From: an uncultured Lachnospiraceae bacterium
Lineage (GTDB): Bacteria > Bacillota > Clostridia > Lachnospirales > Lachnospiraceae
DNA length: 64,000 nt
NCBI GenBank assembly: GCA_902781655.1
Contig: CACZJZ010000006.1
Span: 1-64,000 of the forward strand
Direction of reading: 5' to 3'
The position numbers were made by a program, and so were the translations under genes. How positions within the stretch are numbered: the stretch's first letter is position 1; each line of letters begins with the position of its first letter. Below the pieces are notes generated by a model. It saw only the letters and a program-made list of their open reading frames with translations, ran no database searches and had not been told where the DNA came from. Shown here one piece after another: positions 1 to 64,000 of this stretch.

Positions 1-620
1 CGGGCAGAATCGCCGTGAAGTCCAGCATGGAGTGCCGCGCGATCAGCTTGGAATTGCGCTTTATCGGATTAAGGTAATGCAGATCCGGATGGCTTTCAAG
101 CAATCTCCAGATTCACAGATGCCTCACAGATTCGGGATGCAATTGCAGAAGGGGCGATCACCGTCAGGATCGATGTGGTGATGGCGGCAGCAGGCGGAGC
201 TGTGCTGCTTTCCGTGAACAGCAGACTGTTCGCGCTGGCACTGCTGCTTCTGGCAATGTATTCCATCATTGCCGTCGTCCCCTATGAGCCGCAGAAGAAG
301 AGCAACGAGAAAATTATGGAGGAAAGCTCGCAGTTCACTTCCCATATTATTGAGTCTATCAATGGAGAGGAGACCATCAAGTCCCTGACGGCTGAGAAGG
401 AAAGTGCACAGAAAGCACGGCGTCTCTTCGACAGACTGATGGGGAGCGTGACAAGGGGCGGTACGATCCCGAACCGGCAGTCTTCCCTGACAGGTTTTCT
501 CAGCACGGTGCGGAACTGTGGAAGAGGCAGCTGGGGACTGCTTCCTGACGATTTAACATGGATGGACGATCAGGGTAAAAAGTGCTGGACGGCAGGAAGA
601 AAAGGGCGGAAAATACCATG
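1..620 (+). pseudogene. Remnant of a peptide/bacteriocin ABC exporter (membrane domain)
   Basis: This is a broken piece of an ABC exporter of the bacteriocin-processing type. A readable stretch in one frame from about position 100 has the family signature SRFTDASQIRDAI, a hydrophobic segment, then FTSHIIESINGEETIKSLTAE and QSSLTGFLSTV, which belong to the transmembrane domain of ComA/LagD-like exporters. That frame is closed by a stop at 70-72, and the sequence before it no longer aligns in any single frame. After about 510 the reading frame also drifts, and no Walker A, signature or Walker B motif follows before the next gene. No intact N-terminal C39 peptidase or ATPase is in the window; part of the gene may lie upstream of position 1. 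The protein is therefore very unlikely to work. Confidence 0.7.
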
Positions 621-717
621 AAAGAGAAATCAGGGGAGGAATAAGGGTACAGCGTTCCGAAAAGGGGTGTGACAGCGTTTTGCAGCGACTCCGGAGAGCG
701 CCTGCCCCTTCGGAGCA

Positions 718-2097
718 ATGAAAAAGGTAAATTTTGAAAATGGCCGTATCACACAAAACATGCTGGAAACGGCGTTTCCGATGTTGATTGCGCAGGTGCT
801 GAATCTTCTGTACAGTATCGTCGACCGCATTTATATCGGCAGAATTCCGGACGCAGGTACAGAAGCGCTCGGTGCGGTCGGTCTGTGCTTTCCAATTATT
901 ATCATTATCGCCGGCTTCACAAATATGTTCGGGCTGGGCGGCGCTCCGCTGTTCTCCATGGAGCTTGGACGGGGGGACCGCAGCAGGGCGGCGCAGATTC
1001 AAAATTCATCGCTCAGGCTTCTGGTGACATCAGGGGTGATTCTGATGATCGCAGGGGAGCTGTTTGGAAGCGGTCTGCTTCGGCTTTTTGGTGCGACAGC
1101 ATCGGAGCTTCCCGTCTGTCTTTCTTATCTCAGGATTTATCTTCTCGGCACGGTCTTTGCGATGGTGTCCACGGGAATGAATTCTTTCATCAACGCGCAG
1201 GGCTATTCCACGACCGGAATGTGTTCCGTCATGATCGGCGCTGTGGCAAATATGATTCTGGATCCGATCTTTATGTTTGGCCTCGGGCTGGGTGTGCGCG
1301 GCGCTGCGATCGCGACGGTACTTTCTCAGTTCCTGTCCTTTCTATATGTGATACATTTTCTTCGGAGCGGCAGGAATGACTATCCGGTCTCCTTTGCTTT
1401 TCAGTTCCCGTACGCAAGGGATATCGCCGGCCTTGGCCTCGCACCGTTTATCATGCAGTTCACCAATTCGCTGGTGCAGATTGCGTGCAACCAGGTGTTG
1501 ATGGCATTCGGCGGTTCGCTGGCAGTCTCGGTCATGACGATTGTCTCCTCGGTGCGCTCGATTCTGGACACGCCGGTGTTTGCGGTAACTGAGGGGGCAA
1601 CGCCGATTCTCAGTTATAATTATGGCGCTGGCAGGCCGGACAATGTCAAAAAGGCGGTCGGCGTGATGATGTCGCTCACGCTGCCTTACACGTTCCTGGT
1701 CTGGCTTGTTATTTTGCTTCGGCCTTCCTTCTTTATCCACATTTTCAGCAGCGACCAGGCGATCATGGCGGATGCATCCCGTGCACTGCATCTGTACTTC
1801 CTGGCATTTATATTTCAGTCTCTGCAGTACAGCGGACAGACTGTGTTCAAGGCGCTGGGAAAGAAGAAAAAGGCAATCTTCTTCAGCCTATTCCGAAAGG
1901 TGATCATGGTGGTGCCGCTTACGTACCTCCTGCCGCACATCGCTGGTCTCGGGACGGACGGCGTGTTCCTGGCTGAACCGATTTCCAATGTCATCGGCGG
2001 TCTGGCGTGCTTTACGGTGATGTTTCTCACGGTCTGGCCGGAGCTGAACCGGATGAAGAAGCATCGTGAGGCGGACAGGGAGGAGCCTGTGGCATGA
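718..2097 (+). CDS. MATE family multidrug/Na+ antiporter
   Basis: A 459-residue integral membrane protein of the MATE (multi-antimicrobial extrusion) family, which exports drugs or metabolites in exchange for Na+ or H+. It has the usual length, about 12 hydrophobic segments in two homologous halves, and the MATE N-terminus: GRITQNMLETAFPMLIAQVLNLLYSIVDRIYIGRI near residues 9-43 and GFTNMFGLGGAPLFSMELGRGD around 66-87. A GGAG sequence lies only 3-4 bases before this ATG, so translation initiation may be weak, but no better start is visible. Its stop overlaps the start of the next gene by 4 bases (ATGA), so the two are probably translationally coupled. The substrate cannot be read from sequence. 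Confidence 0.9.
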   Translation: MKKVNFENGRITQNMLETAFPMLIAQVLNLLYSIVDRIYIGRIPDAGTEALGAVGLCFPIIIIIAGFTNMFGLGGAPLFSMELGRGDRSRAAQIQNSSLRLLVTSGVILMIAGELFGSGLLRLFGATASELPVCLSYLRIYLLGTVFAMVSTGMNSFINAQGYSTTGMCSVMIGAVANMILDPIFMFGLGLGVRGAAIATVLSQFLSFLYVIHFLRSGRNDYPVSFAFQFPYARDIAGLGLAPFIMQFTNSLVQIACNQVLMAFGGSLAVSVMTIVSSVRSILDTPVFAVTEGATPILSYNYGAGRPDNVKKAVGVMMSLTLPYTFLVWLVILLRPSFFIHIFSSDQAIMADASRALHLYFLAFIFQSLQYSGQTVFKALGKKKKAIFFSLFRKVIMVVPLTYLLPHIAGLGTDGVFLAEPISNVIGGLACFTVMFLTVWPELNRMKKHREADREEPVA

Positions 2098-2615
2098 CAA
2101 TACGAATCCGGGCACATCATTTGCTGTGTACTTCTCTGTTTTCCGGTCACGGGTACAGCGACCGCTTTACGGAAGGACTCCTTCACACCGTGGAACTTCT
2201 GCACAATGGGAAAAATCATACGATCCTTCTCCTGGACGAGCCGGACCGGATTTGCGCCGGCTGCCCGAAGCGGATCATGGTCACGCAGGCCGACCCGCTC
2301 GCATACGAGCGTGCGAAGAGGAGGAACTCTGTGGGGGAGGATATCATATCGACTGCATGCGCAGGGATTCAGGCGCTGCCGGGATGCATGGAGGATCACA
2401 ATCATGTTGTTCTGACGGATCACGCGGTACTGGACGCGCTTCATCTGGAGGCGGGGAAGGAATACTCCTTTCAGATGCTGCTGGAGCGGATTCTGACGGA
2501 GCTGGATGAACCGGGATTTGTGCGGATCTGCGGAGGCTGCCGGTGGTACAGGCAGGGACTGTGCAGCCACGAGGCGCTGCGTAAGCGGGCAGAGGAACTT
2601 TTAAAAAACATTTGA
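2094..2615 (+). CDS. DUF1284 domain protein, cysteine-rich
   Basis: A 173-residue soluble protein with the DUF1284 N-terminus (IRIRAHHLLCTSLFSGHGYSDRF), found in small proteins of anaerobes. The family has no firm biochemical role known to me. Visible features are paired cysteines: CAGCPKR near residue 59, CAGIQALPGC in the middle, and CGGCRWYRQGLC near 143-154, which suggests metal or Fe-S binding. It begins inside the stop of the MATE gene (ATGA overlap), so the two are probably co-expressed. The C-terminal 20 residues are helical and charged. Confidence 0.8.
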   Translation: MTIRIRAHHLLCTSLFSGHGYSDRFTEGLLHTVELLHNGKNHTILLLDEPDRICAGCPKRIMVTQADPLAYERAKRRNSVGEDIISTACAGIQALPGCMEDHNHVVLTDHAVLDALHLEAGKEYSFQMLLERILTELDEPGFVRICGGCRWYRQGLCSHEALRKRAEELLKNI

Positions 2616-2680
2616 AATTTGGACGTGGAATCTTCTATAATCTTGTTCGTTGTGTCTGTCTTCGGACGGGAGGTCATATT

Positions 2681-4030
2681 ATGGTACTTGCACAGACGAT
2701 GTCTGTCATAATTTTCATTGTGATGTTCGGGCTGATTATCTCGGACAAAATTGAACGGCATATTGTCTCGCTCGGCTGCGGTCTCGCAACGCTGGTTCTG
2801 GTGTTCGGACTGATCATGCGCGATGGCGGGGCAGTGTGGCGCGCGCTGTCCTTCGACAGCTTCCGTCAGGCGTCGTTCTGGTACAGCGCAGGAAATTCTG
2901 CGGAGACGTCAGTTGGGATCAACTGGGCGACGATCCTTTTTATTGCCGGGATGATGGTCATGGTAGAGGGAATGAGCCGCGCCGGATTCTTCCGCTGGCT
3001 GTGCCTGCGCATGGCAAAGGCAGTTCATTATAAGGTGAGCGCGCTTTTTGTCGCCTTTATGATTATGTCAAGTGTACTGGCCATGTTTATCGACAGCATC
3101 ACGGTGATTCTTTTCCTGGCTGCCGCGACGGTCGAGCTGTCAAAATTATTGAAATTCGATCCGGTTCCGCTCATTATCTCCGAGATCTTCTGTTCTAACC
3201 TCGGCGGATCGGCCACCATGTGCGGAGATCCGCCGAATATCATCATCGGTACTTCACTCGGATATTCCTTCGCGGATTTTGTGAAAAATACCGGTGTGAT
3301 CGCCCTTGTTTCTCTGGCGTTCGTGATTCTGTTTTTCTATTTCAGCTTCCGAAAGGAACTGGTGCCCGCGGTGTCGGGAGAGGTGAAATACCCGGATCCG
3401 CGCGAGGCGATCACGGATAAGAGGCGGTTCACGGTGAGCACGGTTATTTTCCTGATCGCCGTAGCTCTTCTCGTTTCGCATGCGCAGACGGGACTCACCG
3501 TTGCGACCATCGGCTGCTTTATCGCCGCATTGACGCTGCTCACGGCAGGGAAGGACGCGATCGATATTCTCCGGAAGATCGATTATAAGACGCTGTCCTT
3601 TTTCGTTGGCCTGTTTGTCGTCGTGGCAGGGCTGGAGACAACGGGTATTCTGGATATCATCGCAGCTTTCATCGCGCGCATCAGCGGAAGTCACGCCATG
3701 GTCACGGTCGCGGTTGTCCTGTGGATTTCGGCGATTGCGAGTGCCTTCGTGGATAACATTCCGTTTGCCGCTACGATGGTGCCGGTGATCCGGACTCTCA
3801 GCACAGCGACCGGATGCCCGCTGGATGTGCTTGCGTGGTCTCTTGCCATCGGCACGGATATCGGCGGAAATGGAACGCCGATCGGCGCCTCCGCCAATGT
3901 CGTCGGCATTTCCGTTGCGGCCAAAAACGGCCATATGATCGGCTGGGGCAAGTACTGCAGATACGCAGCGCCAGCCACAATCATTGTTGTGACGATCTCG
4001 ATGCTGTGCCTGTTCGTGCGGTATTTCTGA
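2681..4030 (+). CDS. ArsB/NhaD-type ion transporter (SLC13-like permease)
   Basis: A 449-residue permease of the ion transporter superfamily that includes ArsB, NhaD and SLC13 carriers. About 11-12 hydrophobic segments are present, with the two re-entrant signatures of the family: CGDPPNIIIGTSLGYSFADF in the first half and NIPFAATMVPVIRTL followed by GTDIGGNGTPIGASANVV in the second. An upstream ATG at 2612 is in frame, but the GGGAGG at 2668-2673 fits the ATG at 2681, which begins the hydrophobic helix. The substrate could be Na+/H+, arsenite or a dicarboxylate; no arsR or arsC is nearby. A hairpin terminator follows the stop codon. Confidence 0.85.
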   Translation: MVLAQTMSVIIFIVMFGLIISDKIERHIVSLGCGLATLVLVFGLIMRDGGAVWRALSFDSFRQASFWYSAGNSAETSVGINWATILFIAGMMVMVEGMSRAGFFRWLCLRMAKAVHYKVSALFVAFMIMSSVLAMFIDSITVILFLAAATVELSKLLKFDPVPLIISEIFCSNLGGSATMCGDPPNIIIGTSLGYSFADFVKNTGVIALVSLAFVILFFYFSFRKELVPAVSGEVKYPDPREAITDKRRFTVSTVIFLIAVALLVSHAQTGLTVATIGCFIAALTLLTAGKDAIDILRKIDYKTLSFFVGLFVVVAGLETTGILDIIAAFIARISGSHAMVTVAVVLWISAIASAFVDNIPFAATMVPVIRTLSTATGCPLDVLAWSLAIGTDIGGNGTPIGASANVVGISVAAKNGHMIGWGKYCRYAAPATIIVVTISMLCLFVRYF

Positions 4031-4055
4031 GGGCGGTTTGGAATATATCAAGATG

Positions 4056-4087
4056 AGGCCGGATGCGAGTAGCGCCGGCCTTTTTTA
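4056..4087 (+). terminator. Rho-independent terminator after the permease gene
   Basis: The arms AGGCCGG and CCGGCCT enclose a 12-base loop and are followed by a run of T, 26 bases after the stop of the permease gene. Confidence 0.75.
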
Positions 4088-4170
4088 CACTGGTCTCAAC
4101 AGCCGCTGCGGTGTGATGCATGCGGGTGTGATTCATCCGGCGTGAGGTATGGCATTATTTTATTTAACAG

Positions 4171-4214
4171 AAAAATCCCGAATTCCTGTCCATACAGGAA
4201 TTCGGGATTTTTTC
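4171..4214 (-). terminator. Bidirectional terminator next to tRNA-Thr
   Basis: The long perfect arms AAAAATCCCGAATTCCTGT and ACAGGAATTCGGGATTTTT surround a 5-base loop, with A-rich and T-rich ends on both sides. It lies 7 bases beyond the 3' end of the minus-strand tRNA-Thr and can stop transcription from either direction. Confidence 0.85.
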
Positions 4215-4220
4215 GTTCTC

Positions 4221-4293
4221 AGCTGATGACGGGAATCGGACCCGTGACCTCCGCACTACCAATGCGACGCACTACCGACTGTGCTACATCAGC
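4221..4293 (-). tRNA. tRNA-Thr (anticodon GGT)
   Basis: The minus strand folds into a standard 73-base cloverleaf. The acceptor stem is GCTGATG/CATCAGC, the D arm GCAC/GTGC, the anticodon stem TCGCA/TGCGG with loop TTGGTAG, and the T arm ACGGG/CCCGT with loop TCCGATT. The discriminator base is T and CCA is not encoded. Anticodon GGT reads ACC and ACU threonine codons. Confidence 0.93.
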
Positions 4294-4329
4294 ATCACAT
4301 CATTACGTTTTTCGCTGAACGCAAGTGAT

Positions 4330-4358
4330 AATATATCATGAGAATGGGATGCTGTCAA
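4330..4358 (-). promoter_or_regulatory. Sigma-A promoter of tRNA-Thr
   Basis: On the minus strand TTGACA (4353-4358) and TATATT (4330-4335) are separated by exactly 17 bases. The -10 box ends 36 bases before the tRNA. This is a near-consensus promoter, as expected for a tRNA gene. Confidence 0.75.
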
Positions 4359-4476
4359 CGAAAAGCATACACTGAAATCAATCAGAAGATAAACGCAATT
4401 CCGATCTTTACATCGGGTGTAGCAGGCAGGCCGAGGTATCGGGCCGCACGCTTTGCGGCACAGACGGGAGATCACA

Positions 4477-6111
4477 TCAGGGCTTTCTGCCCTGACGGGA
4501 TTTTTCCGGTTGACTCTGCTTTTCTACAACATACAGAAGATCTCCCATGCGCAGGACTGTGTCGCCGGACGGGATCATGGTTTCGCCGCCCCTGCGGATG
4601 AATATGATCAGCTCGTCCTTCAGAGCAAGGTCTGTGAGGCGTTTTCCGGTCCAGTCATGAAAGGCAGTGAGGCAGACCTCGTGCATCCCGCTGTTTTCTG
4701 CGTTTCCGCCCTCCGGACCACAGAGAATCAGCTCATCGCCCTCGCGCAGCCGGGTATCGCCCTTCGGAAGGATCTGTTTTCCGGCGCGCTCAATCACCGG
4801 AAGGATAGAGTTCGGGGGTAGTGTGATGTCCGCGATGGTTTTACCGGCCCAGGGATGCTGCTCTGTGACACGGAATTTTATAAATTGTACCGGAAGATCC
4901 TCAGCGGTATCGTTGAAAGTTGCCATGACATCTTCCCGCGCGTCAATCATGTCAAGTCGGCGGGCGACCGCCGGGATCAGCGTCCCCTGGACCAGAATGG
5001 AGAACAGAACGAGAAAGAAAACCGTGTGGAACAGGTCGTAGGACAGGCCATCTGCCTGGCTGACCGCCATGATGGCAAAGGCAATGGAGGCAGCGCCGCG
5101 CATGCCGGCGAAGGATACAAACAGGATCTGGCGCAGCGGGCACCGGAAGGGGGCCAGCAGGAGAAAGACGGCGACTGGTCTGGCGGCAAAAGTCAGGAAA
5201 AGTGCAAGGAGAAGAGCGGGGCCTGCAACGGACGGGAGCCTCGACGGATACGCGAGAAGGCCGAGCATAAAGAAGAGCAGCATCTGCATCAGTCCTGTGA
5301 AACTGTGAAAGAACCGGATGCTCTCGGTTTTGTCGGGGATCGTCTGATTCCCGATCAGAATTCCTGCGATATACACGGCTAGATAACCATTTCCGTAGAG
5401 ACGACTGGTAAGGGCGTAGGTGAGCATGCCGAGTCCGAGTAGAAATGCCTCGGTGAGAACCACATCTTTGAGACGTAAAAGCCGCAGCAGACGTACGGTG
5501 GCCCAGGACATGACGACTCCGACGGCGATCCCCGCCGCAACCTGCAAAAGCAGAATCTGCGCGATGCGTCCGGCGGAGAGGCGCTCCCCCTGCATCAGAC
5601 TTAGAATCACTACGGTGAGAAGATAGGAGAACGGGTCGTTGGAGCCGCTCTCCACTTCGAGCAGAGAAGCTGTGCTGTAGCGCAGGTCCATCTTCCGGGA
5701 GCGGAGAATAGAAAAGACCGACGCTGCGTCAGTTGAGCAGATGACGGCACCCAGCAACATTCCTTCCAGCATCTCCATCCGGAGCACATACACGGCAAAT
5801 AAGCCTACCAGACCGGCGGTGAGAAAGCTGCCGAGACTGGAGAGCACGAGTGCCTTTCCCAGCACAGGTCTCGCCGCCCGGAGATTGGTCCCCAGACCGC
5901 CGTAGTAGATGATGAGCACAAGCGCCGCCGAGCATAGACTGCCAGCAAAATTATAGTTGTCAAAGGGGATTCGGAGAAGCCCGTCCGATCCGAACAGCAT
6001 ACCCAGCGCAATGAATACAAAGAGTCCGGGAACGCCGGTACGGCGGAAGATTTTCTGAAACAGGGCGCAGCAGATCAAAATGACTCCCGCGAGCAGCAGA
6101 AGATTGTCCAT
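4477..6111 (-). CDS. CPA1-type K+/H+ or Na+/H+ antiporter with two RCK-C (TrkA-C) domains
   Basis: A 544-residue cation/proton antiporter resembling NhaP2/CvrA, which trades cytoplasmic K+ or Na+ for protons. Residues 1 to about 390 are a transmembrane domain of some 12 helices, with GMLLGAVICSTDAASVFSILRS (the acidic antiporter motif) and VESGSNDPFSYLLTVVIL. The tail holds two TrkA-C-like segments: FRVTEQHPWAGKTIADITLPPNSILPVIERAGK and a shorter, more divergent one (WTGKRLTDLALKDELIIFIRRGG) that may sense a ligand and gate transport. The frame is open upstream to 6288, but the start at 6111 has AAAGGAG 7 bases before it and begins a typical N-terminal helix. The gene is transcribed away from the pxp locus. 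Confidence 0.88.
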   Translation of the reverse strand: MDNLLLLAGVILICCALFQKIFRRTGVPGLFVFIALGMLFGSDGLLRIPFDNYNFAGSLCSAALVLIIYYGGLGTNLRAARPVLGKALVLSSLGSFLTAGLVGLFAVYVLRMEMLEGMLLGAVICSTDAASVFSILRSRKMDLRYSTASLLEVESGSNDPFSYLLTVVILSLMQGERLSAGRIAQILLLQVAAGIAVGVVMSWATVRLLRLLRLKDVVLTEAFLLGLGMLTYALTSRLYGNGYLAVYIAGILIGNQTIPDKTESIRFFHSFTGLMQMLLFFMLGLLAYPSRLPSVAGPALLLALFLTFAARPVAVFLLLAPFRCPLRQILFVSFAGMRGAASIAFAIMAVSQADGLSYDLFHTVFFLVLFSILVQGTLIPAVARRLDMIDAREDVMATFNDTAEDLPVQFIKFRVTEQHPWAGKTIADITLPPNSILPVIERAGKQILPKGDTRLREGDELILCGPEGGNAENSGMHEVCLTAFHDWTGKRLTDLALKDELIIFIRRGGETMIPSGDTVLRMGDLLYVVEKQSQPEKSRQGRKP

Positions 6112-6178
6112 GAGGAACTCCTTTCGGGATGGGATGTTTCCGGCCTGTATCCGTCGATGCGTGTTCACCGCTGCATTT

Positions 6179-6187
6179 ACTATATCA
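6179..6187 (-). promoter_or_regulatory. Possible extended -10 promoter of the antiporter gene
   Basis: The minus strand reads TGATATAGT, an extended -10 box, 67 bases before the antiporter start. No good -35 box is seen at the usual spacing, so the call is tentative. Confidence 0.35.
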
Positions 6188-6223
6188 TGATTTCGGGGCT
6201 TGATATACGCTGGCAAGCGTCGG

Positions 6224-6244
6224 GCCATATGCCTGGCATATGGC
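6224..6244. promoter_or_regulatory. 21-base perfect palindrome, candidate operator
   Basis: Two 10-base arms, GCCATATGCC and GGCATATGGC, are exact reverse complements around one central T. It lies 30 bases upstream of the -35 box of the pxpB promoter and about 40 bases upstream of the antiporter -10. That position fits an activator or shared operator site. The protein that would bind is not identified; no regulator gene lies beside it. Confidence 0.55.
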
Positions 6245-6274
6245 TGGCCTATAAGTCCGAGCGCATGTCCGGCC

Positions 6275-6303
6275 TTGATTCTTTGCAAAATCTGGTCTAT
6301 ATT
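6275..6303 (+). promoter_or_regulatory. Promoter of the pxp operon
   Basis: TTGATT (6275-6280) and TATATT (6298-6303) are separated by 17 bases. Transcription would begin near 6310, leaving a leader of about 150 bases before pxpB. Confidence 0.6.
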
Positions 6304-6318
6304 TCACTGCGTAGCAAT

Positions 6319-6350
6319 GAGGCTGTTCCGGGGTCGGAGCAGCCTCTTTT
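6319..6350 (+). terminator. Terminator-like hairpin in the pxp leader (possible attenuator)
   Basis: The arms GAGGCTG (6319-6325) and CAGCCTC (6340-6346) enclose a 14-base loop and are followed by TTTT. The hairpin begins about 10 bases after the predicted transcription start and over 100 bases before pxpB, so it sits in the leader of the operon. It could reduce or regulate read-through; the T run is short. Confidence 0.5.
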
Positions 6351-6383
6351 CACAACTCCATCAGAAGAAGGAGAGAAAACGGC

Positions 6384-6461
6384 GTGGAACAGCAGGAAAA
6401 GAGAACGGTGCCACAGGCAATGGTCAGTTTGTTCAGCCTTGATCAGAGGAGGCACGCATGA
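6384..6461 (+). CDS. Possible 25-residue leader peptide of the pxp operon
   Basis: A GTG-started frame encodes VEQQEKRTVPQAMVSLFSLDQRRHA. AAGGAGAG at 6368-6375 is well placed before the GTG. The stop TGA overlaps the pxpB ATG (ATGA), so a ribosome finishing this ORF would be in place to start pxpB. Six of 25 residues are Glu or Gln, which is notable upstream of a 5-oxoproline/glutamate operon. There is no homology support; it could be chance or simple translational coupling. Confidence 0.4.
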   Translation: MEQQEKRTVPQAMVSLFSLDQRRHA

Positions 6462-7171
6462 AGATCTGCCCGTCAGGGGATCAGGGGATTTCCGTAGAAT
6501 TTGAAAATGAGATCAGTGAGGCGGTGAACGGCAAGGTGACGTCTCTCGCCGAATCGCTCGCGGCACAGGATGCCACTGGCATTCTGGAGATGGTGCCGAC
6601 GTACCGGGCACTGCTGATCCGGTATGATCCGACAGCAGTATCCTATGCGGAGCTGTGCGGGATGGTCGAGCGCGCGGCTGTTCCGGGCGACGGCAGCCTT
6701 AAGCAGAAGAGACGGATATGGCACATTCCCTGCTGCTACGGCGGTATTTATGGAGAGGACCTCGGGGGGATGGAGGCGGTCACAGGCCTTTCGCCCGAAG
6801 AGATCATCCGGATTCATACTGAGCCGGAATACAAAATCTATATGCTCGGGTTCCTGCCCGGTTTTCCCTATCTCGGCGGGCTTGATCCGCGTATCGCGGC
6901 GCCCAGACTCAAAACGCCGCGGGTGAGAATCCCGGCCGGAAGTGTCGGGATCGGTGGCAGTCAGACCGGCGTCTATCCGATCGATTCTCCGGGCGGGTGG
7001 CGTCTCATCGGCAGGACACCGGTGAGGTTCTATGATCCGGAAAGTGAGCATCCGATTCTATGTGCCGCAGGGGATTCCATTCGCTTTGTATCTATCACAC
7101 CGGATGAATATGATGCCATTGCGCGGGACGTGGAAAAGAGAGTTTACGTTCCTGAGAACGAAGTTTCTTAG
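6458..7171 (+). CDS. pxpB: 5-oxoprolinase subunit PxpB (KipI-like, allophanate hydrolase subunit 1 family)
   Basis: A 237-residue subunit of the ATP-dependent prokaryotic 5-oxoprolinase, which with PxpA and PxpC opens 5-oxo-L-proline (pyroglutamate) to L-glutamate. The family signatures are present: IPCCYGG near residue 89, GFLPGFPYLGGLDPRIAAPR near 130-149, and IPAGSVGIGGSQTGVYP followed by SPGGWRLIGRTP in the last third. AGAGGAGG 6 bases upstream supports the start at 6458. It is followed after 34 bases by pxpC, with a stem-loop spanning its stop codon. PxpB and PxpC are related to KipI and KipA of Bacillus, but here the presence of pxpA makes the oxoprolinase role the better reading. Confidence 0.93.
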   Translation: MKICPSGDQGISVEFENEISEAVNGKVTSLAESLAAQDATGILEMVPTYRALLIRYDPTAVSYAELCGMVERAAVPGDGSLKQKRRIWHIPCCYGGIYGEDLGGMEAVTGLSPEEIIRIHTEPEYKIYMLGFLPGFPYLGGLDPRIAAPRLKTPRVRIPAGSVGIGGSQTGVYPIDSPGGWRLIGRTPVRFYDPESEHPILCAAGDSIRFVSITPDEYDAIARDVEKRVYVPENEVS

Positions 7172-7191
7172 AATGACGTTCTGAGGAACGT
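7146..7191 (+). repeat. Intercistronic stem-loop between pxpB and pxpC
   Basis: ACGTTCCTGAGAACG (7146-7160) pairs with CGTTCTGAGGAACGT (7177-7191) in 14 of 15 positions, with a 16-base loop. The stem covers the last codons and stop of pxpB and ends 14 bases before pxpC. There is no T run, so it is more likely an RNA-stability or translation-tuning element than a terminator. Confidence 0.7.
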
Positions 7192-7205
7192 GGAGAAGGG
7201 ATACT

Positions 7206-8291
7206 ATGAGCATTGTTGTGGAACAGCCCGGAGCGCTGTCTCTGGTGCAGGACGCCGGGCGCTTTGGGTTTATGCAGTATGGCGTGACGCAGAGCGGCGC
7301 GATGGATACAGAGGCCTACGCGGCGGCCAATGAACTTGTCGGGAATCCGGCTGGCGCGGCGGAAATTGAGATGACCCTGATGGGCATGTCCTGTCTATTT
7401 TCCGCATTCTGTGAGTTTGCGCTCACAGGCGCGGATATGGATGCGAGGCTTGACGGCATTCCCGTTCCGCGATATCAGAGACTGACCGCTGACGCCGGGC
7501 AGAGACTGACGATGGGGATGGCTGTCTCAGGATGCAGAGCCTATCTGGCGGTGAAAGGCGGAATTGATGTGCCGGTCGTCATGGGCAGCCGGTCGACGAA
7601 TCTCCGCTGCAAAATGGGAGGCTTCGAGGGAAGGGCACTGCAGGCCGGCGATGAGCTGAAGATTGGCACACTGACGGCAGGCAGTGAGGATGGAGGAGAT
7701 GGTCCCGGACGGAACGTGGCGGTGCCTCCCCGCTATCCGTCAGAGGTCACGGTCCGCGCGGTGGCAGGCCCGCAGGAGGAGTATTTCACGGAGGCGGGGA
7801 AGAAGACCTTCTTCGAGACCTCCTACCGGGTACTTCCACAGAGCGACCGGATGGGAATGCGGCTGTCCGGGCCGAAGGTGGAGAGCTGTGGCAGCGTCGA
7901 TATTATTTCGGATGGTATTTTATTCGGTTCTGTGCAGATCACGAACGGCGGCGAGCCGATCATCATGATGGCGGATCATCAGACGACCGGCGGATATGCC
8001 AAGATCGCGACGGTCTGCTCGTTTGACCTTCCGAGACTTGCCCAGCTGAGGCCGGGAGATCAGGTCCGGTTCGAGCGGGTTTCTGTCGAGGAGGCGCAGC
8101 GTCTTCTGCTGCATCCGGAGGAGCGCAGACGCTCCGAGCGGACTATGCAGCTGCCGATCGGAAGCTTCGGACGCGGGGCGGGAACGGCATCGGGACCGGA
8201 AAGCGCGGACGACCGGGCAGGCAGTCTTCTTCACAGAAGACATAGGCGGGGATGGACGAAGGAACCCGACCGGGGATTCCGGCACACATGA
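7206..8291 (+). CDS. pxpC: 5-oxoprolinase subunit PxpC (KipA-like, allophanate hydrolase subunit 2 family)
   Basis: A 361-residue partner of PxpB in the ATP-dependent 5-oxoprolinase. The family features are the N-terminal GALSLVQDAGRFGFMQYGVTQSGAMD (residues 9-34), SGCRAYLAVKGGIDVPVVMGSRST near 109-132, and SDRMGMRLSGPKVES and GSVQITNGGEPIIMMADHQTTGGYAKIA in the second half. The last 50 residues, after LRPGDQVRFERV, are low-complexity and rich in Arg, Gly and Ser, longer than usual for the family, and may be disordered. A GGAGAAGGG precedes the ATG. It is the second gene of the operon, 29 bases before the DUF1445 gene. Confidence 0.92.
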   Translation: MSIVVEQPGALSLVQDAGRFGFMQYGVTQSGAMDTEAYAAANELVGNPAGAAEIEMTLMGMSCLFSAFCEFALTGADMDARLDGIPVPRYQRLTADAGQRLTMGMAVSGCRAYLAVKGGIDVPVVMGSRSTNLRCKMGGFEGRALQAGDELKIGTLTAGSEDGGDGPGRNVAVPPRYPSEVTVRAVAGPQEEYFTEAGKKTFFETSYRVLPQSDRMGMRLSGPKVESCGSVDIISDGILFGSVQITNGGEPIIMMADHQTTGGYAKIATVCSFDLPRLAQLRPGDQVRFERVSVEEAQRLLLHPEERRRSERTMQLPIGSFGRGAGTASGPESADDRAGSLLHRRHRRGWTKEPDRGFRHT

Positions 8292-8320
8292 GAAAGCAGT
8301 GGAATGTAGGGAGGATGGAA

Positions 8321-9106
8321 ATGAATTTTGATCATATGACACCGAAGGAAGTGCGACAGCTTATTCGCGAGGGAAAGTATACCGGGCAGACCTCCGGGAT
8401 GTGCCCCGGCTACGCGCAGGCAAATCTCGTGGTGCTGCCGAAGGAGCTGGCGTATGATTTTCTGCTCTTTGCGCAGAGAAACCCGAGGCCCTGTCCGCTG
8501 CTTGAGGTGAGCGACATGGGCAGCAGGACGCTGCACGAGATTGCGGACGGCGCGGATATCGCAAGGGATATTCCAAAGTATCGGATTTATGAAAAAGGAG
8601 AACTGACCGGGGAGTACACGGATGTCTCACAGTTCTGGAGAGATGATTTTGTGAGCTTTCTGATCGGATGCAGTTTTTCGTTTGAGGGGGACCTGCTGGC
8701 TGCGGATGTGCCGGTGAGGCAGATTGAGGAGCATCGGAATGTCCCGATGTACAACACAAATATTCCCTGCCGGTCCGCGGGTGTGTTTCATGGCAACATG
8801 GTCGTCTCGATGCGCCCGATTCCATATGAACTCGTGCCGAAGGCGGTGCTGATCACCGGGCAGATGCCGCGGGTGCACGGCGCGCCGATTCACATCGGCA
8901 ATCCGGAGTACATCGGGATCCATGACCTGGAGCACCCGGATTATGGAGAAATGGTGACGATCCGCGACGGCGAGGTGCCGGTCTTCTGGCCGTGCGGCGT
9001 GACACCGCAGAACGTGATCATGCAGTCACACCCGGATTTTGTCATCACGCATGCCCCGGGACATATGCTTATCACAGACGTGAAAAATGTGAACCTGAAG
9101 TACTGA
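8321..9106 (+). CDS. D-glutamate cyclase family protein (DUF1445, YcsI-like putative hydro-lyase)
   Basis: A 261-residue soluble protein of the YcsI/DUF1445 family, annotated in databases as putative hydro-lyase. The hallmark N-terminus is clear: TPKEVRQLIREGKYTGQTSGMCPGYAQANLVVLPKELAYDFLLFAQRNPRPCPLLEV. Further conserved blocks are NIPCRSAGVFHGNMVVSMRPI and GEVPVFWPCGVTPQNVIMQSHPDFVITHAPGHMLITD at the C-terminus. From memory of the family, the animal mitochondrial D-glutamate cyclase DGLUCY carries a related N-terminal domain, so conversion of D-glutamate to 5-oxo-D-proline is a reasonable role. GGGAGG at 8309-8314 selects the ATG at 8321 over upstream in-frame codons. It sits between pxpC and pxpA. 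Confidence 0.85.
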   Translation: MNFDHMTPKEVRQLIREGKYTGQTSGMCPGYAQANLVVLPKELAYDFLLFAQRNPRPCPLLEVSDMGSRTLHEIADGADIARDIPKYRIYEKGELTGEYTDVSQFWRDDFVSFLIGCSFSFEGDLLAADVPVRQIEEHRNVPMYNTNIPCRSAGVFHGNMVVSMRPIPYELVPKAVLITGQMPRVHGAPIHIGNPEYIGIHDLEHPDYGEMVTIRDGEVPVFWPCGVTPQNVIMQSHPDFVITHAPGHMLITDVKNVNLKY

Positions 9107-9174
9107 GTTATTCGGTGCAGAAGTGAAGCAGAGACGGAAGAGACAGATTATGGAAGAAAGGCAGGAACGCAGCG

Positions 9175-9948
9175 ATGGGAATCAGAGTGGATCTCAACTG
9201 TGATATGGGGGAGAGCTTCGGAAATTACAAAATCGGGATGGATGAGGATATTGTGCAGTACATTTCCTCGGCGAATATCGCGTGCGGATTTCATGCGTCG
9301 GATCCGCTGGTGATGGAGAAGACAATCGGACTGTGCAGACAGGCGGGCGTGGCACCCGGTGCGCATCCCGGGTTCCCGGATCTGGTCGGCTTCGGACGGC
9401 GCCAGATGAAGGTGACGATGCCGGAACTCAGGGCGATGATCATATATCAGGTCGGCGCGCTGAAGGCGTTTGCAGAGGCGGAGGGTCTTTCTCTTCAGCA
9501 CGTGAAACCACACGGCGCGATGTATAACATGGCAGGAAAGGATCCGCAGATGGCGGATGCTATCTGCGAGGGAATTGCCTCGGTCGATCCGGAACTGATT
9601 CTTCTGGGCTTGTCCGGGTCTGCCTTTGAGGGCGCGGCGGCGCGCGCCGGTCTCCGCTTCGCGCGGGAAGTGTTTGCGGACCGCGCGTATGAGGAGGACG
9701 GATCGCTCGTGGCGAGAGGAAAGGACGGCGCGATGATCACAGACGAGCAGGAGGCGATCCGCCGGGTGATCCACATGGTGAAGGATCACAAGGTGACGGC
9801 GATCACGGGCAAGGAAATAGCGGTGTCTCCGGATTCCATCTGCCTGCACGGAGATTCTCCGAAAGCGCTGCTCTTTGCGAAGACGATCCGGGAGGAGCTG
9901 ACAAGAGAGGGAATCGAGATTGCGCCGATTGCGCAGGTGATCGGGTGA
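9175..9948 (+). CDS. pxpA: 5-oxoprolinase subunit PxpA (LamB/YcsF family)
   Basis: A 257-residue LamB/YcsF-family protein, the third subunit of the 5-oxoprolinase. It shows the expected motifs from the N-terminus: VDLNCDMGESFGNYKIGMDEDIVQYISSANIACGFHASDP (residues 4-43), PGAHPGFPDLVGFGRR (about 60-75) and LQHVKPHGAMYNMAGKD (about 107-123), then SICLHGDSPKAL near the end. The conserved Asp, His and Lys residues of the proposed active site are all present. The length matches the family. The ribosome-binding site is weak. It lies between the two cyclase-like genes. Confidence 0.94.
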   Translation: MGIRVDLNCDMGESFGNYKIGMDEDIVQYISSANIACGFHASDPLVMEKTIGLCRQAGVAPGAHPGFPDLVGFGRRQMKVTMPELRAMIIYQVGALKAFAEAEGLSLQHVKPHGAMYNMAGKDPQMADAICEGIASVDPELILLGLSGSAFEGAAARAGLRFAREVFADRAYEEDGSLVARGKDGAMITDEQEAIRRVIHMVKDHKVTAITGKEIAVSPDSICLHGDSPKALLFAKTIREELTREGIEIAPIAQVIG

Positions 9949-10001
9949 CAGATCACCAAATCTGCGGAAAAGTATGGCACGGAGCTGGAGGCTTGACAAC
10001 C

Positions 10002-10877
10002 ATGGGAAAGACTGAGGACATTATTTTGCGGCATTCCGGAAGAGGTATGAATCTTCTGCGGGAGTATCTGCCGGTGGATTACTGCACGGAGGCGGCAGAG
10101 GAGATTCTCCGATGGGACAGGGGAACGATTCTTCTGACTACCGGATTTTATGTGGCGGGTTTTGCAGAGACAGACGGCCCTGCCGGGACGATTGTTCTGT
10201 CGAGAGCGCTGTCCGGACTCGGATATCACCCGGTGATCGTGACGGATGAATTCTGCAGGGGGTTCTTTGAACCGGAGAAGATTGATACCGTTTATCTGCC
10301 GATGGACGCGGGCGAGAAGGAGTGCGCCGCGCTTCTTGCGGAGCAGAAGCCGGCAGGGATGATTTCGATTGAGCGGTGTGGCATCAATACGAGAAATGAT
10401 TACGAAAATATGCGCGGGATCAGCATCGCGGAGCATACGGCGAAGGTGGATTTGCTGTTTGCGATGGCGGGGCCGGACCGCGGCACGGGCAGCGACTTCC
10501 GGATCCCGACGATCGGCGTCGGGGACGGTGGCAACGAAATCGGTATGGGATGCCTTGCCTCTGTGATCGCGGAGAAACTGTCCCTCGTGCCATGCCGTGT
10601 CAGGACAGACCGGCTGGTGATCGCGAGCGTGTCGAACTGGGGAGCCTATGGGATGGCGGAGGAGCTGGAGCACATCAGCGGCAAGCCGGTGTTTCATGAG
10701 ATCGATGGCCTTCGTCCGGCAGAGAAGGTACAGGAGAGTATCGAACGGATGGTTGCGGTGGGAAGCGTGGACGGCGTGACACATGAGCGGGTCGCCCATG
10801 TGGACGGATTTGAGGCATCTGTGGAGACGGAGATTCTCGATGCACTGACCATGCTGGTACAGCCGCAAAATTCTTGA
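10002..10877 (+). CDS. DUF4392 protein, homologue of the D-glutamate cyclase C-terminal domain
   Basis: A 291-residue protein matching DUF4392, which forms the C-terminal part of animal D-glutamate cyclase (DGLUCY). Recognisable blocks are TTGFYVAGFAETDGPAGTIVLSRALSGLGY near residues 45-74, PAGMISIERCGINTRNDYENMRG in the middle, and IPTIGVGDGGNEIGMGCL near 167-184, followed by ASVSNWGAYGMAEEL. The pattern G-D-GGNE-G-G is typical of the family. The frame opens at 9945, overlapping pxpA, but GGAGG at 9987-9991 favours the ATG at 10002. Together with the DUF1445 gene it makes a two-gene version of the animal enzyme. Confidence 0.82.
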   Translation: MGKTEDIILRHSGRGMNLLREYLPVDYCTEAAEEILRWDRGTILLTTGFYVAGFAETDGPAGTIVLSRALSGLGYHPVIVTDEFCRGFFEPEKIDTVYLPMDAGEKECAALLAEQKPAGMISIERCGINTRNDYENMRGISIAEHTAKVDLLFAMAGPDRGTGSDFRIPTIGVGDGGNEIGMGCLASVIAEKLSLVPCRVRTDRLVIASVSNWGAYGMAEELEHISGKPVFHEIDGLRPAEKVQESIERMVAVGSVDGVTHERVAHVDGFEASVETEILDALTMLVQPQNS

Positions 10878-10918
10878 CAGACGGGGAGAAAGTGTTTAGC
10901 ATATCTCTTAGCGCTTAC

Positions 10919-10973
10919 AAAGAGGTGGCGGATAGCGGGGGATATCAGCTTCGCGGTTCAGCTGCCTCTTTTT
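10919..10973 (+). terminator. Terminator after the oxoproline operon
   Basis: AAAGAGGTGGC (10919-10929) pairs with GCTGCCTCTTT (10961-10971) over 11 positions, two of them G-T, and is followed by more T. It stands between the DUF4392 gene and the aminotransferase gene. It may end the pxp transcript or attenuate read-through into the aminotransferase. Confidence 0.65.
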
Positions 10974-11026
10974 GCGCACCGGGTATTTTTTCGCGGGCGC
11001 CGCAGGGAGCGGCACGGAGGAGAAAA

Positions 11027-11878
11027 ATGAAGACATTAGGATACTACAATGGGAAAATCGGCGAGATCGATGAACTCTCCATTCCGATGAATGATCGTGT
11101 CCACTGGTTCGGAGACGGCGTGTATGATGCCGGTCCGTGCAGACACTATCACATCTTTGCCATCGATGAACATATCGACCGGTTTTTCAACAGTGCGGCA
11201 TTGATGGACATCAAAATGCCTGTGACCAAGGCCGAATTGAAAGATCTTTTGACCGGGCTGGTGAAGAAGCTGGATGACGGCGATCAGTTCGTCTATTATC
11301 AGGTCACCCGCGGCGGATATGACAACCGGCTTCACACCTTCGACGAGACCATTCCTGCGAACCTCTGGGTCATGCTGACACCTGCAAAGGCAAGCGACGG
11401 CAAGACACCGATTCACTGCATCACGGAACCGGACACCCGGTTTTATCACTGCAACGTCAAGACGCTGAATCTTCTTCCTTCCGTCATGGCGGCGCAGCAC
11501 GCAAAGAGAGCGGGCTGTGTGGAGACCATTCTGTACCGCAAGAATATGGGCAATCGTGTGACGGAGTGCGCACACAGCAACTGCCACATCATTCAGGACG
11601 GCAAGCTGTTCACCGCGCCGACAGATGAGCTGATTCTGCCCGGCATCGCGCGTGCTCATCTGATCCGGATGTGCAAGAAGCTGGGTTATGGCGTTTCTGA
11701 GACTCCCTATGATCTCGATACCCTTCGCAAGGCGGATGAGATTCTTATTACAAGCTCGAGCAAACTGTGCATGCACTGCGATGTGCTGGACGGCGAGAAG
11801 GTCGGCGGGAAGGCGCCGGAGATGCTGGAAGATCTCCGCAGCCATCTGATCGAGGAATTCCTCGAGGCAACAGAATAA
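11027..11878 (+). CDS. Class IV PLP aminotransferase, D-amino-acid aminotransferase-like
   Basis: A 283-residue fold-type IV PLP enzyme resembling D-alanine aminotransferase (Dat), which moves amino groups between D-alanine, D-glutamate and their 2-oxo acids. Visible features are LGYYNGKIGEIDELSIPMNDRVHWFGDGVYD at the N-terminus, the PLP lysine in CNVKTLNLLPSVMAAQHAKRAG (about residue 147), and RVTECAHSNCHII with the acidic residue that contacts the cofactor. The C-terminal DEILITSSSKLCMHCDVLDGEKVGGKAPE follows the Dat pattern rather than that of branched-chain enzymes. GGAGGAG 4 bases before the ATG at 11027 fixes the start. Its closeness to two D-glutamate-cyclase-type genes supports a D-glutamate link. 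IlvE or ADC lyase activity cannot be excluded. Confidence 0.85.
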   Translation: MKTLGYYNGKIGEIDELSIPMNDRVHWFGDGVYDAGPCRHYHIFAIDEHIDRFFNSAALMDIKMPVTKAELKDLLTGLVKKLDDGDQFVYYQVTRGGYDNRLHTFDETIPANLWVMLTPAKASDGKTPIHCITEPDTRFYHCNVKTLNLLPSVMAAQHAKRAGCVETILYRKNMGNRVTECAHSNCHIIQDGKLFTAPTDELILPGIARAHLIRMCKKLGYGVSETPYDLDTLRKADEILITSSSKLCMHCDVLDGEKVGGKAPEMLEDLRSHLIEEFLEATE

Positions 11879-11915
11879 GTATTCCGGCTTTTCCGGAGTA
11901 TTCAGAACAAAATGC

Positions 11916-11944
11916 AGGACTGCCGCGCAGCGGCAGTCCTTTTC
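11916..11944 (+). terminator. Terminator after the aminotransferase gene
   Basis: AGGACTGCCG and CGGCAGTCCT are perfect arms around a 5-base loop and are followed by TTTT, 37 bases after the stop codon. Confidence 0.85.
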
Positions 11945-12063
11945 TGGTATACGACGAACCAGAAGCCATGGTGCGGGCCTGCCTGCAGACGGAATTGAGC
12001 GGAGCGGATACCGGGGTCTTGTGATAGAATGAAGCCATGACTGCAGCATGCGGGGGGCGATGC

Positions 12064-13035
12064 ATGGATAGAACACTGGAAAGGTTTTACAGCGGCAGAA
12101 CGGTTCTTGTCACAGGATTCACCGGGGAGGCTGGAAGCTGGCTGATGCAGGCTCTGCTGATGCTCGGCGCAGATGTCGTCGGATTCGGCGTGAACAGGAC
12201 GGAAAAAGGCAGCAGCTTCGGCACAGGAAAAAGCCTGTTTGATCTTTCGGGGCTTACTGCACGCTCGGAGCATGACCGGACAGCACCGAAGAAGGAGGGG
12301 GCTCCGCGGTTTCATGCGGTTACGGGGAGCGTTAAGGACCTTTATCTCTGCCGGGAGACGTTCATGAAAACGGAACCGGAGATCGTTTTTCATCTCGCGC
12401 CTGGCCTTTATGGAGCAGCGTTGCTTGCAGGAAACAGCCGGAGCGCTGCCTTTCATCGCGTGGCTGGTCTTTCTGAAATGGAACCTGATTTTCCGGGGGA
12501 CCCGGTCCGGACGTATGAGGAAGCAGTTCTGGGTACGGTTCACGTCCTTGACTGTGTGCGGACGACTACGACAGAATTTGGCGGCGATACCGGCAGGAGA
12601 TGCGTACGGAGTTTTGTCTATATTGCGGGGAATGGAGCAGAGCGGGGAGAGAAAGCAGGAAGGAATGCGTTATGCTGCTCGCTGCGGGAACCCGGAATCG
12701 ATGTACCTCGCAGCCAATGCAGTGAACTCGAAACCGATGCGCGCTGCAGTGCGCTGGAGGCTGTGAAAACCTGGCGGCACTGCTACTTTGAAGGAGAGGG
12801 AGCGGCTGGCGTCTGTGCAGTCGTGGGCGGCGGCGGCAATCCACCGGCGCTCGTGAGGGCCTGTCTTGATGCCGGCATGCGTCATTATGATCATCCCGGT
12901 GAGGAAGGAACCATTACGCTGCCAGACGAAACTGCCTGGTCGGGTCAGGAGCGGTTCCTGCGGGTGAGAGGGGAACATCCGGAACGGATACCGGCAGAGA
13001 TGAGAGCGATTCTGAACGAAGTGCTGTCTGTATAG
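12064..13035 (+). CDS. Degenerate nucleotide-sugar dehydratase-like protein (extended SDR, CDP-glucose 4,6-dehydratase-like)
   Basis: A 323-residue protein of the extended short-chain dehydrogenase fold. The N-terminus LERFYSGRTVLVTGFTGEAGSWLMQALLMLGADVVGFG matches CDP-glucose 4,6-dehydratase (usual form TGHTGFKGSWL), and PEIVFHLAPG and GDPVRTYEEAVLGTVHVLDCVR follow the same order. The block that should contain the catalytic YxxxK (DPYSxSKACAE in relatives) here reads DVPRSQCSELE, so both Tyr and Lys are missing, and the later GNVIGGGDW block reads AVVGGGGN. About 25 unusual residues interrupt the middle. The protein probably lacks dehydratase activity or is decaying, although the frame is intact. 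A G-run 6 bases upstream supports the ATG at 12064. Confidence 0.65.
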   Translation: MDRTLERFYSGRTVLVTGFTGEAGSWLMQALLMLGADVVGFGVNRTEKGSSFGTGKSLFDLSGLTARSEHDRTAPKKEGAPRFHAVTGSVKDLYLCRETFMKTEPEIVFHLAPGLYGAALLAGNSRSAAFHRVAGLSEMEPDFPGDPVRTYEEAVLGTVHVLDCVRTTTTEFGGDTGRRCVRSFVYIAGNGAERGEKAGRNALCCSLREPGIDVPRSQCSELETDARCSALEAVKTWRHCYFEGEGAAGVCAVVGGGGNPPALVRACLDAGMRHYDHPGEEGTITLPDETAWSGQERFLRVRGEHPERIPAEMRAILNEVLSV

Positions 13036-13063
13036 GTCTGGATTTCGGGAAAGGGGAAGACGA

Positions 13064-13855
13064 ATGCTTCAGGAACTCAACAGTCCTGTTTTATATCTGA
13101 TCTGCGGTGCGATCATTCTATTTGTGGCGGTCACCTGTGTTATTTTCATGGTACGCGCGTACCGTGCCGGAAAAGCCATTGGCATGGATCCGGCCAGACT
13201 CCGCAGAACCGTAACTTCAAGCATGACTTTTTCTTTTCTGCCGAGCGTCGGCATTCTGCTCGGTGTGATTGCGCTGTCCGGCAGTCTGGGAACGCCATGG
13301 CCATGGCTGCGGCTGTCTGTGATCGGCGCGCTTCATTATGAGACGCAGGTGGCCGAAGCCGCGGCGGAGGCCGTCGGTATCGGCCGGCTTTCCGCGGAGA
13401 GCATGACGCCGCGTGCGTTCAGCACCATCGCGCTGCTGATGAGTGTCTGTATTATGTGGGGCATGGTGTTGTCTCTTTTCTTCAATAAGCGGTATACCAG
13501 CAGGCTGCAGAGCCGGGAATCCGATGAAAAAGGCCCGGAGCAGAAGAAGGGGGAGGAGAGCCGGAACAACGCCAGAAAGAAGGCAGCCGGCGCGAGTTTT
13601 GCTGACACCGCGATGACGGCGATGTTCATCGGACTGATCAGCGCCTACCTGGGCAGCTATATCGGCGGATTCGTGTCCGGTAACGGGAAATTTGCTTTCC
13701 ATGGCGATATCACCCCGATCATGGTCTGCCTGGTGTCGTGTGTGGTTATGGGACTTCTCACTGCGATAGCGGAGCGGAAGAACCAGATCTGGCTGGAAAG
13801 CTTTTCTATCGCGCTCAGTATGTTTGCAGGGATGACGGCAGCGGTGCTGCTGTAG
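13064..13855 (+). CDS. DUF5058 family membrane protein
   Basis: A 263-residue membrane protein that I recognise as DUF5058, a family without known function. Hydrophobic segments lie near residues 9-30, 49-70, 119-144, and three more after a charged linker. The linker, about 146-180, is rich in Lys, Glu and Arg and is probably cytoplasmic. Conserved-looking stretches are MTFSFLPSVGILLGVIALSGSLGTPWPWLRLSVIGALHYET and FIGLISAYLGSYIGGF. It is followed by a second membrane protein and an M20 peptidase, all on the same strand, so the three may form a uptake-and-hydrolysis unit. This is inference from order only. Confidence 0.7.
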   Translation: MLQELNSPVLYLICGAIILFVAVTCVIFMVRAYRAGKAIGMDPARLRRTVTSSMTFSFLPSVGILLGVIALSGSLGTPWPWLRLSVIGALHYETQVAEAAAEAVGIGRLSAESMTPRAFSTIALLMSVCIMWGMVLSLFFNKRYTSRLQSRESDEKGPEQKKGEESRNNARKKAAGASFADTAMTAMFIGLISAYLGSYIGGFVSGNGKFAFHGDITPIMVCLVSCVVMGLLTAIAERKNQIWLESFSIALSMFAGMTAAVLL

Positions 13856-13969
13856 GGTACAGTGCGGCAGATCGGGCAAACAGCAGTGGAACAATCAGAA
13901 TACCGGAACAATCAGAATGCGCGGAAAACAAGCCGGAGAAGCTTGCGGAAGTAAGCGGGAAGAGGCGGC

Positions 13970-14659
13970 ATGAAAGAGATTGAAAACGGAGTGAATCGGG
14001 AACAGTATCTGGCAAAATACACACGCGGCACGCATATTCTCGGACGGCTATGCACAGCGGTGACTCTGGCTGCCCTTCTTGGTGCGCCGTTTCTCATCGG
14101 CGCATATCTTGGGGCGCTGCCGGACCTGGGCGCGGCGGCGAAGGCGTTTGTCTCCGTGGGACTGGTGTGGACTGTGTCGAGTTTTGCCGAGTTCCTGATC
14201 TACACGCCGATGCTCGGCGCGGGCGGCGGGTATCTCGCCTTTATCACAGGAAATCTCATCAATATGAAGATTCCGTGTGCTATGAATGCGCGGGAAATTG
14301 CAGGGACAAAGGCGGGGACGCCGGAGAACGAGATTGTTTCTACTCTTTCTATCGCTGCATCAAGTCTTGTCACGATTGTTGTGCTGGCGGCCGGTGTGGC
14401 GGCGCTGGTCCCGCTGCAGCCGGTTCTGCAGAGCAGGACGCTGGCACCGGCGTTTGACAATGTCGTACCAGCCCTGTTTGGTGCCATGTCTTATCAGTAT
14501 TTCCGGAGAAACCTGAAGCTGGCAGCCATGCCGATGCTGCTCATGAGTGTGATTTTTGTCGTGGCTCCTTCGCTCACAAGTCAGACAAGTCTTCTGATTC
14601 TGCCATCCGGCGCTGTGGCGATCGGTCTGGCTTATCTGGGATATCGGAGAAAGCACTGA
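13970..14659 (+). CDS. Membrane protein of unknown function, probable partner of the DUF5058 protein
   Basis: A 229-residue protein with about six hydrophobic segments. I do not recognise the family with confidence. A conspicuous stretch is YTPMLGAGGGYLAFITGNLINMKIPCAMNAREIAGTKAGTPENEI near residues 82-126, glycine-rich and partly polar between two helices, which might line a transport path. A second repeats-like block, DNVVPALFGAMSYQYF, lies near 162-177. GGGAAGAGGCGGC precedes the ATG. It lies 114 bases after the DUF5058 gene and 119 bases before a peptidase, consistent with a two-component transporter. Confidence 0.6.
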   Translation: MKEIENGVNREQYLAKYTRGTHILGRLCTAVTLAALLGAPFLIGAYLGALPDLGAAAKAFVSVGLVWTVSSFAEFLIYTPMLGAGGGYLAFITGNLINMKIPCAMNAREIAGTKAGTPENEIVSTLSIAASSLVTIVVLAAGVAALVPLQPVLQSRTLAPAFDNVVPALFGAMSYQYFRRNLKLAAMPMLLMSVIFVVAPSLTSQTSLLILPSGAVAIGLAYLGYRRKH

Positions 14660-14778
14660 CGTAGCAAAATGTATCTGGCTGGCAGTTGGTTGAGAAGATG
14701 TCTGGATGCTGCAATTCTGGTCCGGGGCAAAGCTCTCTGCTTCCTCAAGGCGCTGTATGCGCGGAATGAGGTGTATGC

Positions 14779-16230
14779 ATGATCGCAGGAAAGATCATTC
14801 TGGGAATTCTTCTGCTTTTACTGGTGCTTTTACTGATCGCTCTGGTGCGGACGCTTTGTATGCCGGCGAAGGTTTCAACCTATGAGCCGGACGATTCCGC
14901 GGAGACGGGCGCGCGGGCGGAACACTACGCCCAGATTCTCTCAAAAATGGTGCAATATGAGACGGTATCCTATCCGGAGCGGCATGATGTGCCGAAGATC
15001 GAAGGATTCCACCGACTTCTCCGGCAGCTGTTTCCCCGGGTGTTCGAGGAACTGGAGGTCACGGATATTGACGGCAACCTTCTGCTGTTCTGGAAAGGGA
15101 CAAAACACGACAAGCCGCTTGTGCTGATGAGCCACCAGGATGTCGTGCCCGCGGAGGGCAACTGGGTGCACGCACCCTTTTCCGGCGATATTGCGGACGG
15201 CAAGGTCTGGGGCAGAGGCGCATCGGATACAAAATGCTCGGTCATGGGATTTTTTCAGGCGGTGGAGGAGATGCTTGAGGTGGGCATCGTGCCGGGTCAG
15301 GATGTCTATCTGTCCTCCTCCTGTACGGAGGAGTGGGCCGGAGACGGCTGCCCGAAGCTTGTCGCGGAACTGGAGCGGCGCGGCGTCCGGCCGTACCTTG
15401 TCTGCGATGAAGGCGGCGGCATCATCACGGATCCGATCGGTGGAATTCACGGGAATTTTGCCATGATCGGCGTATTTGAGAAGGGGAAAGGAGACGTGAC
15501 GTTCACGGCACGCAGCAGCGGCGGACACGCGAGTGCGCCTGCGGCCGGCAGTCCGATCGCGCGGCTCGCGGATTTTGTGCACGATGTGGAACACCATCCG
15601 CCGTTCCGGAGGAAGATGTCTAGGGAAGTGCAGGCCATGTTCCGGACACTGGCACCGTACGGGACGTTCGGTCTGCGTCTGGTATTCGGCAATCTGTGGC
15701 TTTTCAAGCCTCTGCTTGTCCGGCTGATGCCACGGATTTCCGCGCAGGCGGGCGCCATGCTGCAGACGACGATCGCGTTTACGATGAGTTCCGGCTCTGA
15801 CGCCTGCAATGTGATGCCGCAGGAGGCATCGGTCGGTGCCAATATGCGTTTCATCCCGCATCAGGGGATGGATGAGAGCCTTGCCATCATCCGGAATCGG
15901 GCGGCAAAGTACGGGCTGGAGATGTCGGTGCAGCATGCAAACGATTATTCAACGCCGGTTGATATCGACGGCGCGGCGTTTCGTCTTGTGACGGACACAG
16001 TGGAAAGGACATTTCCGGGGCTTGCCGGCAGTCCGTATGTCATGACCGGCGCGACGGATGCCTATCATTATCAGCGTATCTGCGATGCGGTTGTGCGCTT
16101 TGCGCCGGTCATCTATGGACCGGAGCAGATGAAGGGGATGCACGGCGTAAACGAAAATATTGAATACCGCTGTCTGCCGGGATGTGTCGATTTTTACAAG
16201 AATCTGATCGACGCGGTGGGGAAGCTGTGA
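14779..16230 (+). CDS. Membrane-anchored M20 family metallopeptidase (PM20D1/carboxypeptidase-like)
   Basis: A 483-residue di-zinc hydrolase of family M20, related to carboxypeptidases and to PM20D1-type N-acyl amino acid hydrolases. Residues 5-27 form one hydrophobic helix, a likely membrane anchor. Metal and catalytic residues are visible: SHQDVVPAEGNWVHAPF (His and Asp, near residue 120), WGRGASDTKCSV (bridging Asp), SSCTEEWAGDGCPK (catalytic Glu-Glu) and GMHGVNENIEYRC near the C-terminus (final His). A dimerisation domain occupies about 225-370. The substrate is probably a peptide or N-acyl amino acid. The position after two membrane proteins suggests it processes what they import. Confidence 0.88.
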   Translation: MIAGKIILGILLLLLVLLLIALVRTLCMPAKVSTYEPDDSAETGARAEHYAQILSKMVQYETVSYPERHDVPKIEGFHRLLRQLFPRVFEELEVTDIDGNLLLFWKGTKHDKPLVLMSHQDVVPAEGNWVHAPFSGDIADGKVWGRGASDTKCSVMGFFQAVEEMLEVGIVPGQDVYLSSSCTEEWAGDGCPKLVAELERRGVRPYLVCDEGGGIITDPIGGIHGNFAMIGVFEKGKGDVTFTARSSGGHASAPAAGSPIARLADFVHDVEHHPPFRRKMSREVQAMFRTLAPYGTFGLRLVFGNLWLFKPLLVRLMPRISAQAGAMLQTTIAFTMSSGSDACNVMPQEASVGANMRFIPHQGMDESLAIIRNRAAKYGLEMSVQHANDYSTPVDIDGAAFRLVTDTVERTFPGLAGSPYVMTGATDAYHYQRICDAVVRFAPVIYGPEQMKGMHGVNENIEYRCLPGCVDFYKNLIDAVGKL

Positions 16231-16317
16231 CAGGCTTGCGGAGGCGTAGGCGCAGCGAAGATAGAGAAGGAAATCCGCGGCAGACAAAATATTAAGAAGA
16301 CAGGGGAAAGGGAAAAG

Positions 16318-18216
16318 ATGACGAAACAAATGAAGCAGAATGAGAAGGCGGGGCATATCGAAGCGACGCCGGGGATTACGTATGCGGACTGCTATGCACC
16401 GTATCTTTCGCGGAGGACCGGCGCGGAAGCGGATCTCTTCATGGGAGGAAGAAGGCAGGAGCTGCTGAACGGGCAATGGCACTACTGCATTGATCAGTAC
16501 AATTCGTGTGTCAGACAGGGGTGGTTCCGGGATATCAGGGAAGACGAAGCCGGCAATCCGCTGCCGCTTGACTATGCCTTTGACGAATGGCCGGTCATGA
16601 CACTCCCGTGCTGCTGGAATCTGCAGGAACCGGAGTTGAAGCTATATGAGTCCACCATGGTATTTACCCGGACGTTCCGGTGGAAGAGCGGCGCGGAAAA
16701 CCAGGTTTTCCTGCGGATCGGCGCGGCTAATTATCTGTGCTTTGTCTTTCTGAACGGGCAGTATGTCGGGTTTCACGAGGGCGGGTCGACGCCGTTCTTT
16801 CTCGATGTGACGGAGGCGCTCCGGCAGGGGGAGAACCGGATTATTCTGGCAGTGGACGCGGCCAGGCGTGCAAGTCAGGTGCCGATGGATAACACGGACT
16901 GGTTTAACTATGGCGGCGTATTCCGGGATATTTCGCTGCTCCGTCTGCCGGAGGCGTATATAAAGGATTTCAGAATATCGCTGCAGCCGGATGGAAATTT
17001 TGATACGATCTGTGCTTCTGTCAGGGCAGCAGGTGTCAGCAGCGGTGCGTGCGGGGCTGGAGAAGCCAGACTGACAGCCCGCATTCGGATTCCTGAGCTG
17101 GGGGTTGACACAAAGATTCCGCTCACGCGTGGAGAAGGGAACATTCGCATTCACGCGTGCCCGGAGCTGTGGAGTCCGGAGAATCCGAAGCGGTATGACG
17201 TGACAGTCACGCTGGAGACGGAAGACAGAGCGGATGGACAGGACGTGCTGAAGCAGGCAGACGGAAAGACTGCTCTGGATACGGTGACAGACAAGGTCGG
17301 CTTCCGGGAATTCCGGGTGAGAGACCGTCAGTTCTACCTCAATGGGAAGCGGATCTATCTAAAGGGGATCTCCTGCCACGAGGACAGCGACGACAACGGC
17401 CGGGCGCTGACGGAGGAGCAGAGAAGGCTGACCATCCGGACCGCGAAGGAACTCGGGTGCAATTACATGCGGCTTGCCCATTATCCGCATCATGAGCAGA
17501 TGGCGGAGCTGGCCGATGAGATGGGCATGATGCTCTGGGAGGAGATTCCGGTCTACTGGGCGATTGATTTTGAGAATCCCGCGACTTACGAGAATGCGGC
17601 AAACCAGCTGACTGAGCTGATTCAGCGGGATTATAACCGCGCGAGCGTCATTATCTGGTCCGTGGGAAATGAGAATCCGGATACGGACGCCCGGTTCTCC
17701 TTCATGAGCAGGCTTGCGGATCTTGCGAGGAGCCTGGACACCACACGGCAGATTTCTGCCGCCTGCCTTGTCTCCGCGGACAATACGATCAGCGACCGTC
17801 TCGCGGCGCATCTCGATATCATTGGCCTCAATGAATACTGCGGCTGGTATACGCCGGATTACAGCTTCCTGACCGCGCTCTTCTCCGGCTCGCATCCGGA
17901 CAAGCCGGTCATCGTCTCCGAATATGGCGCCGGGGCAAAATACGGCCATCACGGCACGACCGAGGATAAGTTCACGGAGGAGGCACAGGCGGAGATTTAC
18001 AGGAGACAGCTCGCCGTACTTGGCGCAACAGATTATGTGCAGGGCATGTCGCCGTGGATTTTGTTCGATTTCCGCTGCCCGCGCAGGGCGAATGCGTTGC
18101 AGAACTATTATAACCGCAAGGGTCTCGTGGACTCGGACAAGGTTCACAGGAAGCAGGCATTCTCTGTGCTGCAGGCATTTTATCAGACGCACTGGTGCGG
18201 GAAAGAGGAAGATTGA
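16318..18216 (+). CDS. GH2 glycoside hydrolase, probable beta-glucuronidase
   Basis: A 632-residue family 2 glycosidase with the standard order: N-terminal jelly roll (about 30-215), immunoglobulin-like domain (about 220-325) and TIM barrel. The acid/base Glu is in [13 protein letters not shown] (about residue 451) and the nucleophile Glu in [16 protein letters not shown] (about 534). Near residue 600 the sequence YYNRKGLVD contains N-x-K-G, the motif that binds the carboxylate of glucuronides and marks beta-glucuronidases among GH2 enzymes. There is no signal peptide, so it acts in the cytoplasm. The neighbouring MATE exporter is not an obvious importer for glucuronides, and no glucuronate pathway genes are nearby. 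Beta-galactosidase activity remains possible. Confidence 0.8.
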
Positions 18217-18321
18217 GTCGGCTGCCGCAAAGAGTGCAGCATAGGAGGAGTAATAAGACGGGCGGTTCATGGGGATGGTCAGGGAAATGGACGCAGACCG
18301 TATGAAAGTGTGGAGAAGTCG

Positions 18322-19704
18322 ATGAGTGCGGCGGGGAAGAGCAGAACGAGGGATATGACGCAGGGACCGATCACGAAGGAGCTGATCCTGTTTTCTCTGC
18401 CGCTGCTTCTCGGAAATATTTTTCAGCAGTTTTACAGCACAGTGGACAGCGTGGTCGTCGGAAATTTTGTCAGTGCGGATGCTCTGGCCGCGGTAACGAT
18501 GACCGGTTCTGCTGTGAACACACTGGTGGGATTCTTTATGGGAATGTCAACTGGCGCCAGTGTTGTGATCTCCCAGAAGTTCGGCGCCCATGACCGCTGT
18601 CAGCTTCGCAAGGCGGTACACACCTCTCTGGTCGGGACGTTTTTCCTCGGTCTTGTGCTGATGGCAGCCGGGTATGCGGCAACGCCGCTCCTGCTGCGGA
18701 TCATGTCATGCCCGGAGACGATTCTTCCCCTTGCGACGAGTTATCTGCGAATTTATTTCCTCGGCATCGAGGGACTGATGTTCTATAACATGACTTCAGG
18801 AATTCTGCGCGCAGTCGGCGATTCGCGAAGGCCGCTGTATTTCCTGATCCTGACAAGTCTCGTGAATGTCGTGCTGGATCTGGTCTTTGTGATTTGCTTT
18901 CACTGGGGTGTTGCCGGTGTTGCCTGGGCGACCATCCTATCGCAGTTTCTGTCCGCCTTTCTCGGAATGGCTGTGCTGCTGCGCAGCAAGGAGGATTATA
19001 GTGTCCGCTGGAAAGAGATGAAAGCGGACCGGCGCCTGCTCGGACAGATTGTCCTGATCGGACTACCTGCCGGATTGCAGAATGCCATCATTTCGTTCTC
19101 AAACGTGTTCGTTCAGGGATATATCAATCGGTTTGGAAACGCGAGCGCCGCCGGCTGGGGCGCCTACGGAAGGGTGGATGCTTTTACCATGCTGCCGCTC
19201 CAGAGCGTCGCGCTCGCGGTAACGACCTTCACGGGGCAGAATGCAGGTGCCGGGAATCTGGGCCGGATCCGGAAGGGGGTCAGCCGCTCCATCGGATTGT
19301 CTGTGATTCTGACATATGCGATCTGTACATTGGAGTTTTTCGCTGCCCCGGGCATCGTGTCGCTATTCAACGGCGATCCGGATGTCATCCGGTACGGTGC
19401 GCTGTTCATCCGGCTCAACTGCCTGTTTGACGGCGTGGCAGCACTGAATCAGATTCATGCCAGCGCACTGCGCGGGGTGGGGGATTCGAAAGCTCCGATG
19501 CTGATCATGATCTTTTCTTTTGTGGTTTTCCGGCAGATTTACCTCTTCTGCATCACACGGGTGACTGATTCCATCGTTCCGGTATCGCTTGGATATCCGG
19601 CGGGCTGGATCGTCTGCTCGCTGATCATGGCGGTCTATTTCCGGAAGAGCGGCTGGGAGAACCTGGTGCTTGGGGTATCGGGAACGGTGAGGGAGAATGG
19701 CTGA
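18322..19704 (+). CDS. MATE family efflux transporter
   Basis: A 460-residue MATE transporter, different from the one at the start of the window. The N-terminus reads DMTQGPITKELILFSLPLLLGNIFQQFYSTVDSVVVGNFVSADALAAV, the common Clostridia form, followed by MGMSTGASVVISQKFGAHD. About 12 hydrophobic segments are visible. A GTG at 18310 is in frame, but GGAGAAG at 18312-18318 fits the ATG at 18322. Its end overlaps the next gene by 8 bases. Substrate unknown. Confidence 0.9.
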   Translation: MSAAGKSRTRDMTQGPITKELILFSLPLLLGNIFQQFYSTVDSVVVGNFVSADALAAVTMTGSAVNTLVGFFMGMSTGASVVISQKFGAHDRCQLRKAVHTSLVGTFFLGLVLMAAGYAATPLLLRIMSCPETILPLATSYLRIYFLGIEGLMFYNMTSGILRAVGDSRRPLYFLILTSLVNVVLDLVFVICFHWGVAGVAWATILSQFLSAFLGMAVLLRSKEDYSVRWKEMKADRRLLGQIVLIGLPAGLQNAIISFSNVFVQGYINRFGNASAAGWGAYGRVDAFTMLPLQSVALAVTTFTGQNAGAGNLGRIRKGVSRSIGLSVILTYAICTLEFFAAPGIVSLFNGDPDVIRYGALFIRLNCLFDGVAALNQIHASALRGVGDSKAPMLIMIFSFVVFRQIYLFCITRVTDSIVPVSLGYPAGWIVCSLIMAVYFRKSGWENLVLGVSGTVRENG

Positions 19705-20446
19705 TGGAAGATGGGTGTGGCGTTTGGACAGTGCAGGGGAACGATGTGTGATGAATAGGGATGCTTTGGACATGCAGCTTCCTTCTTCCGTGTCGCTGGT
19801 GCGGGAAGCAGAGGGACTGACGCTGAAGGGAGACGGTCTGTGCCTGCGGGGCGATTTTCATCATCTGCTTCCCCGGATACGACCGGATAATCTGAACCGT
19901 GAGCTGCTGGTGCGGGCTGCCAGATTCCGCGGCCTTGACACGGAACATATGCTGGCGCTCGATGCGACGGCGGGGCTGGGGGAGGATTCTTTTCTGCTCG
20001 CTGCGGCCGGTTTTACAGTGGACCTTTATGAGCAGGATCCGGTGATCGCGGCGCTCCTGGCGGATGCGCTGGCGCGGGCGGATGAAGACGCTGCGCTCAG
20101 GGATATTGTCCGGCGGATGCATCTTCACGAAGAGGACAGCGTGCAGGCGATGCAGGAAATCGACAGAGAGCATGCTCCTGCCGTGATTTATCTCGATCCG
20201 ATGTTTCCGGAGAGGCATAAGAGCGCATCCGTGAAAAAGAAATTCCAACTGCTGCACCGTCTGGAGCGTCCCTGCGAGGAGGAAGAGGAGATGCTGCGGG
20301 CGGCGATCGGGGCGCAGCCTGGAAGAGTCATCATCAAAAGGCCCGGAAAGGGGCCGGTGCTTGCCGGTGTCAGGCCATCCTATACCCTGGCTGGACGGGC
20401 GGTGCGCATGGATGTGATCGTTCCGTGCGAGGGCGGATTGCAATGA
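19697..20446 (+). CDS. rsmJ: 16S rRNA (guanine1516-N2)-methyltransferase RsmJ-like
   Basis: A 249-residue SAM-dependent methyltransferase of the RsmJ family, which methylates G1516 of 16S rRNA. The SAM site is LALDATAGLGEDSFLLAAAGFTVDLYEQDP (about 91-120), and the catalytic block VIYLDPMFPERHKSASVKKKFQLLHRL (about 173-199) is characteristic. The C-terminus RVIIKRPGKGPVLAGVRPSYTLAGRAVRMDVIV also fits. The start is uncertain: ATG 19697 has GAGGGAGA too close, and the ATG at 19751 (shorter by 18 residues) is an alternative. The stop overlaps the next start (ATGA). Confidence 0.85.
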   Translation: MADGRWVWRLDSAGERCVMNRDALDMQLPSSVSLVREAEGLTLKGDGLCLRGDFHHLLPRIRPDNLNRELLVRAARFRGLDTEHMLALDATAGLGEDSFLLAAAGFTVDLYEQDPVIAALLADALARADEDAALRDIVRRMHLHEEDSVQAMQEIDREHAPAVIYLDPMFPERHKSASVKKKFQLLHRLERPCEEEEEMLRAAIGAQPGRVIIKRPGKGPVLAGVRPSYTLAGRAVRMDVIVPCEGGLQ

Positions 20447-21330
20447 ATATTCTGGCAAATTATCATACACACACTGTGTTCTGCGATGGAACCGATTCTG
20501 CGGAAGCGGTGGCAGATCAGGCGCTGCGGTATGGCATGCATGCGCTTGGCTTCTCCGGTCACATGGACCCGGATATTCACATGGACTGGCAGGCTTATAC
20601 AGCGGAGATCCGAAGACTGCAGGAACGGTACAGTGGCCGGCTGGACATTCTTCTCGGCGTGGAGCTGGACGGTCTGTATGATGCGTGGACCAGCGGACTG
20701 CTGCGGTGTCAGAAGGGGAAAAAGCCGCAGGGCATCGGCGTCTGCGCGCCTGCGGCGATCCGGCGCGACGCGGAGTATATCATCGGATCGACACACTTTC
20801 TGGACGTTGCCTCTCCGGAACCGATGGGCGTGGATGTCTCCGGGGATATCATTCAGACACTGATCCGGGAGTATTTTGCCGGGGATCCCTATGCCATGGC
20901 CCGGGCATATTATGAACTGGAGGCGCAGGTCGCGGATCGGACAGGCTGCACCTTTGTCGGCCACTTTGACCTGATTACGCGGTTCAATGACGCGCTGCAT
21001 TTTCTGGACGAGGACGATCCCCGGTATACGGGACCGGCTCTGGAGGCAATGGAGTACCTCGTGCAGGAGAGGGTGCCCCTTGAGATTAATTGCGGAGCCG
21101 TGAACCGCGGGAGAAAGCGGGAACCATATCCGAATCGTTTCCTGCTCCGAAAGCTGCATGAATTTGGCGGAGAGGTTCTGCTGAGTGCGGACGCGCATCA
21201 GAAGGAGCTGCTTCTCGGCGGATTTGACAGAGCACAGGAGTGGGCGGCGGCAGCAGGATTTGAATATTGTCTGATTCTGAAGCACAACCAGAACGGTGCG
21301 GTGGTGTGGGAGCATGTGGCTTTGTCATGA
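20443..21330 (+). CDS. PHP domain phosphatase, histidinol-phosphatase-like
   Basis: A 295-residue PHP-domain metal-dependent phosphoesterase similar to HisK-type histidinol-phosphatase. Metal ligands are visible in NYHTHTVFCDG (residues 5-15), GFSGHMDPD (about 36-44), FVGHFDLITRF (about 172-182) and LLSADAHQKELLLGGFD near the C-terminus. The ATG at 20443 overlaps the rsmJ stop by 4 bases and has GAGGGCGG upstream. No other histidine biosynthesis gene is in the window, so the true substrate may be another phosphate monoester. Confidence 0.82.
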   Translation: MNILANYHTHTVFCDGTDSAEAVADQALRYGMHALGFSGHMDPDIHMDWQAYTAEIRRLQERYSGRLDILLGVELDGLYDAWTSGLLRCQKGKKPQGIGVCAPAAIRRDAEYIIGSTHFLDVASPEPMGVDVSGDIIQTLIREYFAGDPYAMARAYYELEAQVADRTGCTFVGHFDLITRFNDALHFLDEDDPRYTGPALEAMEYLVQERVPLEINCGAVNRGRKREPYPNRFLLRKLHEFGGEVLLSADAHQKELLLGGFDRAQEWAAAAGFEYCLILKHNQNGAVVWEHVALS

Positions 21331-21388
21331 AAAGGGGTTCTGTCACAAACTTTTCTTCAGCAGGACAATCAAATGTGTAGGAGATCGT

Positions 21389-23152
21389 ATGGCAAAACTA
21401 TTTCGAAAACCGGGGCGGTTATCCGGCCGCGCGCTGTTTCTCCTGCTCTTTGTGTGGTTCTTTTCGTCTGCCGGTGAAGCGGCAGGACTGCTTCTGTCCG
21501 GCAGAGGCGGCGGGAGCCGCGGGCGCAGCTTCCTGATGCAAAGTCTTGTCACCGGCGCTGCCTTTGGTACAGGGGCGGCTGTCAGCTGCTGCTTTTTTTA
21601 CTATATTCTGAGGAACGCGGCGCGGGCAGATGCCCGACCGGGGCGGGGCAGGCGTTATTTTCTTTCGCTTCCGGGGCTCACGACCGGGATCCTGCTCTGC
21701 TGGCTCCCCTGCTGGCTTGCCTATTATCCTGCAATCTATTCCTATGACGGGGAACCGCAGCTGATTCAATATACGACGCATGCGTTCGACAATCATCACC
21801 CGATTTTTCACACGCTGTTTCTGGGAGGGTGCTACAGCACCGGTCAGTTTCTGCGCGCGCATGGCATCCCGCTGGATGGGATGGCGCTGTATGCTTTGCT
21901 TCAAATGATCTGCCTTGCCTGGTCCATGGCAAAATGTGTGCAGTTCCTTGCATCACGGCGGATCGGATGGTCATATCTTCTGCTCACATTTCTGTGGTTT
22001 GCCTTATTCCCTGTGCATCCGCTCATGGCGATCAGCACGACCAAAGACTCGCTGTTTACCGCCTTTCTTCTGCTGTTTCTCGTGTCGTTCGCAAAATTGC
22101 TTTTCTGGACCCAGCGGTCCGGCATGCCCGGAGACAGGAAGACAGAGGGAAAACTTCGGGCGGGTTCATCCTGTCAGGCCCACACTGGAAGCCTGCCGAA
22201 AGGCCTGCTCGCTGAAATGGCAGCGGATGGGCTGCTTCTCTGCCTTTTCCGGAAAAACGGTCTATATATGATGGCAGGGACAGCGCTCGCCCTGCTGATC
22301 GTGTTCCTGGTGCACAGAGGTCGAGACAGGAGGGCAAGGATTCTGATGACGACGCTTCTTATTGTCTGTGCTGCCTTTCTTGTCAGCGACCGTCTTCTAG
22401 TCGCGGCCACCGGTGCTGCCCGGGGAGAAGCGGCGGAGGCTCTGAGCCTTCCGCTGCAGCAGATCGCCCGCACTTACAAGAGCAGCGGGAATCTGTTGTC
22501 TGAAGAGAATATGGCTGCCATAAACCGCTATATTTCCAGAAAGGGACTGGACCAATACCGCCCCTCCATCTCGGATGGCGTAAAACAGTATTTTGATAAT
22601 GCTGCGTTTCGTGAGGACCCGGGTGGATTTTTTCAGATCTGGGGCAGGCTTGGAAGAGAATATCCTGGCTCCTATGCGGCAGCATTGCTGTATCAGACGA
22701 TGGGAGCATGGTTTCCGACCGACATTTCGCACTGTGAGGTTTACCGGGACTGGTGGCGGAACCGGACCGGCTATCTTATCACGGACGCAGTGCCGGTGTT
22801 CGGCGGGTATGATTTCATGCAGAAGAAGGACCTGCTTCCTGCGGTCAGAAACTTTTATGAGGCCATTGCCACCCGGTGTGTTTACCGAAGGTTTTTCCCG
22901 ACACTGGTGCTTTTCTCACCGTTTCTGTACTGCTTCGGAACGATTTTGCTGAGTCTTTGTCTTTTCCTGCAGCGCAGGCGGAGACAGTTTCTTCTTGCTG
23001 TGCCGCTGCTGGTGAACTGGTGCATGCTGCTTGCTGGTCCCTGTATTATTGTCCGGTATGTCTATCCATTTATGGTGGCATTTCCGCTGCTGCTCGCAGC
23101 AGCAGTGGAGGAAAAGAGAGAAAGAAGAAAGGAGGATGTAATTGTTGCGTAA
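21389..23152 (+). CDS. DUF6020 family polytopic membrane protein
   Basis: A 587-residue membrane protein with about ten hydrophobic segments and the signature WLAYYPAIYSYDGEPQLIQYTTHAFDNHHPIFHTLFLGGCY (about 118-158), which I associate with DUF6020, a GT-C glycosyltransferase-like family common near surface-polysaccharide genes. The first external loop with Asp and His (YDGEP, NHHP) resembles the active-site loop of GT-C enzymes. The segment AISTTKDSLFTAFLLL after it is also typical. TAGGAGAT 5 bases upstream selects the ATG at 21389. No other polysaccharide genes are adjacent, so the role is open. Confidence 0.72.
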   Translation: MAKLFRKPGRLSGRALFLLLFVWFFSSAGEAAGLLLSGRGGGSRGRSFLMQSLVTGAAFGTGAAVSCCFFYYILRNAARADARPGRGRRYFLSLPGLTTGILLCWLPCWLAYYPAIYSYDGEPQLIQYTTHAFDNHHPIFHTLFLGGCYSTGQFLRAHGIPLDGMALYALLQMICLAWSMAKCVQFLASRRIGWSYLLLTFLWFALFPVHPLMAISTTKDSLFTAFLLLFLVSFAKLLFWTQRSGMPGDRKTEGKLRAGSSCQAHTGSLPKGLLAEMAADGLLLCLFRKNGLYMMAGTALALLIVFLVHRGRDRRARILMTTLLIVCAAFLVSDRLLVAATGAARGEAAEALSLPLQQIARTYKSSGNLLSEENMAAINRYISRKGLDQYRPSISDGVKQYFDNAAFREDPGGFFQIWGRLGREYPGSYAAALLYQTMGAWFPTDISHCEVYRDWWRNRTGYLITDAVPVFGGYDFMQKKDLLPAVRNFYEAIATRCVYRRFFPTLVLFSPFLYCFGTILLSLCLFLQRRRRQFLLAVPLLVNWCMLLAGPCIIVRYVYPFMVAFPLLLAAAVEEKRERRKEDVIVA

Positions 23153-23188
23153 AAATTGAACATAGAGTCCCAAATTTTGTGCCATATT

Positions 23189-23197
23189 TGCTACAAT
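23189..23197 (+). promoter_or_regulatory. Possible extended -10 promoter of glgCD
   Basis: TGCTACAAT is an extended -10 box in the 213-base gap before glgC; transcription would start near 23204. No good -35 box is present. The rest of this gap shows no other feature I can support. Confidence 0.35.
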
Positions 23198-23365
23198 GAA
23201 ATGAGCTGATCGGAGTATCGCAGGTGGGACGCCCATCTGCCGGGTCATGTCGTATTGCTATCATGACAGGAGTCCCGATATTGTTCCGCGGTGTGGATTC
23301 TGTGCCCGGGACAGGAGGGGGAGTCGGTACACACGGGAGCAAAATAAAACAGGGGAGAGTGTCCT

Positions 23366-24505
23366 ATGGTCAATAATGAGATGCTGGCAATGATCCTTGC
23401 CGGAGGCCGCGGCAGCCGTCTGAAGGACTTGACGAACAAGGTCGCGAAACCGGCGATTTCCTTTGGCGGAAAGTATCGCATCGTAGACTTTCCGCTCAGC
23501 AACTGTGCGAACAGCGGTGTCAACACAGTGGGAGTTCTGACGCAGTATGAGCCGGTGCTGCTCAACAGTTATGTGGCGGGTGGAAGAAACTGGGGCCTCG
23601 ACACCAGAAACGGTGGTGTCTATGTACTGCCGCCCAGAGAGAAAGCGGAGTCGGGACTGAATGTTTACCGCGGCACGGCGGACGCGATCACCCAGAACAT
23701 CGATTTCATCGATCAGTACGATCCGGAGTATCTTCTGGTTCTCTCCGGCGATCACATTTATAAGATGAATTATGCCAAGATGCTTGCCTTTCACAAGGAG
23801 AACAAGGCTGACGCGACGATCGCGGTGATCGGTGTGCCGATGAAGGAAGCATCGCGCTTTGGAATCATGAACACGGATGGGAACGGTCATATCGTGGAAT
23901 TTGAGGAGAAGCCGGAGCATCCGAAGAGCAACCTCGCCTCGATGGGAATCTATATCTTTTCGTGGAAGGTGCTGCGCAGGCTCCTGATCGCAGACAAGAC
24001 CAATGCGGAGTCGAGCCATGATTTTGGCAAGGATATCATTCCGACCCTTCTCGGGGACGGCCGCAGGCTGATGGCTTACGAGTTCAAGGGGTACTGGAAG
24101 GATGTCGGAACCATCGACTCGCTGTGGCAGGCGAACATGGATCTCCTGGATGAGAAGAGCGCGCTGAATCTGGACGATGATCACTGGAAGATTTACACCG
24201 AGGATGCGACGGAGATCCCGCAGTTTATCGGACCGGATGCCTCCATTGATGAAGCATATATCACACAGGGCTGCCATGTGGAAGGCGCCGTCCGCAGATC
24301 GGTTGTCTTCACCGGAGCCAATGTGGGACCGGAGGCCCAGGTGTGCGACTCTGTCCTGATGCCCGGTTCGCAGATCGGCAGGGGAGCAAAGGTCATCCGC
24401 TGCCTCGTGGCCAACAATGTCAGAATCGCGCCCGGGGCGACGGTAGGAAGCGCGGGCAGTGAGTCGATCACGCTGGTGGCACATGACGTGAAGGAGGCGG
24501 AATAA
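23366..24505 (+). CDS. glgC: Glucose-1-phosphate adenylyltransferase, catalytic subunit
   Basis: A 379-residue ADP-glucose pyrophosphorylase subunit, making ADP-glucose for glycogen synthesis from glucose-1-phosphate and ATP. The nucleotide site [39 protein letters not shown] (about 8-46) is intact, as are [22 protein letters not shown] and the [10 protein letters not shown] sugar-phosphate site. The C-terminal third is a left-handed beta-helix with hexapeptide-type repeats. It is one base upstream of glgD; in Firmicutes the two proteins act together as a heterotetramer. Confidence 0.96.
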
Positions 24506-24506
24506 G

Positions 24507-25625
24507 ATGATCAGTGCATTCGGAATCGTGAATTCCTCCAACGGCCGTTACCATGTGGAGGGGCTTGAGGACTATCGTCCGATCGGCGCCTTTTCATTCC
24601 TTGGAAGATACCGGGTGATCGATTTTCCGGTCTCCAATCTGTCAAACAGCGACATTGACCGGATTCAGGTCTATGTCAGCCAGAATCCCCGCTCTCTGGC
24701 CGAGCATCTGAGCTACGGGCAGCATTACAATATCAATGCCAAGCGCGGAAAGCTGCAGCTGTTGTTCAACCAGGACAGCCGTGTGAACCCGATCTATAAT
24801 ACGGACATTCGTGCCTACCATGACAACCTCGATGTGATCAGGCGGATGCAGCAGGACTATGTGGTCATCACAGCAGGAAACTGGATTTTTACGGAAAATT
24901 TTCAGGAACTGCTGGAGACGCATGTGGCCAGCGGCGCGGATGTGACGCTCCTGTATCACAAGTCGTCGACGGCGGACCGCCATTACCGCAATAGCAATAT
25001 TCTCGAACTCAACCGGCAGAAGGGTGTGAAGAGCATCAAGCCGAATGATCTGACACAGGCGAACCGGAATGTTTTTATGGATACCTATGTCATGAGCAAG
25101 AACCGGTTTATCGACCTGATCGAAAAGGCGGTTGCAAAATCATCCATTTACAATCTGACGGATATTCTGAACGCGGAGAACGACGAGCTGGACATTCGCG
25201 GCGTTCAGCACAAGGGAAGCTATGTGGCATCGATCTATGACGTCAAAAGCTATTTTGATGCGAATATGAACCTGCTGGACTACGATGTAGCCGCTGGCCT
25301 GGTGAATGCAAAGTGGCCGATTTATACGCAGACGACAGACGCCAGTCCGGTGCATTATTTCAAGGGCGCAGAGGTGACGAATTCCATGATCGCCAACGGC
25401 TGTATCATCCGCGGAACCGTGGAAAATTCGATCATTGGCCGCGGTGTGACCATTGGAAAGGGTGCGGTAGTGAAGCATTGCATGGTGCTCAGCCATTCCG
25501 TGATCGGCGATGGGGTCCATATTGAAAATCAGATCGTCGATAAATGGGCGCAGGTTCTTCATGTGAAGGAACTCAGCGCAACGGAGGAGGATCCGGGCTA
25601 CGTTCGCAGAGAAGACGTTTTGTGA
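24507..25625 (+). CDS. glgD: Glucose-1-phosphate adenylyltransferase regulatory subunit
   Basis: A 372-residue GlgD paralogue of GlgC. It has the same fold, but the pyrophosphorylase motif GGRGSRL of GlgC is replaced by NSSNGRYHVEGLEDYRPIG, so it is expected to be catalytically weak and to act by raising the activity of GlgC, as described for Firmicutes. GRYRVIDFPVSNLSNSDIDRIQVY follows at the place of the GlgC substrate loop. The C-terminus again has beta-helix repeats (VENSIIGRGVTIGKGAVVKHC). No glgA, glgB or glgP is in the window. Confidence 0.95.
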   Translation: MISAFGIVNSSNGRYHVEGLEDYRPIGAFSFLGRYRVIDFPVSNLSNSDIDRIQVYVSQNPRSLAEHLSYGQHYNINAKRGKLQLLFNQDSRVNPIYNTDIRAYHDNLDVIRRMQQDYVVITAGNWIFTENFQELLETHVASGADVTLLYHKSSTADRHYRNSNILELNRQKGVKSIKPNDLTQANRNVFMDTYVMSKNRFIDLIEKAVAKSSIYNLTDILNAENDELDIRGVQHKGSYVASIYDVKSYFDANMNLLDYDVAAGLVNAKWPIYTQTTDASPVHYFKGAEVTNSMIANGCIIRGTVENSIIGRGVTIGKGAVVKHCMVLSHSVIGDGVHIENQIVDKWAQVLHVKELSATEEDPGYVRREDVL

Positions 25626-25658
25626 GCGGAGAGCAGGGCTGCGGCACGGGGTATAAAT

Positions 25659-26714
25659 ATGGCATATGAATTACAGGAAGCCCGCCGGCTGGTTCTGGAG
25701 GCGGGGCACAGGATGCAGCGCGACGGACTCATCGCCCGGACATGGGGCAATATCAGCGCGAGAATTTCAGATACAGAGATGGTGATCACGCCGAGCGGGC
25801 GTTCCTATGATTCGCTCGTTCCGGAGGATATCGTCAGAGTCCATATTGACGATGGAACGTGGGTGGAGGAGACGGCAGCGGGACGAAAACCGGTGAGGCC
25901 GTCCAGTGAAAAGCTCGTTCATATGGCGATTTATCAGGAACGGCCCGGAGTGAATTTTATCATTCACACGCATCAGGCATATGCCTCCGCGCTCAGTGTT
26001 CTCGGAAGAGATCTCGGCGATCCGGTCCTGCCATGTGCCGCATATGGGATGAACGCAACCCGCCTCCTGCAGGACAATGTCGCGGCGGCGGTGAAGAGAC
26101 ATCCGGAAGCCCGTTGGGTGTTGATGAAGAACCACGGCGCCGTGGTGTTCGACTCGTCCTATGAGGCAGCGGCAGAGGACGCCAGGGCGCTGGAGATGGA
26201 AGCACGGGAGGAGTACCGGCGGCTTGCCGGGGACGTTCCGGAGGTGTCATTTGGCCTCACTGCGGCGGAAGCAGATGGGTGCATACGTTATCGGGAGAAG
26301 CTTTCGTTTCAGGATTTTCTGCCCGGCCTTTGTGTGTGGAGGGTGACCTCTCCGGTTCTGCGTGCGGCTTCCCGTTTCGGGATTCCGATGCCGGCGTATC
26401 TGGATGATCTTGCGCAAATTTCCGGACCAGTTGTGGCCTGCGCCGAAGAACAGACCTGGATGGAAGAGGCAGGGTGCAGACTGGGCGTGGAGAAGGACAC
26501 CGCGCTGCTTGTCCGCGGAAACGGCGCGATCTGCGTGGGAGCGAATGAGGAGGAGACGGGCGCGGTTGCCATGGTCCTGGAGAAGAATGCGCTGGCGTTT
26601 CTGCTGGCGGAAAGACGGAGACAGGCGGGAGAGCAGGTTGCGGTTCTCGACAGCCATGCGGCGGAAGAGGATCGGAAGAGCTACCTGGATCATTACTCGA
26701 ACCTGATGCATTAA
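25659..26714 (+). CDS. Class II aldolase/adducin family protein with two domains
   Basis: A 351-residue protein. Residues 5-210 form a class II aldolase domain of the fuculose-phosphate aldolase type: GLIARTWGNISARISDTEMVITPSG, VNFIIHTHQAYASALS with the zinc histidines, and VLMKNHGAVVFDSSYEAAAEDARALEMEA. About 225-330 looks like a second, reduced copy, with ALLVRGNGAICVGANEEETGAVAMVLEKNALAFLLAE corresponding to the third block of the first domain but lacking the HTH zinc motif. Usual family members have about 210-230 residues, so this is an internal duplication or fusion. The substrate, probably a phosphorylated or free ketose, is not predictable. Confidence 0.82.
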   Translation: MAYELQEARRLVLEAGHRMQRDGLIARTWGNISARISDTEMVITPSGRSYDSLVPEDIVRVHIDDGTWVEETAAGRKPVRPSSEKLVHMAIYQERPGVNFIIHTHQAYASALSVLGRDLGDPVLPCAAYGMNATRLLQDNVAAAVKRHPEARWVLMKNHGAVVFDSSYEAAAEDARALEMEAREEYRRLAGDVPEVSFGLTAAEADGCIRYREKLSFQDFLPGLCVWRVTSPVLRAASRFGIPMPAYLDDLAQISGPVVACAEEQTWMEEAGCRLGVEKDTALLVRGNGAICVGANEEETGAVAMVLEKNALAFLLAERRRQAGEQVAVLDSHAAEEDRKSYLDHYSNLMH

Positions 26715-26771
26715 ATCCATGTACTGAATCAGAATGTGCCGGTGACCCGGAGAAAAAAGAACAAAAGTATG

Positions 26772-26810
26772 ACAGGGACAGCAGAAAATCGCTGTCCCTG
26801 TCTGTTTTTT
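26772..26810 (+). terminator. Terminator between the aldolase-like gene and the convergent PBP gene
   Basis: ACAGGGACAGC (26772-26782) and GCTGTCCCTGT (26791-26801) are perfect 11-base arms around an 8-base loop, followed by a T run at 26805-26810. Confidence 0.85.
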
Positions 26811-26819
26811 GTGAAGGCG

Positions 26820-29765
26820 TCATTGCGTCGGCTGCCCATTACCGGCATCCGCGGCCGGCTGGGCGACTGCCGCATTGCCGCCAGTGTTCTGCCCGGTCTG
26901 GGCAGCGGCATCGCCGGCAGCATTCTGCCCGGTCTGGGCAGCTGCATCACCGCCATCGCCTGCTCCGGTGCCGGAGCCTGATCCATCGCCGGCAGCAGTA
27001 CCGGCCGCTGCCGCAGCAGCCATCTGCTGCTGATTCACCACTGCATTGTTGTAGTTGGTCTGTGCCTGATTGACGGCTGCCTGGGCGTTGTCGATCGCCG
27101 ACTGATCTCCCGACTGCTGTGCCTCCACCAGCTTGCTCTGTGCATCCTGCAGAGCTGCTGTCGCAGACTGCAGGATGAGGTTCGCCTCATCCAGATTGGC
27201 GGCAGCCTCCGACTGGGCGTTCCTGGCATCGAGCTCCGCCTGCTCCTGCAGGACTTTGGCCTGTCCCTCAGGCGTCGCCATGAATGCGGCGGTATGCTCG
27301 CAGGTCTGTCCCACCTTGTCCGGATCGATGGTCAGGACACCCTGCACCTTGAACGGGCAGGCATCCGCTGCAGGCAGTCCGCTGTAGGCACAGATCATGC
27401 CGGAGTAGTGCACATTACAGGTCTTCGTAGGCACCGTATCTTTGTCAAAATACTCTGTGCCGAGGGTCGCATCGCACAGGCCGGGCACCGGCAAAAGACC
27501 GGATGCGGTGCAGATAGTCGTCTGAACGATGCCATCCGGCTGCTCGAAGTCCTGGTAGGCGAGTCCCTCATGGATCTTTTCCATGCAGCCGCGCCAGACT
27601 TTCTGTGCAAGCGCGCGCTTTTCGGAGTTGTTGAGCTTGGTGTTGTCGTCATAGCCGCACCAGGCAGTCGCAGTGTAGTAGTTCGTGTATCCGGCAAACC
27701 ATTCATCGTTGTAGTCGGAGGTGGTACCGGTTTTTCCGGCGATGGCAGTTGTCCCGAAGTCGGTCCTGGTGCCGGTGCCCTTCTTCACAACATCCTCCAT
27801 GGCAGAGGTGAGCAGCCAGGCTGTGGTCGCCTTCAGGACGCGGTGGCTGTTGGAATCATTGACCTGCGTGTTATCAAGGATGATGTTGCCATCGTGGTCT
27901 GTGATCTTTGTATAGAGCTTCGGCCTGATGTATATCCCCCCGTTTGCAATGGATGCATAGGCGGCGTTCAGCTCATAGTTCTTCACGCCCTTTGTGATGC
28001 CGCCCAGGGCGAGTGTGAGCTGTACATCGGAGTATACCTTCCCGTCGATCGTCTCATTATCCACCAGCGTGGAGATGCCGAAATCAAGGCAGTAATCATA
28101 GCCGAGCCGCGGCGTGATCTGTTCGAGCGTCTTGACTGTGACGATATTCATGGAGTCCTGGATTCCGCGCCGCAGAGAGGAGAGGCCGCGATAGGCTTCC
28201 CCATACCAGTTGCGCACCGGAGTGCCGTCCGGATAGGTGTAAGGGGCGTCGTCCTGCGTTGTGGCGAGCGTCAGTCCGGCGCTGTCCAGGGCAGGCGCAT
28301 AGGTGGAAAGAATTTTGAAGGTAGAACCCGGCTGACGGTAGGTGTCTGTGCAGCGGTTCAGTGTCCTGCTCGCCGTCTTCTGGCCGCGTCCGCCGACCAT
28401 CGCCAGAATCTCGCCGGTGTGCTGATCCTCCACCGTGAAGGAAATCTGCGGCTGCGGCGCGATGTTGACAGACTCGCCGGCGACCGTATCCCCGGCTTTC
28501 ACCATCGCGCTCTTATACTGCTCCGCCATGGCCTTCGCATCTTCTGTGCTTGCGAACTCCAGAGTGCTGCCGAGATTATTCTCCTTCATCCAGGCAAGCA
28601 TCATGTTGGAGCTGTAGTTTGTCATTGTGCCGGAAGAATCGCGGACAGACAGCTGATAATCCAGAAGATACGAGGTGTCAGCCGGGTAATTGGATTCATC
28701 AGAGCAGTAGTCGTCGCAGATCTGCTGAATTTTTGTATTTTGCGTTGAGTAAATATTCAGACCGCCGGAGTAGAGCAGGGTGTACGCCTGCGATTCTGTG
28801 TAGCCGTTATTCTGCAGGTCTTCCAGAACCTGGTTCGTGAGGGCGTCGACGAAATAGGAGTTGACCGCCTGATCCTCCGTCTGGGTGTCGATGACCTGAA
28901 TGCGGGAATAGACATCGTCCGCGACTGCCTCGTCATACGCGGTCTGGTCGATGTAGCCCTGCTCCAGCATATATTCCAGAACGGTAGCGCGGCGCTCCGC
29001 GTTTTTTTCCGGATACACGATGGGATCGAACTTTGTCGGGTTCTGTGTGATGCCGGCAATGACTGCGCACTCCGACAGATTGAGATCGCTCACCGATTTG
29101 CCAAAATAGCGCAGAGAAGCGGCCTGGACGCCATAGCAGCCATGGCCCAGGTTGATGGTGTTCATATAGTTGATCAGGATGTCGTCCTTGCTCATTTTCT
29201 TTTCGAGCTCGACGGCGAGATACTGCTCCTGAATTTTACGCTTCACGCTCTCGGTAAATGTCTCACTGGTCCAGCCGGTGAAGACGTTGTTCTTGATGAG
29301 CTGCTGGGTGATGGTGGAAGCACCCTCGGAAAAGCTGCCGGTCGTGATGCCCTTGACGGCAGCGCGGAGAATACCCTGAATATCGATGCCGTTGTGATCG
29401 TAGAAGCGGTCATCCTCGATGGCGACAAAGGCGTGCTGCAGGTCCTCGGGGACCTGATCTATGGTCACCGGAATGCGGTTGGAATCGGTGGAGACGAGCT
29501 TGGCGGTCTGATTGCCGTCACTGTCGTACACGAACGTGGAGTATCCGGTGGGGGTCACATCGATATTGCCGATGTCAGGCGCAGAGTCGATAATGGAGCG
29601 GAAGGCTCCGATGCCGACACAAAGCGCGAGGATGATGACGGCCAGAATGACAATCAGAAGAATCTGAAGCGCCGCGAGAGCGGCCTTTCGTTCCCGCTTC
29701 TGTGTTTTGCCTGTGAGGCGGCGCTGTTTTGCCGCTACGCTGTCTCTGCTGTAATTTGCATTCAT
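26820..29765 (-). CDS. Class A penicillin-binding protein (bifunctional glycosyltransferase/transpeptidase)
   Basis: A PBP1A-type enzyme of about 981 residues that polymerises and cross-links peptidoglycan outside the membrane. A cytoplasmic basic start is followed by a membrane helix (about 28-55). The GT51 domain has VAIEDDRFYDHNGIDIQG with its catalytic Glu and EGASTITQQLIKN. The transpeptidase has the three penicillin-binding motifs: STFK (about 477), SMN in GIQDSMNIVTVK, and KTGT (about 676). After about residue 840 comes a charged helical stretch with coiled-coil character, then a Gly/Ala/Gln tail with a 12-residue repeat. The start at 29765 is an ATG; a TTG at 29783 is in frame but is only one base from the AGAAAGG. 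Confidence 0.93.
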   Translation of the reverse strand: MNANYSRDSVAAKQRRLTGKTQKRERKAALAALQILLIVILAVIILALCVGIGAFRSIIDSAPDIGNIDVTPTGYSTFVYDSDGNQTAKLVSTDSNRIPVTIDQVPEDLQHAFVAIEDDRFYDHNGIDIQGILRAAVKGITTGSFSEGASTITQQLIKNNVFTGWTSETFTESVKRKIQEQYLAVELEKKMSKDDILINYMNTINLGHGCYGVQAASLRYFGKSVSDLNLSECAVIAGITQNPTKFDPIVYPEKNAERRATVLEYMLEQGYIDQTAYDEAVADDVYSRIQVIDTQTEDQAVNSYFVDALTNQVLEDLQNNGYTESQAYTLLYSGGLNIYSTQNTKIQQICDDYCSDESNYPADTSYLLDYQLSVRDSSGTMTNYSSNMMLAWMKENNLGSTLEFASTEDAKAMAEQYKSAMVKAGDTVAGESVNIAPQPQISFTVEDQHTGEILAMVGGRGQKTASRTLNRCTDTYRQPGSTFKILSTYAPALDSAGLTLATTQDDAPYTYPDGTPVRNWYGEAYRGLSSLRRGIQDSMNIVTVKTLEQITPRLGYDYCLDFGISTLVDNETIDGKVYSDVQLTLALGGITKGVKNYELNAAYASIANGGIYIRPKLYTKITDHDGNIILDNTQVNDSNSHRVLKATTAWLLTSAMEDVVKKGTGTRTDFGTTAIAGKTGTTSDYNDEWFAGYTNYYTATAWCGYDDNTKLNNSEKRALAQKVWRGCMEKIHEGLAYQDFEQPDGIVQTTICTASGLLPVPGLCDATLGTEYFDKDTVPTKTCNVHYSGMICAYSGLPAADACPFKVQGVLTIDPDKVGQTCEHTAAFMATPEGQAKVLQEQAELDARNAQSEAAANLDEANLILQSATAALQDAQSKLVEAQQSGDQSAIDNAQAAVNQAQTNYNNAVVNQQQMAAAAAAGTAAGDGSGSGTGAGDGGDAAAQTGQNAAGDAAAQTGQNTGGNAAVAQPAADAGNGQPTQ
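26887..26951. repeat. 36-base tandem repeat in the PBP tail
   Basis: The 29-base stretch beginning TTCTGCCCGGTCTGGGCAGC occurs at 26887 and again 36 bases later with two changes. It encodes the 12-residue repeat GDAAAQTGQN plus two residues on the minus strand. Such units tend to change copy number between strains. Confidence 0.75.
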
Positions 29766-29836
29766 TCTCTTAGATGTAATCAATCCTTTCTGGGTCGGCG
29801 CGGGGAAAAATCTGGTTCCGCCGCATGATTACAGGT

Positions 29837-29845
29837 ATTATATCA
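29837..29845 (-). promoter_or_regulatory. Promoter (-10) of the PBP gene
   Basis: The minus strand reads TGATATAAT, a perfect extended -10 box, about 72 bases before the PBP ATG. The -35 region is poor. It lies in the 179-base gap between the divergent PBP and yigZ genes. Confidence 0.5.
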
Positions 29846-29944
29846 TAAAGACAAAACACACGCATAACTGGCAGAATTTGGCATACCCGCGGGTGGTTCC
29901 AGGTGAGTTGTGCCAATTGAAAATGTCATGATCGGAGGGCTTCT

Positions 29945-30601
29945 ATGGAAGAGAAGGGCAGCTGTCGGATTATCGCCAGCCCCGGCTATGGCGAGGTTGA
30001 GGAGAAAAATTCGAGGTTTCTTTCGGAGGCACTGTTTGTGGATTCCGAGGAGGCGGCGCGGGGCGAACTCACACGGGTGCGGAAACAGTATTATGATGCC
30101 AGACATCACTGCAGCGCCTGGATTATCGGACCGGGAGGAGAGAACGCGCGGTCCGGAGATGACGGAGAGCCGGCCGGAACGGCGGGCAGGCCGATCCTGG
30201 AGGTGATCCGCGGCGCCGGCGTGACCAACGCCATGGTGGTGGTCACGCGGTACTTCGGCGGCACGCTCCTCGGGACCGGCGGACTGGTCCGGGCCTATAC
30301 CGCTGCGGCCAGGGAGGCGCTGGAGCATGCGGCGATTCGGGAGCTATGCTTATGTGAGATGCTGGAGGTGTCGGCAGATTACGCAGAATATGAGAAAATC
30401 CGCCGATATTTCGCGCAGAACGGTCTTGCTCCGGTGCAGACGGACTATACGGACAGGGTGTCCCTGCGGATTCCGGTGCGGATCCGGGAGCTTGAGAAAA
30501 CGGAGCGGGAGATTATCTCACTCACCGCAGGGAAATGCCGGCTTTCCAGGAAAGGACAAGAGTATTATCCGGTTGGCGGAGCGGCTCTTTCGCAGGCATG
30601 A
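29945..30601 (+). CDS. YigZ/IMPACT family protein
   Basis: A 218-residue protein of the YigZ family (UPF0029 plus DUF1949 domain). The N-terminal domain contains the family signature GDDGEPAGTAGRPILEVIRGAGVTNAMVVVTRYFGGTLLGTGGLVRAYTAAAREAL at about 73-128. The C-terminal ferredoxin-like domain follows from about 140. Related proteins bind ribosomes or nucleic acid, but a defined activity is not established for the bacterial members. CGGAGGG 7 bases before the ATG supports the start. Confidence 0.88.
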   Translation: MEEKGSCRIIASPGYGEVEEKNSRFLSEALFVDSEEAARGELTRVRKQYYDARHHCSAWIIGPGGENARSGDDGEPAGTAGRPILEVIRGAGVTNAMVVVTRYFGGTLLGTGGLVRAYTAAAREALEHAAIRELCLCEMLEVSADYAEYEKIRRYFAQNGLAPVQTDYTDRVSLRIPVRIRELEKTEREIISLTAGKCRLSRKGQEYYPVGGAALSQA

Positions 30602-30664
30602 AATCCTCAGGAAACGGGAAAATGAAAGCAGCCACAGCTTACACAGATTTTACAGTCTGCAAGG

Positions 30665-30693
30665 TTGACACGTGTTTCCGGGACTCGTAAAGT
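30665..30693 (+). promoter_or_regulatory. Possible promoter of mgtE
   Basis: TTGACA (30665-30670) and TAAAGT (30688-30693) are 17 bases apart. Transcription would begin near 30700, giving a leader of about 175 bases. Confidence 0.45.
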
Positions 30694-30717
30694 TACGAAG
30701 GAAGTCCCGGGGACACG
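30671..30717 (+). repeat. Inverted repeat upstream of mgtE
   Basis: CGTGTTTCCGGGACT (30671-30685) pairs with AGTCCCGGGGACACG (about 30703-30717) apart from the TT/GG pair, with a small inner stem CGTAA/TTACG. It overlaps the promoter and predicted start of transcription. There is no T run, so it is not a terminator; a DNA operator or an mRNA 5' structure are both possible. Confidence 0.5.
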
Positions 30718-30782
30718 GGCGGGGCAGAAGAAATGCCTGATATGAAATGCGCGACTTTTTCTCTGAAGGGAGGTGGTTATCC

Positions 30783-30917
30783 ATGGAACAAGCAGCTGGC
30801 TTATCTGACAGTTCTGTGCCGCGATCGTATTTTGCATGGATAACGTCACTGCCCTGCGCAGTGCAGAGAGGAAAATGTCAATGGATACTGAGGAGAGGAA
30901 TGCGGCGGAAACGCTGA
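30783..30917 (+). CDS. Possible 44-residue leader ORF overlapping the start of mgtE
   Basis: An ATG at 30783 is preceded by GGGAGGTGG at 30770-30777, the strongest Shine-Dalgarno in this region. The frame runs 44 codons to TGA at 30915-30917 and overlaps the first 43 bases of mgtE in another frame. The predicted peptide begins MEQAAGLSDSSVPRSYF and ends in a basic stretch. It resembles no MgtE sequence, so it is not simply the mgtE N-terminus after a frameshift. It may be a regulatory leader; no independent support. Confidence 0.4.
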   Translation: MEQAAGLSDSSVPRSYFAWITSLPCAVQRGKCQWILRRGMRRKR

Positions 30918-32236
30918 AGGAGCTGCTGGATACCAAACAATATACTGTCCTCCGCCAGACGATGGAGGATATGCAGGACGCGGATATCGCGGCTGTCATG
31001 GATGAGATGGAGGACGAGGATACCCTGAAGATGTTCCGTCTTCTTCCCAAGGACATGGCGGCGGATGTGTTCGCGCAGCTTGAGATTGACGCGCAGCAGT
31101 ACATCATCCAGTCTTTGTCCGAGAGTGAGTCAGCCAGCGTCATCGACAATCTGATGGCGGACGACGCGACGGATCTTCTGGAAGAGATGCCCGCAAACGT
31201 CGTGCGTAAAATTCTGGCAAACGCCAAGCCGGAGACCAGGGCGGATATCAATCGCCTGATGCAGTATCCGGAGGACTCGGCCGGCAGCATTATGACGGTC
31301 GAATACGTGGATCTGAAGGAGGAAATGACGGTTGCGGACGCGATCGGGCGCATCCGGATGATCGGGCTTGACTCTGAGACGGTCAATATCTGTTATGTGG
31401 TCGACAAGCAGCGGATTCTGAAGGGGACGGTGGCGCTGCGGTATCTTCTCATACGGAGGAATGACGAGAAGATCGGGGACATCATGAATGAAAACGTGGT
31501 CAGCATCACGACCACGACGGACCAGGAAGAGGCGGCAGCCCTCTTCAAGAAATATGATTTTACGGCCATGCCGGTGGTCGACAACGAGGACCGGATGGTG
31601 GGTATCATCACCATCGACGATGTGGTCGATATCATTGATGAGGAGGCTACCGAGGATATCGAGAAGATGGCCGCCATCATCCCGACAGAGAAGCCCTATT
31701 TCAGGACGACGACGCTGGATACCTATAAGAAGCGCATGCCCTGGCTGCTGATTCTGATGATCTCGGCAACCTTTACCGGCAAAATCATCACGAGTTATGA
31801 GAATGCGCTGGCAGCCTGCACGGTGCTGACCGCCTATATCCCGATGCTGATGGACACCGGCGGCAATTCCGGATCGCAGGCCAGCGTCTCCATCATCCGC
31901 GGACTGTCGCTGAAGGAAATTGAGTTCCGGGATTTTTTCCGCGTGATCTGGAAGGAGATGCGGGTTGCAGTTCTGTGCGGCCTGACCCTGGCCGGCATCA
32001 ATTTCATCAAGCTGATGCTGCTTGACCGGATCGCGGTGCCGGTGGCGCTCGTTGTGTGCATCACCATGGTGTTCGTGGTGCTTTTTGCCAAGTGCATCGG
32101 TGCGATTCTGCCTCTCGTGGCGGACCGTCTGGGCTTTGATCCGGCGGTCATGGCAAGCCCGCTCCTCACCACAATTGTGGATGCGGTGTCGCTTCTGATT
32201 TATTTCAGTATCGCGACAAGGCTTCTGCATCTGTGA
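30875..32236 (+). CDS. mgtE: Magnesium transporter MgtE
   Basis: A 453-residue Mg2+ channel of the MgtE family. It has the N-terminal superhelical domain (MEDMQDADIAAVMDEMEDEDTLKMFRLLPKDMAADVFAQL), a pair of CBS domains (MTVEYVDLKEEMTVADAIGRIR; MNENVVSITTTTDQEEAAALFKKYDFTAMPVVD) that sense Mg2+, and a C-terminal membrane domain with five helices and the signature DTGGNSGSQASVSIIRGL. Several starts are possible: ATG 30836, 30875 and 30881. AGAGAGG at 30865-30871 favours 30875 or 30881. The gene faces typA and the two share a bidirectional terminator. Confidence 0.94.
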   Translation: MSMDTEERNAAETLKELLDTKQYTVLRQTMEDMQDADIAAVMDEMEDEDTLKMFRLLPKDMAADVFAQLEIDAQQYIIQSLSESESASVIDNLMADDATDLLEEMPANVVRKILANAKPETRADINRLMQYPEDSAGSIMTVEYVDLKEEMTVADAIGRIRMIGLDSETVNICYVVDKQRILKGTVALRYLLIRRNDEKIGDIMNENVVSITTTTDQEEAAALFKKYDFTAMPVVDNEDRMVGIITIDDVVDIIDEEATEDIEKMAAIIPTEKPYFRTTTLDTYKKRMPWLLILMISATFTGKIITSYENALAACTVLTAYIPMLMDTGGNSGSQASVSIIRGLSLKEIEFRDFFRVIWKEMRVAVLCGLTLAGINFIKLMLLDRIAVPVALVVCITMVFVVLFAKCIGAILPLVADRLGFDPAVMASPLLTTIVDAVSLLIYFSIATRLLHL

Positions 32237-32270
32237 TGAGGGCAGAAAACAGGAAACAGGAAACAGAAAA

Positions 32271-32320
32271 CGGGCCGGAGACATCTGATGCAAAATACCA
32301 GATGCCTCCGGCTCGTTTTT
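32271..32320. terminator. Bidirectional terminator between mgtE and typA
   Basis: A 17-base stem from 32271-32287 and 32299-32315 pairs in 16 positions (one A-C mismatch, one G-T) and ends in TTTTT on the plus strand. A-rich sequence before it gives TTTT on the minus strand, so both converging genes can use it. Confidence 0.85.
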
Positions 32321-32348
32321 CAAATTCTGTAAAAGTCCGCGGGACTCA

Positions 32349-34187
32349 TTACTTTGCATTGGCGGAGATTTCCGCTCTCTTCCGCATCCGGGCGTCAAGG
32401 ATCTTTTTGCGGATGCGCAGGCTCTTCGGCGTCACCTCGAGCAGCTCGTCGGTATCGATGAAATCGATAGCCTGCTCCAGGGAGAGAATCTTCGGCGGGA
32501 CGAGGCGAAGCGCTTCGTCAGAGGCGGAGGTGCGGGTGTTCGTCAGGTGCTTGGTCTTGCAGACGTTGCAGAAGACATCCTCTCCCTTGCCGGCCTCGCC
32601 GATCACCATGCCGGCGTACACCTCGGTGCCGGGGGTGATGAACAGATTGCCGCGCTCCTGCGCATTGAACAGACCGTATGTCACGGCGGTCCCGGCCTCA
32701 AAGGCGATCAGGGAACCCTGCTTGCGGTATTCGATGTCGCCCTTGTACGGCTCGTAATCCTTGAAGATGGTATTCATGATGCCGGTTCCCTTCGTATCGG
32801 TCAGGAAAGAATCATGATAGCCGATCAGGCCGCGGGAGGGGATCTCAAATTCCAGGCGGGCATAGCCGTTCTGCGCGGTACCCATGTTCACAAGCATTCC
32901 CTTGCGCTCGGACAGCTTGCTGATGACCGCGCCGGAGTAGTCCTCGGGCACGTCGATGTAGCAGGATTCGATGGGCTCGAGCTTCTTGCCGTTCTCATCG
33001 TTCTTGAAAATGACCTCCGGCTTGCCGACGGCGAACTCGTACCCCTCGCGGCGCATCATCTCAATGAGGACGGAAAGATGCAGCTCGCCGCGCCCGGATA
33101 CCTTGAATGCGTCGGTCGAGTCGGTGTCCTCGACACGGAGAGAGACGTCGGTGTTGAGTTCCCGGTAGAGACGATCCCGCAGATGGCGGGATGTGACGAA
33201 TTTGCCCTCTCTTCCTGCGAGCGGGGAGTCATTGACCCGGAACTCCATACTGATGGTGGGTTCGGAGATTTTCTGGAACGGGATGGCCACCGGATTTTCC
33301 GGAGAACAGATGGTGTCACCGATCTTCAGATCCTCAATGCCAGAGACGGCCACGATGGATCCGAAGGAAGCTTCCTGGACATCGACCTTCTTCAGCCCCT
33401 CAAACTCATACAGTTTGGTGATGCGGACCTTCTTCTGCTTGTCAGGGTCGTGATGGTTTACGATGACGCAGTCCTGACCGACACGGATTTTGCCGTTCGA
33501 GATCTTGCCGATTCCGATGCGGCCGACAAATTCATTGTAGTCGATTGTAGAGATCAGCATCTGGGTGCCGGCGTCCGGATCGCCCTTCGGGGCGGGGATG
33601 GAGTTGATGATGGTGTCGAAGAGCGGCTTCATCGATACGCCCGGGGAGCCGAGATCGAGCGTGGCAATACCGGATTTGGCAGAGGCAAAGACGAACGGGC
33701 AGTCGAGCTGTTCGTCGCTCGCGCCGAGATCCATCAGAAGCTCCAGCACTTCATCGATAACCTGAGTGGGACGCGCACCGGGACGGTCGATCTTATTGAT
33801 ACAGACGATGACCGGCAGATTGAGGTCCATCGCCTTGGAGAGGACAAAGCGTGTCTGGGGCATGGGTCCTTCAAATGCATCGACGACCAGGATGGCGCCG
33901 TCGACCATCTTCAGAATGCGCTCCACCTCGCCGCCAAAATCTGCATGGCCGGGCGTGTCGACGATATTGATTTTGACGCCGTTGTAGTAGACGGCAGTAT
34001 TCTTGGAAAGTATGGTGATGCCGCGCTCCCGCTCGATGGCATTGGAGTCCATGACGCGGTCCTGTACTTCCTGATTCGCGCGGAATACACCGCTCTGACG
34101 AAGCAGTCCGTCCACCAGGGTTGTCTTGCCATGGTCGACATGGGCGATAATGGCAACGTTACGGACATCCTCTCTCGTTTTGATCAT
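32349..34187 (-). CDS. typA: Translational GTPase TypA/BipA
   Basis: A 612-residue ribosome-binding GTPase of the TypA/BipA family, involved in ribosome assembly and stress or cold adaptation. The G domain shows [15 protein letters not shown] (residues 15-29), the switch region [30 protein letters not shown] and [14 protein letters not shown]-Tu-like domain II, an EF-G-like domain and the TypA-specific C-terminal domain ([20 protein letters not shown], then [19 protein letters not shown]) follow. AAGGAG on the minus strand selects the start at 34187 rather than the longer frame to 34262. Confidence 0.97.
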
Positions 34188-34302
34188 ATTTTTTCTGCTC
34201 CTTGCGATGTCAGCGGCACATATTAAATAGAAGCGTGGCAGACGTTCTGTTCCTGACATCATTTATAGACGTAAAAACGTTTTCCTTCGTGCAAACTGGA
34301 AT

Positions 34303-34331
34303 ATTGTAGCATTGTGTTCCGGGCAGTGCAA
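34303..34331 (-). promoter_or_regulatory. Promoter of typA
   Basis: On the minus strand TTGCAC (34326-34331) and TACAAT (34303-34308) are 17 bases apart, and TGC before the -10 makes it an extended -10 as well. It lies 116 bases before the start codon. Confidence 0.7.
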
Positions 34332-34403
34332 GCGGAAGTGAACGGCGTATGACCGGCGGTATAACCAACGGAGGAACAGTGGAGCAGGCAGCGGGGCTTT
34401 TTC

Positions 34404-34432
34404 TTCCCTGCCCGGAGGGATTATGGTATCAT
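34404..34432 (+). promoter_or_regulatory. Promoter of the pyrH-polC operon
   Basis: TTCCCT (34404-34409) and TATCAT (34427-34432) are 17 bases apart, with TGG directly before the -10 (extended -10 form). Transcription would begin near 34440, about 37 bases before pyrH. Confidence 0.5.
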
Positions 34433-34476
34433 ATCGTCAGACAACAGCTTCCGGGGAGCGGAAGACGGGAGGCAGC

Positions 34477-35184
34477 ATGAGCAGAATTATTCTGAAACTG
34501 AGCGGCGAGGCACTCGCAGGAGAGAAGCATACAGGATTTGATGAGCAGGTGGTCCGCCGGGTGGCTCGTCAGGTGAAGCAGCTGACGGAGGACGGAACAG
34601 AAATTGGTATTGTCATCGGCGGCGGCAACTTCTGGAGAGGACGCACCGGAACGGAAATTGACCGGGTCAAGAGCGACCAGATCGGTATGCTGGCAACTGT
34701 CATGAACTGCATCTATGTCTCGGAAATTTTCCGCGGCGAGGAACTTTCCACCAGCATTCTTACCCCGTTTGTGATCGAGGGCGTCACGGAGCTGTTCACA
34801 AAGGATCTCGCAAATTCGTATTTTGCCGCGCACACGGTCGTGTTCTTTGCCGGAGGAACAGGGCACCCGTACTTCTCAACGGACACCGGCGTGGTGCTGC
34901 GCGCGATCGAGGTGGATGCTGACTACATTCTGCTGGCCAAGAATATCGACGGCATTTACAATGCAGACCCGGCGAAGGATCCGTCTGCAAAGCGGTATCG
35001 CAAGATTTCCATCGGCGATGTCATCGCGCAGAACCTGCAGGCAGTGGATATGACCGCTTCCATTCTCGCGCGGGACAACAGAATGCCGATGCGCTGCTTT
35101 GCCCTGCAGGGAGAGGACAGCATCGTCCGGGCAGTCCGGAGCGGCGAAGAGGACTTTGACGGAACGATCATCACGGCGGACTGA
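34477..35184 (+). CDS. pyrH: UMP kinase
   Basis: A 235-residue bacterial UMP kinase of the amino acid kinase fold, which makes UDP from UMP and ATP. Signatures are RIILKLSGEALAGE at the N-terminus, IGIVIGGGNFWRG (about 46-58), and DADYILLAKNIDGIYNADPAKDPSAKRY (about 147-174). GGGAGG 5 bases upstream selects the ATG at 34477. It opens the long housekeeping operon and is followed by frr, its almost universal neighbour. Confidence 0.97.
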   Translation: MSRIILKLSGEALAGEKHTGFDEQVVRRVARQVKQLTEDGTEIGIVIGGGNFWRGRTGTEIDRVKSDQIGMLATVMNCIYVSEIFRGEELSTSILTPFVIEGVTELFTKDLANSYFAAHTVVFFAGGTGHPYFSTDTGVVLRAIEVDADYILLAKNIDGIYNADPAKDPSAKRYRKISIGDVIAQNLQAVDMTASILARDNRMPMRCFALQGEDSIVRAVRSGEEDFDGTIITAD

Positions 35185-35238
35185 ATACTCAGAAATTATA
35201 ATCCGCGCTGCAGGAAACAGCGCGCAAGGAGGAATCCC

Positions 35239-35793
35239 ATGAACGAGCGTATCAAGGAATATGATGAGAAGATGAAGAAGGCAGTGGAGTTTCTGAAAAC
35301 CGATCTGCAGACCATCCGCGCCGGCAGAGCCAACCCGCATGTGCTGGACAAGCTCCGCGTGGACTATTATGGCACGCCCACGCCGATTCAGCAGGTCGCC
35401 AATGTCTCGGTGCCGGAGGCGCGGATCATTCAGATCAGCCCGTGGGACAGAACGCTGATCAAGGATATCAATAAGGCAATCCTGGCTTCTGACATAGGGA
35501 TCACGCCGGTTTCTGACGCAACCAGCATCCGTCTGGTTTTCCCGGAGCTTACGGGAGACCGCAGAAAGGAGCTTGGAAAGGATGTCAGGAAGCGCGGCGA
35601 GGAGGCAAGGATTGCCGTCCGCAATATCCGCCGCGATGGCAATGAAGAACTGAAGAAGGCCGGCAAGGCCGAGGGCATCTCGGAGGATGAGGTGAAGGAT
35701 CTGCAGGACGAGCTGCAGAAACTGACCGATAAATACGGCAAGGAAATCGACGCGGTGATCGAGGCGAAGACGAAGGAGATCATGACGGTTTAA
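35239..35793 (+). CDS. frr: Ribosome recycling factor
   Basis: A 184-residue ribosome recycling factor, which with EF-G splits the post-termination ribosome. The sequence covers the full family length: LKTDLQTIRAGRANPHVLDKLRVDYYGTPTPIQQVANVSVPEAR near the N-terminus, and RKELGKDVRKRGEEARIAVRNIRRDGNEELKK in the long C-terminal helix. AAGGAGG precedes the ATG. Confidence 0.98.
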   Translation: MNERIKEYDEKMKKAVEFLKTDLQTIRAGRANPHVLDKLRVDYYGTPTPIQQVANVSVPEARIIQISPWDRTLIKDINKAILASDIGITPVSDATSIRLVFPELTGDRRKELGKDVRKRGEEARIAVRNIRRDGNEELKKAGKAEGISEDEVKDLQDELQKLTDKYGKEIDAVIEAKTKEIMTV

Positions 35794-35824
35794 ATGCCGC
35801 AAAGGGTGCGGTACAGGGAGAGAT

Positions 35825-36544
35825 ATGGCTGAGACAGAGCGGAATATACCGCAGCATGTCGCCATTATCATGGACGGCAACGGCCGCTGGGCCAAAAAGC
35901 GCGGGCTTCCCCGCACGGCGGGACATTATCAGGGCGCAAAGGTCGTGGAACAGATTCTGGAGGATGCGGATCATATGGGAATCCGCTATCTGACGGTCTA
36001 TGCGTTCTCTACGGAAAACTGGTCGAGGCCGCAGGCAGAGGTCAAAACGCTGATGAATCTGCTGCGGACCTACATGAAGACCAGTCTTGCCAAATGCGCG
36101 AAGAATAATGTCAGAATCCGGGTTATCGGAGACAAGACCAGACTGGACGCGGATCTGCAGGAGGCAATACGGAATCTGGAGCAGGATACGCGGAACAATA
36201 CCGGAATTGGCTTTCAGATCGCCATCAATTATGGGGGACGGGATGAACTCCGGCGCGCTGCGGCGCAGATCGCGCAGCAGGTGCAGGAGGGAGTGCTGCG
36301 GCCGGAGGAGATTACCGAGGAAACAATTTCGGATCATCTCGACACAGCTGGCATTCCGGATCCGGATCTGCTGATTCGGACGAGCGGGGAAGAGCGTATC
36401 TCGAATTTTCTGATCTGGCAGTGTGCCTACACGGAGTATTATTTCACGGATGTGACCTGGCCTGACTTTAATAAGGAAGAGCTGGAGAAAGCGGTGGATG
36501 CGTACCGGCACCGCGAGCGGCGCATGGGCGGGCTGATGCAGTGA
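35825..36544 (+). CDS. uppS: Isoprenyl transferase (undecaprenyl diphosphate synthase)
   Basis: A 239-residue cis-prenyltransferase that makes undecaprenyl diphosphate, the lipid carrier for cell-wall synthesis. HVAIIMDGNGRWAKKRGLPRTAGHYQGA (residues 11-38) includes catalytic Asp17; TVYAFSTENWSRPQAEV and PDLLIRTSGEERISNFLIWQCAYTEYYFTDVTWPDF are further conserved blocks. GGGAGAG lies before the ATG. The last bases overlap a possible upstream start of cdsA. Confidence 0.97.
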   Translation: MAETERNIPQHVAIIMDGNGRWAKKRGLPRTAGHYQGAKVVEQILEDADHMGIRYLTVYAFSTENWSRPQAEVKTLMNLLRTYMKTSLAKCAKNNVRIRVIGDKTRLDADLQEAIRNLEQDTRNNTGIGFQIAINYGGRDELRRAAAQIAQQVQEGVLRPEEITEETISDHLDTAGIPDPDLLIRTSGEERISNFLIWQCAYTEYYFTDVTWPDFNKEELEKAVDAYRHRERRMGGLMQ

Positions 36545-36639
36545 TGCGGATGCCATGCGTTTCTGATGTCCGGGCAACAGTCGGGCGAGGCACGGCATTC
36601 TACGGATCTGCCGCTGGGGACACGGTACAGGTATATGAG

Positions 36640-37548
36640 ATGAAAACTAGGGTAATCAGTGGTATTTTTCTGGGAATTGTGACAGTGGCTGTCGGCCTCA
36701 CGGGTGGTGTGCCGGCAGGGCTGGTGCTTCTTGTCTGCGCGCTGATTGGCTTTCATGAGTTGTGCCGGGCGGCAGGTGTTCTCACACCGGGCGGCATCGA
36801 GGCAGAGCACAGAGAGGAGACGGAGCCGATCACGGTCGATATTCTGAAAAAACGTGACAGGACCAATGTTCTGGAGATATTGGGCTATCTTGCCACTGCC
36901 GCATATTATATTATTCTGATCTTTTTCCGGGACCGGGTGAACGTGGATTTCTTTACCGTACTGATCGCCCTGCTGCTGCTTCTGGCCCTGATGGCTGCGT
37001 ATGTCTTCACATTTCCGAAGTTTCATGCGGATCAGGTGATGACAGCGGAGTTTGCGTTCCTCTATGTCCCTGTTCTGATGAGTTTTGTGTTTCGTGCGCG
37101 CTGCCTGCCCTACGGGATTTATGTGTATACGCTGATCTTTTTCTGTACCTGGATCTGCGACACGGGAGCCTATTTTGCCGGGCGCGCTTTCGGAAAGCAC
37201 AAAATGGCGCCGGTGCTCTCTCCGAAGAAGACGGTGGAGGGAGCGGTCGGAGGCGTGGCGCTGTCGACGCTGTTCTGTCTCCTGCTGTCGATGTTCATGG
37301 CGATCCGGCATCCGGAGGAGACGCATGACTTCCGCGCCGCGTTTGTCGTGATCGGCGTGGTGGGCAGCATGATCAGCATGATCGGCGATCTCGCGGCTTC
37401 AGGGATAAAGCGGAATCACAATATCAAGGACTACGGGGACGTGATTCCGGGGCACGGAGGGATTCTTGACCGGTTTGATTCCGTGATATTTACGGCGCCC
37501 ATCATCTATTTTCTCGGTGTGCTTCTGATTGAGCGGGCACTCCGGTGA
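36640..37548 (+). CDS. cdsA: Phosphatidate cytidylyltransferase
   Basis: A 302-residue membrane enzyme making CDP-diacylglycerol from phosphatidate and CTP. It has about eight hydrophobic segments, and the C-terminal signature is clear: WICDTGAYFAGRAFGKHKMAPVLSPKKTVEGAVGG and DLAASGIKRNHNIKDYGDVIPGHGGILDRFDSVIFTAP. The frame is open from the end of uppS, but the first 33 residues are unlike CdsA, so MKTRVISGIFLGIV at 36640 is taken as the start. The ribosome-binding site there is weak. Confidence 0.94.
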   Translation: MKTRVISGIFLGIVTVAVGLTGGVPAGLVLLVCALIGFHELCRAAGVLTPGGIEAEHREETEPITVDILKKRDRTNVLEILGYLATAAYYIILIFFRDRVNVDFFTVLIALLLLLALMAAYVFTFPKFHADQVMTAEFAFLYVPVLMSFVFRARCLPYGIYVYTLIFFCTWICDTGAYFAGRAFGKHKMAPVLSPKKTVEGAVGGVALSTLFCLLLSMFMAIRHPEETHDFRAAFVVIGVVGSMISMIGDLAASGIKRNHNIKDYGDVIPGHGGILDRFDSVIFTAPIIYFLGVLLIERALR

Positions 37549-37586
37549 GCTGCGGACGGCAGGAATAGGGAGAAAACGGAGAATCC

Positions 37587-38744
37587 ATGAAAAATCTGGT
37601 GATCATCGGGTCGACAGGGTCAATCGGAACCCAGACGCTGGACATTGTCAGGAACTGGCCGGAAGAATTTCATATCACAGCGCTCGCCGCCGGACACGAT
37701 GCCGCAGCTCTGGAGGCACAGATCCGCGAATTCCATCCGGATATGGCGGTTTTGTTTGATGAGCGGGCATCCCTGGAGCTGAGAGAGCGGGTGGCAGATC
37801 TGCCCGTCCGCGTTCTGTCCGGGATGGATGGCCTTCTGGAGGAAGCGGTGATCCCGGAAGCGGATCTCTTCGTCAATGCCGTGGTGGGAATGATCGGGAT
37901 CCGTCCGACGCTTGCCGCCATTGCGGCAGGGAAGGACATCGCGCTTGCCAATAAGGAGACGCTGGTCACGGCCGGCCATCTGATTATGCCTGCTGTAAAG
38001 AGGGCAGGCGTACAGCTGCTGCCGGTGGATTCGGAGCACAGCGCCATCTTCCAGTGCCTGAACGGAGAGCCGCGCAAGCGGGTGAAGAAAATCCTTCTCA
38101 CCTGTTCCGGCGGAACCTTCCGGGGCAGGAAGCGGGAGGAGCTTGCACGGATGACCGCGGCGGACGCGCTGAAGAACCCGAACTGGACCATGGGAAGCAA
38201 GGTGACGATCGATTCCGCGAGCCTTGTGAACAAGGGACTCGAGGTGATGGAGGCGGCCTGGCTCTTTGGCGTGCCGGCGTCTCGGGTCGAGGTTTATGTG
38301 CAGCCGCAGAGCCTGTGCCATTCCGCGGTGGAATTTGAGGACAATTCCATCATGGCGCATCTTTCAAGGCCGGATATGCATCAGCCGATTCAGTATGCCC
38401 TGTTCTATCCGGACAGAAGACCGGTTGCGGAGGTCCCGGAGCTGGACTTGTTCTCCGTGGGGGATCTGCACTTTGAACGGCCGGACACCGGGACGTTCCG
38501 CGGGCTGCCGCTTGCGTACCGCGCGGCCGCTGCTGGCGGCACGATGCCGACCGTGTTCAACGCGGCGAATGAAGAGGCTGTTCGTCTTTTCCTGCAGGGA
38601 AAGATATGGTTCCTCCAGATTTATGATCTGATCGAAGGTGCCATGGACGCGCACCGGACGGAGCCGGAACCGACGCTGGATCAGATCCTTGCCGCCGAGC
38701 AGGAGGCAAGATCGTATGTAAGAAGGATTCTTTCTGCAAAATGA
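37587..38744 (+). CDS. dxr: 1-deoxy-D-xylulose-5-phosphate reductoisomerase
   Basis: A 385-residue NADPH-dependent enzyme of the MEP isoprenoid pathway. The nucleotide motif NLVIIGSTGSIGTQTLDIV is at residues 2-20. Metal and substrate residues are in LLPVDSEHSAIFQCLNG (about 146-162), with TCSGGTFRG and TIDSASLVNKGLEVMEAAWLFG after them. It overlaps rseP by 4 bases (ATGA), suggesting translational coupling. Together with ispG and uppS downstream and upstream it makes this operon the isoprenoid-lipid centre of the window. Confidence 0.98.
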   Translation: MKNLVIIGSTGSIGTQTLDIVRNWPEEFHITALAAGHDAAALEAQIREFHPDMAVLFDERASLELRERVADLPVRVLSGMDGLLEEAVIPEADLFVNAVVGMIGIRPTLAAIAAGKDIALANKETLVTAGHLIMPAVKRAGVQLLPVDSEHSAIFQCLNGEPRKRVKKILLTCSGGTFRGRKREELARMTAADALKNPNWTMGSKVTIDSASLVNKGLEVMEAAWLFGVPASRVEVYVQPQSLCHSAVEFEDNSIMAHLSRPDMHQPIQYALFYPDRRPVAEVPELDLFSVGDLHFERPDTGTFRGLPLAYRAAAAGGTMPTVFNAANEEAVRLFLQGKIWFLQIYDLIEGAMDAHRTEPEPTLDQILAAEQEARSYVRRILSAK

Positions 38745-39814
38745 TAGTAAGCATTCTGGTTTTTATCCTGATTTTTGGTGTCCTTGTCATTTCTCATGAG
38801 TTTGGGCACTTTCTCATCGCGAGAAGAAATGGGATCCGGGTCAACGAATTTGATATCGGCATGGGTCCGACCCTCTGGCATAAAAAGAGGGGAGACACTG
38901 ATTTCTGCATCAAGGCGCTGCCCATCGGCGGTGCCTGTATTTTTGACGGTATGGATATGGTTCCCGGGGATGGCGGCGACGAGGGACGCACGCGGGTGAC
39001 GGATGAGCACGCCTTTCCGAAGGCACCGGTGTGGGCCAGAATTGCCACGGTGCTGGGCGGCCCGTTTGCGAACTTTCTTCTCGGCTATCTGCTCGCGGTG
39101 ATCATTGTCGCATTCAGCGGCACGGACCTTCCGGTGGTACAGAGCGTCATGCCGGATTCCGCGGCGGAGGCGGCGGGCCTCGAGGCTGGAGATGTGATCA
39201 CACGGATCAACGGGCAGAGCATTCATGTCTACCGCGAGGTGAGTCTTTCTTCTGCTTTCAACTACGGCGATTCGATGACCGTCACGTTTCAGCGGGACGG
39301 CGCGAGGCATACGGTGACGCTCACGCCAAAATACTACGCGGAGGATGACCGGTATTATATCGGCCTTCAGGGCGGCGGAACACTGATGCGCTGCAATGCG
39401 CTGCAGATATTTCAGTATGGCTGGTATGAGGTGGAGTACTGGCTGCGGGCAACCTATGGCTCGCTCGGCCTGATCTTCCGGGGACATTTCTCCATGAATG
39501 ATCTCAGCGGACCGGTGGGCGTCGTGAAGGTGGTGGACGACACCTATACAGAGGCAAGGCCATATGGTATCTCCACGGTGCTGCTGAGTTTCCTCAATCT
39601 CACCACACTGCTCACGGTGAATCTGGGTGTCATGAATCTGCTGCCGCTGCCGGCACTGGACGGAGGGAGACTGATCTTCCTTCTGATCGAGGCGGTGCGC
39701 GGCAGACCGGTTCCGCCGGAAAAGGAAGGCATGGTTCATCTGGCCGGCATCATCGCCCTGATGGCGCTGATGGTGGCGGTGCTGTTCAATGATATCGGAC
39801 GGTTTTTTCACTGA
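38741..39814 (+). CDS. rseP: RseP-like site-2 (intramembrane) zinc metalloprotease
   Basis: A 357-residue M50 membrane protease, which cuts transmembrane anti-sigma factors or signal peptide remnants. The zinc site HEFGH is at residues 19-23 inside the first helix, followed by FDIGMGPTLWHKK and IKALPIGG. A PDZ domain (VQSVMPDSAAEAAGLEAGDVITRINGQSIHVY) lies at about 130-165, and the third zinc ligand in NLLPLPALDGGRL is near 302-314. The order dxr-rseP-ispG is typical of Firmicutes. Confidence 0.95.
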   Translation: MIVSILVFILIFGVLVISHEFGHFLIARRNGIRVNEFDIGMGPTLWHKKRGDTDFCIKALPIGGACIFDGMDMVPGDGGDEGRTRVTDEHAFPKAPVWARIATVLGGPFANFLLGYLLAVIIVAFSGTDLPVVQSVMPDSAAEAAGLEAGDVITRINGQSIHVYREVSLSSAFNYGDSMTVTFQRDGARHTVTLTPKYYAEDDRYYIGLQGGGTLMRCNALQIFQYGWYEVEYWLRATYGSLGLIFRGHFSMNDLSGPVGVVKVVDDTYTEARPYGISTVLLSFLNLTTLLTVNLGVMNLLPLPALDGGRLIFLLIEAVRGRPVPPEKEGMVHLAGIIALMALMVAVLFNDIGRFFH

Positions 39815-39847
39815 TCATTGCCGCGGACTGGCGGCGGGGAGGCAGAC

Positions 39848-40912
39848 ATGGCTTACAGGGATCATACACGCGTGATCAGAATCGGCGGGCGTCTGATCGG
39901 CGGAGGCAACCGGATACTCATTCAATCCATGACCAATACGCCGACAGAAGACGTAGAGGCTACGGCTGCGCAGATTCTCAAGCTGGAGCAGGCCGGCTGC
40001 GAGATCATCCGGTGCACGGTGCCGAATGAGGCGGCGGCAAAAGCGATCGGAGAGATCAAAAAGCGCATTCATATTCCGCTGGTGGCCGACATCCATTTTG
40101 ACTATCGCATGGCAATCGCGGCCATTGAGAATGGGGCCGATAAAGTCCGGATCAACCCGGGCAATATCGGCGGCGAGGAGAAGCTGGACGCCGTGGTGCG
40201 GTGCGCGAAGGAGCATCAGATACCAATCCGCGTCGGTGTCAATTCAGGGTCCCTGGAGCGTGATCTGGTGGAAAAATACGGCGGTGTGACGCCGGAGGGG
40301 CTGGTTGAGAGTGCCCTTGACAAGGTTCGTATGATCGAGCGGTGCGGATATGATCAGATTGTGATCAGCATCAAATCCTCTGATGTGATGACGTGTGTGA
40401 AGGCACATGAGCTGCTGGCTCAGCGGACGGATTATCCACTGCATGTCGGCATCACGGAGGCGGGGACGCTGCGCGGCGGGACGATCAAGAGTGCGGTCGG
40501 ACTCGGTATCATCTTGTATGAGGGGATCGGCGATACCATCCGGGTATCTCTGTCCGGCGATCCGGTGGAGGAGGTCTATACCGCAAAACAGATTCTTCGT
40601 GATCTGGGATTGAGACGGGAGGGAATCGAGGTGGTATCGTGTCCGACCTGCGGCCGGACCAGGATCGATCTCATCGATCTCGCAAACCAGGTGGAGGCTA
40701 TGGTTCAGAACTATCCGAAGCTTAACATCAAAGTGGCAGTCATGGGCTGTGCAGTCAACGGCCCCGGTGAGGCGAAGGAGGCGGACATCGGGATCGCGGG
40801 CGGTTTGCATGAGGGACTTCTGATCCGCAGGGGTGAGATTGTAAAGAAGCTTCCGGAGGATCAGCTGCTCGGCGCGCTGAAGGATGAACTGGATCACTGG
40901 CCGGCGGAGTGA
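39848..40912 (+). CDS. ispG: 4-hydroxy-3-methylbut-2-en-1-yl diphosphate synthase
   Basis: A 354-residue Fe-S enzyme (GcpE) converting MEcPP to HMBPP in the MEP pathway. RVIRIGGRLIGGGNRILIQSMTNTPTEDVEAT is at the start, PLVADIHFDYRMAIAAIENGADKVRINPGNIG in the barrel, and the cluster cysteines are in VSCPTCGRTRIDL (about 262-274) and MGCAVNGPGEAKEADIG (about 299-315). GGGGAGG precedes the ATG at 39848. The frame opens 10 codons earlier, but those residues do not fit. Confidence 0.97.
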   Translation: MAYRDHTRVIRIGGRLIGGGNRILIQSMTNTPTEDVEATAAQILKLEQAGCEIIRCTVPNEAAAKAIGEIKKRIHIPLVADIHFDYRMAIAAIENGADKVRINPGNIGGEEKLDAVVRCAKEHQIPIRVGVNSGSLERDLVEKYGGVTPEGLVESALDKVRMIERCGYDQIVISIKSSDVMTCVKAHELLAQRTDYPLHVGITEAGTLRGGTIKSAVGLGIILYEGIGDTIRVSLSGDPVEEVYTAKQILRDLGLRREGIEVVSCPTCGRTRIDLIDLANQVEAMVQNYPKLNIKVAVMGCAVNGPGEAKEADIGIAGGLHEGLLIRRGEIVKKLPEDQLLGALKDELDHWPAE

Positions 40913-40937
40913 GCGGAAAGACGTTCTGTGAGGAACC

Positions 40938-43900
40938 ATGAGTAAGGCTTTTTTTGAAGTGTTTCCCAAATTGAAGGTGGAGACAGATCTGTGCGATCTG
41001 TTTACGGAGACTGAGATAGAGCGGCTGGCGTGCGATTCCACGCACAGCCGCTTTAAGGTCGTTCTCGATTCCGGGCATCTCATTCACAAAAACCAGATTT
41101 ATCGGATGCAGGAGGAACTGGAGCGGCAGGTCTTCGGCCCCGCGGAGAAGAAGGCCGGACACGACCGGGTCGAGGTCTATATCAGGGAGCAGTATCGGCT
41201 CTCGAGGCAGTATACGCCGAAGCAGTTGATGAAGGAGTATTATGACTCTCTCTGCTGCGAGTTCTCTCATGATTCCCATATCGCAGGCCATTATTTCCGG
41301 GAGGCGAAGGTCACCTGCCCGGATGACGGGGACATTGTGGTCAGGCTGGAGGACTGCTGCTTCACGAGAAAAATGGGTCCTGACATGGAGGATGCGCTGG
41401 AGCGGGTCTTCCGGGACCGCTGCGGCGTTCCGGCGCGGTTTCGCCTGCTGTATGAGAAAAGAAAGCATGAGCGCCGTGAGGAGAAACAGGAATGGCAGCC
41501 GATCCTGACGGGCAGTGGGGAAAATGTGTCTGACGGTGGGAGCGGAGCCAGGATGGCAGAACCAGCAGCCGCGCTGCAGCATGGCGCAGGTTCCGCCGAC
41601 GGCACCGCACCCTGGCTGCCCGGGGAGGGTGAGCATGAAAACCATATCCGGGAGGGCGTTTCTGCGCCCGGCGGACGGGAAACCGGAAGCCGGCAGCGCG
41701 GCAGAGGCGCGTCGGGCGGTGCGGCGCGCGGCCGGGACAGAGGATATGTTCGCGGATACCGCCGCTCGGACAATCCGGACTGTCTTTATGGACGCGAGAT
41801 CGATGAATCGTCGGAAAACATCCCGCTGCGGGATATTGTCGGCGAGATCGGGCAGGTCACGGTGCACGGACAGATTATCTCGGTGGACCGGCGGGATATC
41901 CGCAACAACAAGACTATCGTGAAATTCACGCTGACGGATTTCACGGATTCCATATACTGCAAAATATTCATCGGCACGGAGGATGCGGATGAATTTTTGC
42001 AGCATCTCACGCCGAAAACATTCGTCCGGCTCACGGGGATGACCCAGATGGATACCTTCGATCATGAAGTGGTGATCGGCGCCATCACAGGAATCATGAG
42101 GATTCCGGATTTTACCGAAAAACGCAGGGATCACAGCGAGCGCAAGCGTGTGGAACTTCACTGCCACACGAAAATGTCCGATATGGACGGCGTCTCTGAA
42201 TGCCAGGATATTGTCAGACAGGCTTACGAGTGGGGAATGCCGGCCATTGCGATCACGGATCACGGCAATGTGCAGGCATTCCCGGATGCAAACCATCTCC
42301 GGGAGGATCTGCTCTCCGCAGAAAACAAGCGTCGCAAGGCGGCCGGAGAGCCGCCGGTGGACGAGCAGAAATTTTTCAAGGTGATATACGGCGTCGAGTG
42401 CTATCTGGTGGACGATCTGAAACCAGTGGCGGAATACGGCACTGCCGAATCACCCGATACCCGGATCGGCGACCGGGATTATGTTGTGTTTGATCTCGAG
42501 ACCACAGGCTTTTCTCCGGAGCGCGACCGGATCATTGAGATCGGCGCCTACAAGGTGCGCTTTGTGGACCAGCCGGATCCCGACTGCGAGGAGCCGGGGA
42601 GCATGATCCGCAGGGCGAGCATCACGGAAGAATTCACCAGGCTGGTGAATCCCAGAATACCGATTCCCTACCGGATCACACAGCTGACCCACATCACGGA
42701 TGAAATGGTCCAGGACGAGGCACCGATTGAGGAGACACTCCCGGCGTTTCTTTCCTTCTGCCAGGGATGCGTTCTTGTTGGCCACAATGTGGCCTTCGAT
42801 ATCGGTTTTATCCGGGCGAAGGCGAGAGAACAGGGGCTGCCCTGCGATTTTTCCACGATCGATACGCTCGGCATCGCACGGGCGGAGCTGCCGGGGCACG
42901 GCAATTATCGTCTCGACACAGTGGCTAAACTGCTCTCGGTGGAACTCGACAGCCATCACCGCGGTTCGGACGATGCAAAATGCACAGCGGATATTTTTAT
43001 GAAGTTTCTGCCGATGCTGGAGAAGGATCATGTGGAAACGTATCGGGATCTGAACCGGCTGACGGAGAGCAATCCAGAGGTGATCCGCCATCTGAATCCG
43101 CTGTATCACTGCATTCTGCTGGCCAGAAATAATACGGGACGGCTGAATCTGTACACGATGATTTCAGCTTCCCATCTCACCTATTTTCAACGCAAGCCGC
43201 GCATCCCGAAGAGCCTTCTTGCCAAACACCGGGAGGGAATACTGGTGGGGAGCGCCTGTGTGGCAGGAGAGCTTTACCAGGCGCTTCTGGAGAACCGTTC
43301 GGATGAGACGATCACCGGCATCGCGCAGTTCTACGATTATCTGGAGATTCAGCCGACGGGGAACAATAAGTTCCTGATCGAGGCTTCAGGGAGAGATGGC
43401 GAAAAGCGATATCCGGACATCCGGACGACGGAGGATATCGAGGCTATCAACAGGAGAATTGTGGATCTCGGCGAGAAGCTGGGCAAGCCGGTCTGCGCAA
43501 CCTGCGATGTGCATTTTTTGAACCCGGAGGATGAGATATACCGCACGATTCTGCAGGACGGCATCGGCATGACAGACGAGGAGCCGGCACCTTTGTATCT
43601 GAGAACGACAGAGGAGATGCTGGCGGAGTTCTCCTATCTCGGACAGAAAAAGTGCGAGGAGGTGGTTATCGACAATCCCCGCCGGATTGCGGACATGATC
43701 GAGGTCATCCGGCCGGTGCGCCCGGATAAGTGTCCGCCGGTGATTCCAAATTCGGACGGCATGCTGACGGAGATCTGTTACCGGAAGGCGCACGAGATGT
43801 ACGGCGATCCGCTGCCGGAGGTGGTCGAGGCCAGACTGAAGAGGGAACTCGGCTCCATCATCAAAAACGGGTACTCCGTGATGTATATCATCGCGCAGAA

Positions 43901-45674
43901 GCTGGTGTGGAAATCGAACGAGGACGGCTATCTGGTCGGGTCGAGAGGATCGGTGGGATCGAGCTTTGTCGCGACGATGGCAGGTATCACGGAGGTCAAT
44001 CCGCTCCAGCCGCATTATCTGTGCCCGAACCCGGAATGCAAATATTCGGACTGGGACAGCGAAGTGGTCAAAGCAAACGAACTCAACACCGGCATTGACC
44101 TGCCGGAGAAGATGTGTCCGAAGTGCGGCACAAAAATGATGGGACTCGGCTTCGGCATTCCGTTTGAGACTTTCCTTGGCTTCAAGGGAGATAAGGAGCC
44201 GGATATTGACCTCAATTTCTCCGGAGAATACCAGGCCAAGGCGCATGCCTACACGAAGGTCATCTTTGGCCATAAGCAGACCTTCAAGGCCGGGACAATC
44301 GCGACCGTCGCTGACAAGACGGCGTATGGATATATCAAGGGATATTATGAGCGGCGCGGCGAGGCAAAACGTGGCTGTGAGATTGAGCGGATGGTGCCTC
44401 ATCTCGTGGGCGTGAGGCGCTCCACCGGGCAGCATCCGGGCGGCATCGTCGTGCTGCCGGTGGGAGAGGATATCAATACGTTCACACCCGTGCAGCATCC
44501 GGCAAACGATATGACGACCGACATTGTGACCACGCATTTTGATTATCACTCGATCGACCACAACCTGCTCAAGCTGGATATTCTCGGCCATGATGATCCG
44601 ACCATGATCCGCTTTCTGCAGGATATCACCGGGGTGGATCCAATGACGATACCGTTGAATGATCCGAAGGTGATGAGCATCTTCCAGAGTCCGAAGGCAC
44701 TTGGCGTGACGCCGGAGGAGATCGGCGGCGTGTCCACCGGAACCCTGGGCATCCCGGAGTTTGGCACAAAATTTGTCATCGGAATGCTCGAAAAGACGAA
44801 GCCGACGACAATGACCGAGCTTGTCAAGATTTCGGGTCTGTCCCACGGCACGGATGTGTATCTCGGCAATGCGGAAACACATATTGAAAACGGGGACTGC
44901 ACACTGCTCACCTGTATCGGCTGCCGCGACGACATCATGAGCTATCTGATTTCCAAGGGACTCGATCCCTCTCTGTCCTTCACCATCATGGAGCGTGTCC
45001 GCAAGGGCAAGGTGGCTGGAGGAAAGGTGAAGGAGTGGCCGGAATGGAAAGAGGAGATGACAAAGCACGGTGTGCCGGACTGGTACATCGATTCCTGCGA
45101 GAAGATCAAATATATGTTTCCGAAGGGGCATGCGGCGGCTTATGTCATGATGGCCCTGCGCATTGCCTGGTTCAAGGTTCATCAGCCGCTCGCTTATTAC
45201 TGCGCCTACTTCTCCATCCGCGCAACGGATTTTGATTACGAGGTGATGGCTCAGGGAGAGACGAAGCTCAAGGGTTGGGTCGGGGAAACCGGCCGGAAGG
45301 AAAAGCTGACGCCGAAGGAGGAGGCCATGATGGACGATGCAAAGCTTGTCCTTGAGTTCTATGCGCGCGGCTTCCATTTCACGCCGATTGATCTCGCGAA
45401 GGTGAAGAGCCGTCACTTCCAGATTCTGGACGGCGCGCTGATGCCGTCGCTGGTCAGCATCAATGGCATGGGAGAGAAGGCGGCTGATGCGGTCGTGGAG
45501 GCAGTCAAGGACGGGCCGTTCACATCAAAGAATGACTTTCGCAACCGCACGAAGGTATCCCAGACAAACATTGACCTTATGGACCGGCTTGGCATTCTGG
45601 GCAGTCTGCCGGAGACGGATCAGATCTCGCTGTTCGATCTCTTCGGCAGCGGCATGGGCGGAGAAGATGTGTGA
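40938..45674 (+). CDS. polC: DNA polymerase III alpha subunit, Gram-positive PolC type
   Basis: A 1578-residue replicative polymerase, longer than the usual 1430-1460. The order is N-terminal domain, OB fold (VHGQIISVDRRDIRNNKTIVKFTLTD near 310-335), PHP domain split around the exonuclease (VELHCHTKMSDMDGVSE; AIAITDHGN), and a DEDD 3'-5' exonuclease beginning VVFDLETTGFSPERDRIIEIGAY near 515. The polymerase domain has a four-Cys zinc motif (CPNPEC, CPKC) and the catalytic aspartates in PDIDLNFSGEYQ. The extra length is mostly a Gly/Arg/Glu-rich stretch near residues 180-275 between the N-terminal domain and the OB fold. It is the last gene of the housekeeping operon. Confidence 0.97.
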   Translation: MSKAFFEVFPKLKVETDLCDLFTETEIERLACDSTHSRFKVVLDSGHLIHKNQIYRMQEELERQVFGPAEKKAGHDRVEVYIREQYRLSRQYTPKQLMKEYYDSLCCEFSHDSHIAGHYFREAKVTCPDDGDIVVRLEDCCFTRKMGPDMEDALERVFRDRCGVPARFRLLYEKRKHERREEKQEWQPILTGSGENVSDGGSGARMAEPAAALQHGAGSADGTAPWLPGEGEHENHIREGVSAPGGRETGSRQRGRGASGGAARGRDRGYVRGYRRSDNPDCLYGREIDESSENIPLRDIVGEIGQVTVHGQIISVDRRDIRNNKTIVKFTLTDFTDSIYCKIFIGTEDADEFLQHLTPKTFVRLTGMTQMDTFDHEVVIGAITGIMRIPDFTEKRRDHSERKRVELHCHTKMSDMDGVSECQDIVRQAYEWGMPAIAITDHGNVQAFPDANHLREDLLSAENKRRKAAGEPPVDEQKFFKVIYGVECYLVDDLKPVAEYGTAESPDTRIGDRDYVVFDLETTGFSPERDRIIEIGAYKVRFVDQPDPDCEEPGSMIRRASITEEFTRLVNPRIPIPYRITQLTHITDEMVQDEAPIEETLPAFLSFCQGCVLVGHNVAFDIGFIRAKAREQGLPCDFSTIDTLGIARAELPGHGNYRLDTVAKLLSVELDSHHRGSDDAKCTADIFMKFLPMLEKDHVETYRDLNRLTESNPEVIRHLNPLYHCILLARNNTGRLNLYTMISASHLTYFQRKPRIPKSLLAKHREGILVGSACVAGELYQALLENRSDETITGIAQFYDYLEIQPTGNNKFLIEASGRDGEKRYPDIRTTEDIEAINRRIVDLGEKLGKPVCATCDVHFLNPEDEIYRTILQDGIGMTDEEPAPLYLRTTEEMLAEFSYLGQKKCEEVVIDNPRRIADMIEVIRPVRPDKCPPVIPNSDGMLTEICYRKAHEMYGDPLPEVVEARLKRELGSIIKNGYSVMYIIAQKLVWKSNEDGYLVGSRGSVGSSFVATMAGITEVNPLQPHYLCPNPECKYSDWDSEVVKANELNTGIDLPEKMCPKCGTKMMGLGFGIPFETFLGFKGDKEPDIDLNFSGEYQAKAHAYTKVIFGHKQTFKAGTIATVADKTAYGYIKGYYERRGEAKRGCEIERMVPHLVGVRRSTGQHPGGIVVLPVGEDINTFTPVQHPANDMTTDIVTTHFDYHSIDHNLLKLDILGHDDPTMIRFLQDITGVDPMTIPLNDPKVMSIFQSPKALGVTPEEIGGVSTGTLGIPEFGTKFVIGMLEKTKPTTMTELVKISGLSHGTDVYLGNAETHIENGDCTLLTCIGCRDDIMSYLISKGLDPSLSFTIMERVRKGKVAGGKVKEWPEWKEEMTKHGVPDWYIDSCEKIKYMFPKGHAAAYVMMALRIAWFKVHQPLAYYCAYFSIRATDFDYEVMAQGETKLKGWVGETGRKEKLTPKEEAMMDDAKLVLEFYARGFHFTPIDLAKVKSRHFQILDGALMPSLVSINGMGEKAADAVVEAVKDGPFTSKNDFRNRTKVSQTNIDLMDRLGILGSLPETDQISLFDLFGSGMGGEDV

Positions 45675-45693
45675 GAAGAGGGTGGAATAAGCC

Positions 45694-46500
45694 ATGACCG
45701 CGCAGGACGCGGCACGGAGTATCATAATGAGACTGGGAGAATTTCCGGAAGAGCAGAATCAGGGCGGAAAGGATGCGGTGGACAGGCTGGCGGAAACCGC
45801 TGAACAGATACAGGGAAAGAGCGCGCGGGAGATTTATGCGTCTCTTGACAGCGCGGGAAAAAGGCAGTATTTTGCCGATTATATCCTGCCGCGAATGCTG
45901 AAAGCGGCCTGTGCGCTGGCGGTCCTGTGTTTTCTGTTGTGGAATTTTGTGGTGAAGCCGAAGGATACAACGGCGCTTTATGTGGTGATGCCCGGGGAGA
46001 CGCTGGAGGCAGAGGGAAAGGCTGCACTGCAGGAAAAACTGGAACATCTGATCGGGGACGGCGACAGCGGGAACAATCAGAAACAGATCATTCTGGATGA
46101 CTCCAAGGATCCGCAGAACGGAGGACTGGAGCAGACGGAAACACTGTTGTTTAACCGGCAGGTCGATGTTGTGATCGCAGAGCGGAGTATCTTTGAACAG
46201 CTTGCGGCGGATGGAGATTTTGTGGATCTCCAGACTATTCTCAGCAGGGAAGAGCTGGAGATATTCAGAGAGGATCTGGTGATGGCGGCCGGATATGACG
46301 ACCCGGACGAGCAGGACGTGAATGCGGATGGCGTCGGAAAGGGAGAGCCGGAGGCATACGGTTTATCGCTCTCGGACTGTGCCGCATTCCGGAAACTGGC
46401 ACCGGAGTCTGTGGAACCGGTGTTTGGGATCGCCGCAAACTCGCAGCACATGGCGAATGCGCTGGCATTTGTGAAGGCGATGAGCCAGAAGCCACGATAG
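45694..46500 (+). CDS. Membrane-anchored protein of unknown function
   Basis: A 268-residue protein I do not recognise. A cytoplasmic N-terminal part with MTAQDAARSIIMRLGEFPEEQ is followed by one hydrophobic helix at about 70-88 (ACALAVLCFLLWNFVVK). The outer part is acidic and contains QVDVVIAERSIFEQLAADGDFVDLQTIL, which resembles the way solute-binding proteins read, so a distant ligand-binding domain is possible. A long acidic linker (YDDPDEQDVNADGVGKGEPEA) lies near 204-225. The last codons and stop lie inside a 45-base repeat that recurs 92 bases downstream, so the C-terminus may have been remodelled. It lies 19 bases after polC and before a YesL-like gene. Confidence 0.65.
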   Translation: MTAQDAARSIIMRLGEFPEEQNQGGKDAVDRLAETAEQIQGKSAREIYASLDSAGKRQYFADYILPRMLKAACALAVLCFLLWNFVVKPKDTTALYVVMPGETLEAEGKAALQEKLEHLIGDGDSGNNQKQIILDDSKDPQNGGLEQTETLLFNRQVDVVIAERSIFEQLAADGDFVDLQTILSREELEIFREDLVMAAGYDDPDEQDVNADGVGKGEPEAYGLSLSDCAAFRKLAPESVEPVFGIAANSQHMANALAFVKAMSQKPR

Positions 46501-46609
46501 GCAAGCTCGCTTGCATATCGTGGCTTCAGGCGACCGCTCATCATCGAGTGCGAAGCACGAGATGGAAGGCGATGAGCCAGAAGCCATGATAGGCAAGCTC
46601 GCTTGCATA
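46473..46609. repeat. Pair of 45-base palindromic repeats (REP-like)
   Basis: Bases 46473-46517 and 46565-46609 are identical except for one position. The first copy, with the bases after it, forms an 18-base-pair hairpin: GAAGCCACGATA and TATCGTGGCTTC outside, GCAAGC and GCTTGC inside. The second copy keeps only the inner stem. The first palindrome covers the stop codon of the upstream gene. The interval between copies has smaller inverted segments (GAGTGC, GCACGA). Confidence 0.8.
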
Positions 46610-46642
46610 GTGAATGCCGCAAAAGCGCGGCATGGGAGTACG

Positions 46643-47308
46643 ATGAAACGTGATAGGGACTTTCACGGCATATTCCGACAGGAAAATCCGTTCAATGAAA
46701 TCATGAGCCGGATTTTTGATCTGGCATTGCTGAATATTCTCTGGCTGGTCTGCTGCCTCCCGGTGATCACGATCGGCGCGTCTACCACGGCGCTCTATTA
46801 TGTCGCGCTCAAGATGGTGCGGGACGAGGACGCCGGCATTACAAAGCAGTTTTTCCATTCCTTCCGGCAGAATTTCCGCCAGTCCGTACCGATCACATTG
46901 TGTCTCCTTGTGATCACCGGGCTGTTCGCCTTCAACTTCCATCAATTCGGGAAGACGGACAGCGGGACATCTGCATTCTCGTACGGCGTTACCATCACGC
47001 TGGCGGTTCTGATCGGAGCGGTATGCAGCTATATCTTTCCGCTGCTCTCTCATTTTGCCAACAGCACGGCAAATATTTTACGAAACGCGGCCAAACTTGC
47101 CATGAGCCATCTCTGGCAGACTGCTGTCATTGTGCTGATCCATGCGGTGCCGGCTGTGCTGCTGGCCTGGTTTCCGGAATTGTTTGCGCGCATTTTTGTG
47201 TTTTGGTGCGTCCTCGGAACAAGTGTGTCCGCTTATGTGGTATGCCTGATTCTGGATCCGGTTTTCCAAAGACTGGAGCCGCAGGAACCGGCATTGCATG
47301 AGCGGTGA
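46643..47308 (+). CDS. YesL/DUF624 family membrane protein
   Basis: A 221-residue membrane protein of the DUF624 (YesL) family, often next to carbohydrate ABC transporters and two-component systems, with no fixed function. The N-terminus NPFNEIMSRIFDLALLNILWLVCCLPVITIGASTTALYYVALKMVRDEDAGITKQFFHSFRQNF is diagnostic. About five hydrophobic segments are present. The start at 46643 has GGGAG before it and begins the conserved part; an earlier in-frame ATG lies inside the repeat region. Confidence 0.85.
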   Translation: MKRDRDFHGIFRQENPFNEIMSRIFDLALLNILWLVCCLPVITIGASTTALYYVALKMVRDEDAGITKQFFHSFRQNFRQSVPITLCLLVITGLFAFNFHQFGKTDSGTSAFSYGVTITLAVLIGAVCSYIFPLLSHFANSTANILRNAAKLAMSHLWQTAVIVLIHAVPAVLLAWFPELFARIFVFWCVLGTSVSAYVVCLILDPVFQRLEPQEPALHER

Positions 47309-47378
47309 AAATCCTTATTCCGGTGTCCATTTCGTAAAATTGTCACCCAAATCCTATTTTCCCTGTCAGGTTTGCACA

Positions 47379-47407
47379 TTGACAAGGACAGAGGCTAAAC
47401 GGAAAAT
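47379..47407 (+). promoter_or_regulatory. Promoter of the lacI-type regulator gene
   Basis: TTGACA (47379-47384) and GAAAAT (47402-47407) are 17 bases apart. The predicted start of transcription falls within the palindrome at 47410-47423. Confidence 0.45.
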
Positions 47408-47409
47408 AA

Positions 47410-47423
47410 TTTAGCCGGCTAAA
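47410..47423. promoter_or_regulatory. LacI-type operator
   Basis: TTTAGCCGGCTAAA is a perfect 14-base palindrome centred on CG, the form bound by LacI-family regulators. It overlaps the predicted transcription start of the lacI-type gene, which suggests autorepression. A half-site-like GGCTAAAC lies 16 bases upstream. Confidence 0.65.
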
Positions 47424-47459
47424 ATCTAACCATATTAAATTTACGAATGGAGAAGCGTT

Positions 47460-48497
47460 ATGTCGAAGACAGTAAAGCTCGCAGATATCGGGGAAAGGCT
47501 GGGCGTCAGTGCCGTGACGGTTTCCAAGGCGCTGTCTGGGCAGAAGGGCGTCAGCGAGGAGATGCGCGGCAAAATCACCGCGCTTGCGGAGGAGATGGGC
47601 TATGTCCGGAATACAGCCCGCCTGAGCCGGAAAGAAAATAAAAGCTACACGATCGGCGTCTTCGTCTCCGAGCAGTATTTTGACCGTGGGCAGTCCTTTT
47701 ATTCCAAGCTTTACCAGGAGGTCGCAAGGGCAGCCCAGGCGGTCGGCTCCACTGCCGTGCTGGAATTGATCGGCTATGACCGCGAGCAGAGGAATGTCAT
47801 TCCGCAGCTTGCCTATGCCGGCAAGGTGGACGGCGTCATTATCCTGGGGGATTTCTCCCGGAGCTACGGGCGCTTTATGGAGAATAATCTGGGCCTGCCG
47901 CTGATTTATCTTGACGCGAACGGGCGCTTCGATGTGCATGACAGCGTGGTCAGCAACAACTTGCTGGGCGGCTATGAGATGACGAGCTACCTTCTGAATA
48001 TGGGTCACTCCAGGATCGGGTTTGTCGGCACCAGGCTGGTGACGGATTCCATCGATGACCGCTTCCTCGGTTATTACAAGGCATTGATGGAGCGCGGCAT
48101 TCCTCTGCGGGAGGACTGGATAATCAAGGACAGGGAATGGAACCGGAACGTAAGAATATATCAGAAAAATTTTCAGTTTCCGGAGGAAATGCCGACGGCT
48201 TTTTTCTGCAACTGTGATTTGACCGCGGATATGCTGGTTCACAAGCTGACAGAGAGGGGATACCGCGTGCCGGACGATATTTCGGTTGTCGGATATGATC
48301 ACTATTTAGATACTGAACTGGCTCAGACGCTTACCACCTATGAAATCAGCCAGAGCCGGATGGCGCGCGAAGCGGTCCATATGATCCTCCGTAAAATCCG
48401 GGATCCCAGGTCAGAATCGGGCACACTGGTAATTCCGGGCAAATTTATTGAGAAAAGCAGCGTAAAGAAAATAGGACCAGCGATAAAAAAAATCTAA
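47460..48497 (+). CDS. LacI family transcriptional regulator
   Basis: A 345-residue regulator. The N-terminal helix-turn-helix and hinge read VKLADIGERLGVSAVTVSKALSGQKGVSEEMRGKITALAEEMGYVRNTAR (residues 5-54). The sugar-binding domain follows (IGVFVSEQYFD; GVIILGDFSRSYGRFMENNLGLPLIYLDAN; DDISVVGYDHYLDTELAQTLTTYEI). GGAGAAG before the ATG supports the start. With the GH130 gene and the importer downstream it most likely responds to a mannoside. It faces the AraC-type gene with only 10 bases between the stops and no terminator visible. Confidence 0.92.
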   Translation: MSKTVKLADIGERLGVSAVTVSKALSGQKGVSEEMRGKITALAEEMGYVRNTARLSRKENKSYTIGVFVSEQYFDRGQSFYSKLYQEVARAAQAVGSTAVLELIGYDREQRNVIPQLAYAGKVDGVIILGDFSRSYGRFMENNLGLPLIYLDANGRFDVHDSVVSNNLLGGYEMTSYLLNMGHSRIGFVGTRLVTDSIDDRFLGYYKALMERGIPLREDWIIKDREWNRNVRIYQKNFQFPEEMPTAFFCNCDLTADMLVHKLTERGYRVPDDISVVGYDHYLDTELAQTLTTYEISQSRMAREAVHMILRKIRDPRSESGTLVIPGKFIEKSSVKKIGPAIKKI

Positions 48498-48507
48498 ACA
48501 ATATCCT

Positions 48508-49440
48508 TTAAAGGCAGGAGGACTGTTTTCTGGCTTCGGTACGATATGCACCGGGTGTCGTTTCCGTCTCTCTGCGAAAAAGGCTGATAAAATGCGAAAT
48601 ATTATCGTAGCCGACCTGCTCGGCGATTTCGCGAACGCTCAGGGAGGTATCACGCAGAAGTGCTGCGGCTCTGTCTATTCGCACACTCTGAAGATATTTT
48701 CCGGGAGTGAGATGAAACGCGGCGGAAAATTCGCGGCATAAGCGATATCGGCTGATGCCAAGCTTTTGTTCGAAAAACTCAAGTGAGCAGGGCATACTAT
48801 AGTTCTCATTCATAAATTGTCTCATTATAGTCAGGTAGTCCGACTGCGAGCGGACGCTTTCGTCTGATAATGCGCTGTCTGTTGAGGGAGCACACAGGTC
48901 ATACATCAGTTCTGATAGCTTTCTGCTTATTTCATGGCAGTCAGCTTCGGCCAGGACAGAGGAATAACCGAGAAGGCGGGTGAATCTGGACCGGGTCAGG
49001 GAAGGATATTGAGCGGCTGTCCGTATATGCGGAGCGCCATTGCGTTCAAACCATGGCAGAGAACTTCCGGAGATATATAAAGCGGCATAGCAGCATGGGT
49101 GAGAAACGGACAAGAATGAAGATCGTTTTCCGCTGAGTATATATAGCGCTGTATTTTCTGAAAGCAATGTCTGCTGGTTTCCTTCGGATAACTGGAGGCA
49201 ACCCGAGAATACGTAGAACAGAATACCGCAGGGGAGCGGACTCACCTGTATTTCGATCGGGGTTCGTATATCCATGGCAGCGGATGAAAGAAGAGTTAAC
49301 GGGGCGCAGATCTGATCAGAGGTTCTGTCCCTGTTATTTTGTTGATAAAAATGATGATGATTAAAGAATGATTCTTTAATCTCTGGTTCCGCATGAACTA
49401 TGTGAACTGATTCGGTAAATATTTCTTCAAAACTTTTCAT
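48508..49440 (-). CDS. AraC family transcriptional regulator
   Basis: A 310-residue regulator with an N-terminal cupin-like sensing domain (about 60-160) and a C-terminal AraC-type double helix-turn-helix (about 205-302): SLEFFEQKLGISRYRLCREFSAAFHLTPGKYLQSVRIDRAAALLRDTSLSVREIAEQVGYDNISHFISLFRRETETTPGAYR. It is transcribed away from the ABC importer across an AT-rich 293-base region, the usual layout for an activator of the neighbouring operon. Its codon use is less GC-rich than that of its neighbours, hinting at acquisition. Confidence 0.9.
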   Translation of the reverse strand: MKSFEEIFTESVHIVHAEPEIKESFFNHHHFYQQNNRDRTSDQICAPLTLLSSAAMDIRTPIEIQVSPLPCGILFYVFSGCLQLSEGNQQTLLSENTALYILSGKRSSFLSVSHPCCYAALYISGSSLPWFERNGAPHIRTAAQYPSLTRSRFTRLLGYSSVLAEADCHEISRKLSELMYDLCAPSTDSALSDESVRSQSDYLTIMRQFMNENYSMPCSLEFFEQKLGISRYRLCREFSAAFHLTPGKYLQSVRIDRAAALLRDTSLSVREIAEQVGYDNISHFISLFRRETETTPGAYRTEARKQSSCL

Positions 49441-49733
49441 TTTTCAAATGCAATCAGCAGAATATCTGGTAAATATGCATAATCAAGCGAACTAATAAAT
49501 GTATATTACTACAATCTTGCTCAATCACGCAATATATTGTTATAAATAGCAATAATAGGCAATGAAGATTATAAAAAGGTAATTATAATTAAATTAAGCT
49601 GAGCAAAGAGCTAAATTAATATTATTCAAGCGAGGTATTGTGAGGTGCAGACTCAGCCCAACGGAACAGCATAGTGGGGGACAGGGGTGTTTCTCACAAA
49701 TTATGCGACTAAGCAAAACGAGGAGGAAACGTC
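49441..49733. promoter_or_regulatory. AT-rich control region between the AraC-type gene and the sugar importer
   Basis: This gap has no gene. Its first 180 bases are far richer in A and T than the surrounding DNA. A possible plus-strand promoter is TTGCTC (49517-49522) with TTATAA (49540-49545) at 17 bases. An imperfect inverted repeat, AATTAAGCT (49592-49600) and AGCTAAATT (49609-49617), may be a regulator site. The last 100 bases are of normal composition and hold the GAGGAGG of the binding-protein gene. Confidence 0.5.
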
Positions 49734-51236
49734 ATGAAATTCCAAAAGGCAACAGCGTTGACACTGGCAGCGGCTATGTCGGCCACCCTTGCGGCCTGCG
49801 GCAGCAGCACTGCCCCGCAGAGTCAAACGAATTCTTCTGCAGCGGTTTCGGAAACCTCTGCTGCGGCGGACAGCACGGAACCGTCCGCAGATGCGGAGGC
49901 TTCTGCGGCATCGGAGGAAGCACCCGGGGAGGTGGATGGGGCCACCGTCACATATGATCAGATTGAACTCGGAACCACGGGAACAGATCTGAATACGGAG
50001 ATCAAGCTCCTTACACACCGCACGGACATGATGGCGGATGACTACAATGGCACGAACTGGAACGCATATCTTGAGGAATTTGGAAAAGTTTATCCAGGCA
50101 TCAAGGTCAACATCGAGGCCATCACGGATTATGCGAGTGAATCGCTTCTTCGTCTGCAGGCCGGCGGCTGGGGCGATATCATGATGATCCCGGCTGTGGA
50201 CAAGGCAGATCTCTCCACCTATTTCACCAGCTTCGGCGATGTGGAGAACGTAGAATCCCAGGTGAACTACACCAAGAACTTTGAATATGACGGTCAGGTG
50301 TACGGAATTCCTTCCACGGCCAATGCGCAGGGCATTGTGTATAACAAGAAGGTGTTTGCGGATGCTGGAATCACAGAACTTCCAAAGACCCCGGACGAAT
50401 TCATCGGGGATCTCCAGAAGATCAGGGATAATACGGATGCCATTCCGCTGTACACAAACTATGCGGCAGGCTGGACGATGGGGGCGTGGGACGCTTATAT
50501 CAGCGGAACAGCGACCGGGGATCCGGATTATATGAACAACAAGCTGATTCATACGAAGGATCCGTTTGCGAAGAACGCCGACGATCCTGGGACGTATCCT
50601 TACGCGGTGTACAAGGTCCTGTACGATGCAGTCTCGAAGCAGCTGATCGAGGATGACTATACCACGACGGACTGGGAAGGCTGCAAGGGCATGATCAACA
50701 ACGGCCAGATTGCCTGCATGGTGCTCGGATCATGGGCTGTCACGCAGATGCAGGCGGCGGGACCCAATGCGGAGGATATCGGCTATATGCCGTTCCCGAT
50801 TACAGTGGACGGAAAGCAGTATGCTTCGGCAGGCCCTGACTACAACTTCGGAATCTCCGCCGAATGCGACGCTACAAACCGGGAAGCGGCGATGATCTTC
50901 ATCAAGTGGTTTACCGAGAAATCGGGATTCTCCTATAACGAGGGCGGACTTCCGATTGCGGCGGATGACAGCAGAGTTCCGGACCTGTACAAGCCGTTCA
51001 CGGACAATGATGTTGCTTTTGTCGCGGACAATCCGGCTCCTGCGGAGGAAGCGGATCTTCCGAACGAGATGAATTCCGAGTCCGAACTCGCGATTAACGC
51101 CGGCGGCAACGAGAAGGTCCAGAGTATCGTTGAGCATGCGTTCAACGGGGACGAGGATTTTGACTCCATCATGGACGAGTGGAACCAGAAGTGGTCCGAC
51201 GCGCAGGATTCTCTTGGCGTTGAGATTCTGAACTGA
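49734..51236 (+). CDS. Sugar ABC transporter substrate-binding lipoprotein
   Basis: A 500-residue family 1 extracellular solute-binding protein. The signal peptide ends in the lipobox LAAC, so Cys22 is lipidated and the protein is anchored outside the membrane. An acidic Ser/Ala linker (about 23-70) precedes the binding domain. Typical segments are WNAYLEEFGKVYPGIKVNIEAITDYASESLLRLQAGGWGDIMMIP and ANAQGIVYNKKVFADAGITELPKTPDEFIGDLQKI. A strong GAGGAGG precedes the ATG. With two permeases and GH130 behind it, the ligand is probably a beta-mannooligosaccharide. No ATPase subunit is encoded here; one shared ATPase elsewhere is likely, as is common in Firmicutes. Confidence 0.92.
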   Translation: MKFQKATALTLAAAMSATLAACGSSTAPQSQTNSSAAVSETSAAADSTEPSADAEASAASEEAPGEVDGATVTYDQIELGTTGTDLNTEIKLLTHRTDMMADDYNGTNWNAYLEEFGKVYPGIKVNIEAITDYASESLLRLQAGGWGDIMMIPAVDKADLSTYFTSFGDVENVESQVNYTKNFEYDGQVYGIPSTANAQGIVYNKKVFADAGITELPKTPDEFIGDLQKIRDNTDAIPLYTNYAAGWTMGAWDAYISGTATGDPDYMNNKLIHTKDPFAKNADDPGTYPYAVYKVLYDAVSKQLIEDDYTTTDWEGCKGMINNGQIACMVLGSWAVTQMQAAGPNAEDIGYMPFPITVDGKQYASAGPDYNFGISAECDATNREAAMIFIKWFTEKSGFSYNEGGLPIAADDSRVPDLYKPFTDNDVAFVADNPAPAEEADLPNEMNSESELAINAGGNEKVQSIVEHAFNGDEDFDSIMDEWNQKWSDAQDSLGVEILN

Positions 51237-51255
51237 CTGGAGCGATCCGCAGGCG

Positions 51256-51281
51256 GGGCAGAGGAAGTGATTCCTCTGCCC
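51256..51281 (+). repeat. Stem-loop between binding-protein and permease genes
   Basis: GGGCAGAGGAA and TTCCTCTGCCC form a perfect 11-base stem closed by GTGA, a GNRA-type tetraloop. There is no T run. Such hairpins after the binding-protein gene protect its mRNA and lower expression of the permeases. Confidence 0.75.
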
Positions 51282-51418
51282 TCTCCATGAAGGAAAGCGA
51301 CAAGGCGGCCTGCTTTGACAACATGGAAACCCTCTTTTCGCGGCGACTGTCATATCAGAGAAGTCGTCGGAAACAAGGTATGAAATTGCAGGCAGAAAGG
51401 GAGAAACAGGAGACAGCC

Positions 51419-52471
51419 ATGGCCAGTACAACAGCCGCGTCCGGGCGACGCTCTTTCCGGGAATTTACAAGAACAAGAAAATTTCAGCGGACGATGATCA
51501 TTATCGCATTCAGCATCATTCCGCTTTTTCTACTGTTCCTTTTCACGTATCTGCCTTTCGGCGAAATGGTGGGGTTCAGCTTCTATAAGATGAAGTACGT
51601 CGGCAGACGCACTTATGTAGGCCTGAAGAATTATCAGTCCATCTTTTCAAGAAAGGATATTTTCGGAGCGCTTGTTCTGTCCCTTTACTACATGGTCGGT
51701 GCGCTGTTCCAGATTGTTCTGGCACTCTATCTGGCGACGATTCTGTCGATGAAGGTGCGGCTTGGAAAGCTGTTCAAAGCAGTGATTTTCTTCCCGTTTC
51801 TTGTCAACGGCATCGCGATGGGCTTCATCTTCAAATTCTTCTATACCCACGGCTTTGTTCTGGATACCATTCTTTCCTGGGTGGGGTTCCATATCGACAG
51901 CCTCCCATACTGGCTGCGCGATCAGAGAATCAACAACTGGGCACTGGTCGGAACCTCCGTGTGGCGGTATGTCGGGCAGAATATGATTCTGTTCATCGGG
52001 GCCATCATGTCCGTGGATCCCTCTCTGTATGAGGCGGCGGAGATTGATGGAGCCAACGGGTTCCAGCAGTTCAAGTACATCATTCTTCCGGGCATTCAGA
52101 CGATTGTCACGTTAAATATCATTCTGTCCATTACCGGCTCGCTCAGTGCGTTTGAACCTTCCTATGTCATTACAAGCGGCGCCAACGGAACGGGGACCTA
52201 TTTTGTCATTATGGACCGGATCGCGCATACGGATCAGAAGGTTGGTCTAGCCTCTGCTATGGCGGTATTCCTTCTGTGTCTGATATTTCTTGCCACGGTG
52301 ATTCAGAAGCTCATTTTCCGGTTTGCTTTCAGAAATGCGCAGGCGGAGGATGAGAGCTTTCAAGCTAAGAAAGCGAGGAAGCGCGCGATCAGAGCAGCAA
52401 GAGCGGAAATCAAAGCAGGCAAAGAGGCACAGAAAAGAATGCTTGCGGATGGCAGGAAGGAGGATGCGTGA
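51419..52471 (+). CDS. Sugar ABC transporter permease (MalF-like)
   Basis: A 350-residue permease with six hydrophobic segments. The conserved EAA loop that docks the ATPase is EAAEIDGANGFQQFKYIILPG (about 204-224). AGGAG 6 bases before 51419 selects this ATG; the frame opens earlier at 51287 and 51380 without good binding sites. The last 30 residues are strongly basic (KKARKRAIRAARAEIKAGKEAQKR) and cytoplasmic. It pairs with the next permease, whose ATG lies 2 bases after this stop. Confidence 0.9.
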   Translation: MASTTAASGRRSFREFTRTRKFQRTMIIIAFSIIPLFLLFLFTYLPFGEMVGFSFYKMKYVGRRTYVGLKNYQSIFSRKDIFGALVLSLYYMVGALFQIVLALYLATILSMKVRLGKLFKAVIFFPFLVNGIAMGFIFKFFYTHGFVLDTILSWVGFHIDSLPYWLRDQRINNWALVGTSVWRYVGQNMILFIGAIMSVDPSLYEAAEIDGANGFQQFKYIILPGIQTIVTLNIILSITGSLSAFEPSYVITSGANGTGTYFVIMDRIAHTDQKVGLASAMAVFLLCLIFLATVIQKLIFRFAFRNAQAEDESFQAKKARKRAIRAARAEIKAGKEAQKRMLADGRKEDA

Positions 52472-52473
52472 GA

Positions 52474-53352
52474 ATGGCACGATCACAGCAATCGGTGCAC
52501 AAGGTTAAGCATCATTACTCCGCGGGATACATTGTCTGGGTTATCGTCAAATATTTTTCGTTGATCTTTGTATCATTCTGGATGGTTGTTCCGCTGATTT
52601 CCTGTGTCATTACCGGATTCAAGACGGACGCGGAGTATCAGAGCACGAATGTCATGACACCGCCGGGAAACTGGCTGAATTTCCAGAATTTTGCAGATGC
52701 GTTTCACAAGGCAAACATGGGTCTTGCGTTCCGAAACTCGGCTATCATTCTGCTTTTTGTTCTGGCCGGGTCCATCATCATCGGCACGCAGCTTGCGTAT
52801 GTGCTGAACCGGTTCAAGTTCCCGGGCAACACGCTGATCCGGAATCTGTTCACGTTCGCGGCGCTGCTGCCGGGAATTGCGATGCAGGTTGCTACCTATG
52901 AAATCATGAACAACCTCGGGTTTATCAATCACCTGTACGGCTACATCATTCTTTCCATGGGTACGGACGTCATCTCCATATACATATATATCCAGTATTT
53001 TGAGAATATTTCTGTTGCTCTGGATGAATCCGCGATTCTGGACGGCGCTTCTTATGCAACAATTTTCTACAAAATTCTGCTGCCTCTTCTCAAGCCGGCA
53101 ATTGTCACCTGCATCATTCTGAAGGGCGCCGGTACATATAACGAATATTACAACGCAAACCTGTATCTGCAGAACAAGCAGACGCTGTGCACGGTTGCTA
53201 CCTCGCTTTATACCTTCACCGGACCGATGGGAAACCGCTACAACTTAATTTGTGCGGGAGTCATCATATCCATTATCCCGGCACTGATCGTTTTCATCAT
53301 CTTCCAGAATTCCATCTACAACGGCATCGCGGCAGGAGCTGTCAAGGGCTGA
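52474..53352 (+). CDS. Sugar ABC transporter permease (MalG-like)
   Basis: A 292-residue second permease of the importer, with six hydrophobic segments and the EAA-type loop ALDESAILDGASYATIFYKILLPLLKPA (about 187-214). A GTG at 52468 is also possible, but AGGAAGGAGG ending at 52463 suits ATG 52474. The N-terminus HHYSAGYIVWVIVKYFSLIFVSFWMVVPLISCVITGFKTD is usual for this subfamily. It is followed by the GH130 gene after 83 bases. Confidence 0.92.
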   Translation: MARSQQSVHKVKHHYSAGYIVWVIVKYFSLIFVSFWMVVPLISCVITGFKTDAEYQSTNVMTPPGNWLNFQNFADAFHKANMGLAFRNSAIILLFVLAGSIIIGTQLAYVLNRFKFPGNTLIRNLFTFAALLPGIAMQVATYEIMNNLGFINHLYGYIILSMGTDVISIYIYIQYFENISVALDESAILDGASYATIFYKILLPLLKPAIVTCIILKGAGTYNEYYNANLYLQNKQTLCTVATSLYTFTGPMGNRYNLICAGVIISIIPALIVFIIFQNSIYNGIAAGAVKG

Positions 53353-53435
53353 CCGGACTGCGGGCAGGCAGCTCCTGCGGAGAACAACAGCAGGATTTCA
53401 ATAAAATACCTTTGTCGTAGGGAGGACAATACAAT

Positions 53436-54473
53436 ATGGGAAAATATACCATGGCGGGGCCTTCCGTCCCGAATATGCCCTGGCAGGACAAACCGGCGGA
53501 CGCAAGAAACAATCAGCCACTCTGGAGGTATAATGGGAATCCCGTTATCGGGAGGGATCCTCTTCCGGGCGTCGCCCGCATATTTAACAGTGCTGTCGTT
53601 CCTTACGAGGGGAAATTCATCGGCGTATTCCGCGGAGAACAGACAAACGGAGTGCCGTACATTTACCTGGGACACAGCGGGGATGGAATTCACTGGGACT
53701 TTGATCATGAGAAGATTCATTTTGTCGATGAGAACGGTAAGGATTTCATGCCGGTCTACGCCTATGATCCGCGCCTGCTGAAGGTGGAGGATACCTACTA
53801 TATTATATGGTGCGGCGATTTCTATGGCGCCTCCATCGGTCTGGCCAGAACGAAGGATTTTCATACTTTTGTCAGAATGGAAAATCCGTTTATTCCGTTC
53901 AACCGCAACGCGGTGCTGTTCCCAAGAAAGATTCATGGCAAGTATATGTGCCTGTCAAGACCCTCCGATTCCGGGCATACGCCGTTCGGCGATATCTTCC
54001 TGTCAGAGAGCCCGGATCTCGAATACTGGGGGCATCACCGCCATGTGATGGGCAAGAGCCCGGAGTGGTGGGAATCGGTCAAAATTGGCGGCGGCGCGGC
54101 TCCTATTGAGACGAGTGAGGGGTGGCTTCTCTTCTACCATGGCGTCACCGGCACGTGCAACGGTTTTGTCTATTCGATCGGCGGGGCCATCCTGGATATT
54201 GACGAGCCGAGCCGGGTGAAGTACCGCTGTGAGAGGTATCTCCTGACACCTGAAGAATGGTATGAGGAGAGGGGATTCGTGCCGAATGTCTGTTTCCCGT
54301 GCGCAGCGATCACGGATTCGGACACCGGAAGAATCGCTGTTTACTACGGTGCGGCGGATACTTATGTCAGCCTGGCCTTCACGACGCTGGATGAAGTGAT
54401 CGACTATATCAAGGATCACAGCCTTGTCCGTCCATCTGACACGGAGTCCGGAAGACAGGCGGGCCTTGACTGA
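53436..54473 (+). CDS. GH130 glycoside phosphorylase, probable beta-1,4-mannooligosaccharide phosphorylase
   Basis: A 345-residue cytoplasmic GH130 enzyme. Members cut beta-mannosides with phosphate to give mannose-1-phosphate. The five-bladed propeller motifs are visible: NGNPVIGRDPLPGVARIFNSAVVPYEGKFIGVFRGEQ near the start, MPVYAYDPRLLKVEDTYYIIWCGDFYG with the conserved Asp-Pro-Arg (catalytic Asp), PFIPFNRNAVLFPRKIHGKY, and WLLFYHGVTGTCNGFVYSIGGAILD. The GVARIFNSAVV form is closer to mannooligosaccharide phosphorylases than to mannosylglucose phosphorylases. AGGGAGG precedes the ATG. It closes the importer operon; no mannanase or epimerase is nearby. Confidence 0.88.
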   Translation: MGKYTMAGPSVPNMPWQDKPADARNNQPLWRYNGNPVIGRDPLPGVARIFNSAVVPYEGKFIGVFRGEQTNGVPYIYLGHSGDGIHWDFDHEKIHFVDENGKDFMPVYAYDPRLLKVEDTYYIIWCGDFYGASIGLARTKDFHTFVRMENPFIPFNRNAVLFPRKIHGKYMCLSRPSDSGHTPFGDIFLSESPDLEYWGHHRHVMGKSPEWWESVKIGGGAAPIETSEGWLLFYHGVTGTCNGFVYSIGGAILDIDEPSRVKYRCERYLLTPEEWYEERGFVPNVCFPCAAITDSDTGRIAVYYGAADTYVSLAFTTLDEVIDYIKDHSLVRPSDTESGRQAGLD

Positions 54474-54619
54474 AGACCGCGGAGAACTGCAGAGGGCCGG
54501 AGCTGGCGGATGCCTGGAGCAGAGAGGGCACTGGAACGACTGCGATAAGACGAAATAAAAACCACATTTGCGTTAAATAACGATTTTCACGGGAAAACAC
54601 ATTTTTTCTAAAATTTCCC

Positions 54620-54648
54620 TTGCGCGAAGAGATGAGATACGGTAATAT
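54620..54648 (+). promoter_or_regulatory. Promoter of tRNA-Glu
   Basis: TTGCGC (54620-54625) and TAATAT (54643-54648) are 17 bases apart, 32 bases before the tRNA. A small stem TGCGCC/GGCGCA (54655-54671) lies between them and the tRNA. Confidence 0.55.
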
Positions 54649-54680
54649 ATCACTTGCGCCGGTGAGGCGCAGGTGAATAT

Positions 54681-54753
54681 GGCTCGTTGGTCAAGCTGGT
54701 TAAGACGCAGCCCTCTCAAGGCTGAATCATGGGTTCGAGTCCCGTACGGGCTA
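54681..54753 (+). tRNA. tRNA-Glu (anticodon CTC)
   Basis: A 73-base cloverleaf: acceptor GGCTCGT/ACGGGCT with two G-T pairs, anticodon stem CAGCC/GGCTG with loop CTCTCAA, T arm ATGGG/CCCGT with loop TTCGAGT, discriminator A. CCA is not encoded. Anticodon CTC reads GAG. Since Glu codons are usually read by TTC, this is a supplementary isoacceptor for the GAG-rich coding of this genome. Confidence 0.9.
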
Positions 54754-54772
54754 GTCAGTAAACAAGAATGAG

Positions 54773-54813
54773 AAATCCGGAAGAACCGTATAGAACGGTA
54801 TTCCGGATTTTTT
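54773..54813 (+). terminator. Terminator after tRNA-Glu
   Basis: AAATCCGGAA and TTCCGGATTT form the outer stem, ACCGT and ACGGT an inner one, with a TTTTTT tail. Confidence 0.9.
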
Positions 54814-54961
54814 GTATGCTCTTCTGGATGAAAATCGACAGGTTCCGCCCCGCGCGGCACACAGGATGTGATATTCTGGTGCTGTGTGGAACAGGACTGT
54901 CGGCGGGGTGGCAGTCTGCATAGTTTCTGGCAGGGACTTCCTGCGGGAAGGTGGGGCTGTG

Positions 54962-56032
54962 ATGAAGAATGCGGGGATTTTCCGGGCAGCATGGCGGGCA
55001 GTGATGGCAGCGTCTGTGCTCTGTCTTATGATGTCTTTCCGGGTGGGGGCAGCCGGCACGTCCAAATCTTCAAAAACCGGCAAGTCCACTTACGCCTGTG
55101 AGTTGTCCGGAAAGCAGATCAGCACCTCGCTCAGGGACCAGCGGCCGATCGCAGTGATGATTGATGATGATCAGCGGGCACTGCCGCACTGCGGGCTGGA
55201 GGATGCCGACATTGTGTATGAGCTTGTGAACAGCACAGCAAACAACCGGATCACGCGCCTGATGGCGATCTATAAGGATTACAACAAGGTGACGCGGATA
55301 GGCAGCATCCGGAGCACGCGGCCGACCAACATTCTGCTCGCCGAGGAATACGGCGCGGTGCTGTGCCATGACGGCGGACCGTATTACAATGACGTATATT
55401 TCAAAGATCCGGCAATTCAGCATCTCTCCGGCGGCTTTACGCGGATTTCGAACGGCAAGGCAAGGGAATTTACAGAATTCATCACGGCGGGAGAGGCGAA
55501 GAGGCGTATGAAGGCGGCGGGCATTTCGCTTTCGTACCCGAAGACGATGAATAAGGAAGCCAGAAAGGGACACTTCCGCTTCTCAAAGACAGGCACGACG
55601 CTGAACAAAAGGAAGGACGCCAGAAGGGCTTCCTCTGTGAGCCTGCCGTATGCCAACACCCGGACGAAGCTTGTCTACAACGAAAAAACGAAGACGTATG
55701 ATCTGTACCAGCATGGAACGCTGATTCGTGACGGAGTCAGTGGCAAAACGGTGAGTTTTGACAACGTCATAATTATGAACTGTTCCATTTCTGTGCTCGA
55801 CAAACACGGGTATCTGATCTACAACTGCCTCGCAGCCAATCAGCCCGGCTATTTTCTGACGAGGGGATATGCCATCCCGATTCTGTGGACGAAAAATGCC
55901 GGAACGGATCCGACCAAATATTTCACGGAGACCGGGGCGGTGGTGACGCTGAATCCTGGCAAGACCTATATCACCATGTGCCCCTCAGACAGCTGGAAGA
56001 AGCTGTCGCTCGGAGAAAAGGCAAAGAAATAA
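54962..56032 (+). CDS. DUF3048 domain secreted protein (YerB-like)
   Basis: A 356-residue exported protein. Residues 1-30 form a signal peptide (basic start, hydrophobic VMAASVLCLMMSFRVGAAG). The DUF3048 body is recognised from RPIAVMIDDDQRALPHCGLEDADIVYELVNSTANNRITRLMAIYKD, RIGSIRSTRPTNILLAEEYGAVLCHDGGPYYND and the C-terminal YFTETGAVVTLNPGKTYITMCPS. Relatives such as Bacillus YerB are lipoproteins; no lipobox cysteine is seen here. The function is not known to me. GGAAGGTGGGG before the ATG at 54962 supports the start. Confidence 0.88.
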   Translation: MKNAGIFRAAWRAVMAASVLCLMMSFRVGAAGTSKSSKTGKSTYACELSGKQISTSLRDQRPIAVMIDDDQRALPHCGLEDADIVYELVNSTANNRITRLMAIYKDYNKVTRIGSIRSTRPTNILLAEEYGAVLCHDGGPYYNDVYFKDPAIQHLSGGFTRISNGKAREFTEFITAGEAKRRMKAAGISLSYPKTMNKEARKGHFRFSKTGTTLNKRKDARRASSVSLPYANTRTKLVYNEKTKTYDLYQHGTLIRDGVSGKTVSFDNVIIMNCSISVLDKHGYLIYNCLAANQPGYFLTRGYAIPILWTKNAGTDPTKYFTETGAVVTLNPGKTYITMCPSDSWKKLSLGEKAKK

Positions 56033-56036
56033 TCAC

Positions 56037-56067
56037 AACGCACTGTTGGAAAACGACAGTGCGTTTG
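56037..56067 (+). terminator. Hairpin after the DUF3048 gene
   Basis: AACGCACTGT (56037-56046) and ACAGTGCGTT (56056-56065) are perfect arms around a 9-base loop, with a short T run, 4 bases after the stop codon. Confidence 0.6.
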
Positions 56068-56109
56068 AGAAAGTACGAAAATCAGACACTGATATGCGGC
56101 ATTTTCTGG

Positions 56110-56138
56110 TTGACACTCTTAGGGCTTTCGGGTATTAT
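56110..56138 (+). promoter_or_regulatory. Promoter of the tRNA-Leu pair
   Basis: TTGACA (56110-56115) and TATTAT (56133-56138) are 17 bases apart and end 12 bases before tRNA-Leu(CAG). This is near consensus. Confidence 0.7.
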
Positions 56139-56150
56139 AACATTTGTCGC

Positions 56151-56234
56151 GCAGGAATGGCGGAATTGGCAGACGCGCAGGCTTCAGGTGCCTGTTGTAG
56201 CAATACAGTGAGGGTTCAAGTCCCTTTTCCTGCA
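56151..56234 (+). tRNA. tRNA-Leu (anticodon CAG)
   Basis: An 84-base class II tRNA: acceptor GCAGGAA/TTCCTGC, anticodon stem CAGGC/GCCTG with loop TTCAGGT, a long variable arm, T arm GAGGG/CCCTT, discriminator A as leucyl-tRNA synthetase requires. It reads CUG. Confidence 0.92.
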
Positions 56235-56272
56235 CTCCCTTTGAAGGAGTGATCCAACGAAGGCTTACGGAC

Positions 56273-56356
56273 GCGGAAGTGTCGGAATTGGCAGACGAGC
56301 AAGACTAAGGATCTTGTGGCAGCAATGTCGTGTGGGTTCAAGTCCCATCTTCCGCA
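56273..56356 (+). tRNA. tRNA-Leu (anticodon AAG)
   Basis: An 84-base class II tRNA: acceptor GCGGAAG/CTTCCGC, anticodon stem CAAGA/TCTTG with loop CTAAGGA, long variable arm, T arm with loop TTCAAGT, discriminator A. The anticodon is AAG, so position 34 is A and would need deamination to inosine to read CUC as well as CUU. The fold is complete and shows no sign of decay. Confidence 0.88.
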
Positions 56357-56363
56357 GCGAAGG

Positions 56364-56389
56364 GCCGGGAAGCAGTGTCCCGGCTTTTT
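56364..56389 (+). terminator. Terminator between tRNA-Leu(AAG) and tRNA-Val
   Basis: GCCGGGA and TCCCGGC enclose a 7-base loop and are followed by TTTTT, 8 bases after the tRNA. tRNA-Val therefore probably has its own promoter, but I see no clear one. Confidence 0.8.
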
Positions 56390-56427
56390 CCATAAAGACA
56401 GTGCTGCGCCAGGCAGACTTTATATGC

Positions 56428-56500
56428 GGGACGGTAGCTCAGCCGGGAGAGCGCTTCCCTCACACGGAAGAGGTCAGGGGTTCGAGCCCCCTCCGCCCCA
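56428..56500 (+). tRNA. tRNA-Val (anticodon CAC)
   Basis: A 73-base cloverleaf: D arm GCTC/GAGC, anticodon stem CTTCC/GGAAG with loop CTCACAC, T arm AGGGG/CCCCT with loop TTCGAGC, discriminator A. Anticodon CAC reads GUG. The acceptor stem GGGACGG/CCGCCCC has an A-C mismatch at pair 4-69, which is unusual for an active tRNA gene but tolerable. Confidence 0.85.
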
Positions 56501-56509
56501 TATTTTAAG

Positions 56510-56563
56510 AAAATCCAGTATCTACGCGAAAACCTTGGAAGGCGCGTAAATACTGGATTTTTC
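56510..56563 (+). terminator. Terminator after tRNA-Val
   Basis: AAAATCCAGTA and TACTGGATTTT form the outer stem and ACGCG/CGCGT the inner stem around a 14-base loop, ending in T. Confidence 0.85.
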
Positions 56564-56600
56564 TGTGATTAACCTGGATTATTCACCGTTACACGATGAT

Positions 56601-56635
56601 CGCGGCTGAAAGCCGCGTGGTTATTTTGCTAAAAT
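56601..56635 (+). promoter_or_regulatory. Hairpin and possible extended -10 upstream of the hydrolase gene
   Basis: In the 244 bases between the tRNA-Val terminator and the hydrolase gene, a perfect stem CGCGGCT/AGCCGCG with a 3-base loop lies at 56601-56617. It is followed by TGCTAAAAT (56627-56635), an extended -10 box. Nothing else is recognisable in this gap. Confidence 0.35.
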
Positions 56636-56807
56636 GATCATCATATCGTCATCATGACACGGGAAGCCGTTTCGGCGTATGTCCGTATTGCCTTTTTACT
56701 CTGTCTTGTGAAGAATAAAACGAATTCAGATGCAAACAGACAAAAGAGTGCATTTACAAAAAGCCAGTATTTTTATACGCTTGCAGCGCTGGAAGGAGGA
56801 ACTAGGG

Positions 56808-57656
56808 GTGCACTTGACAGTGGAAAAGAAACGGGAGGTTTTGTCCCTCATCACCGACGTGACATACGCCAACGTCCCCAGCTGGTATGGCGCGACGCGG
56901 CGGGATCTGCACATGGATCTGATTGTGCCGAAGAACCGGGCAGGTCACGCGCCATGCCCCTGCATCGTGTGGTTTTGCGGCGGGGCTTTTCGCGTGATGG
57001 ATCGCGCCGTCTGGGTGCCGGAACTGCTATATTTTGCCGAGGCGGGCTTTGTGGTGGCGAGCGTGGAGTATCGCACGGGAAACGAGGCAATTTACCCCGC
57101 ACCGCTCTGCGATGCCAAGGCAGCCATACGTTTTCTCCGCGCCCACGCCGGAGACTATTGCATTGATCCGGAGCGAATCGTTTCCGCGGGCGAATCTGCC
57201 GGCGGGGCTATCGCATGCCTGTTGGGCGTGACAGGGGAGGATAAGTCACTGGATCTGGGCGACTGGCTGGAGCAGTCCAGCCGTGTCGCTGCCGTCGTGG
57301 ACTATTACGGTATTGCAGACCTGACGATCTCCCTGGAAGGCTATGAGGGCAACGACATCATCCCGCCCTGGATGCTGGAGGAGGTGCTGGGTGTCCGCTA
57401 TACCAGGGAACAGGCGGAGTCTGCCAGCGCCATCATGCGCGTGACGCCTTCCGCGCCGCCCCATCTGATCCTGCAGGGACTCGACGATCAGGTGGTCGCC
57501 CCGTTCCAGAGCCAGAACTACTATGGAAAGCTGCGGGAAAACGGCGTTCGGGCCGAGCTTCTGGAGCTGGAAGGCGCGCAGCACGGCGACGATCTCTTCT
57601 TCCAGAATGAGGTTAAGGATCAGGTCATTCGATTTTTACAATCGGAGTTAAAATAG
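56808..57656 (+). CDS. Alpha/beta hydrolase (esterase/lipase-like, HSL family)
   Basis: A 282-residue alpha/beta hydrolase. The oxyanion-hole segment is IVWFCGGAFR, where Cys stands at the place of His in the usual HGGG. The nucleophile is in SAGESAGGAIA (about residue 128), the acid in LQGLDDQVVAPF and the His in LEGAQHGDDLFF. The start is taken as GTG at 56808 because AAGGAGG lies 8 bases before it; the frame is open further back to 56730 with no binding site. The likely substrate is a small ester such as an acetylated sugar. It is alone, between a tRNA cluster and the dgt operon, with its own terminator. Confidence 0.85.
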   Translation: MHLTVEKKREVLSLITDVTYANVPSWYGATRRDLHMDLIVPKNRAGHAPCPCIVWFCGGAFRVMDRAVWVPELLYFAEAGFVVASVEYRTGNEAIYPAPLCDAKAAIRFLRAHAGDYCIDPERIVSAGESAGGAIACLLGVTGEDKSLDLGDWLEQSSRVAAVVDYYGIADLTISLEGYEGNDIIPPWMLEEVLGVRYTREQAESASAIMRVTPSAPPHLILQGLDDQVVAPFQSQNYYGKLRENGVRAELLELEGAQHGDDLFFQNEVKDQVIRFLQSELK

Positions 57657-57719
57657 ATTTCCTTCGCCATTCTGGCGCAATGCAAACAGCATACCCATGC
57701 TTTGGCGGAGCCGTCGTAT

Positions 57720-57751
57720 CGGGCAGGGCAGACTAAAATCTGCCCTGCCCG
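57720..57751 (+). terminator. Terminator after the hydrolase gene
   Basis: CGGGCAGGGCAGA and TCTGCCCTGCCCG form a perfect 13-base stem around a 6-base loop. The T run after it is weak (ATTTAT), but the stem is very stable. Confidence 0.7.
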
Positions 57752-57789
57752 ATTTATGTGTGCGCGATTTATACTGAAGAAAAAGGAAT

Positions 57790-57817
57790 TTGCCGCAGCG
57801 CGCAGAATAAGTAATAT
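57790..57817 (+). promoter_or_regulatory. Possible promoter of the dgt-dnaG-rpoD operon
   Basis: TTGCCG (57790-57795) and TAATAT (57812-57817) are 16 bases apart, 77 bases before the dgt start. Confidence 0.4.
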
Positions 57818-57894
57818 ATAGCCGATAGGATTGTCAGAGGAAATCAATGAGCAGGAATGCTGCTCTGCATTTTATCATCAGTGGGAGACAGGCA

Positions 57895-58899
57895 TTGACC
57901 ATTCGAGAAGAGATCGAGGCGAGGGAACAGGAGATTCTTGCTCCGTGGGCATCGCACAGTGTGGATTCGAAGGGAAGACTGCGGGAGGAGGAGCGGGATG
58001 ATATCCGCCCTGTCTTTCAGCGCGACAGGGACCGTATCCTTCACAGCAAATCTTTCCGCCGGCTCAAGGATAAGACGCAGGTCTTCATCGTGCCGGACGG
58101 GGATCATTACCGAACGCGGATGACACATACGCTTGAGGTGTCACAGATCGCACGGACCATCGCGCGGGCGCTCCGGCTGAATGAGGATCTGACGGAGGCG
58201 GTCGCGCTCGGCCATGATCTCGGACATACTCCGTTTGGTCACGCCGGGGAGCGCGTTCTGAACCGGGTATGTCCGGAGGGATTTCGGCACAATGAGCAGT
58301 CGCTGCGCACGGTGGATGTTCTGGAGAAGGATGGAAGAGGACTGAATCTCACCAGGGAGGTGCGGGACGGCATTCTGAATCACCAGATGAGCCTTATGCC
58401 GAGTACGCTGGAGGGACAGATTGTCAGGCTGTCAGATAAAATCGCGTATCTCCATCATGACTGTGACGATGCGATCCGCGGCGGCATCCTCACAGAGGCA
58501 AGTGTCCCGGCGCAGATCACAGATGTGCTTGGACATACGCTGAACGAGCGCCTGGATCATTTTATCCATGACATCATCACCACGAGCGAGGGAAAGCCGG
58601 AGATCCGGATGTCTGAGGAGACGGAGACGGCCTTCCGCCGCTACCGGCAGTTTATGTTTGAGGCCGTCTACACGAACCCGGAGGCGAAGGGGGAGGAACA
58701 CAAGGCCGAACTCCTGGTTGAACGGCTGTATGAGCATTATCTTGAGCACCTCGATGTGCTGCCGCGGTATATGCTGAACCGCCTCGATGAAGGAGATTCG
58801 CGGGAGCGTGTGGTCTGTGATTATATCAGCGCCATGACGGACCGGTTCGCCATTGAGCGATATGAGGAACTGTACATTCCGAAGACGTGGAATCGCTGA
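57895..58899 (+). CDS. dgt: dGTP triphosphohydrolase-like protein (HD domain)
   Basis: A 334-residue HD-domain nucleotidase that removes triphosphate from deoxynucleotides, mainly dGTP. The motif blocks are FRRLKDKTQVF (about 47-57), HYRTRMTHTLEVSQIARTIARAL with the first metal His, and ALGHDLGHTPFGHAGERVLN with the HD pair (about 103-122). The start is taken as TTG at 57895 because GGGAG lies 7 bases before it and MTIREEIEAREQE is the usual N-terminus; an ATG at 57847 would add 16 unrelated residues. It is the first gene of the dnaG-rpoD cluster, as in many Clostridia. Confidence 0.92.
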   Translation: MTIREEIEAREQEILAPWASHSVDSKGRLREEERDDIRPVFQRDRDRILHSKSFRRLKDKTQVFIVPDGDHYRTRMTHTLEVSQIARTIARALRLNEDLTEAVALGHDLGHTPFGHAGERVLNRVCPEGFRHNEQSLRTVDVLEKDGRGLNLTREVRDGILNHQMSLMPSTLEGQIVRLSDKIAYLHHDCDDAIRGGILTEASVPAQITDVLGHTLNERLDHFIHDIITTSEGKPEIRMSEETETAFRRYRQFMFEAVYTNPEAKGEEHKAELLVERLYEHYLEHLDVLPRYMLNRLDEGDSRERVVCDYISAMTDRFAIERYEELYIPKTWNR

Positions 58900-58923
58900 A
58901 ACTGAGGTTCTGGGAGAGATATT

Positions 58924-60729
58924 TTGTATTATCCGGATGAGATTGTGGAACAGGTGCGGGCCAGCAATGACATCGTCGATGTTGTGGGCCAGTACGTCAA
59001 ACTGAAAAAACAGGGAGCCAATTATTTTGGACTTTGTCCTTTTCACAATGAAAAATCGCCGTCCTTCTCGGTCTCACCGTCAAAGCAGATCTTCTACTGC
59101 TTTGGCTGCGGCGCGGGGGGCAATGTCATCACGTTTCTGATGAAGTATGAGAATTACTCGTTTCAGGAGGCGCTCAAGGCACTGGCAGAACGGGGAGGCG
59201 TGGCGCTGCCGCAGATGGAGTACAGCGCCCAGATGCGCGCGCAGATCGAGCGGCGCAATCAATTGTTTGCGGTCAACAAGGAAGCAGCGACCTATTACTT
59301 TCATCTGCTCCGGTCGCCGCGCGGTGCCGCGGGCATGCGGTATCTCACAGAGAGAAAGCTGACGCCGCAGACAATGTCCCATTTTGGCCTGGGCTATGCG
59401 GACGGCAGCAATTCGGATCTGGTGCGGTATCTGCGCGGAAAAGGGTTTGCGGACGATGTGATTCTGGAGTCCGGCGTAGCTGCTCATGACGAGAAGCGCG
59501 GGCTGCATGACAAGTTCTGGAACCGCGTGATGTATCCGATCATGGACGCGGAGAACCGGGTGATCGGATTCGGCGGACGCGTGATGGGAGATGGCAAGCC
59601 CAAATATCTCAATTCGCCGGAAACGCCGATTTTTGACAAGGGCAGGAATCTGTACGGATTGAATTTTGCGCGGCGGAGCCGGAAGAATCAGTTCATTCTG
59701 TGCGAGGGATACATGGATGTGATTTCCATGCATCAGGCCGGCTTTACGCAGGCGGTGGCCTCACTCGGGACGAGCTTCACGACCGGACAGGCACAGATCC
59801 TGAAACGGTACGCGAAGGACATTGTTTTGTCGTATGACAGCGATGAAGCCGGTGTGAAGGCGGCGCTCCGGAACAATCAGGTACTGCGTCAGGCGGGTCT
59901 GCGCGCAAGAGTTCTGAATCTGAAGCCGCACAAGGATCCGGACGAATTTATCAAGGCGGAGGGCGCGGAGGCGTTCCAGCAGCGGCTTGACGAGGCGGAG
60001 AATGTGTTTTTCTTCGAACTGAGGCAGGCAGAGAAGCGCTATCATATGCAGGACCCGTCCGAGAAAACGGATTTCTGCCGCGAGGCGGCACGGATGCTCG
60101 GGCAGTTTCCGGACGAAATGGAACGGGAGAATTACCTGCGGACGGTCGCGCAGCAGTATTTTATCGATGAGGCGGCGCTGCGCCGGATGGTCGGCGCCTA
60201 CGCGCAGGTGGAGGACGGCCTCGGGGAAATTTCAGTCCCGGAGCATCCGGCGCCATCGGGGCGGGCGGCAAAATCCACGCCTGACGCGGATGCCTCGCTG
60301 CCTTCGCAGCGTTATCTGCTGACGTGGCTTGCGGACGAACCGGAACTCATCCCGCAGGTGGCGAGGTATCTGTCGCCAACAGACTTCTCCGAGGGCGTCT
60401 GCCGCATCGCCGCGGAGCGGTTCTGGGCATCGCCCGGCACGGCATCCGAGCCGGCGCAGATTATCGGCCTCTTTACCGAGGAGGCGGAACAGCAGGAGGC
60501 GGCGGCGCTCTTCCATGCCGGACTGATGCTCCCCGACGGAAAGGAGGAGCGGGAGAAGGCGCTGCGGGACATCGTATATGCTGTGAAGAAGGGCAGTGTG
60601 GAGCGCGAGGAAAAGACGGAGGCCGGCTCTCCGGATGCTCTGAAAAATATAATCCGGAACAAAAAATCGCTGGAAAATCTGAGAAAGGTCCATTTTAGCG
60701 TGCACGGGGCTGAGACCTCGGCGGAATGA
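58924..60729 (+). CDS. dnaG: DNA primase
   Basis: A 601-residue primase. The N-terminal zinc domain has the CHC2 ligands in CPFHNEKSPSFSVSPSKQIFYCFGCGAGGNV (about 38-68). The RNA polymerase domain follows with the Toprim motifs CEGYMDVISMHQAG and VLSYDSDEAGVKAA (about 260-320). The helicase-binding C-terminus is less conserved. The start is TTG (58924), with GGGAGAG 6 bases before it and the family N-terminus YYPDEIVEQVRASNDIVDVVGQYV. It makes RNA primers for the PolC-type polymerase also encoded in this window. Confidence 0.97.
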   Translation: MYYPDEIVEQVRASNDIVDVVGQYVKLKKQGANYFGLCPFHNEKSPSFSVSPSKQIFYCFGCGAGGNVITFLMKYENYSFQEALKALAERGGVALPQMEYSAQMRAQIERRNQLFAVNKEAATYYFHLLRSPRGAAGMRYLTERKLTPQTMSHFGLGYADGSNSDLVRYLRGKGFADDVILESGVAAHDEKRGLHDKFWNRVMYPIMDAENRVIGFGGRVMGDGKPKYLNSPETPIFDKGRNLYGLNFARRSRKNQFILCEGYMDVISMHQAGFTQAVASLGTSFTTGQAQILKRYAKDIVLSYDSDEAGVKAALRNNQVLRQAGLRARVLNLKPHKDPDEFIKAEGAEAFQQRLDEAENVFFFELRQAEKRYHMQDPSEKTDFCREAARMLGQFPDEMERENYLRTVAQQYFIDEAALRRMVGAYAQVEDGLGEISVPEHPAPSGRAAKSTPDADASLPSQRYLLTWLADEPELIPQVARYLSPTDFSEGVCRIAAERFWASPGTASEPAQIIGLFTEEAEQQEAAALFHAGLMLPDGKEEREKALRDIVYAVKKGSVEREEKTEAGSPDALKNIIRNKKSLENLRKVHFSVHGAETSAE

Positions 60730-60753
60730 GAGAAAAGTGAGGATACTGTAAGT

Positions 60754-62055
60754 ATGGACGAAAAGATACAGGAAGAATTTCAAAAAAGGCTGAATGATCT
60801 GGTGCTGCTTGGCAAGAAGAACAGGAATGTGTTGGAACAGAGTCAGATCGACGGCGCTTTTGATGGAATGGACTTGGACGACGACCAGTGGGAGGTTGTC
60901 AATAACACAATCGATAAAAACGGCATAGTGATTTCTCTTCCGGAAGGAATCGACGACAGCCCCAGTGACGATGAGCTGATGGACGAGGAAGAGAGCAACG
61001 AGGCGGACAAGGATCTGAATATCGATATGGACGCCGTCGCGGACAGCGTGAATATCGAAGATCCGGTGCGTATGTATCTCAAGGAGATCGGCAAGGTTCC
61101 GCTGCTGACAGCCGATGAGGAAATCGATCTTGCAAAGCGCATGGAGGCGGGAAACTGGGCAGAGGAGCTGTTCCGCAAAACCGGCGCTAAGACGCCGGAC
61201 GCCATCGCCGCGACGCCGGACGACACGGCGTGGGACGAGGCCGGGCTGACGGAGCTCGGGTTCAAGGGCGAGGCACTGGATGTCCTGAAGGACAAGACAA
61301 ATCGCGAGCTGAAGGGGATGATTGCCTCCGGCAGGGAGGCGAAAAACCGCCTCGCGGAGGCAAACCTTCGTCTGGTGGTCAGCATTGCGAAGCGCTATGT
61401 CGGTCGCGGCATGCTTTTCCTCGATCTCATCCAGGAGGGCAATCTCGGACTGATCAAGGCTGTTGAAAAATTTGATTACCGCAAGGGCTTCAAGTTCTCA
61501 ACCTACGCTACCTGGTGGATCCGGCAGGCGATCACCCGCGCGATCGCGGACCAGGCGCGCACCATCCGCATTCCGGTCCATATGGTGGAGACCATCAACA
61601 AGCTGGTCCGCGTGAGCCGGCAGCTGCTGCAGGAGCTGGGGCGCGAACCCACTCCGGAGGAGATCGCGAAGGAAATGGGTATTCCAGTGGAACGGGTCCG
61701 CGAGATCATCAAGATTTCGCAGGAACCGGTTTCCCTCGAGACGCCGATCGGCGAGGAGGAAGACAGCCATCTCGGCGATTTTATCCAGGACGACAATGTT
61801 CCGGTTCCGGCGGAGGCCGCGGCGTTCAGTCTGCTGCAGGATCAGCTTCAGGAGGTTCTCGACACCCTGACGGACCGTGAGCAGAAGGTGCTGCGTCTGC
61901 GGTTCGGTCTGGATGACGGACGGGCGCGGACGCTGGAGGAAGTGGGCAAGGAATTCAATGTCACCCGTGAGCGCATCCGGCAGATTGAAGCCAAGGCGCT
62001 CCGGAAGCTTCGTCATCCGAGCCGCAGCAGAAAGCTCAAGGATTATCTCGACTGA
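60754..62055 (+). CDS. rpoD: Primary RNA polymerase sigma factor (sigma-A/sigma-70)
   Basis: A 433-residue housekeeping sigma factor. Region 1.1 is followed by an acidic spacer ([21 protein letters not shown]), then region 1.2 ([29 protein letters not shown]). Region 2 reads [60 protein letters not shown] and recognises the -10 box. Region 4 ([48 protein letters not shown]) recognises the -35. This sigma fits the TTGACA/TATAAT-type promoters marked elsewhere in the window. Confidence 0.98.
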
Positions 62056-62081
62056 CGCGGAAGGCGGGGCGGGCTGGAGCG

Positions 62082-62795
62082 ATGAACAGACAATTATCAG
62101 AGCGCCTTTTTGCGATTGCTTCGCTGGTGACGCCGGGCTTCCGGCTTGCGGATGTGGGCTGTGATCACGGGCTGCTCTCCCTGTATCTCCTGGAAAGACA
62201 GACTGTCCCTTATGCAATCGGCATGGATCTCAGGGAGGGACCGCTCTCCAGGGCACGGGAGAATGCCGTCAGAGAACATCTGGGGGACCGGATTGAGTTC
62301 CGGCTGTCTGACGGGCTTGACGCTTATGAGGCGGGCGAGGCGGACAGCCTCGTGATCGCCGGCATGGGCGGACAGATGATGAAAGATATTCTGCTCCGGG
62401 AACCGGAGAAGACAGATTCCTTTCAGGAACTGATTCTGGAACCGCAGAAGGATCCGGACAGAGTCCGGGCTGCGCTCCGCCAGCTCTCCTTCGGGATCTC
62501 GGCGGAGCGCATGGTGAAGGAGCAGGGAAAATATTATCCGGTGATCCGCGCGGCGCGCAGCGCTCCTAATGCCTCGTCCGGTCTTGGAACGCGCATCGAC
62601 GACTATTACGGGCCGCTGCTGCTGCAGAACCGGGACAGCGTGCTGGGGGCGTTTCTGGATTTCAGGGAGCCGGCCATCCGGCGGATTCTGGACGGGCTTA
62701 CAGAGGAGAATGGCGGGAAGCGGCGCCAGTTTGAGCAGGCCCTGGCAGATATTGAGACGATTCGGAGGTACTTTTCATGCAAATGTCTAAGCTGA
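62082..62795 (+). CDS. trmK: tRNA (adenine22-N1)-methyltransferase TrmK
   Basis: A 237-residue SAM-dependent methyltransferase that modifies A22 of tRNA. The N-terminus has LSERLFAIASLVTPGFRLADVGCDHGLLSLYLLE (about 4-37) with the SAM site, and VIAGMGGQMMKDIL (about 90-103), then ELILEPQKDPDRVRAALRQLSFGISAERMVKEQGKYYPVI. The position right after rpoD and before a nif3-like gene is the standard Firmicutes order. The stop overlaps the next start by 19 bases. Confidence 0.94.
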   Translation: MNRQLSERLFAIASLVTPGFRLADVGCDHGLLSLYLLERQTVPYAIGMDLREGPLSRARENAVREHLGDRIEFRLSDGLDAYEAGEADSLVIAGMGGQMMKDILLREPEKTDSFQELILEPQKDPDRVRAALRQLSFGISAERMVKEQGKYYPVIRAARSAPNASSGLGTRIDDYYGPLLLQNRDSVLGAFLDFREPAIRRILDGLTEENGGKRRQFEQALADIETIRRYFSCKCLS

Positions 62796-63559
62796 TGGAG
62801 GAGATTGAGCAGCTGTGCCCGAGGAGCTTTGCGCTCGACTGGGATAATGTCGGACTTCTCTGCGGGCGCTCGGACAAAGAGGTGAAGCGTGTCCTGCTCG
62901 CCGTGGATGCAACGGACCGCGTGATCGGGGAGGCAGTGCAGAAGGGCGCGGATGCGCTGATCACGCATCATCCGATGATTTTCCACGGCGTGAAACAGGT
63001 GAACGACACGGACTATATCGGCAGGCGGATTCTTGAGCTGGCGCGCAGGGATATCGCTTACTATGCCTGCCATACGAATTTTGACATTATGGGGATGGCG
63101 GACGCGGCAGCGGATGAGTTGAAGCTGGAGAACCGGGAGGTGCTCGAGGTTACCTATGAGGACGACATCTCGCATGAGGGACTCGGCAGGATCGGCACGC
63201 TGCCTGGATACATGCCGCTGCGGGATTTTGCGGCGCTGGTGCGGGACACGTTTCATGTGGACAGGGTACGCTGTTACGGGGATCCGGAGCAGCCCGTGGT
63301 CACGGCGGCGATTCTGCCTGGCAGCGGGAAGGACGACATCGACAGGGCGCTGGCAGCGGGCGCGGATGTCATGGTCACCGGCGATATAACGCATCATGTG
63401 GGACTCGACGCGGTGGAGAAGGGAATCGCGGTCATCGACGCCGGCCATTTCGGTGTCGAGAAGCTGTTCCTCCCGTACATGAAGGATTTCCTGAACCGGG
63501 AGGTGCCGGAGATCACCGTGATGGAATCGGAGCAGGGGGAGCCTTACACGGAGATATAA
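62777..63559 (+). CDS. Nif3-like dinuclear metal centre protein
   Basis: A 260-residue protein of the Nif3/YqfO family, a hexameric ring protein with a two-metal site. The ligands are in ALITHHPMIFHGVKQVN (about 56-72) and VIDAGHFGVEKLFLPYMKDFL (about 218-238). The N-terminus SKLMEEIEQLCPRSFALDWDNVGLLCG is typical. Proposed roles include a GTP cyclohydrolase I type 2 activity and metal handling, but the function is not settled. GGAGG before 62777 supports the start. Confidence 0.92.
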   Translation: MQMSKLMEEIEQLCPRSFALDWDNVGLLCGRSDKEVKRVLLAVDATDRVIGEAVQKGADALITHHPMIFHGVKQVNDTDYIGRRILELARRDIAYYACHTNFDIMGMADAAADELKLENREVLEVTYEDDISHEGLGRIGTLPGYMPLRDFAALVRDTFHVDRVRCYGDPEQPVVTAAILPGSGKDDIDRALAAGADVMVTGDITHHVGLDAVEKGIAVIDAGHFGVEKLFLPYMKDFLNREVPEITVMESEQGEPYTEI

Positions 63560-63606
63560 CTGACGCTGAAATATAAGACAGAACAGAGGAGAGGAGGAAG
63601 GACGGC

Positions 63607-64000
63607 ATGCCGGCACTGATGATTGACGGAGTGACCAGAAATTTTGAGCGGGGAACGCTCTATGAAGCGATTGCGGACCAGTACCAGAGCGCGCATGACG
63701 GTACGATTGCGCTGGTCACCGTGAACGGAAAGCTGCGTGAGCTCGGCAAGCGCGTGGACCGGGACGGTGTCCTGACGTTTCTCACGACGAGAACGCCCAC
63801 GGGCTTCAACACCTATTGCAGAACCGCGGAGCTGCTGCTGGTGCGCGCAGTGGAGGCACTCTGCGGGCGCAGCGTGCATGTCAAGATTGAGTTCGCACTC
63901 GGGAACGGCTTCTTCTGCTCTGTGCACGGCCTGGATGGGGAGGCAGACGCTGCATTCACGCAGAAGGTACAGGCGAAGATGGAGGAACTCCGCGACAGAG
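63607..64000 (+). CDS. TGS-domain nucleoside kinase, N-terminal part (runs off the window)
   Basis: An open frame from an ATG at 63607 to the end of the window, at least 131 residues. It reads LMIDGVTRNFERGTLYEAIADQYQSAHDGTIALVTVNGKLRELGKRVDRDGVLTFLTTRTPTGFNTY, a TGS domain as in threonyl-tRNA synthetase, followed by LLLVRAVEALCGRSVHVKIEFALGNGFFC. In Clostridia such a beginning usually leads to a nucleoside (uridine-type) kinase of about 550 residues; the kinase part is not in the window. GAGGAAGG lies before the ATG. Confidence 0.75.
   Translation, partial: MPALMIDGVTRNFERGTLYEAIADQYQSAHDGTIALVTVNGKLRELGKRVDRDGVLTFLTTRTPTGFNTYCRTAELLLVRAVEALCGRSVHVKIEFALGNGFFCSVHGLDGEADAAFTQKVQAKMEELRDR

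What the first reader, a model, noticed from the sequence alone, without database searches (positions are those of the whole stretch)
6458..11878. Split D-glutamate cyclase genes inside a 5-oxoprolinase operon, with a D-amino-acid aminotransferase
Seen: pxpB, pxpC, DUF1445 (8321), pxpA, DUF4392 (10002), then a Dat-like class IV aminotransferase, all on one strand with short gaps. Known: PxpABC hydrolyses 5-oxo-L-proline to L-glutamate with ATP, and the animal D-glutamate cyclase DGLUCY joins a DUF1445-like and a DUF4392 domain. Inferred: the two genes give a two-protein cyclase turning D-glutamate into 5-oxo-D-proline, and the aminotransferase links it to D-alanine. A 5-oxoproline racemase, or a PxpABC accepting the D form, would be needed to close the route; neither is visible.
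Basis: partly seen in the sequence, partly recalled or inferred. Interest (0 to 1): 0.75.

Follow-up and report, generated by a model that had tools for sequence, protein, structure and literature searches.

The report
Six-gene D-amino-acid to L-glutamate module
A gut-type bacterium carries a gene set, found in shuffled order in unrelated bacteria, that probably turns the mirror-image amino acids of cell walls into ordinary glutamate by closing, flipping and reopening a small ring; the flipping enzyme would be new.

Summary
In detail: pxpB, pxpC, DUF1445, pxpA and DUF4392 are intact and clustered, with a Dat-like aminotransferase downstream. Here a promoter-like site and terminator-like hairpin separate the aminotransferase. 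The grouping still looks real: all six genes recur, reordered, in other Bacillota and, more loosely, in an Eggerthellaceae genome; spirochaetes have them with PxpB-PxpC fused; the D-Ala- and D-Glu-using Pseudoalteromonas sp. CF6-2 has four of them. Dat sat at 5 of 7 pxp loci with DUF4392, 0 of 29 with DUF1445 only, 0 of 28 with neither.

The 'two-protein cyclase' is not supported: DUF4392, with all six metal ligands, occurs without DUF1445 (11 of 43 genomes), DUF1445 without DUF4392 (32 of 64); 63 of 64 DUF1445 genomes have PxpA. I propose sequential steps: D-Ala to D-Glu (Dat); D-Glu to 5-oxo-D-proline (DUF4392); racemization to 5-oxo-L-proline (DUF1445, two invariant cysteines); ATP-driven opening to L-Glu (PxpABC). 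The racemase step is inference, and mammalian DGLUCY data speak against it.

The parts
6458..7171 (+). pxpB, 5-oxoprolinase subunit (CT_C_D)
   Evidence: PF02682 255 bits; TIGR00370 209 > 146
7206..8291 (+). pxpC, 5-oxoprolinase subunit (CT_A_B)
   Evidence: PF02626 330 bits; TIGR00724 320 > 230, but PxpC equivalog NF045499 267 < 500
8321..9106 (+). DUF1445 / UPF0317 protein; proposed 5-oxoproline racemase (inference)
   Evidence: PF07286 231 bits; solved relatives 3DB9 and 2PIF, named only UPF0317 proteins; C117, C225, R165, H186 and H244 invariant in 42 aligned proteins
9175..9948 (+). pxpA, 5-oxoprolinase subunit (LamB/YcsF)
   Evidence: PF03746 347 bits; subfamily NF003814 375 > 226, equivalog NF003813 335 < 392
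10002..10877 (+). DUF4392 (GLUCM-like C) protein; proposed Mn2+-dependent D-glutamate cyclase
   Evidence: PF14336 228 bits; TON_0340 structures E about 1e-17; ligands E56, D58, E124, D175, E179, D268 invariant in 50 of 50
10874..10902 (+). promoter-like site TTGACA-17-TAGCAT before the aminotransferase
   Evidence: 10 of 12 match
10919..10971 (+). terminator-like hairpin with U tract between DUF4392 and aminotransferase genes
   Evidence: the 161-nt stretch 10870-11030 folds with z -2.88, 0 of 200 shuffles as stable; similar hairpin in close relative L112
11027..11878 (+). D-amino-acid-aminotransferase-like class IV protein (Dat)
   Evidence: PF01063 139 bits; TIGR01121 197 < 277; D-AAT structures 1DAA/3DAA E 1e-38; Y33, R101, H103, K145, E180 invariant in 20
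11916..11940 (.). bidirectional terminator-like hairpin after the aminotransferase
   Evidence: 11 pairs, T tail on both strands

Best explanation
The genes form a stereo-inverting D-amino-acid catabolic module. (1) Dat moves the amino group of D-alanine (or another D-amino acid) to 2-oxoglutarate, giving pyruvate and D-glutamate; D-glutamate from cell-wall turnover enters here too. (2) DUF4392, a di-Mn2+ enzyme, closes D-glutamate to 5-oxo-D-proline. (3) DUF1445 racemizes 5-oxo-D-proline to 5-oxo-L-proline, perhaps with two cysteines as acid and base. (4) PxpABC opens 5-oxo-L-proline to L-glutamate with ATP, pulling the route forward. Net: D-Ala + 2-oxoglutarate + ATP gives pyruvate + L-Glu. 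Shown here: gene identity, conserved residues, and the repeated and rearranged clustering. Established elsewhere: Dat and PxpABC chemistry, and D-Glu cyclase activity of the mouse two-domain protein. Inferred: step 2 by the bacterial DUF4392 (about 0.75), D-Ala as donor (about 0.7), step 3 by DUF1445 (about 0.45). In this window Dat probably has its own promoter. With no glutamate racemase found, Dat may also supply D-Glu for the wall.
For: Module recurrence and order shuffling: 13 of 80 named DUF4392 loci have all six genes and 23 of 80 have Dat (the 80 were kept for likeness to the window protein, so this is not a prevalence); also L063, L065, L066, L076 and the genus loci L108, L109, L111, L112 (three of these are the same genomes as named loci). 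Dat is tightly packed elsewhere, e.g. Dorea gaps of 11, 0, 1, 4, -1 nt. Dat at pxp loci: 5 of 7 with DUF4392, 0 of 29 DUF1445-only, 0 of 28 PxpA-only (Fisher 3e-6, kinship not corrected). The L063 cluster holds a DUF4392 far from the main Dat clade, so the set was probably assembled more than once (long branch). D-alanine context: Na+:Ala symporter beside Dat, alanine-racemase-type gene after PxpA in four spirochaete loci, D-serine ammonia-lyase beside Dat in L189. Pseudoalteromonas CF6-2 has DUF1445-PxpA-DUF4392-aminotransferase at gaps of 6, -13 and 2 nt and grows on D-Ala and on D-Glu as sole nitrogen source (PMC6962226, passages). DUF1445 goes with PxpA (63 of 64) but not always with DUF4392. 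If PxpABC opened the D form, DUF4392 plus PxpABC would be a futile cycle, so an inversion should lie between them, and DUF1445 is the remaining constant gene (logic).
Against: Purified mouse DGLUCY, which contains the DUF1445 domain, was reported to yield 5-oxo-D-proline, judged against D and L standards, and humans excrete mainly the D form (PMC5339696); a working racemase domain should racemize it. In the window a terminator-like hairpin precedes Dat. Dat misses the TIGR01121 cut-off. No AgcS, Alr or DsdA relative was found in this window (tblastn), and an AgcS-like gene also lies 3 kb from pxpA in 1 of 28 PxpA-only controls (L155). 27 of 80 loci pair DUF1445 and DUF4392 without pxp nearby. 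7 of 11 DUF4392-only genomes lack PxpA. TON_0340 was described as a weak phosphatase (PMC5132392). As I recall, DgcN-DgcA is needed for D-Glu use in CF6-2 (Yu 2023, not held), so its DUF4392 cluster did not suffice there. 4 of 9 complete-module genomes keep MurI, and many genus members without the module lack it.
Confidence: 0.48

Rival explanations
1. One reading: DUF1445 and DUF4392 are two subunits of one D-glutamate cyclase, as in the fused animal enzyme; PxpABC merely sits in the same operon or accepts the D form.
For: Animal protein joins DUF1445 and DUF4392 (PMC5132392, PMC5339696); adjacent pairs in many genomes (24 of 48 named loci that hold both are within 150 nt and on one strand); strong co-occurrence (32 of 398 genomes hold both; Fisher 2e-20, kinship not corrected).
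Against: DUF1445 without DUF4392 in 32 of 64 genomes, with pxp genes at its locus in 29 of 32; DUF4392 without DUF1445 in 11 of 43 genomes (two of the 11 under 90% complete); the TON_0340 paper says DUF1445 homologues are not found in archaea. PxpABC on the D form would be a futile cycle.
Confidence: 0.17
2. DUF1445 is not a racemase but another 5-oxoproline-handling factor (e.g. an accessory that lets PxpABC use 5-oxo-D-proline, or a separate lactam enzyme); the stereochemical fate of D-Glu is settled by another enzyme outside the cluster.
For: DUF1445 tracks PxpA (63 of 64) and often sits with an NRAMP-type gene (25 of 32 DUF1445-only loci); the mouse two-domain protein gives the D product.
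Against: No other candidate inverting enzyme recurred beside the clusters read; no Asp/Glu racemase family (PF01177) match in this genome; opening the D form would regenerate D-Glu.
Confidence: 0.22
3. The module runs the other way: it supplies D-glutamate (and D-alanine) for the cell wall from 5-oxoproline in genomes that lost MurI.
For: No TIGR00067 or PF01177 match in this genome, while 35 of 40 genomes sampled from the family match TIGR00067, 34 over the cut-off; the window Dat is the only D-type class IV aminotransferase found, the other being IlvE.
Against: PxpABC is ATP-driven towards L-Glu and would oppose it; 4 of 9 complete-module genomes keep MurI; Dat alone from D-Ala would suffice; DUF4392 also neighbours MurL/MurD-type genes, where free D-Glu should not be needed.
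Confidence: 0.07
4. The aminotransferase is an unrelated neighbour; only pxpABC-DUF1445-DUF4392 is a unit.
For: Promoter-like site and terminator-like hairpin before it in this window and a similar hairpin in L112.
Against: Dat is clustered with the other genes in several phyla and orders, inside the operon elsewhere, and absent from 60 of 60 control loci.
Confidence: 0.05

Closest known systems
Animal D-glutamate cyclase DGLUCY (9030617O03Rik, C14orf159)
   Same: Has the same two domains, DUF1445 and DUF4392; D-Glu to 5-oxo-D-proline shown for the mouse protein (PMC5339696).
   Different: Separate genes here, joined to pxpABC and Dat; product would be carried on to L-Glu instead of being excreted. 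No sequence comparison with the animal protein was made here.
PxpABC 5-oxoprolinase operons with DUF1445 (B. subtilis ycsI type; that ycsI is DUF1445 is recalled)
   Same: pxpABC plus DUF1445 is a common arrangement (pxp genes at 29 of 32 DUF1445-only loci).
   Different: Those lack DUF4392 and Dat and often carry an NRAMP-type gene, the family of the Mn2+ importer YcsG (PMC10448178, passages); 0 of 29 Dat-type loci had it.
DgcN-DgcA D-glutamate pathway (details recalled from Yu et al. 2023, not held; called an irreversible racemization pathway in PMC12363236, passages)
   Same: Same logic: mask the amine as an amide, invert, unmask; net irreversible D-Glu to L-Glu.
   Different: Uses N-acetylation and other protein families; here the mask is the internal lactam and ATP is spent on ring opening.
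TON_0340 (Thermococcus DUF4392, 4DWZ/4FC5/5GL4)
   Same: Six acidic ligands of the metal site, all conserved here.
   Different: Reported as a low-activity phosphatase; no D-Glu assay is mentioned in the parts of the paper read (1-3 of 4).
Split DGLUCY homologues in gut genomes (PMC11580864, table row GLUCM_HUMAN: 0 and 6)
   Same: The split itself was already counted there, if as I take it the columns are full-length and split (column heads not seen).
   Different: I saw no discussion of pxp, Dat or a pathway for it in the passages returned.

Membership tests
PxpABC 5-oxoprolinase | all three subunits clustered and above curated cut-offs | tested here: inconclusive
   PxpB passes its equivalog model; PxpA passes two subfamily models but not three equivalog ones; PxpC passes TIGR00724 but not NF045499 (267/500)
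PxpABC 5-oxoprolinase | ATP-dependent opening of 5-oxo-L-proline | not testable with these tools
   needs an assay
DUF4392 / GLUCM-like C (D-glutamate cyclase catalytic domain) | PF14336 above cut-off and six acidic metal ligands | tested here: met
   228/27.9 bits; E56, D58, E124, D175, E179, D268 in 50 of 50
DUF4392 / GLUCM-like C (D-glutamate cyclase catalytic domain) | D-glutamate cyclase activity | not testable with these tools
   no bacterial assay seen in the listings of the paper searches made (lists capped)
DGLUCY-type two-domain enzyme | DUF1445 and DUF4392 in one chain or one obligate complex | tested here: not met
   separate genes, not even adjacent here; each occurs without the other (32 of 64, 11 of 43)
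UPF0317 / DUF1445 | PF07286 and NF003969 above cut-off | tested here: met
   231/25 and 420/324 bits
cofactor-free two-thiol racemase (mechanistic class, recalled) | two invariant cysteines | tested here: met
   C117 and C225 in 42 of 42; in A2 26 of 27 for C117, the exception being a truncated frame
cofactor-free two-thiol racemase (mechanistic class, recalled) | the two thiols face each other across a pocket | not testable with these tools
   no coordinates at hand; structure tool switched off
D-amino-acid transaminase (DAT) | TIGR01121 above cut-off | tested here: not met
   197 < 277; best-scoring family all the same; the four other cluster Dats scanned (CF6-2, L063, L193, L190) also fall below it, 208-246 bits
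D-amino-acid transaminase (DAT) | PLP lysine and the R-x-H carboxylate pair (residue roles recalled) | tested here: met
   K145, R101, H103 invariant in 20 of 20; alignment to 3DAA
glutamate racemase MurI / Asp-Glu racemase family | a member encoded in the genome | tested here: not met
   no TIGR00067 or PF01177 match, genome 99.5% complete
DgcN-DgcA pathway | dgcN and dgcA genes in the genome | not tested
   not searched

The most novel reading that the evidence does not exclude
DUF1445/UPF0317 is the first 5-oxoproline racemase. With DUF4392, PxpABC and Dat it makes an ATP-driven, one-way D-to-L glutamate inversion through the lactam, by which bacteria that feed on cell walls or amino acids ferment D-alanine and D-glutamate without amino-acid racemases or oxidases. 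Animals would have inherited the two middle genes as a fusion.
Probability: 0.38. Interest if true: 0.82.

Novelty: new variant of a known kind. Interest (0 to 1): 0.64.

Why it matters
UPF0317 proteins have solved structures that carry no functional name, and NCBIfam calls them 'putative hydro-lyase'. The cluster gives a concrete, cheap test of what they do, gives bacterial relatives of the animal D-glutamate cyclase a pathway, and offers a route by which gut, rumen and marine bacteria could recover peptidoglycan D-alanine and D-glutamate. 5-Oxo-D-proline appears in human urine (PMC5339696), so gut bacteria able to use it would be of wider interest.

Tried and rejected
Two-protein cyclase: rejected as a general reading by independent occurrence. 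Strict MurI replacement: rejected; MurI is over the cut-off in 4 of 9 complete-module genomes; 5 of 9 lack it against 9 of 60 control genomes (p 0.014, kinship not corrected; data), but in the window's genus only 13 of 31 have it over the cut-off (17 of 31 with any match), with or without the module. Riboswitch in the Dat leader: no Rfam match up to E 1 in 6000-12100. Remote relatives of DUF1445 by profile against the PDB: only 3DB9, 2PIF and one chance-level hit; for DUF4392 only TON_0340 above noise, no racemase. Structure prediction and fold search: not obtained. Read only in passages: PMC13274462 (no D-form terms found), PMC8788868, PMC10448178, PMC6962226, PMC12363236. Niehaus 2017, Yu 2022 and Yu 2023 are not held; what I say of the Yu papers is recalled. 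Whether the dat gene needed for D-Ala use in CF6-2 (Yu 2022, title seen in a reference list) is the one in this cluster is unknown.

Rows left out or limited. Of 54 PxpA-only genomes I fetched 28 as controls. Of 43 DUF4392 genomes I read neighbourhoods in 40 (window included; G166, G241, G332 not fetched), and second copies in G340 (C16) and G267 (C142) were not read. One of the 43 (G241) is below the family cut-off. Three of the 64 DUF1445 matches are remnants (G037, G051, G176), so L127 counts as a pxp locus with hardly any DUF1445. L067 and L110 are cut by contig ends and were left out of the Dat counts; L084, counted as lacking Dat, has DUF4392 0.3 kb from a contig end. Control loci on short contigs (L138, L171, L174, L180, under 9 kb) were kept in. 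Three loci were dropped as duplicates of the same genome (L065, L066, L108) in the distance and tree analyses, and L192 also in the tree.


Full report
WHAT IS THERE. The window holds pxpB (6458-7171), pxpC (7206-8291), DUF1445 (8321-9106), pxpA (9175-9948), DUF4392 (10002-10877) and a class IV aminotransferase (11027-11878), all + strand. Pfam confirms every family. NCBIfam cut-offs are passed by PxpB, DUF1445 and PxpA (two subfamily models, not the three equivalog ones), but not by the PxpC equivalog (NF045499 267/500) or the aminotransferase (TIGR01121 197/277), although D-amino-acid transaminase is its best family and D-AAT crystal structures are its best PDB relatives (E 1e-38). Between DUF4392 and the aminotransferase lie a promoter-like site (10 of 12) and a long hairpin with a U tract. 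The close relative L112 has a similar hairpin in the same gap. So in this lineage the aminotransferase is probably transcribed on its own. No Rfam family matches 6000-12100 up to E 1.

WHOSE GENOME. A genus mate (G451 contig C13, 169930 bases) matches uncultured Lachnospiraceae RUG227 (contig ONEK01000002.1, same length), so the window is probably from a Lachnospiraceae-type bacterium.

ACTIVE SITES. DUF4392 aligns to TON_0340, whose metal site is six acidic residues, absolutely conserved in that paper's alignment (PMC5132392, parts 1-3 of 4 read). The counterparts E56, D58, E124, D175, E179 and D268 are invariant in 50 of 50 proteins of A4. In A1 the first five are invariant in 26 of 26 and D268 in 25 of 26, the exception (L112) having a divergent, perhaps frameshifted, C-terminus. 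DUF1445 aligns to 3DB9 and 2PIF, named only as UPF0317 proteins. In 42 aligned proteins C117, C225, R165, H186 and H244 are invariant; C58 is kept in 37 of 42. The aminotransferase family keeps Y33, R101, H103, K145 and E180 in 20 of 20 (roles recalled from the Bacillus YM-1 enzyme).

DISTRIBUTION. In 398 genomes of the phylum: DUF4392 in 43 (42 over the cut-off), DUF1445 in 64 (three of them remnants), PxpA in 121. Both DUFs in 32; DUF1445 only in 32; DUF4392 only in 11, of which two (G200, G393) are under 90% complete. PxpA is present in 31 of 32, 32 of 32 and 4 of 11 of these groups. So DUF1445 is nearly always with PxpA (63 of 64), DUF4392 less so. B. subtilis rings for DUF1445 and PxpA but not DUF4392 among the 14 control genomes. 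This is not what an obligate two-subunit cyclase predicts. It fits two separate enzymes, with DUF1445 acting next to PxpABC.

THE SIX-GENE MODULE. I read neighbourhoods in 40 of the 43 DUF4392 genomes (window included) plus five genus mates. DUF4392 lies at the pxp locus in 8 of the 40. The other loci are DUF1445-DUF4392 pairs elsewhere (8 loci) or DUF4392 without either. Of the 7 pxp+DUF4392 loci with a whole pxp set in view, 5 carry Dat (window, L063, L065, L066, L076). Two from one family do not (L084, whose DUF4392 is 0.3 kb from a contig end, and L086). Dat was at 0 of 32 DUF1445-only loci (29 of which hold pxp genes) and 0 of 28 PxpA-only loci; 5/7 against 0/57 gives Fisher p 3e-6 without kinship correction. 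In the genus sample 6 of 31 have DUF4392. Dat lies near it in 5 of these 6 (in G451 3 kb away on the other strand); the sixth (G457) has no Dat match, and its DUF4392 contig is only 4 kb. In 80 named loci, chosen by likeness to the window protein, 23 carry Dat, 13 carry all six genes, 25 carry some pxp gene (21 of these with Dat), 27 carry DUF1445 and DUF4392 without pxp, and 26 carry DUF4392 alone. Orders differ: Dat-B-C-1445-A-4392 (Dorea, Lachnospiraceae, Peptococcaceae), 4392-Dat-B-C-1445-A (Schwartzia), BC-1445-Dat-4392-A in Treponema and a Spirochaetaceae genome (a PxpB-PxpC fusion: both CT domains in one 557-aa protein of L190; L191 and L194 by length only), and a looser, divergent arrangement spread over 9 kb in Eggerthellaceae L186. 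L183, labelled Thermoflexaceae (Chloroflexota), also has all six; I did not test that label. Spacing is operon-like, e.g. 11, 0, 1, 4, -1 nt in Dorea phocaeensis. A tree of 120 DUF4392 proteins needs 9 changes of the Dat label, at least 7 forced by well-supported branches. The L063 protein, also beside Dat and pxp, sits among distant DUF4392s, though on a long branch. Pairwise distances of the module proteins correlate (r 0.36 to 0.84), which kinship alone can also give.

D-ALANINE AND CELL-WALL CONTEXT. A Na+:alanine symporter stands beside Dat in L108, L109, L111, L187 (cut by the contig end) and L193, and beside PxpA in L076. Against this, an AgcS-like gene also lies 3 kb from pxpA in one of 28 PxpA-only controls (L155). 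An alanine-racemase-type gene follows PxpA in L190, L191, L192 and L194; the L192 protein passes alr TIGR00492 (353/168), though a VanT-type serine-racemase model scores higher without reaching its own cut-off (410/460). D-serine ammonia-lyase is beside Dat in L189 and near the module in L188, and this window's own genome has one on contig C12. Divergent DUF4392 genes lie beside gamma-glutamyltranspeptidase in L078, L090, L095 and L097 and a few genes away in L085. In L198, L223 and L230 DUF4392 is followed directly by MurL-like and MurD-like genes. Only the L198 MurL-like protein (272 bits with NF041275, cut-off 700) and the L189 MurD-like protein (296/212) were scanned; the others are tblastn matches. 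In the MurL wall pathway L-Glu is epimerized after ligation (PMC8788868, passages), so free D-Glu should not be needed and would only have to be disposed of.

AN INDEPENDENT ORGANISM WITH A PHENOTYPE. Pseudoalteromonas sp. CF6-2 carries, on a large plasmid, putative hydro-lyase (DUF1445), PxpA, glutamate cyclase domain protein (DUF4392) and aminotransferase IV with gaps of 6, -13 and 2 nt; P. donghaensis and Pseudoalteromonas sp. THAF3 have the same order. I opened 4 of the 51 plasmid records with a DUF4392 match; the fourth, Sinorhizobium chiapasense, has DUF4392 beside a threonine/serine dehydratase and no pxp or DUF1445 annotated in the stretch. The CF6-2 proteins are only 52, 35, 35 and 30% identical to the window's, and no pxpB or pxpC is annotated in that stretch. 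The strain digests peptidoglycan and grows on D-Ala and on D-Glu as sole nitrogen source (PMC6962226, passages). This is a correlation: as I recall, Yu et al. 2023 found DgcN-DgcA needed for D-Glu use in this strain, and Yu et al. 2022 found a D-Ala aminotransferase needed for D-Ala use; neither paper is held, and I do not know which dat gene it was.

MECHANISM. D-Ala + 2-oxoglutarate to pyruvate + D-Glu (Dat); D-Glu to 5-oxo-D-proline (DUF4392); 5-oxo-D-proline to 5-oxo-L-proline (DUF1445, inferred); 5-oxo-L-proline + ATP to L-Glu (PxpABC). The inversion should happen between DUF4392 and PxpABC: if PxpABC opened the D form, the pair would only burn ATP. DUF1445 is the other constant gene, follows PxpA, and has two invariant cysteines, the usual acid-base pair of cofactor-free racemases (recalled). 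The strongest contrary fact is that the purified mouse enzyme, which includes a DUF1445 domain, was reported to make 5-oxo-D-proline, compared with D and L standards (PMC5339696, Results, Discussion and figure legend). The animal domain could have lost the activity; I could not check its residues.

GLUTAMATE RACEMASE. This genome has no TIGR00067 or PF01177 match, while 35 of 40 genomes sampled from its family match TIGR00067, 34 over the cut-off. In its genus, however, only 13 of 31 (many incomplete) have it over the cut-off, with or without the module, so the loss is not special to module genomes. The second class IV aminotransferase found here is IlvE, so the window's Dat is the only visible source of wall D-Glu, unless MurL exists in the part not sampled (none in the 470 kb looked at). 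Of 9 complete-module genomes, 4 have MurI over the cut-off (G462, G318, G361, G396), so the module is not simply a MurI substitute.

NOVELTY. A split of DGLUCY in gut genomes was counted before (PMC11580864, table row with 0 and 6, read as full-length and split; column heads not seen). pxpABC with ycsI in one operon is known (PMC10448178, passages). In the held library no paper contains 'pyroglutamate racemase', '5-oxoproline racemase', 'oxoproline epimerase' or 'pyroglutamate epimerase'; two records (two versions of one paper) hold both 'D-glutamate cyclase' and '5-oxoprolinase'; none holds 'D-amino acid aminotransferase' with '5-oxoprolinase' and 'operon'. Subscription papers are mostly not covered. 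I file it as a new variant of a known kind: an amide-masked, one-way D-to-L glutamate inversion like DgcN-DgcA, built from other proteins.

Noticed in passing
L198:3237-6831, L223:9971-13670, L230:9938-13621: DUF4392 directly followed by MurL-like and MurD-like genes in records labelled Bacillota, Omnitrophota and Rokuibacteriota: a link between D-Glu disposal and the MurI-free wall pathway, outside the taxa listed in the passages seen of PMC8788868.
   Followed up: partly
L078, L085, L090, L095, L097: A divergent DUF4392 group lies beside (L085: near) gamma-glutamyltranspeptidase; in L095 a DctM-type transporter and an AstE/AspA-like gene lie beyond it: perhaps use of gamma-linked D-Glu peptides. 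A related gene also abuts pxpA in the PxpA-only locus L162.
   Followed up: no
L123-L154: NRAMP-type genes in 25 of 32 DUF1445-only loci (one representative scanned: PF01566 72.7 bits) but in 0 of 29 Dat-type loci; a Mn2+ or 5-oxoproline link is open.
   Followed up: partly
L112:5308-6165 (-): DUF4392 of the close relative G442 has a divergent C-terminus that looks frameshifted; assembly error or decay.
   Followed up: no
window 12064-13032: 323-aa frame that matches an NAD epimerase / CDP-glucose dehydratase only over its first ~110 residues; perhaps a decayed gene.
   Followed up: no
window 13064-16230: DUF5058 protein, a 229-aa protein without NCBIfam match and an M20 peptidase follow the module; DUF5058 and M20 are conserved beside it in G442 (L112). 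Possibly dipeptide use.
   Followed up: no
L066:4885-8259: Phage terminase subunits and a portal gene abut the module in G269, so the cluster sits at a prophage edge there.
   Followed up: no
L184, L188, L194, L199: L-serine dehydratase-type genes lie near the module in four loci (one pair scanned, in L108 of the same genome as L184).
   Followed up: no
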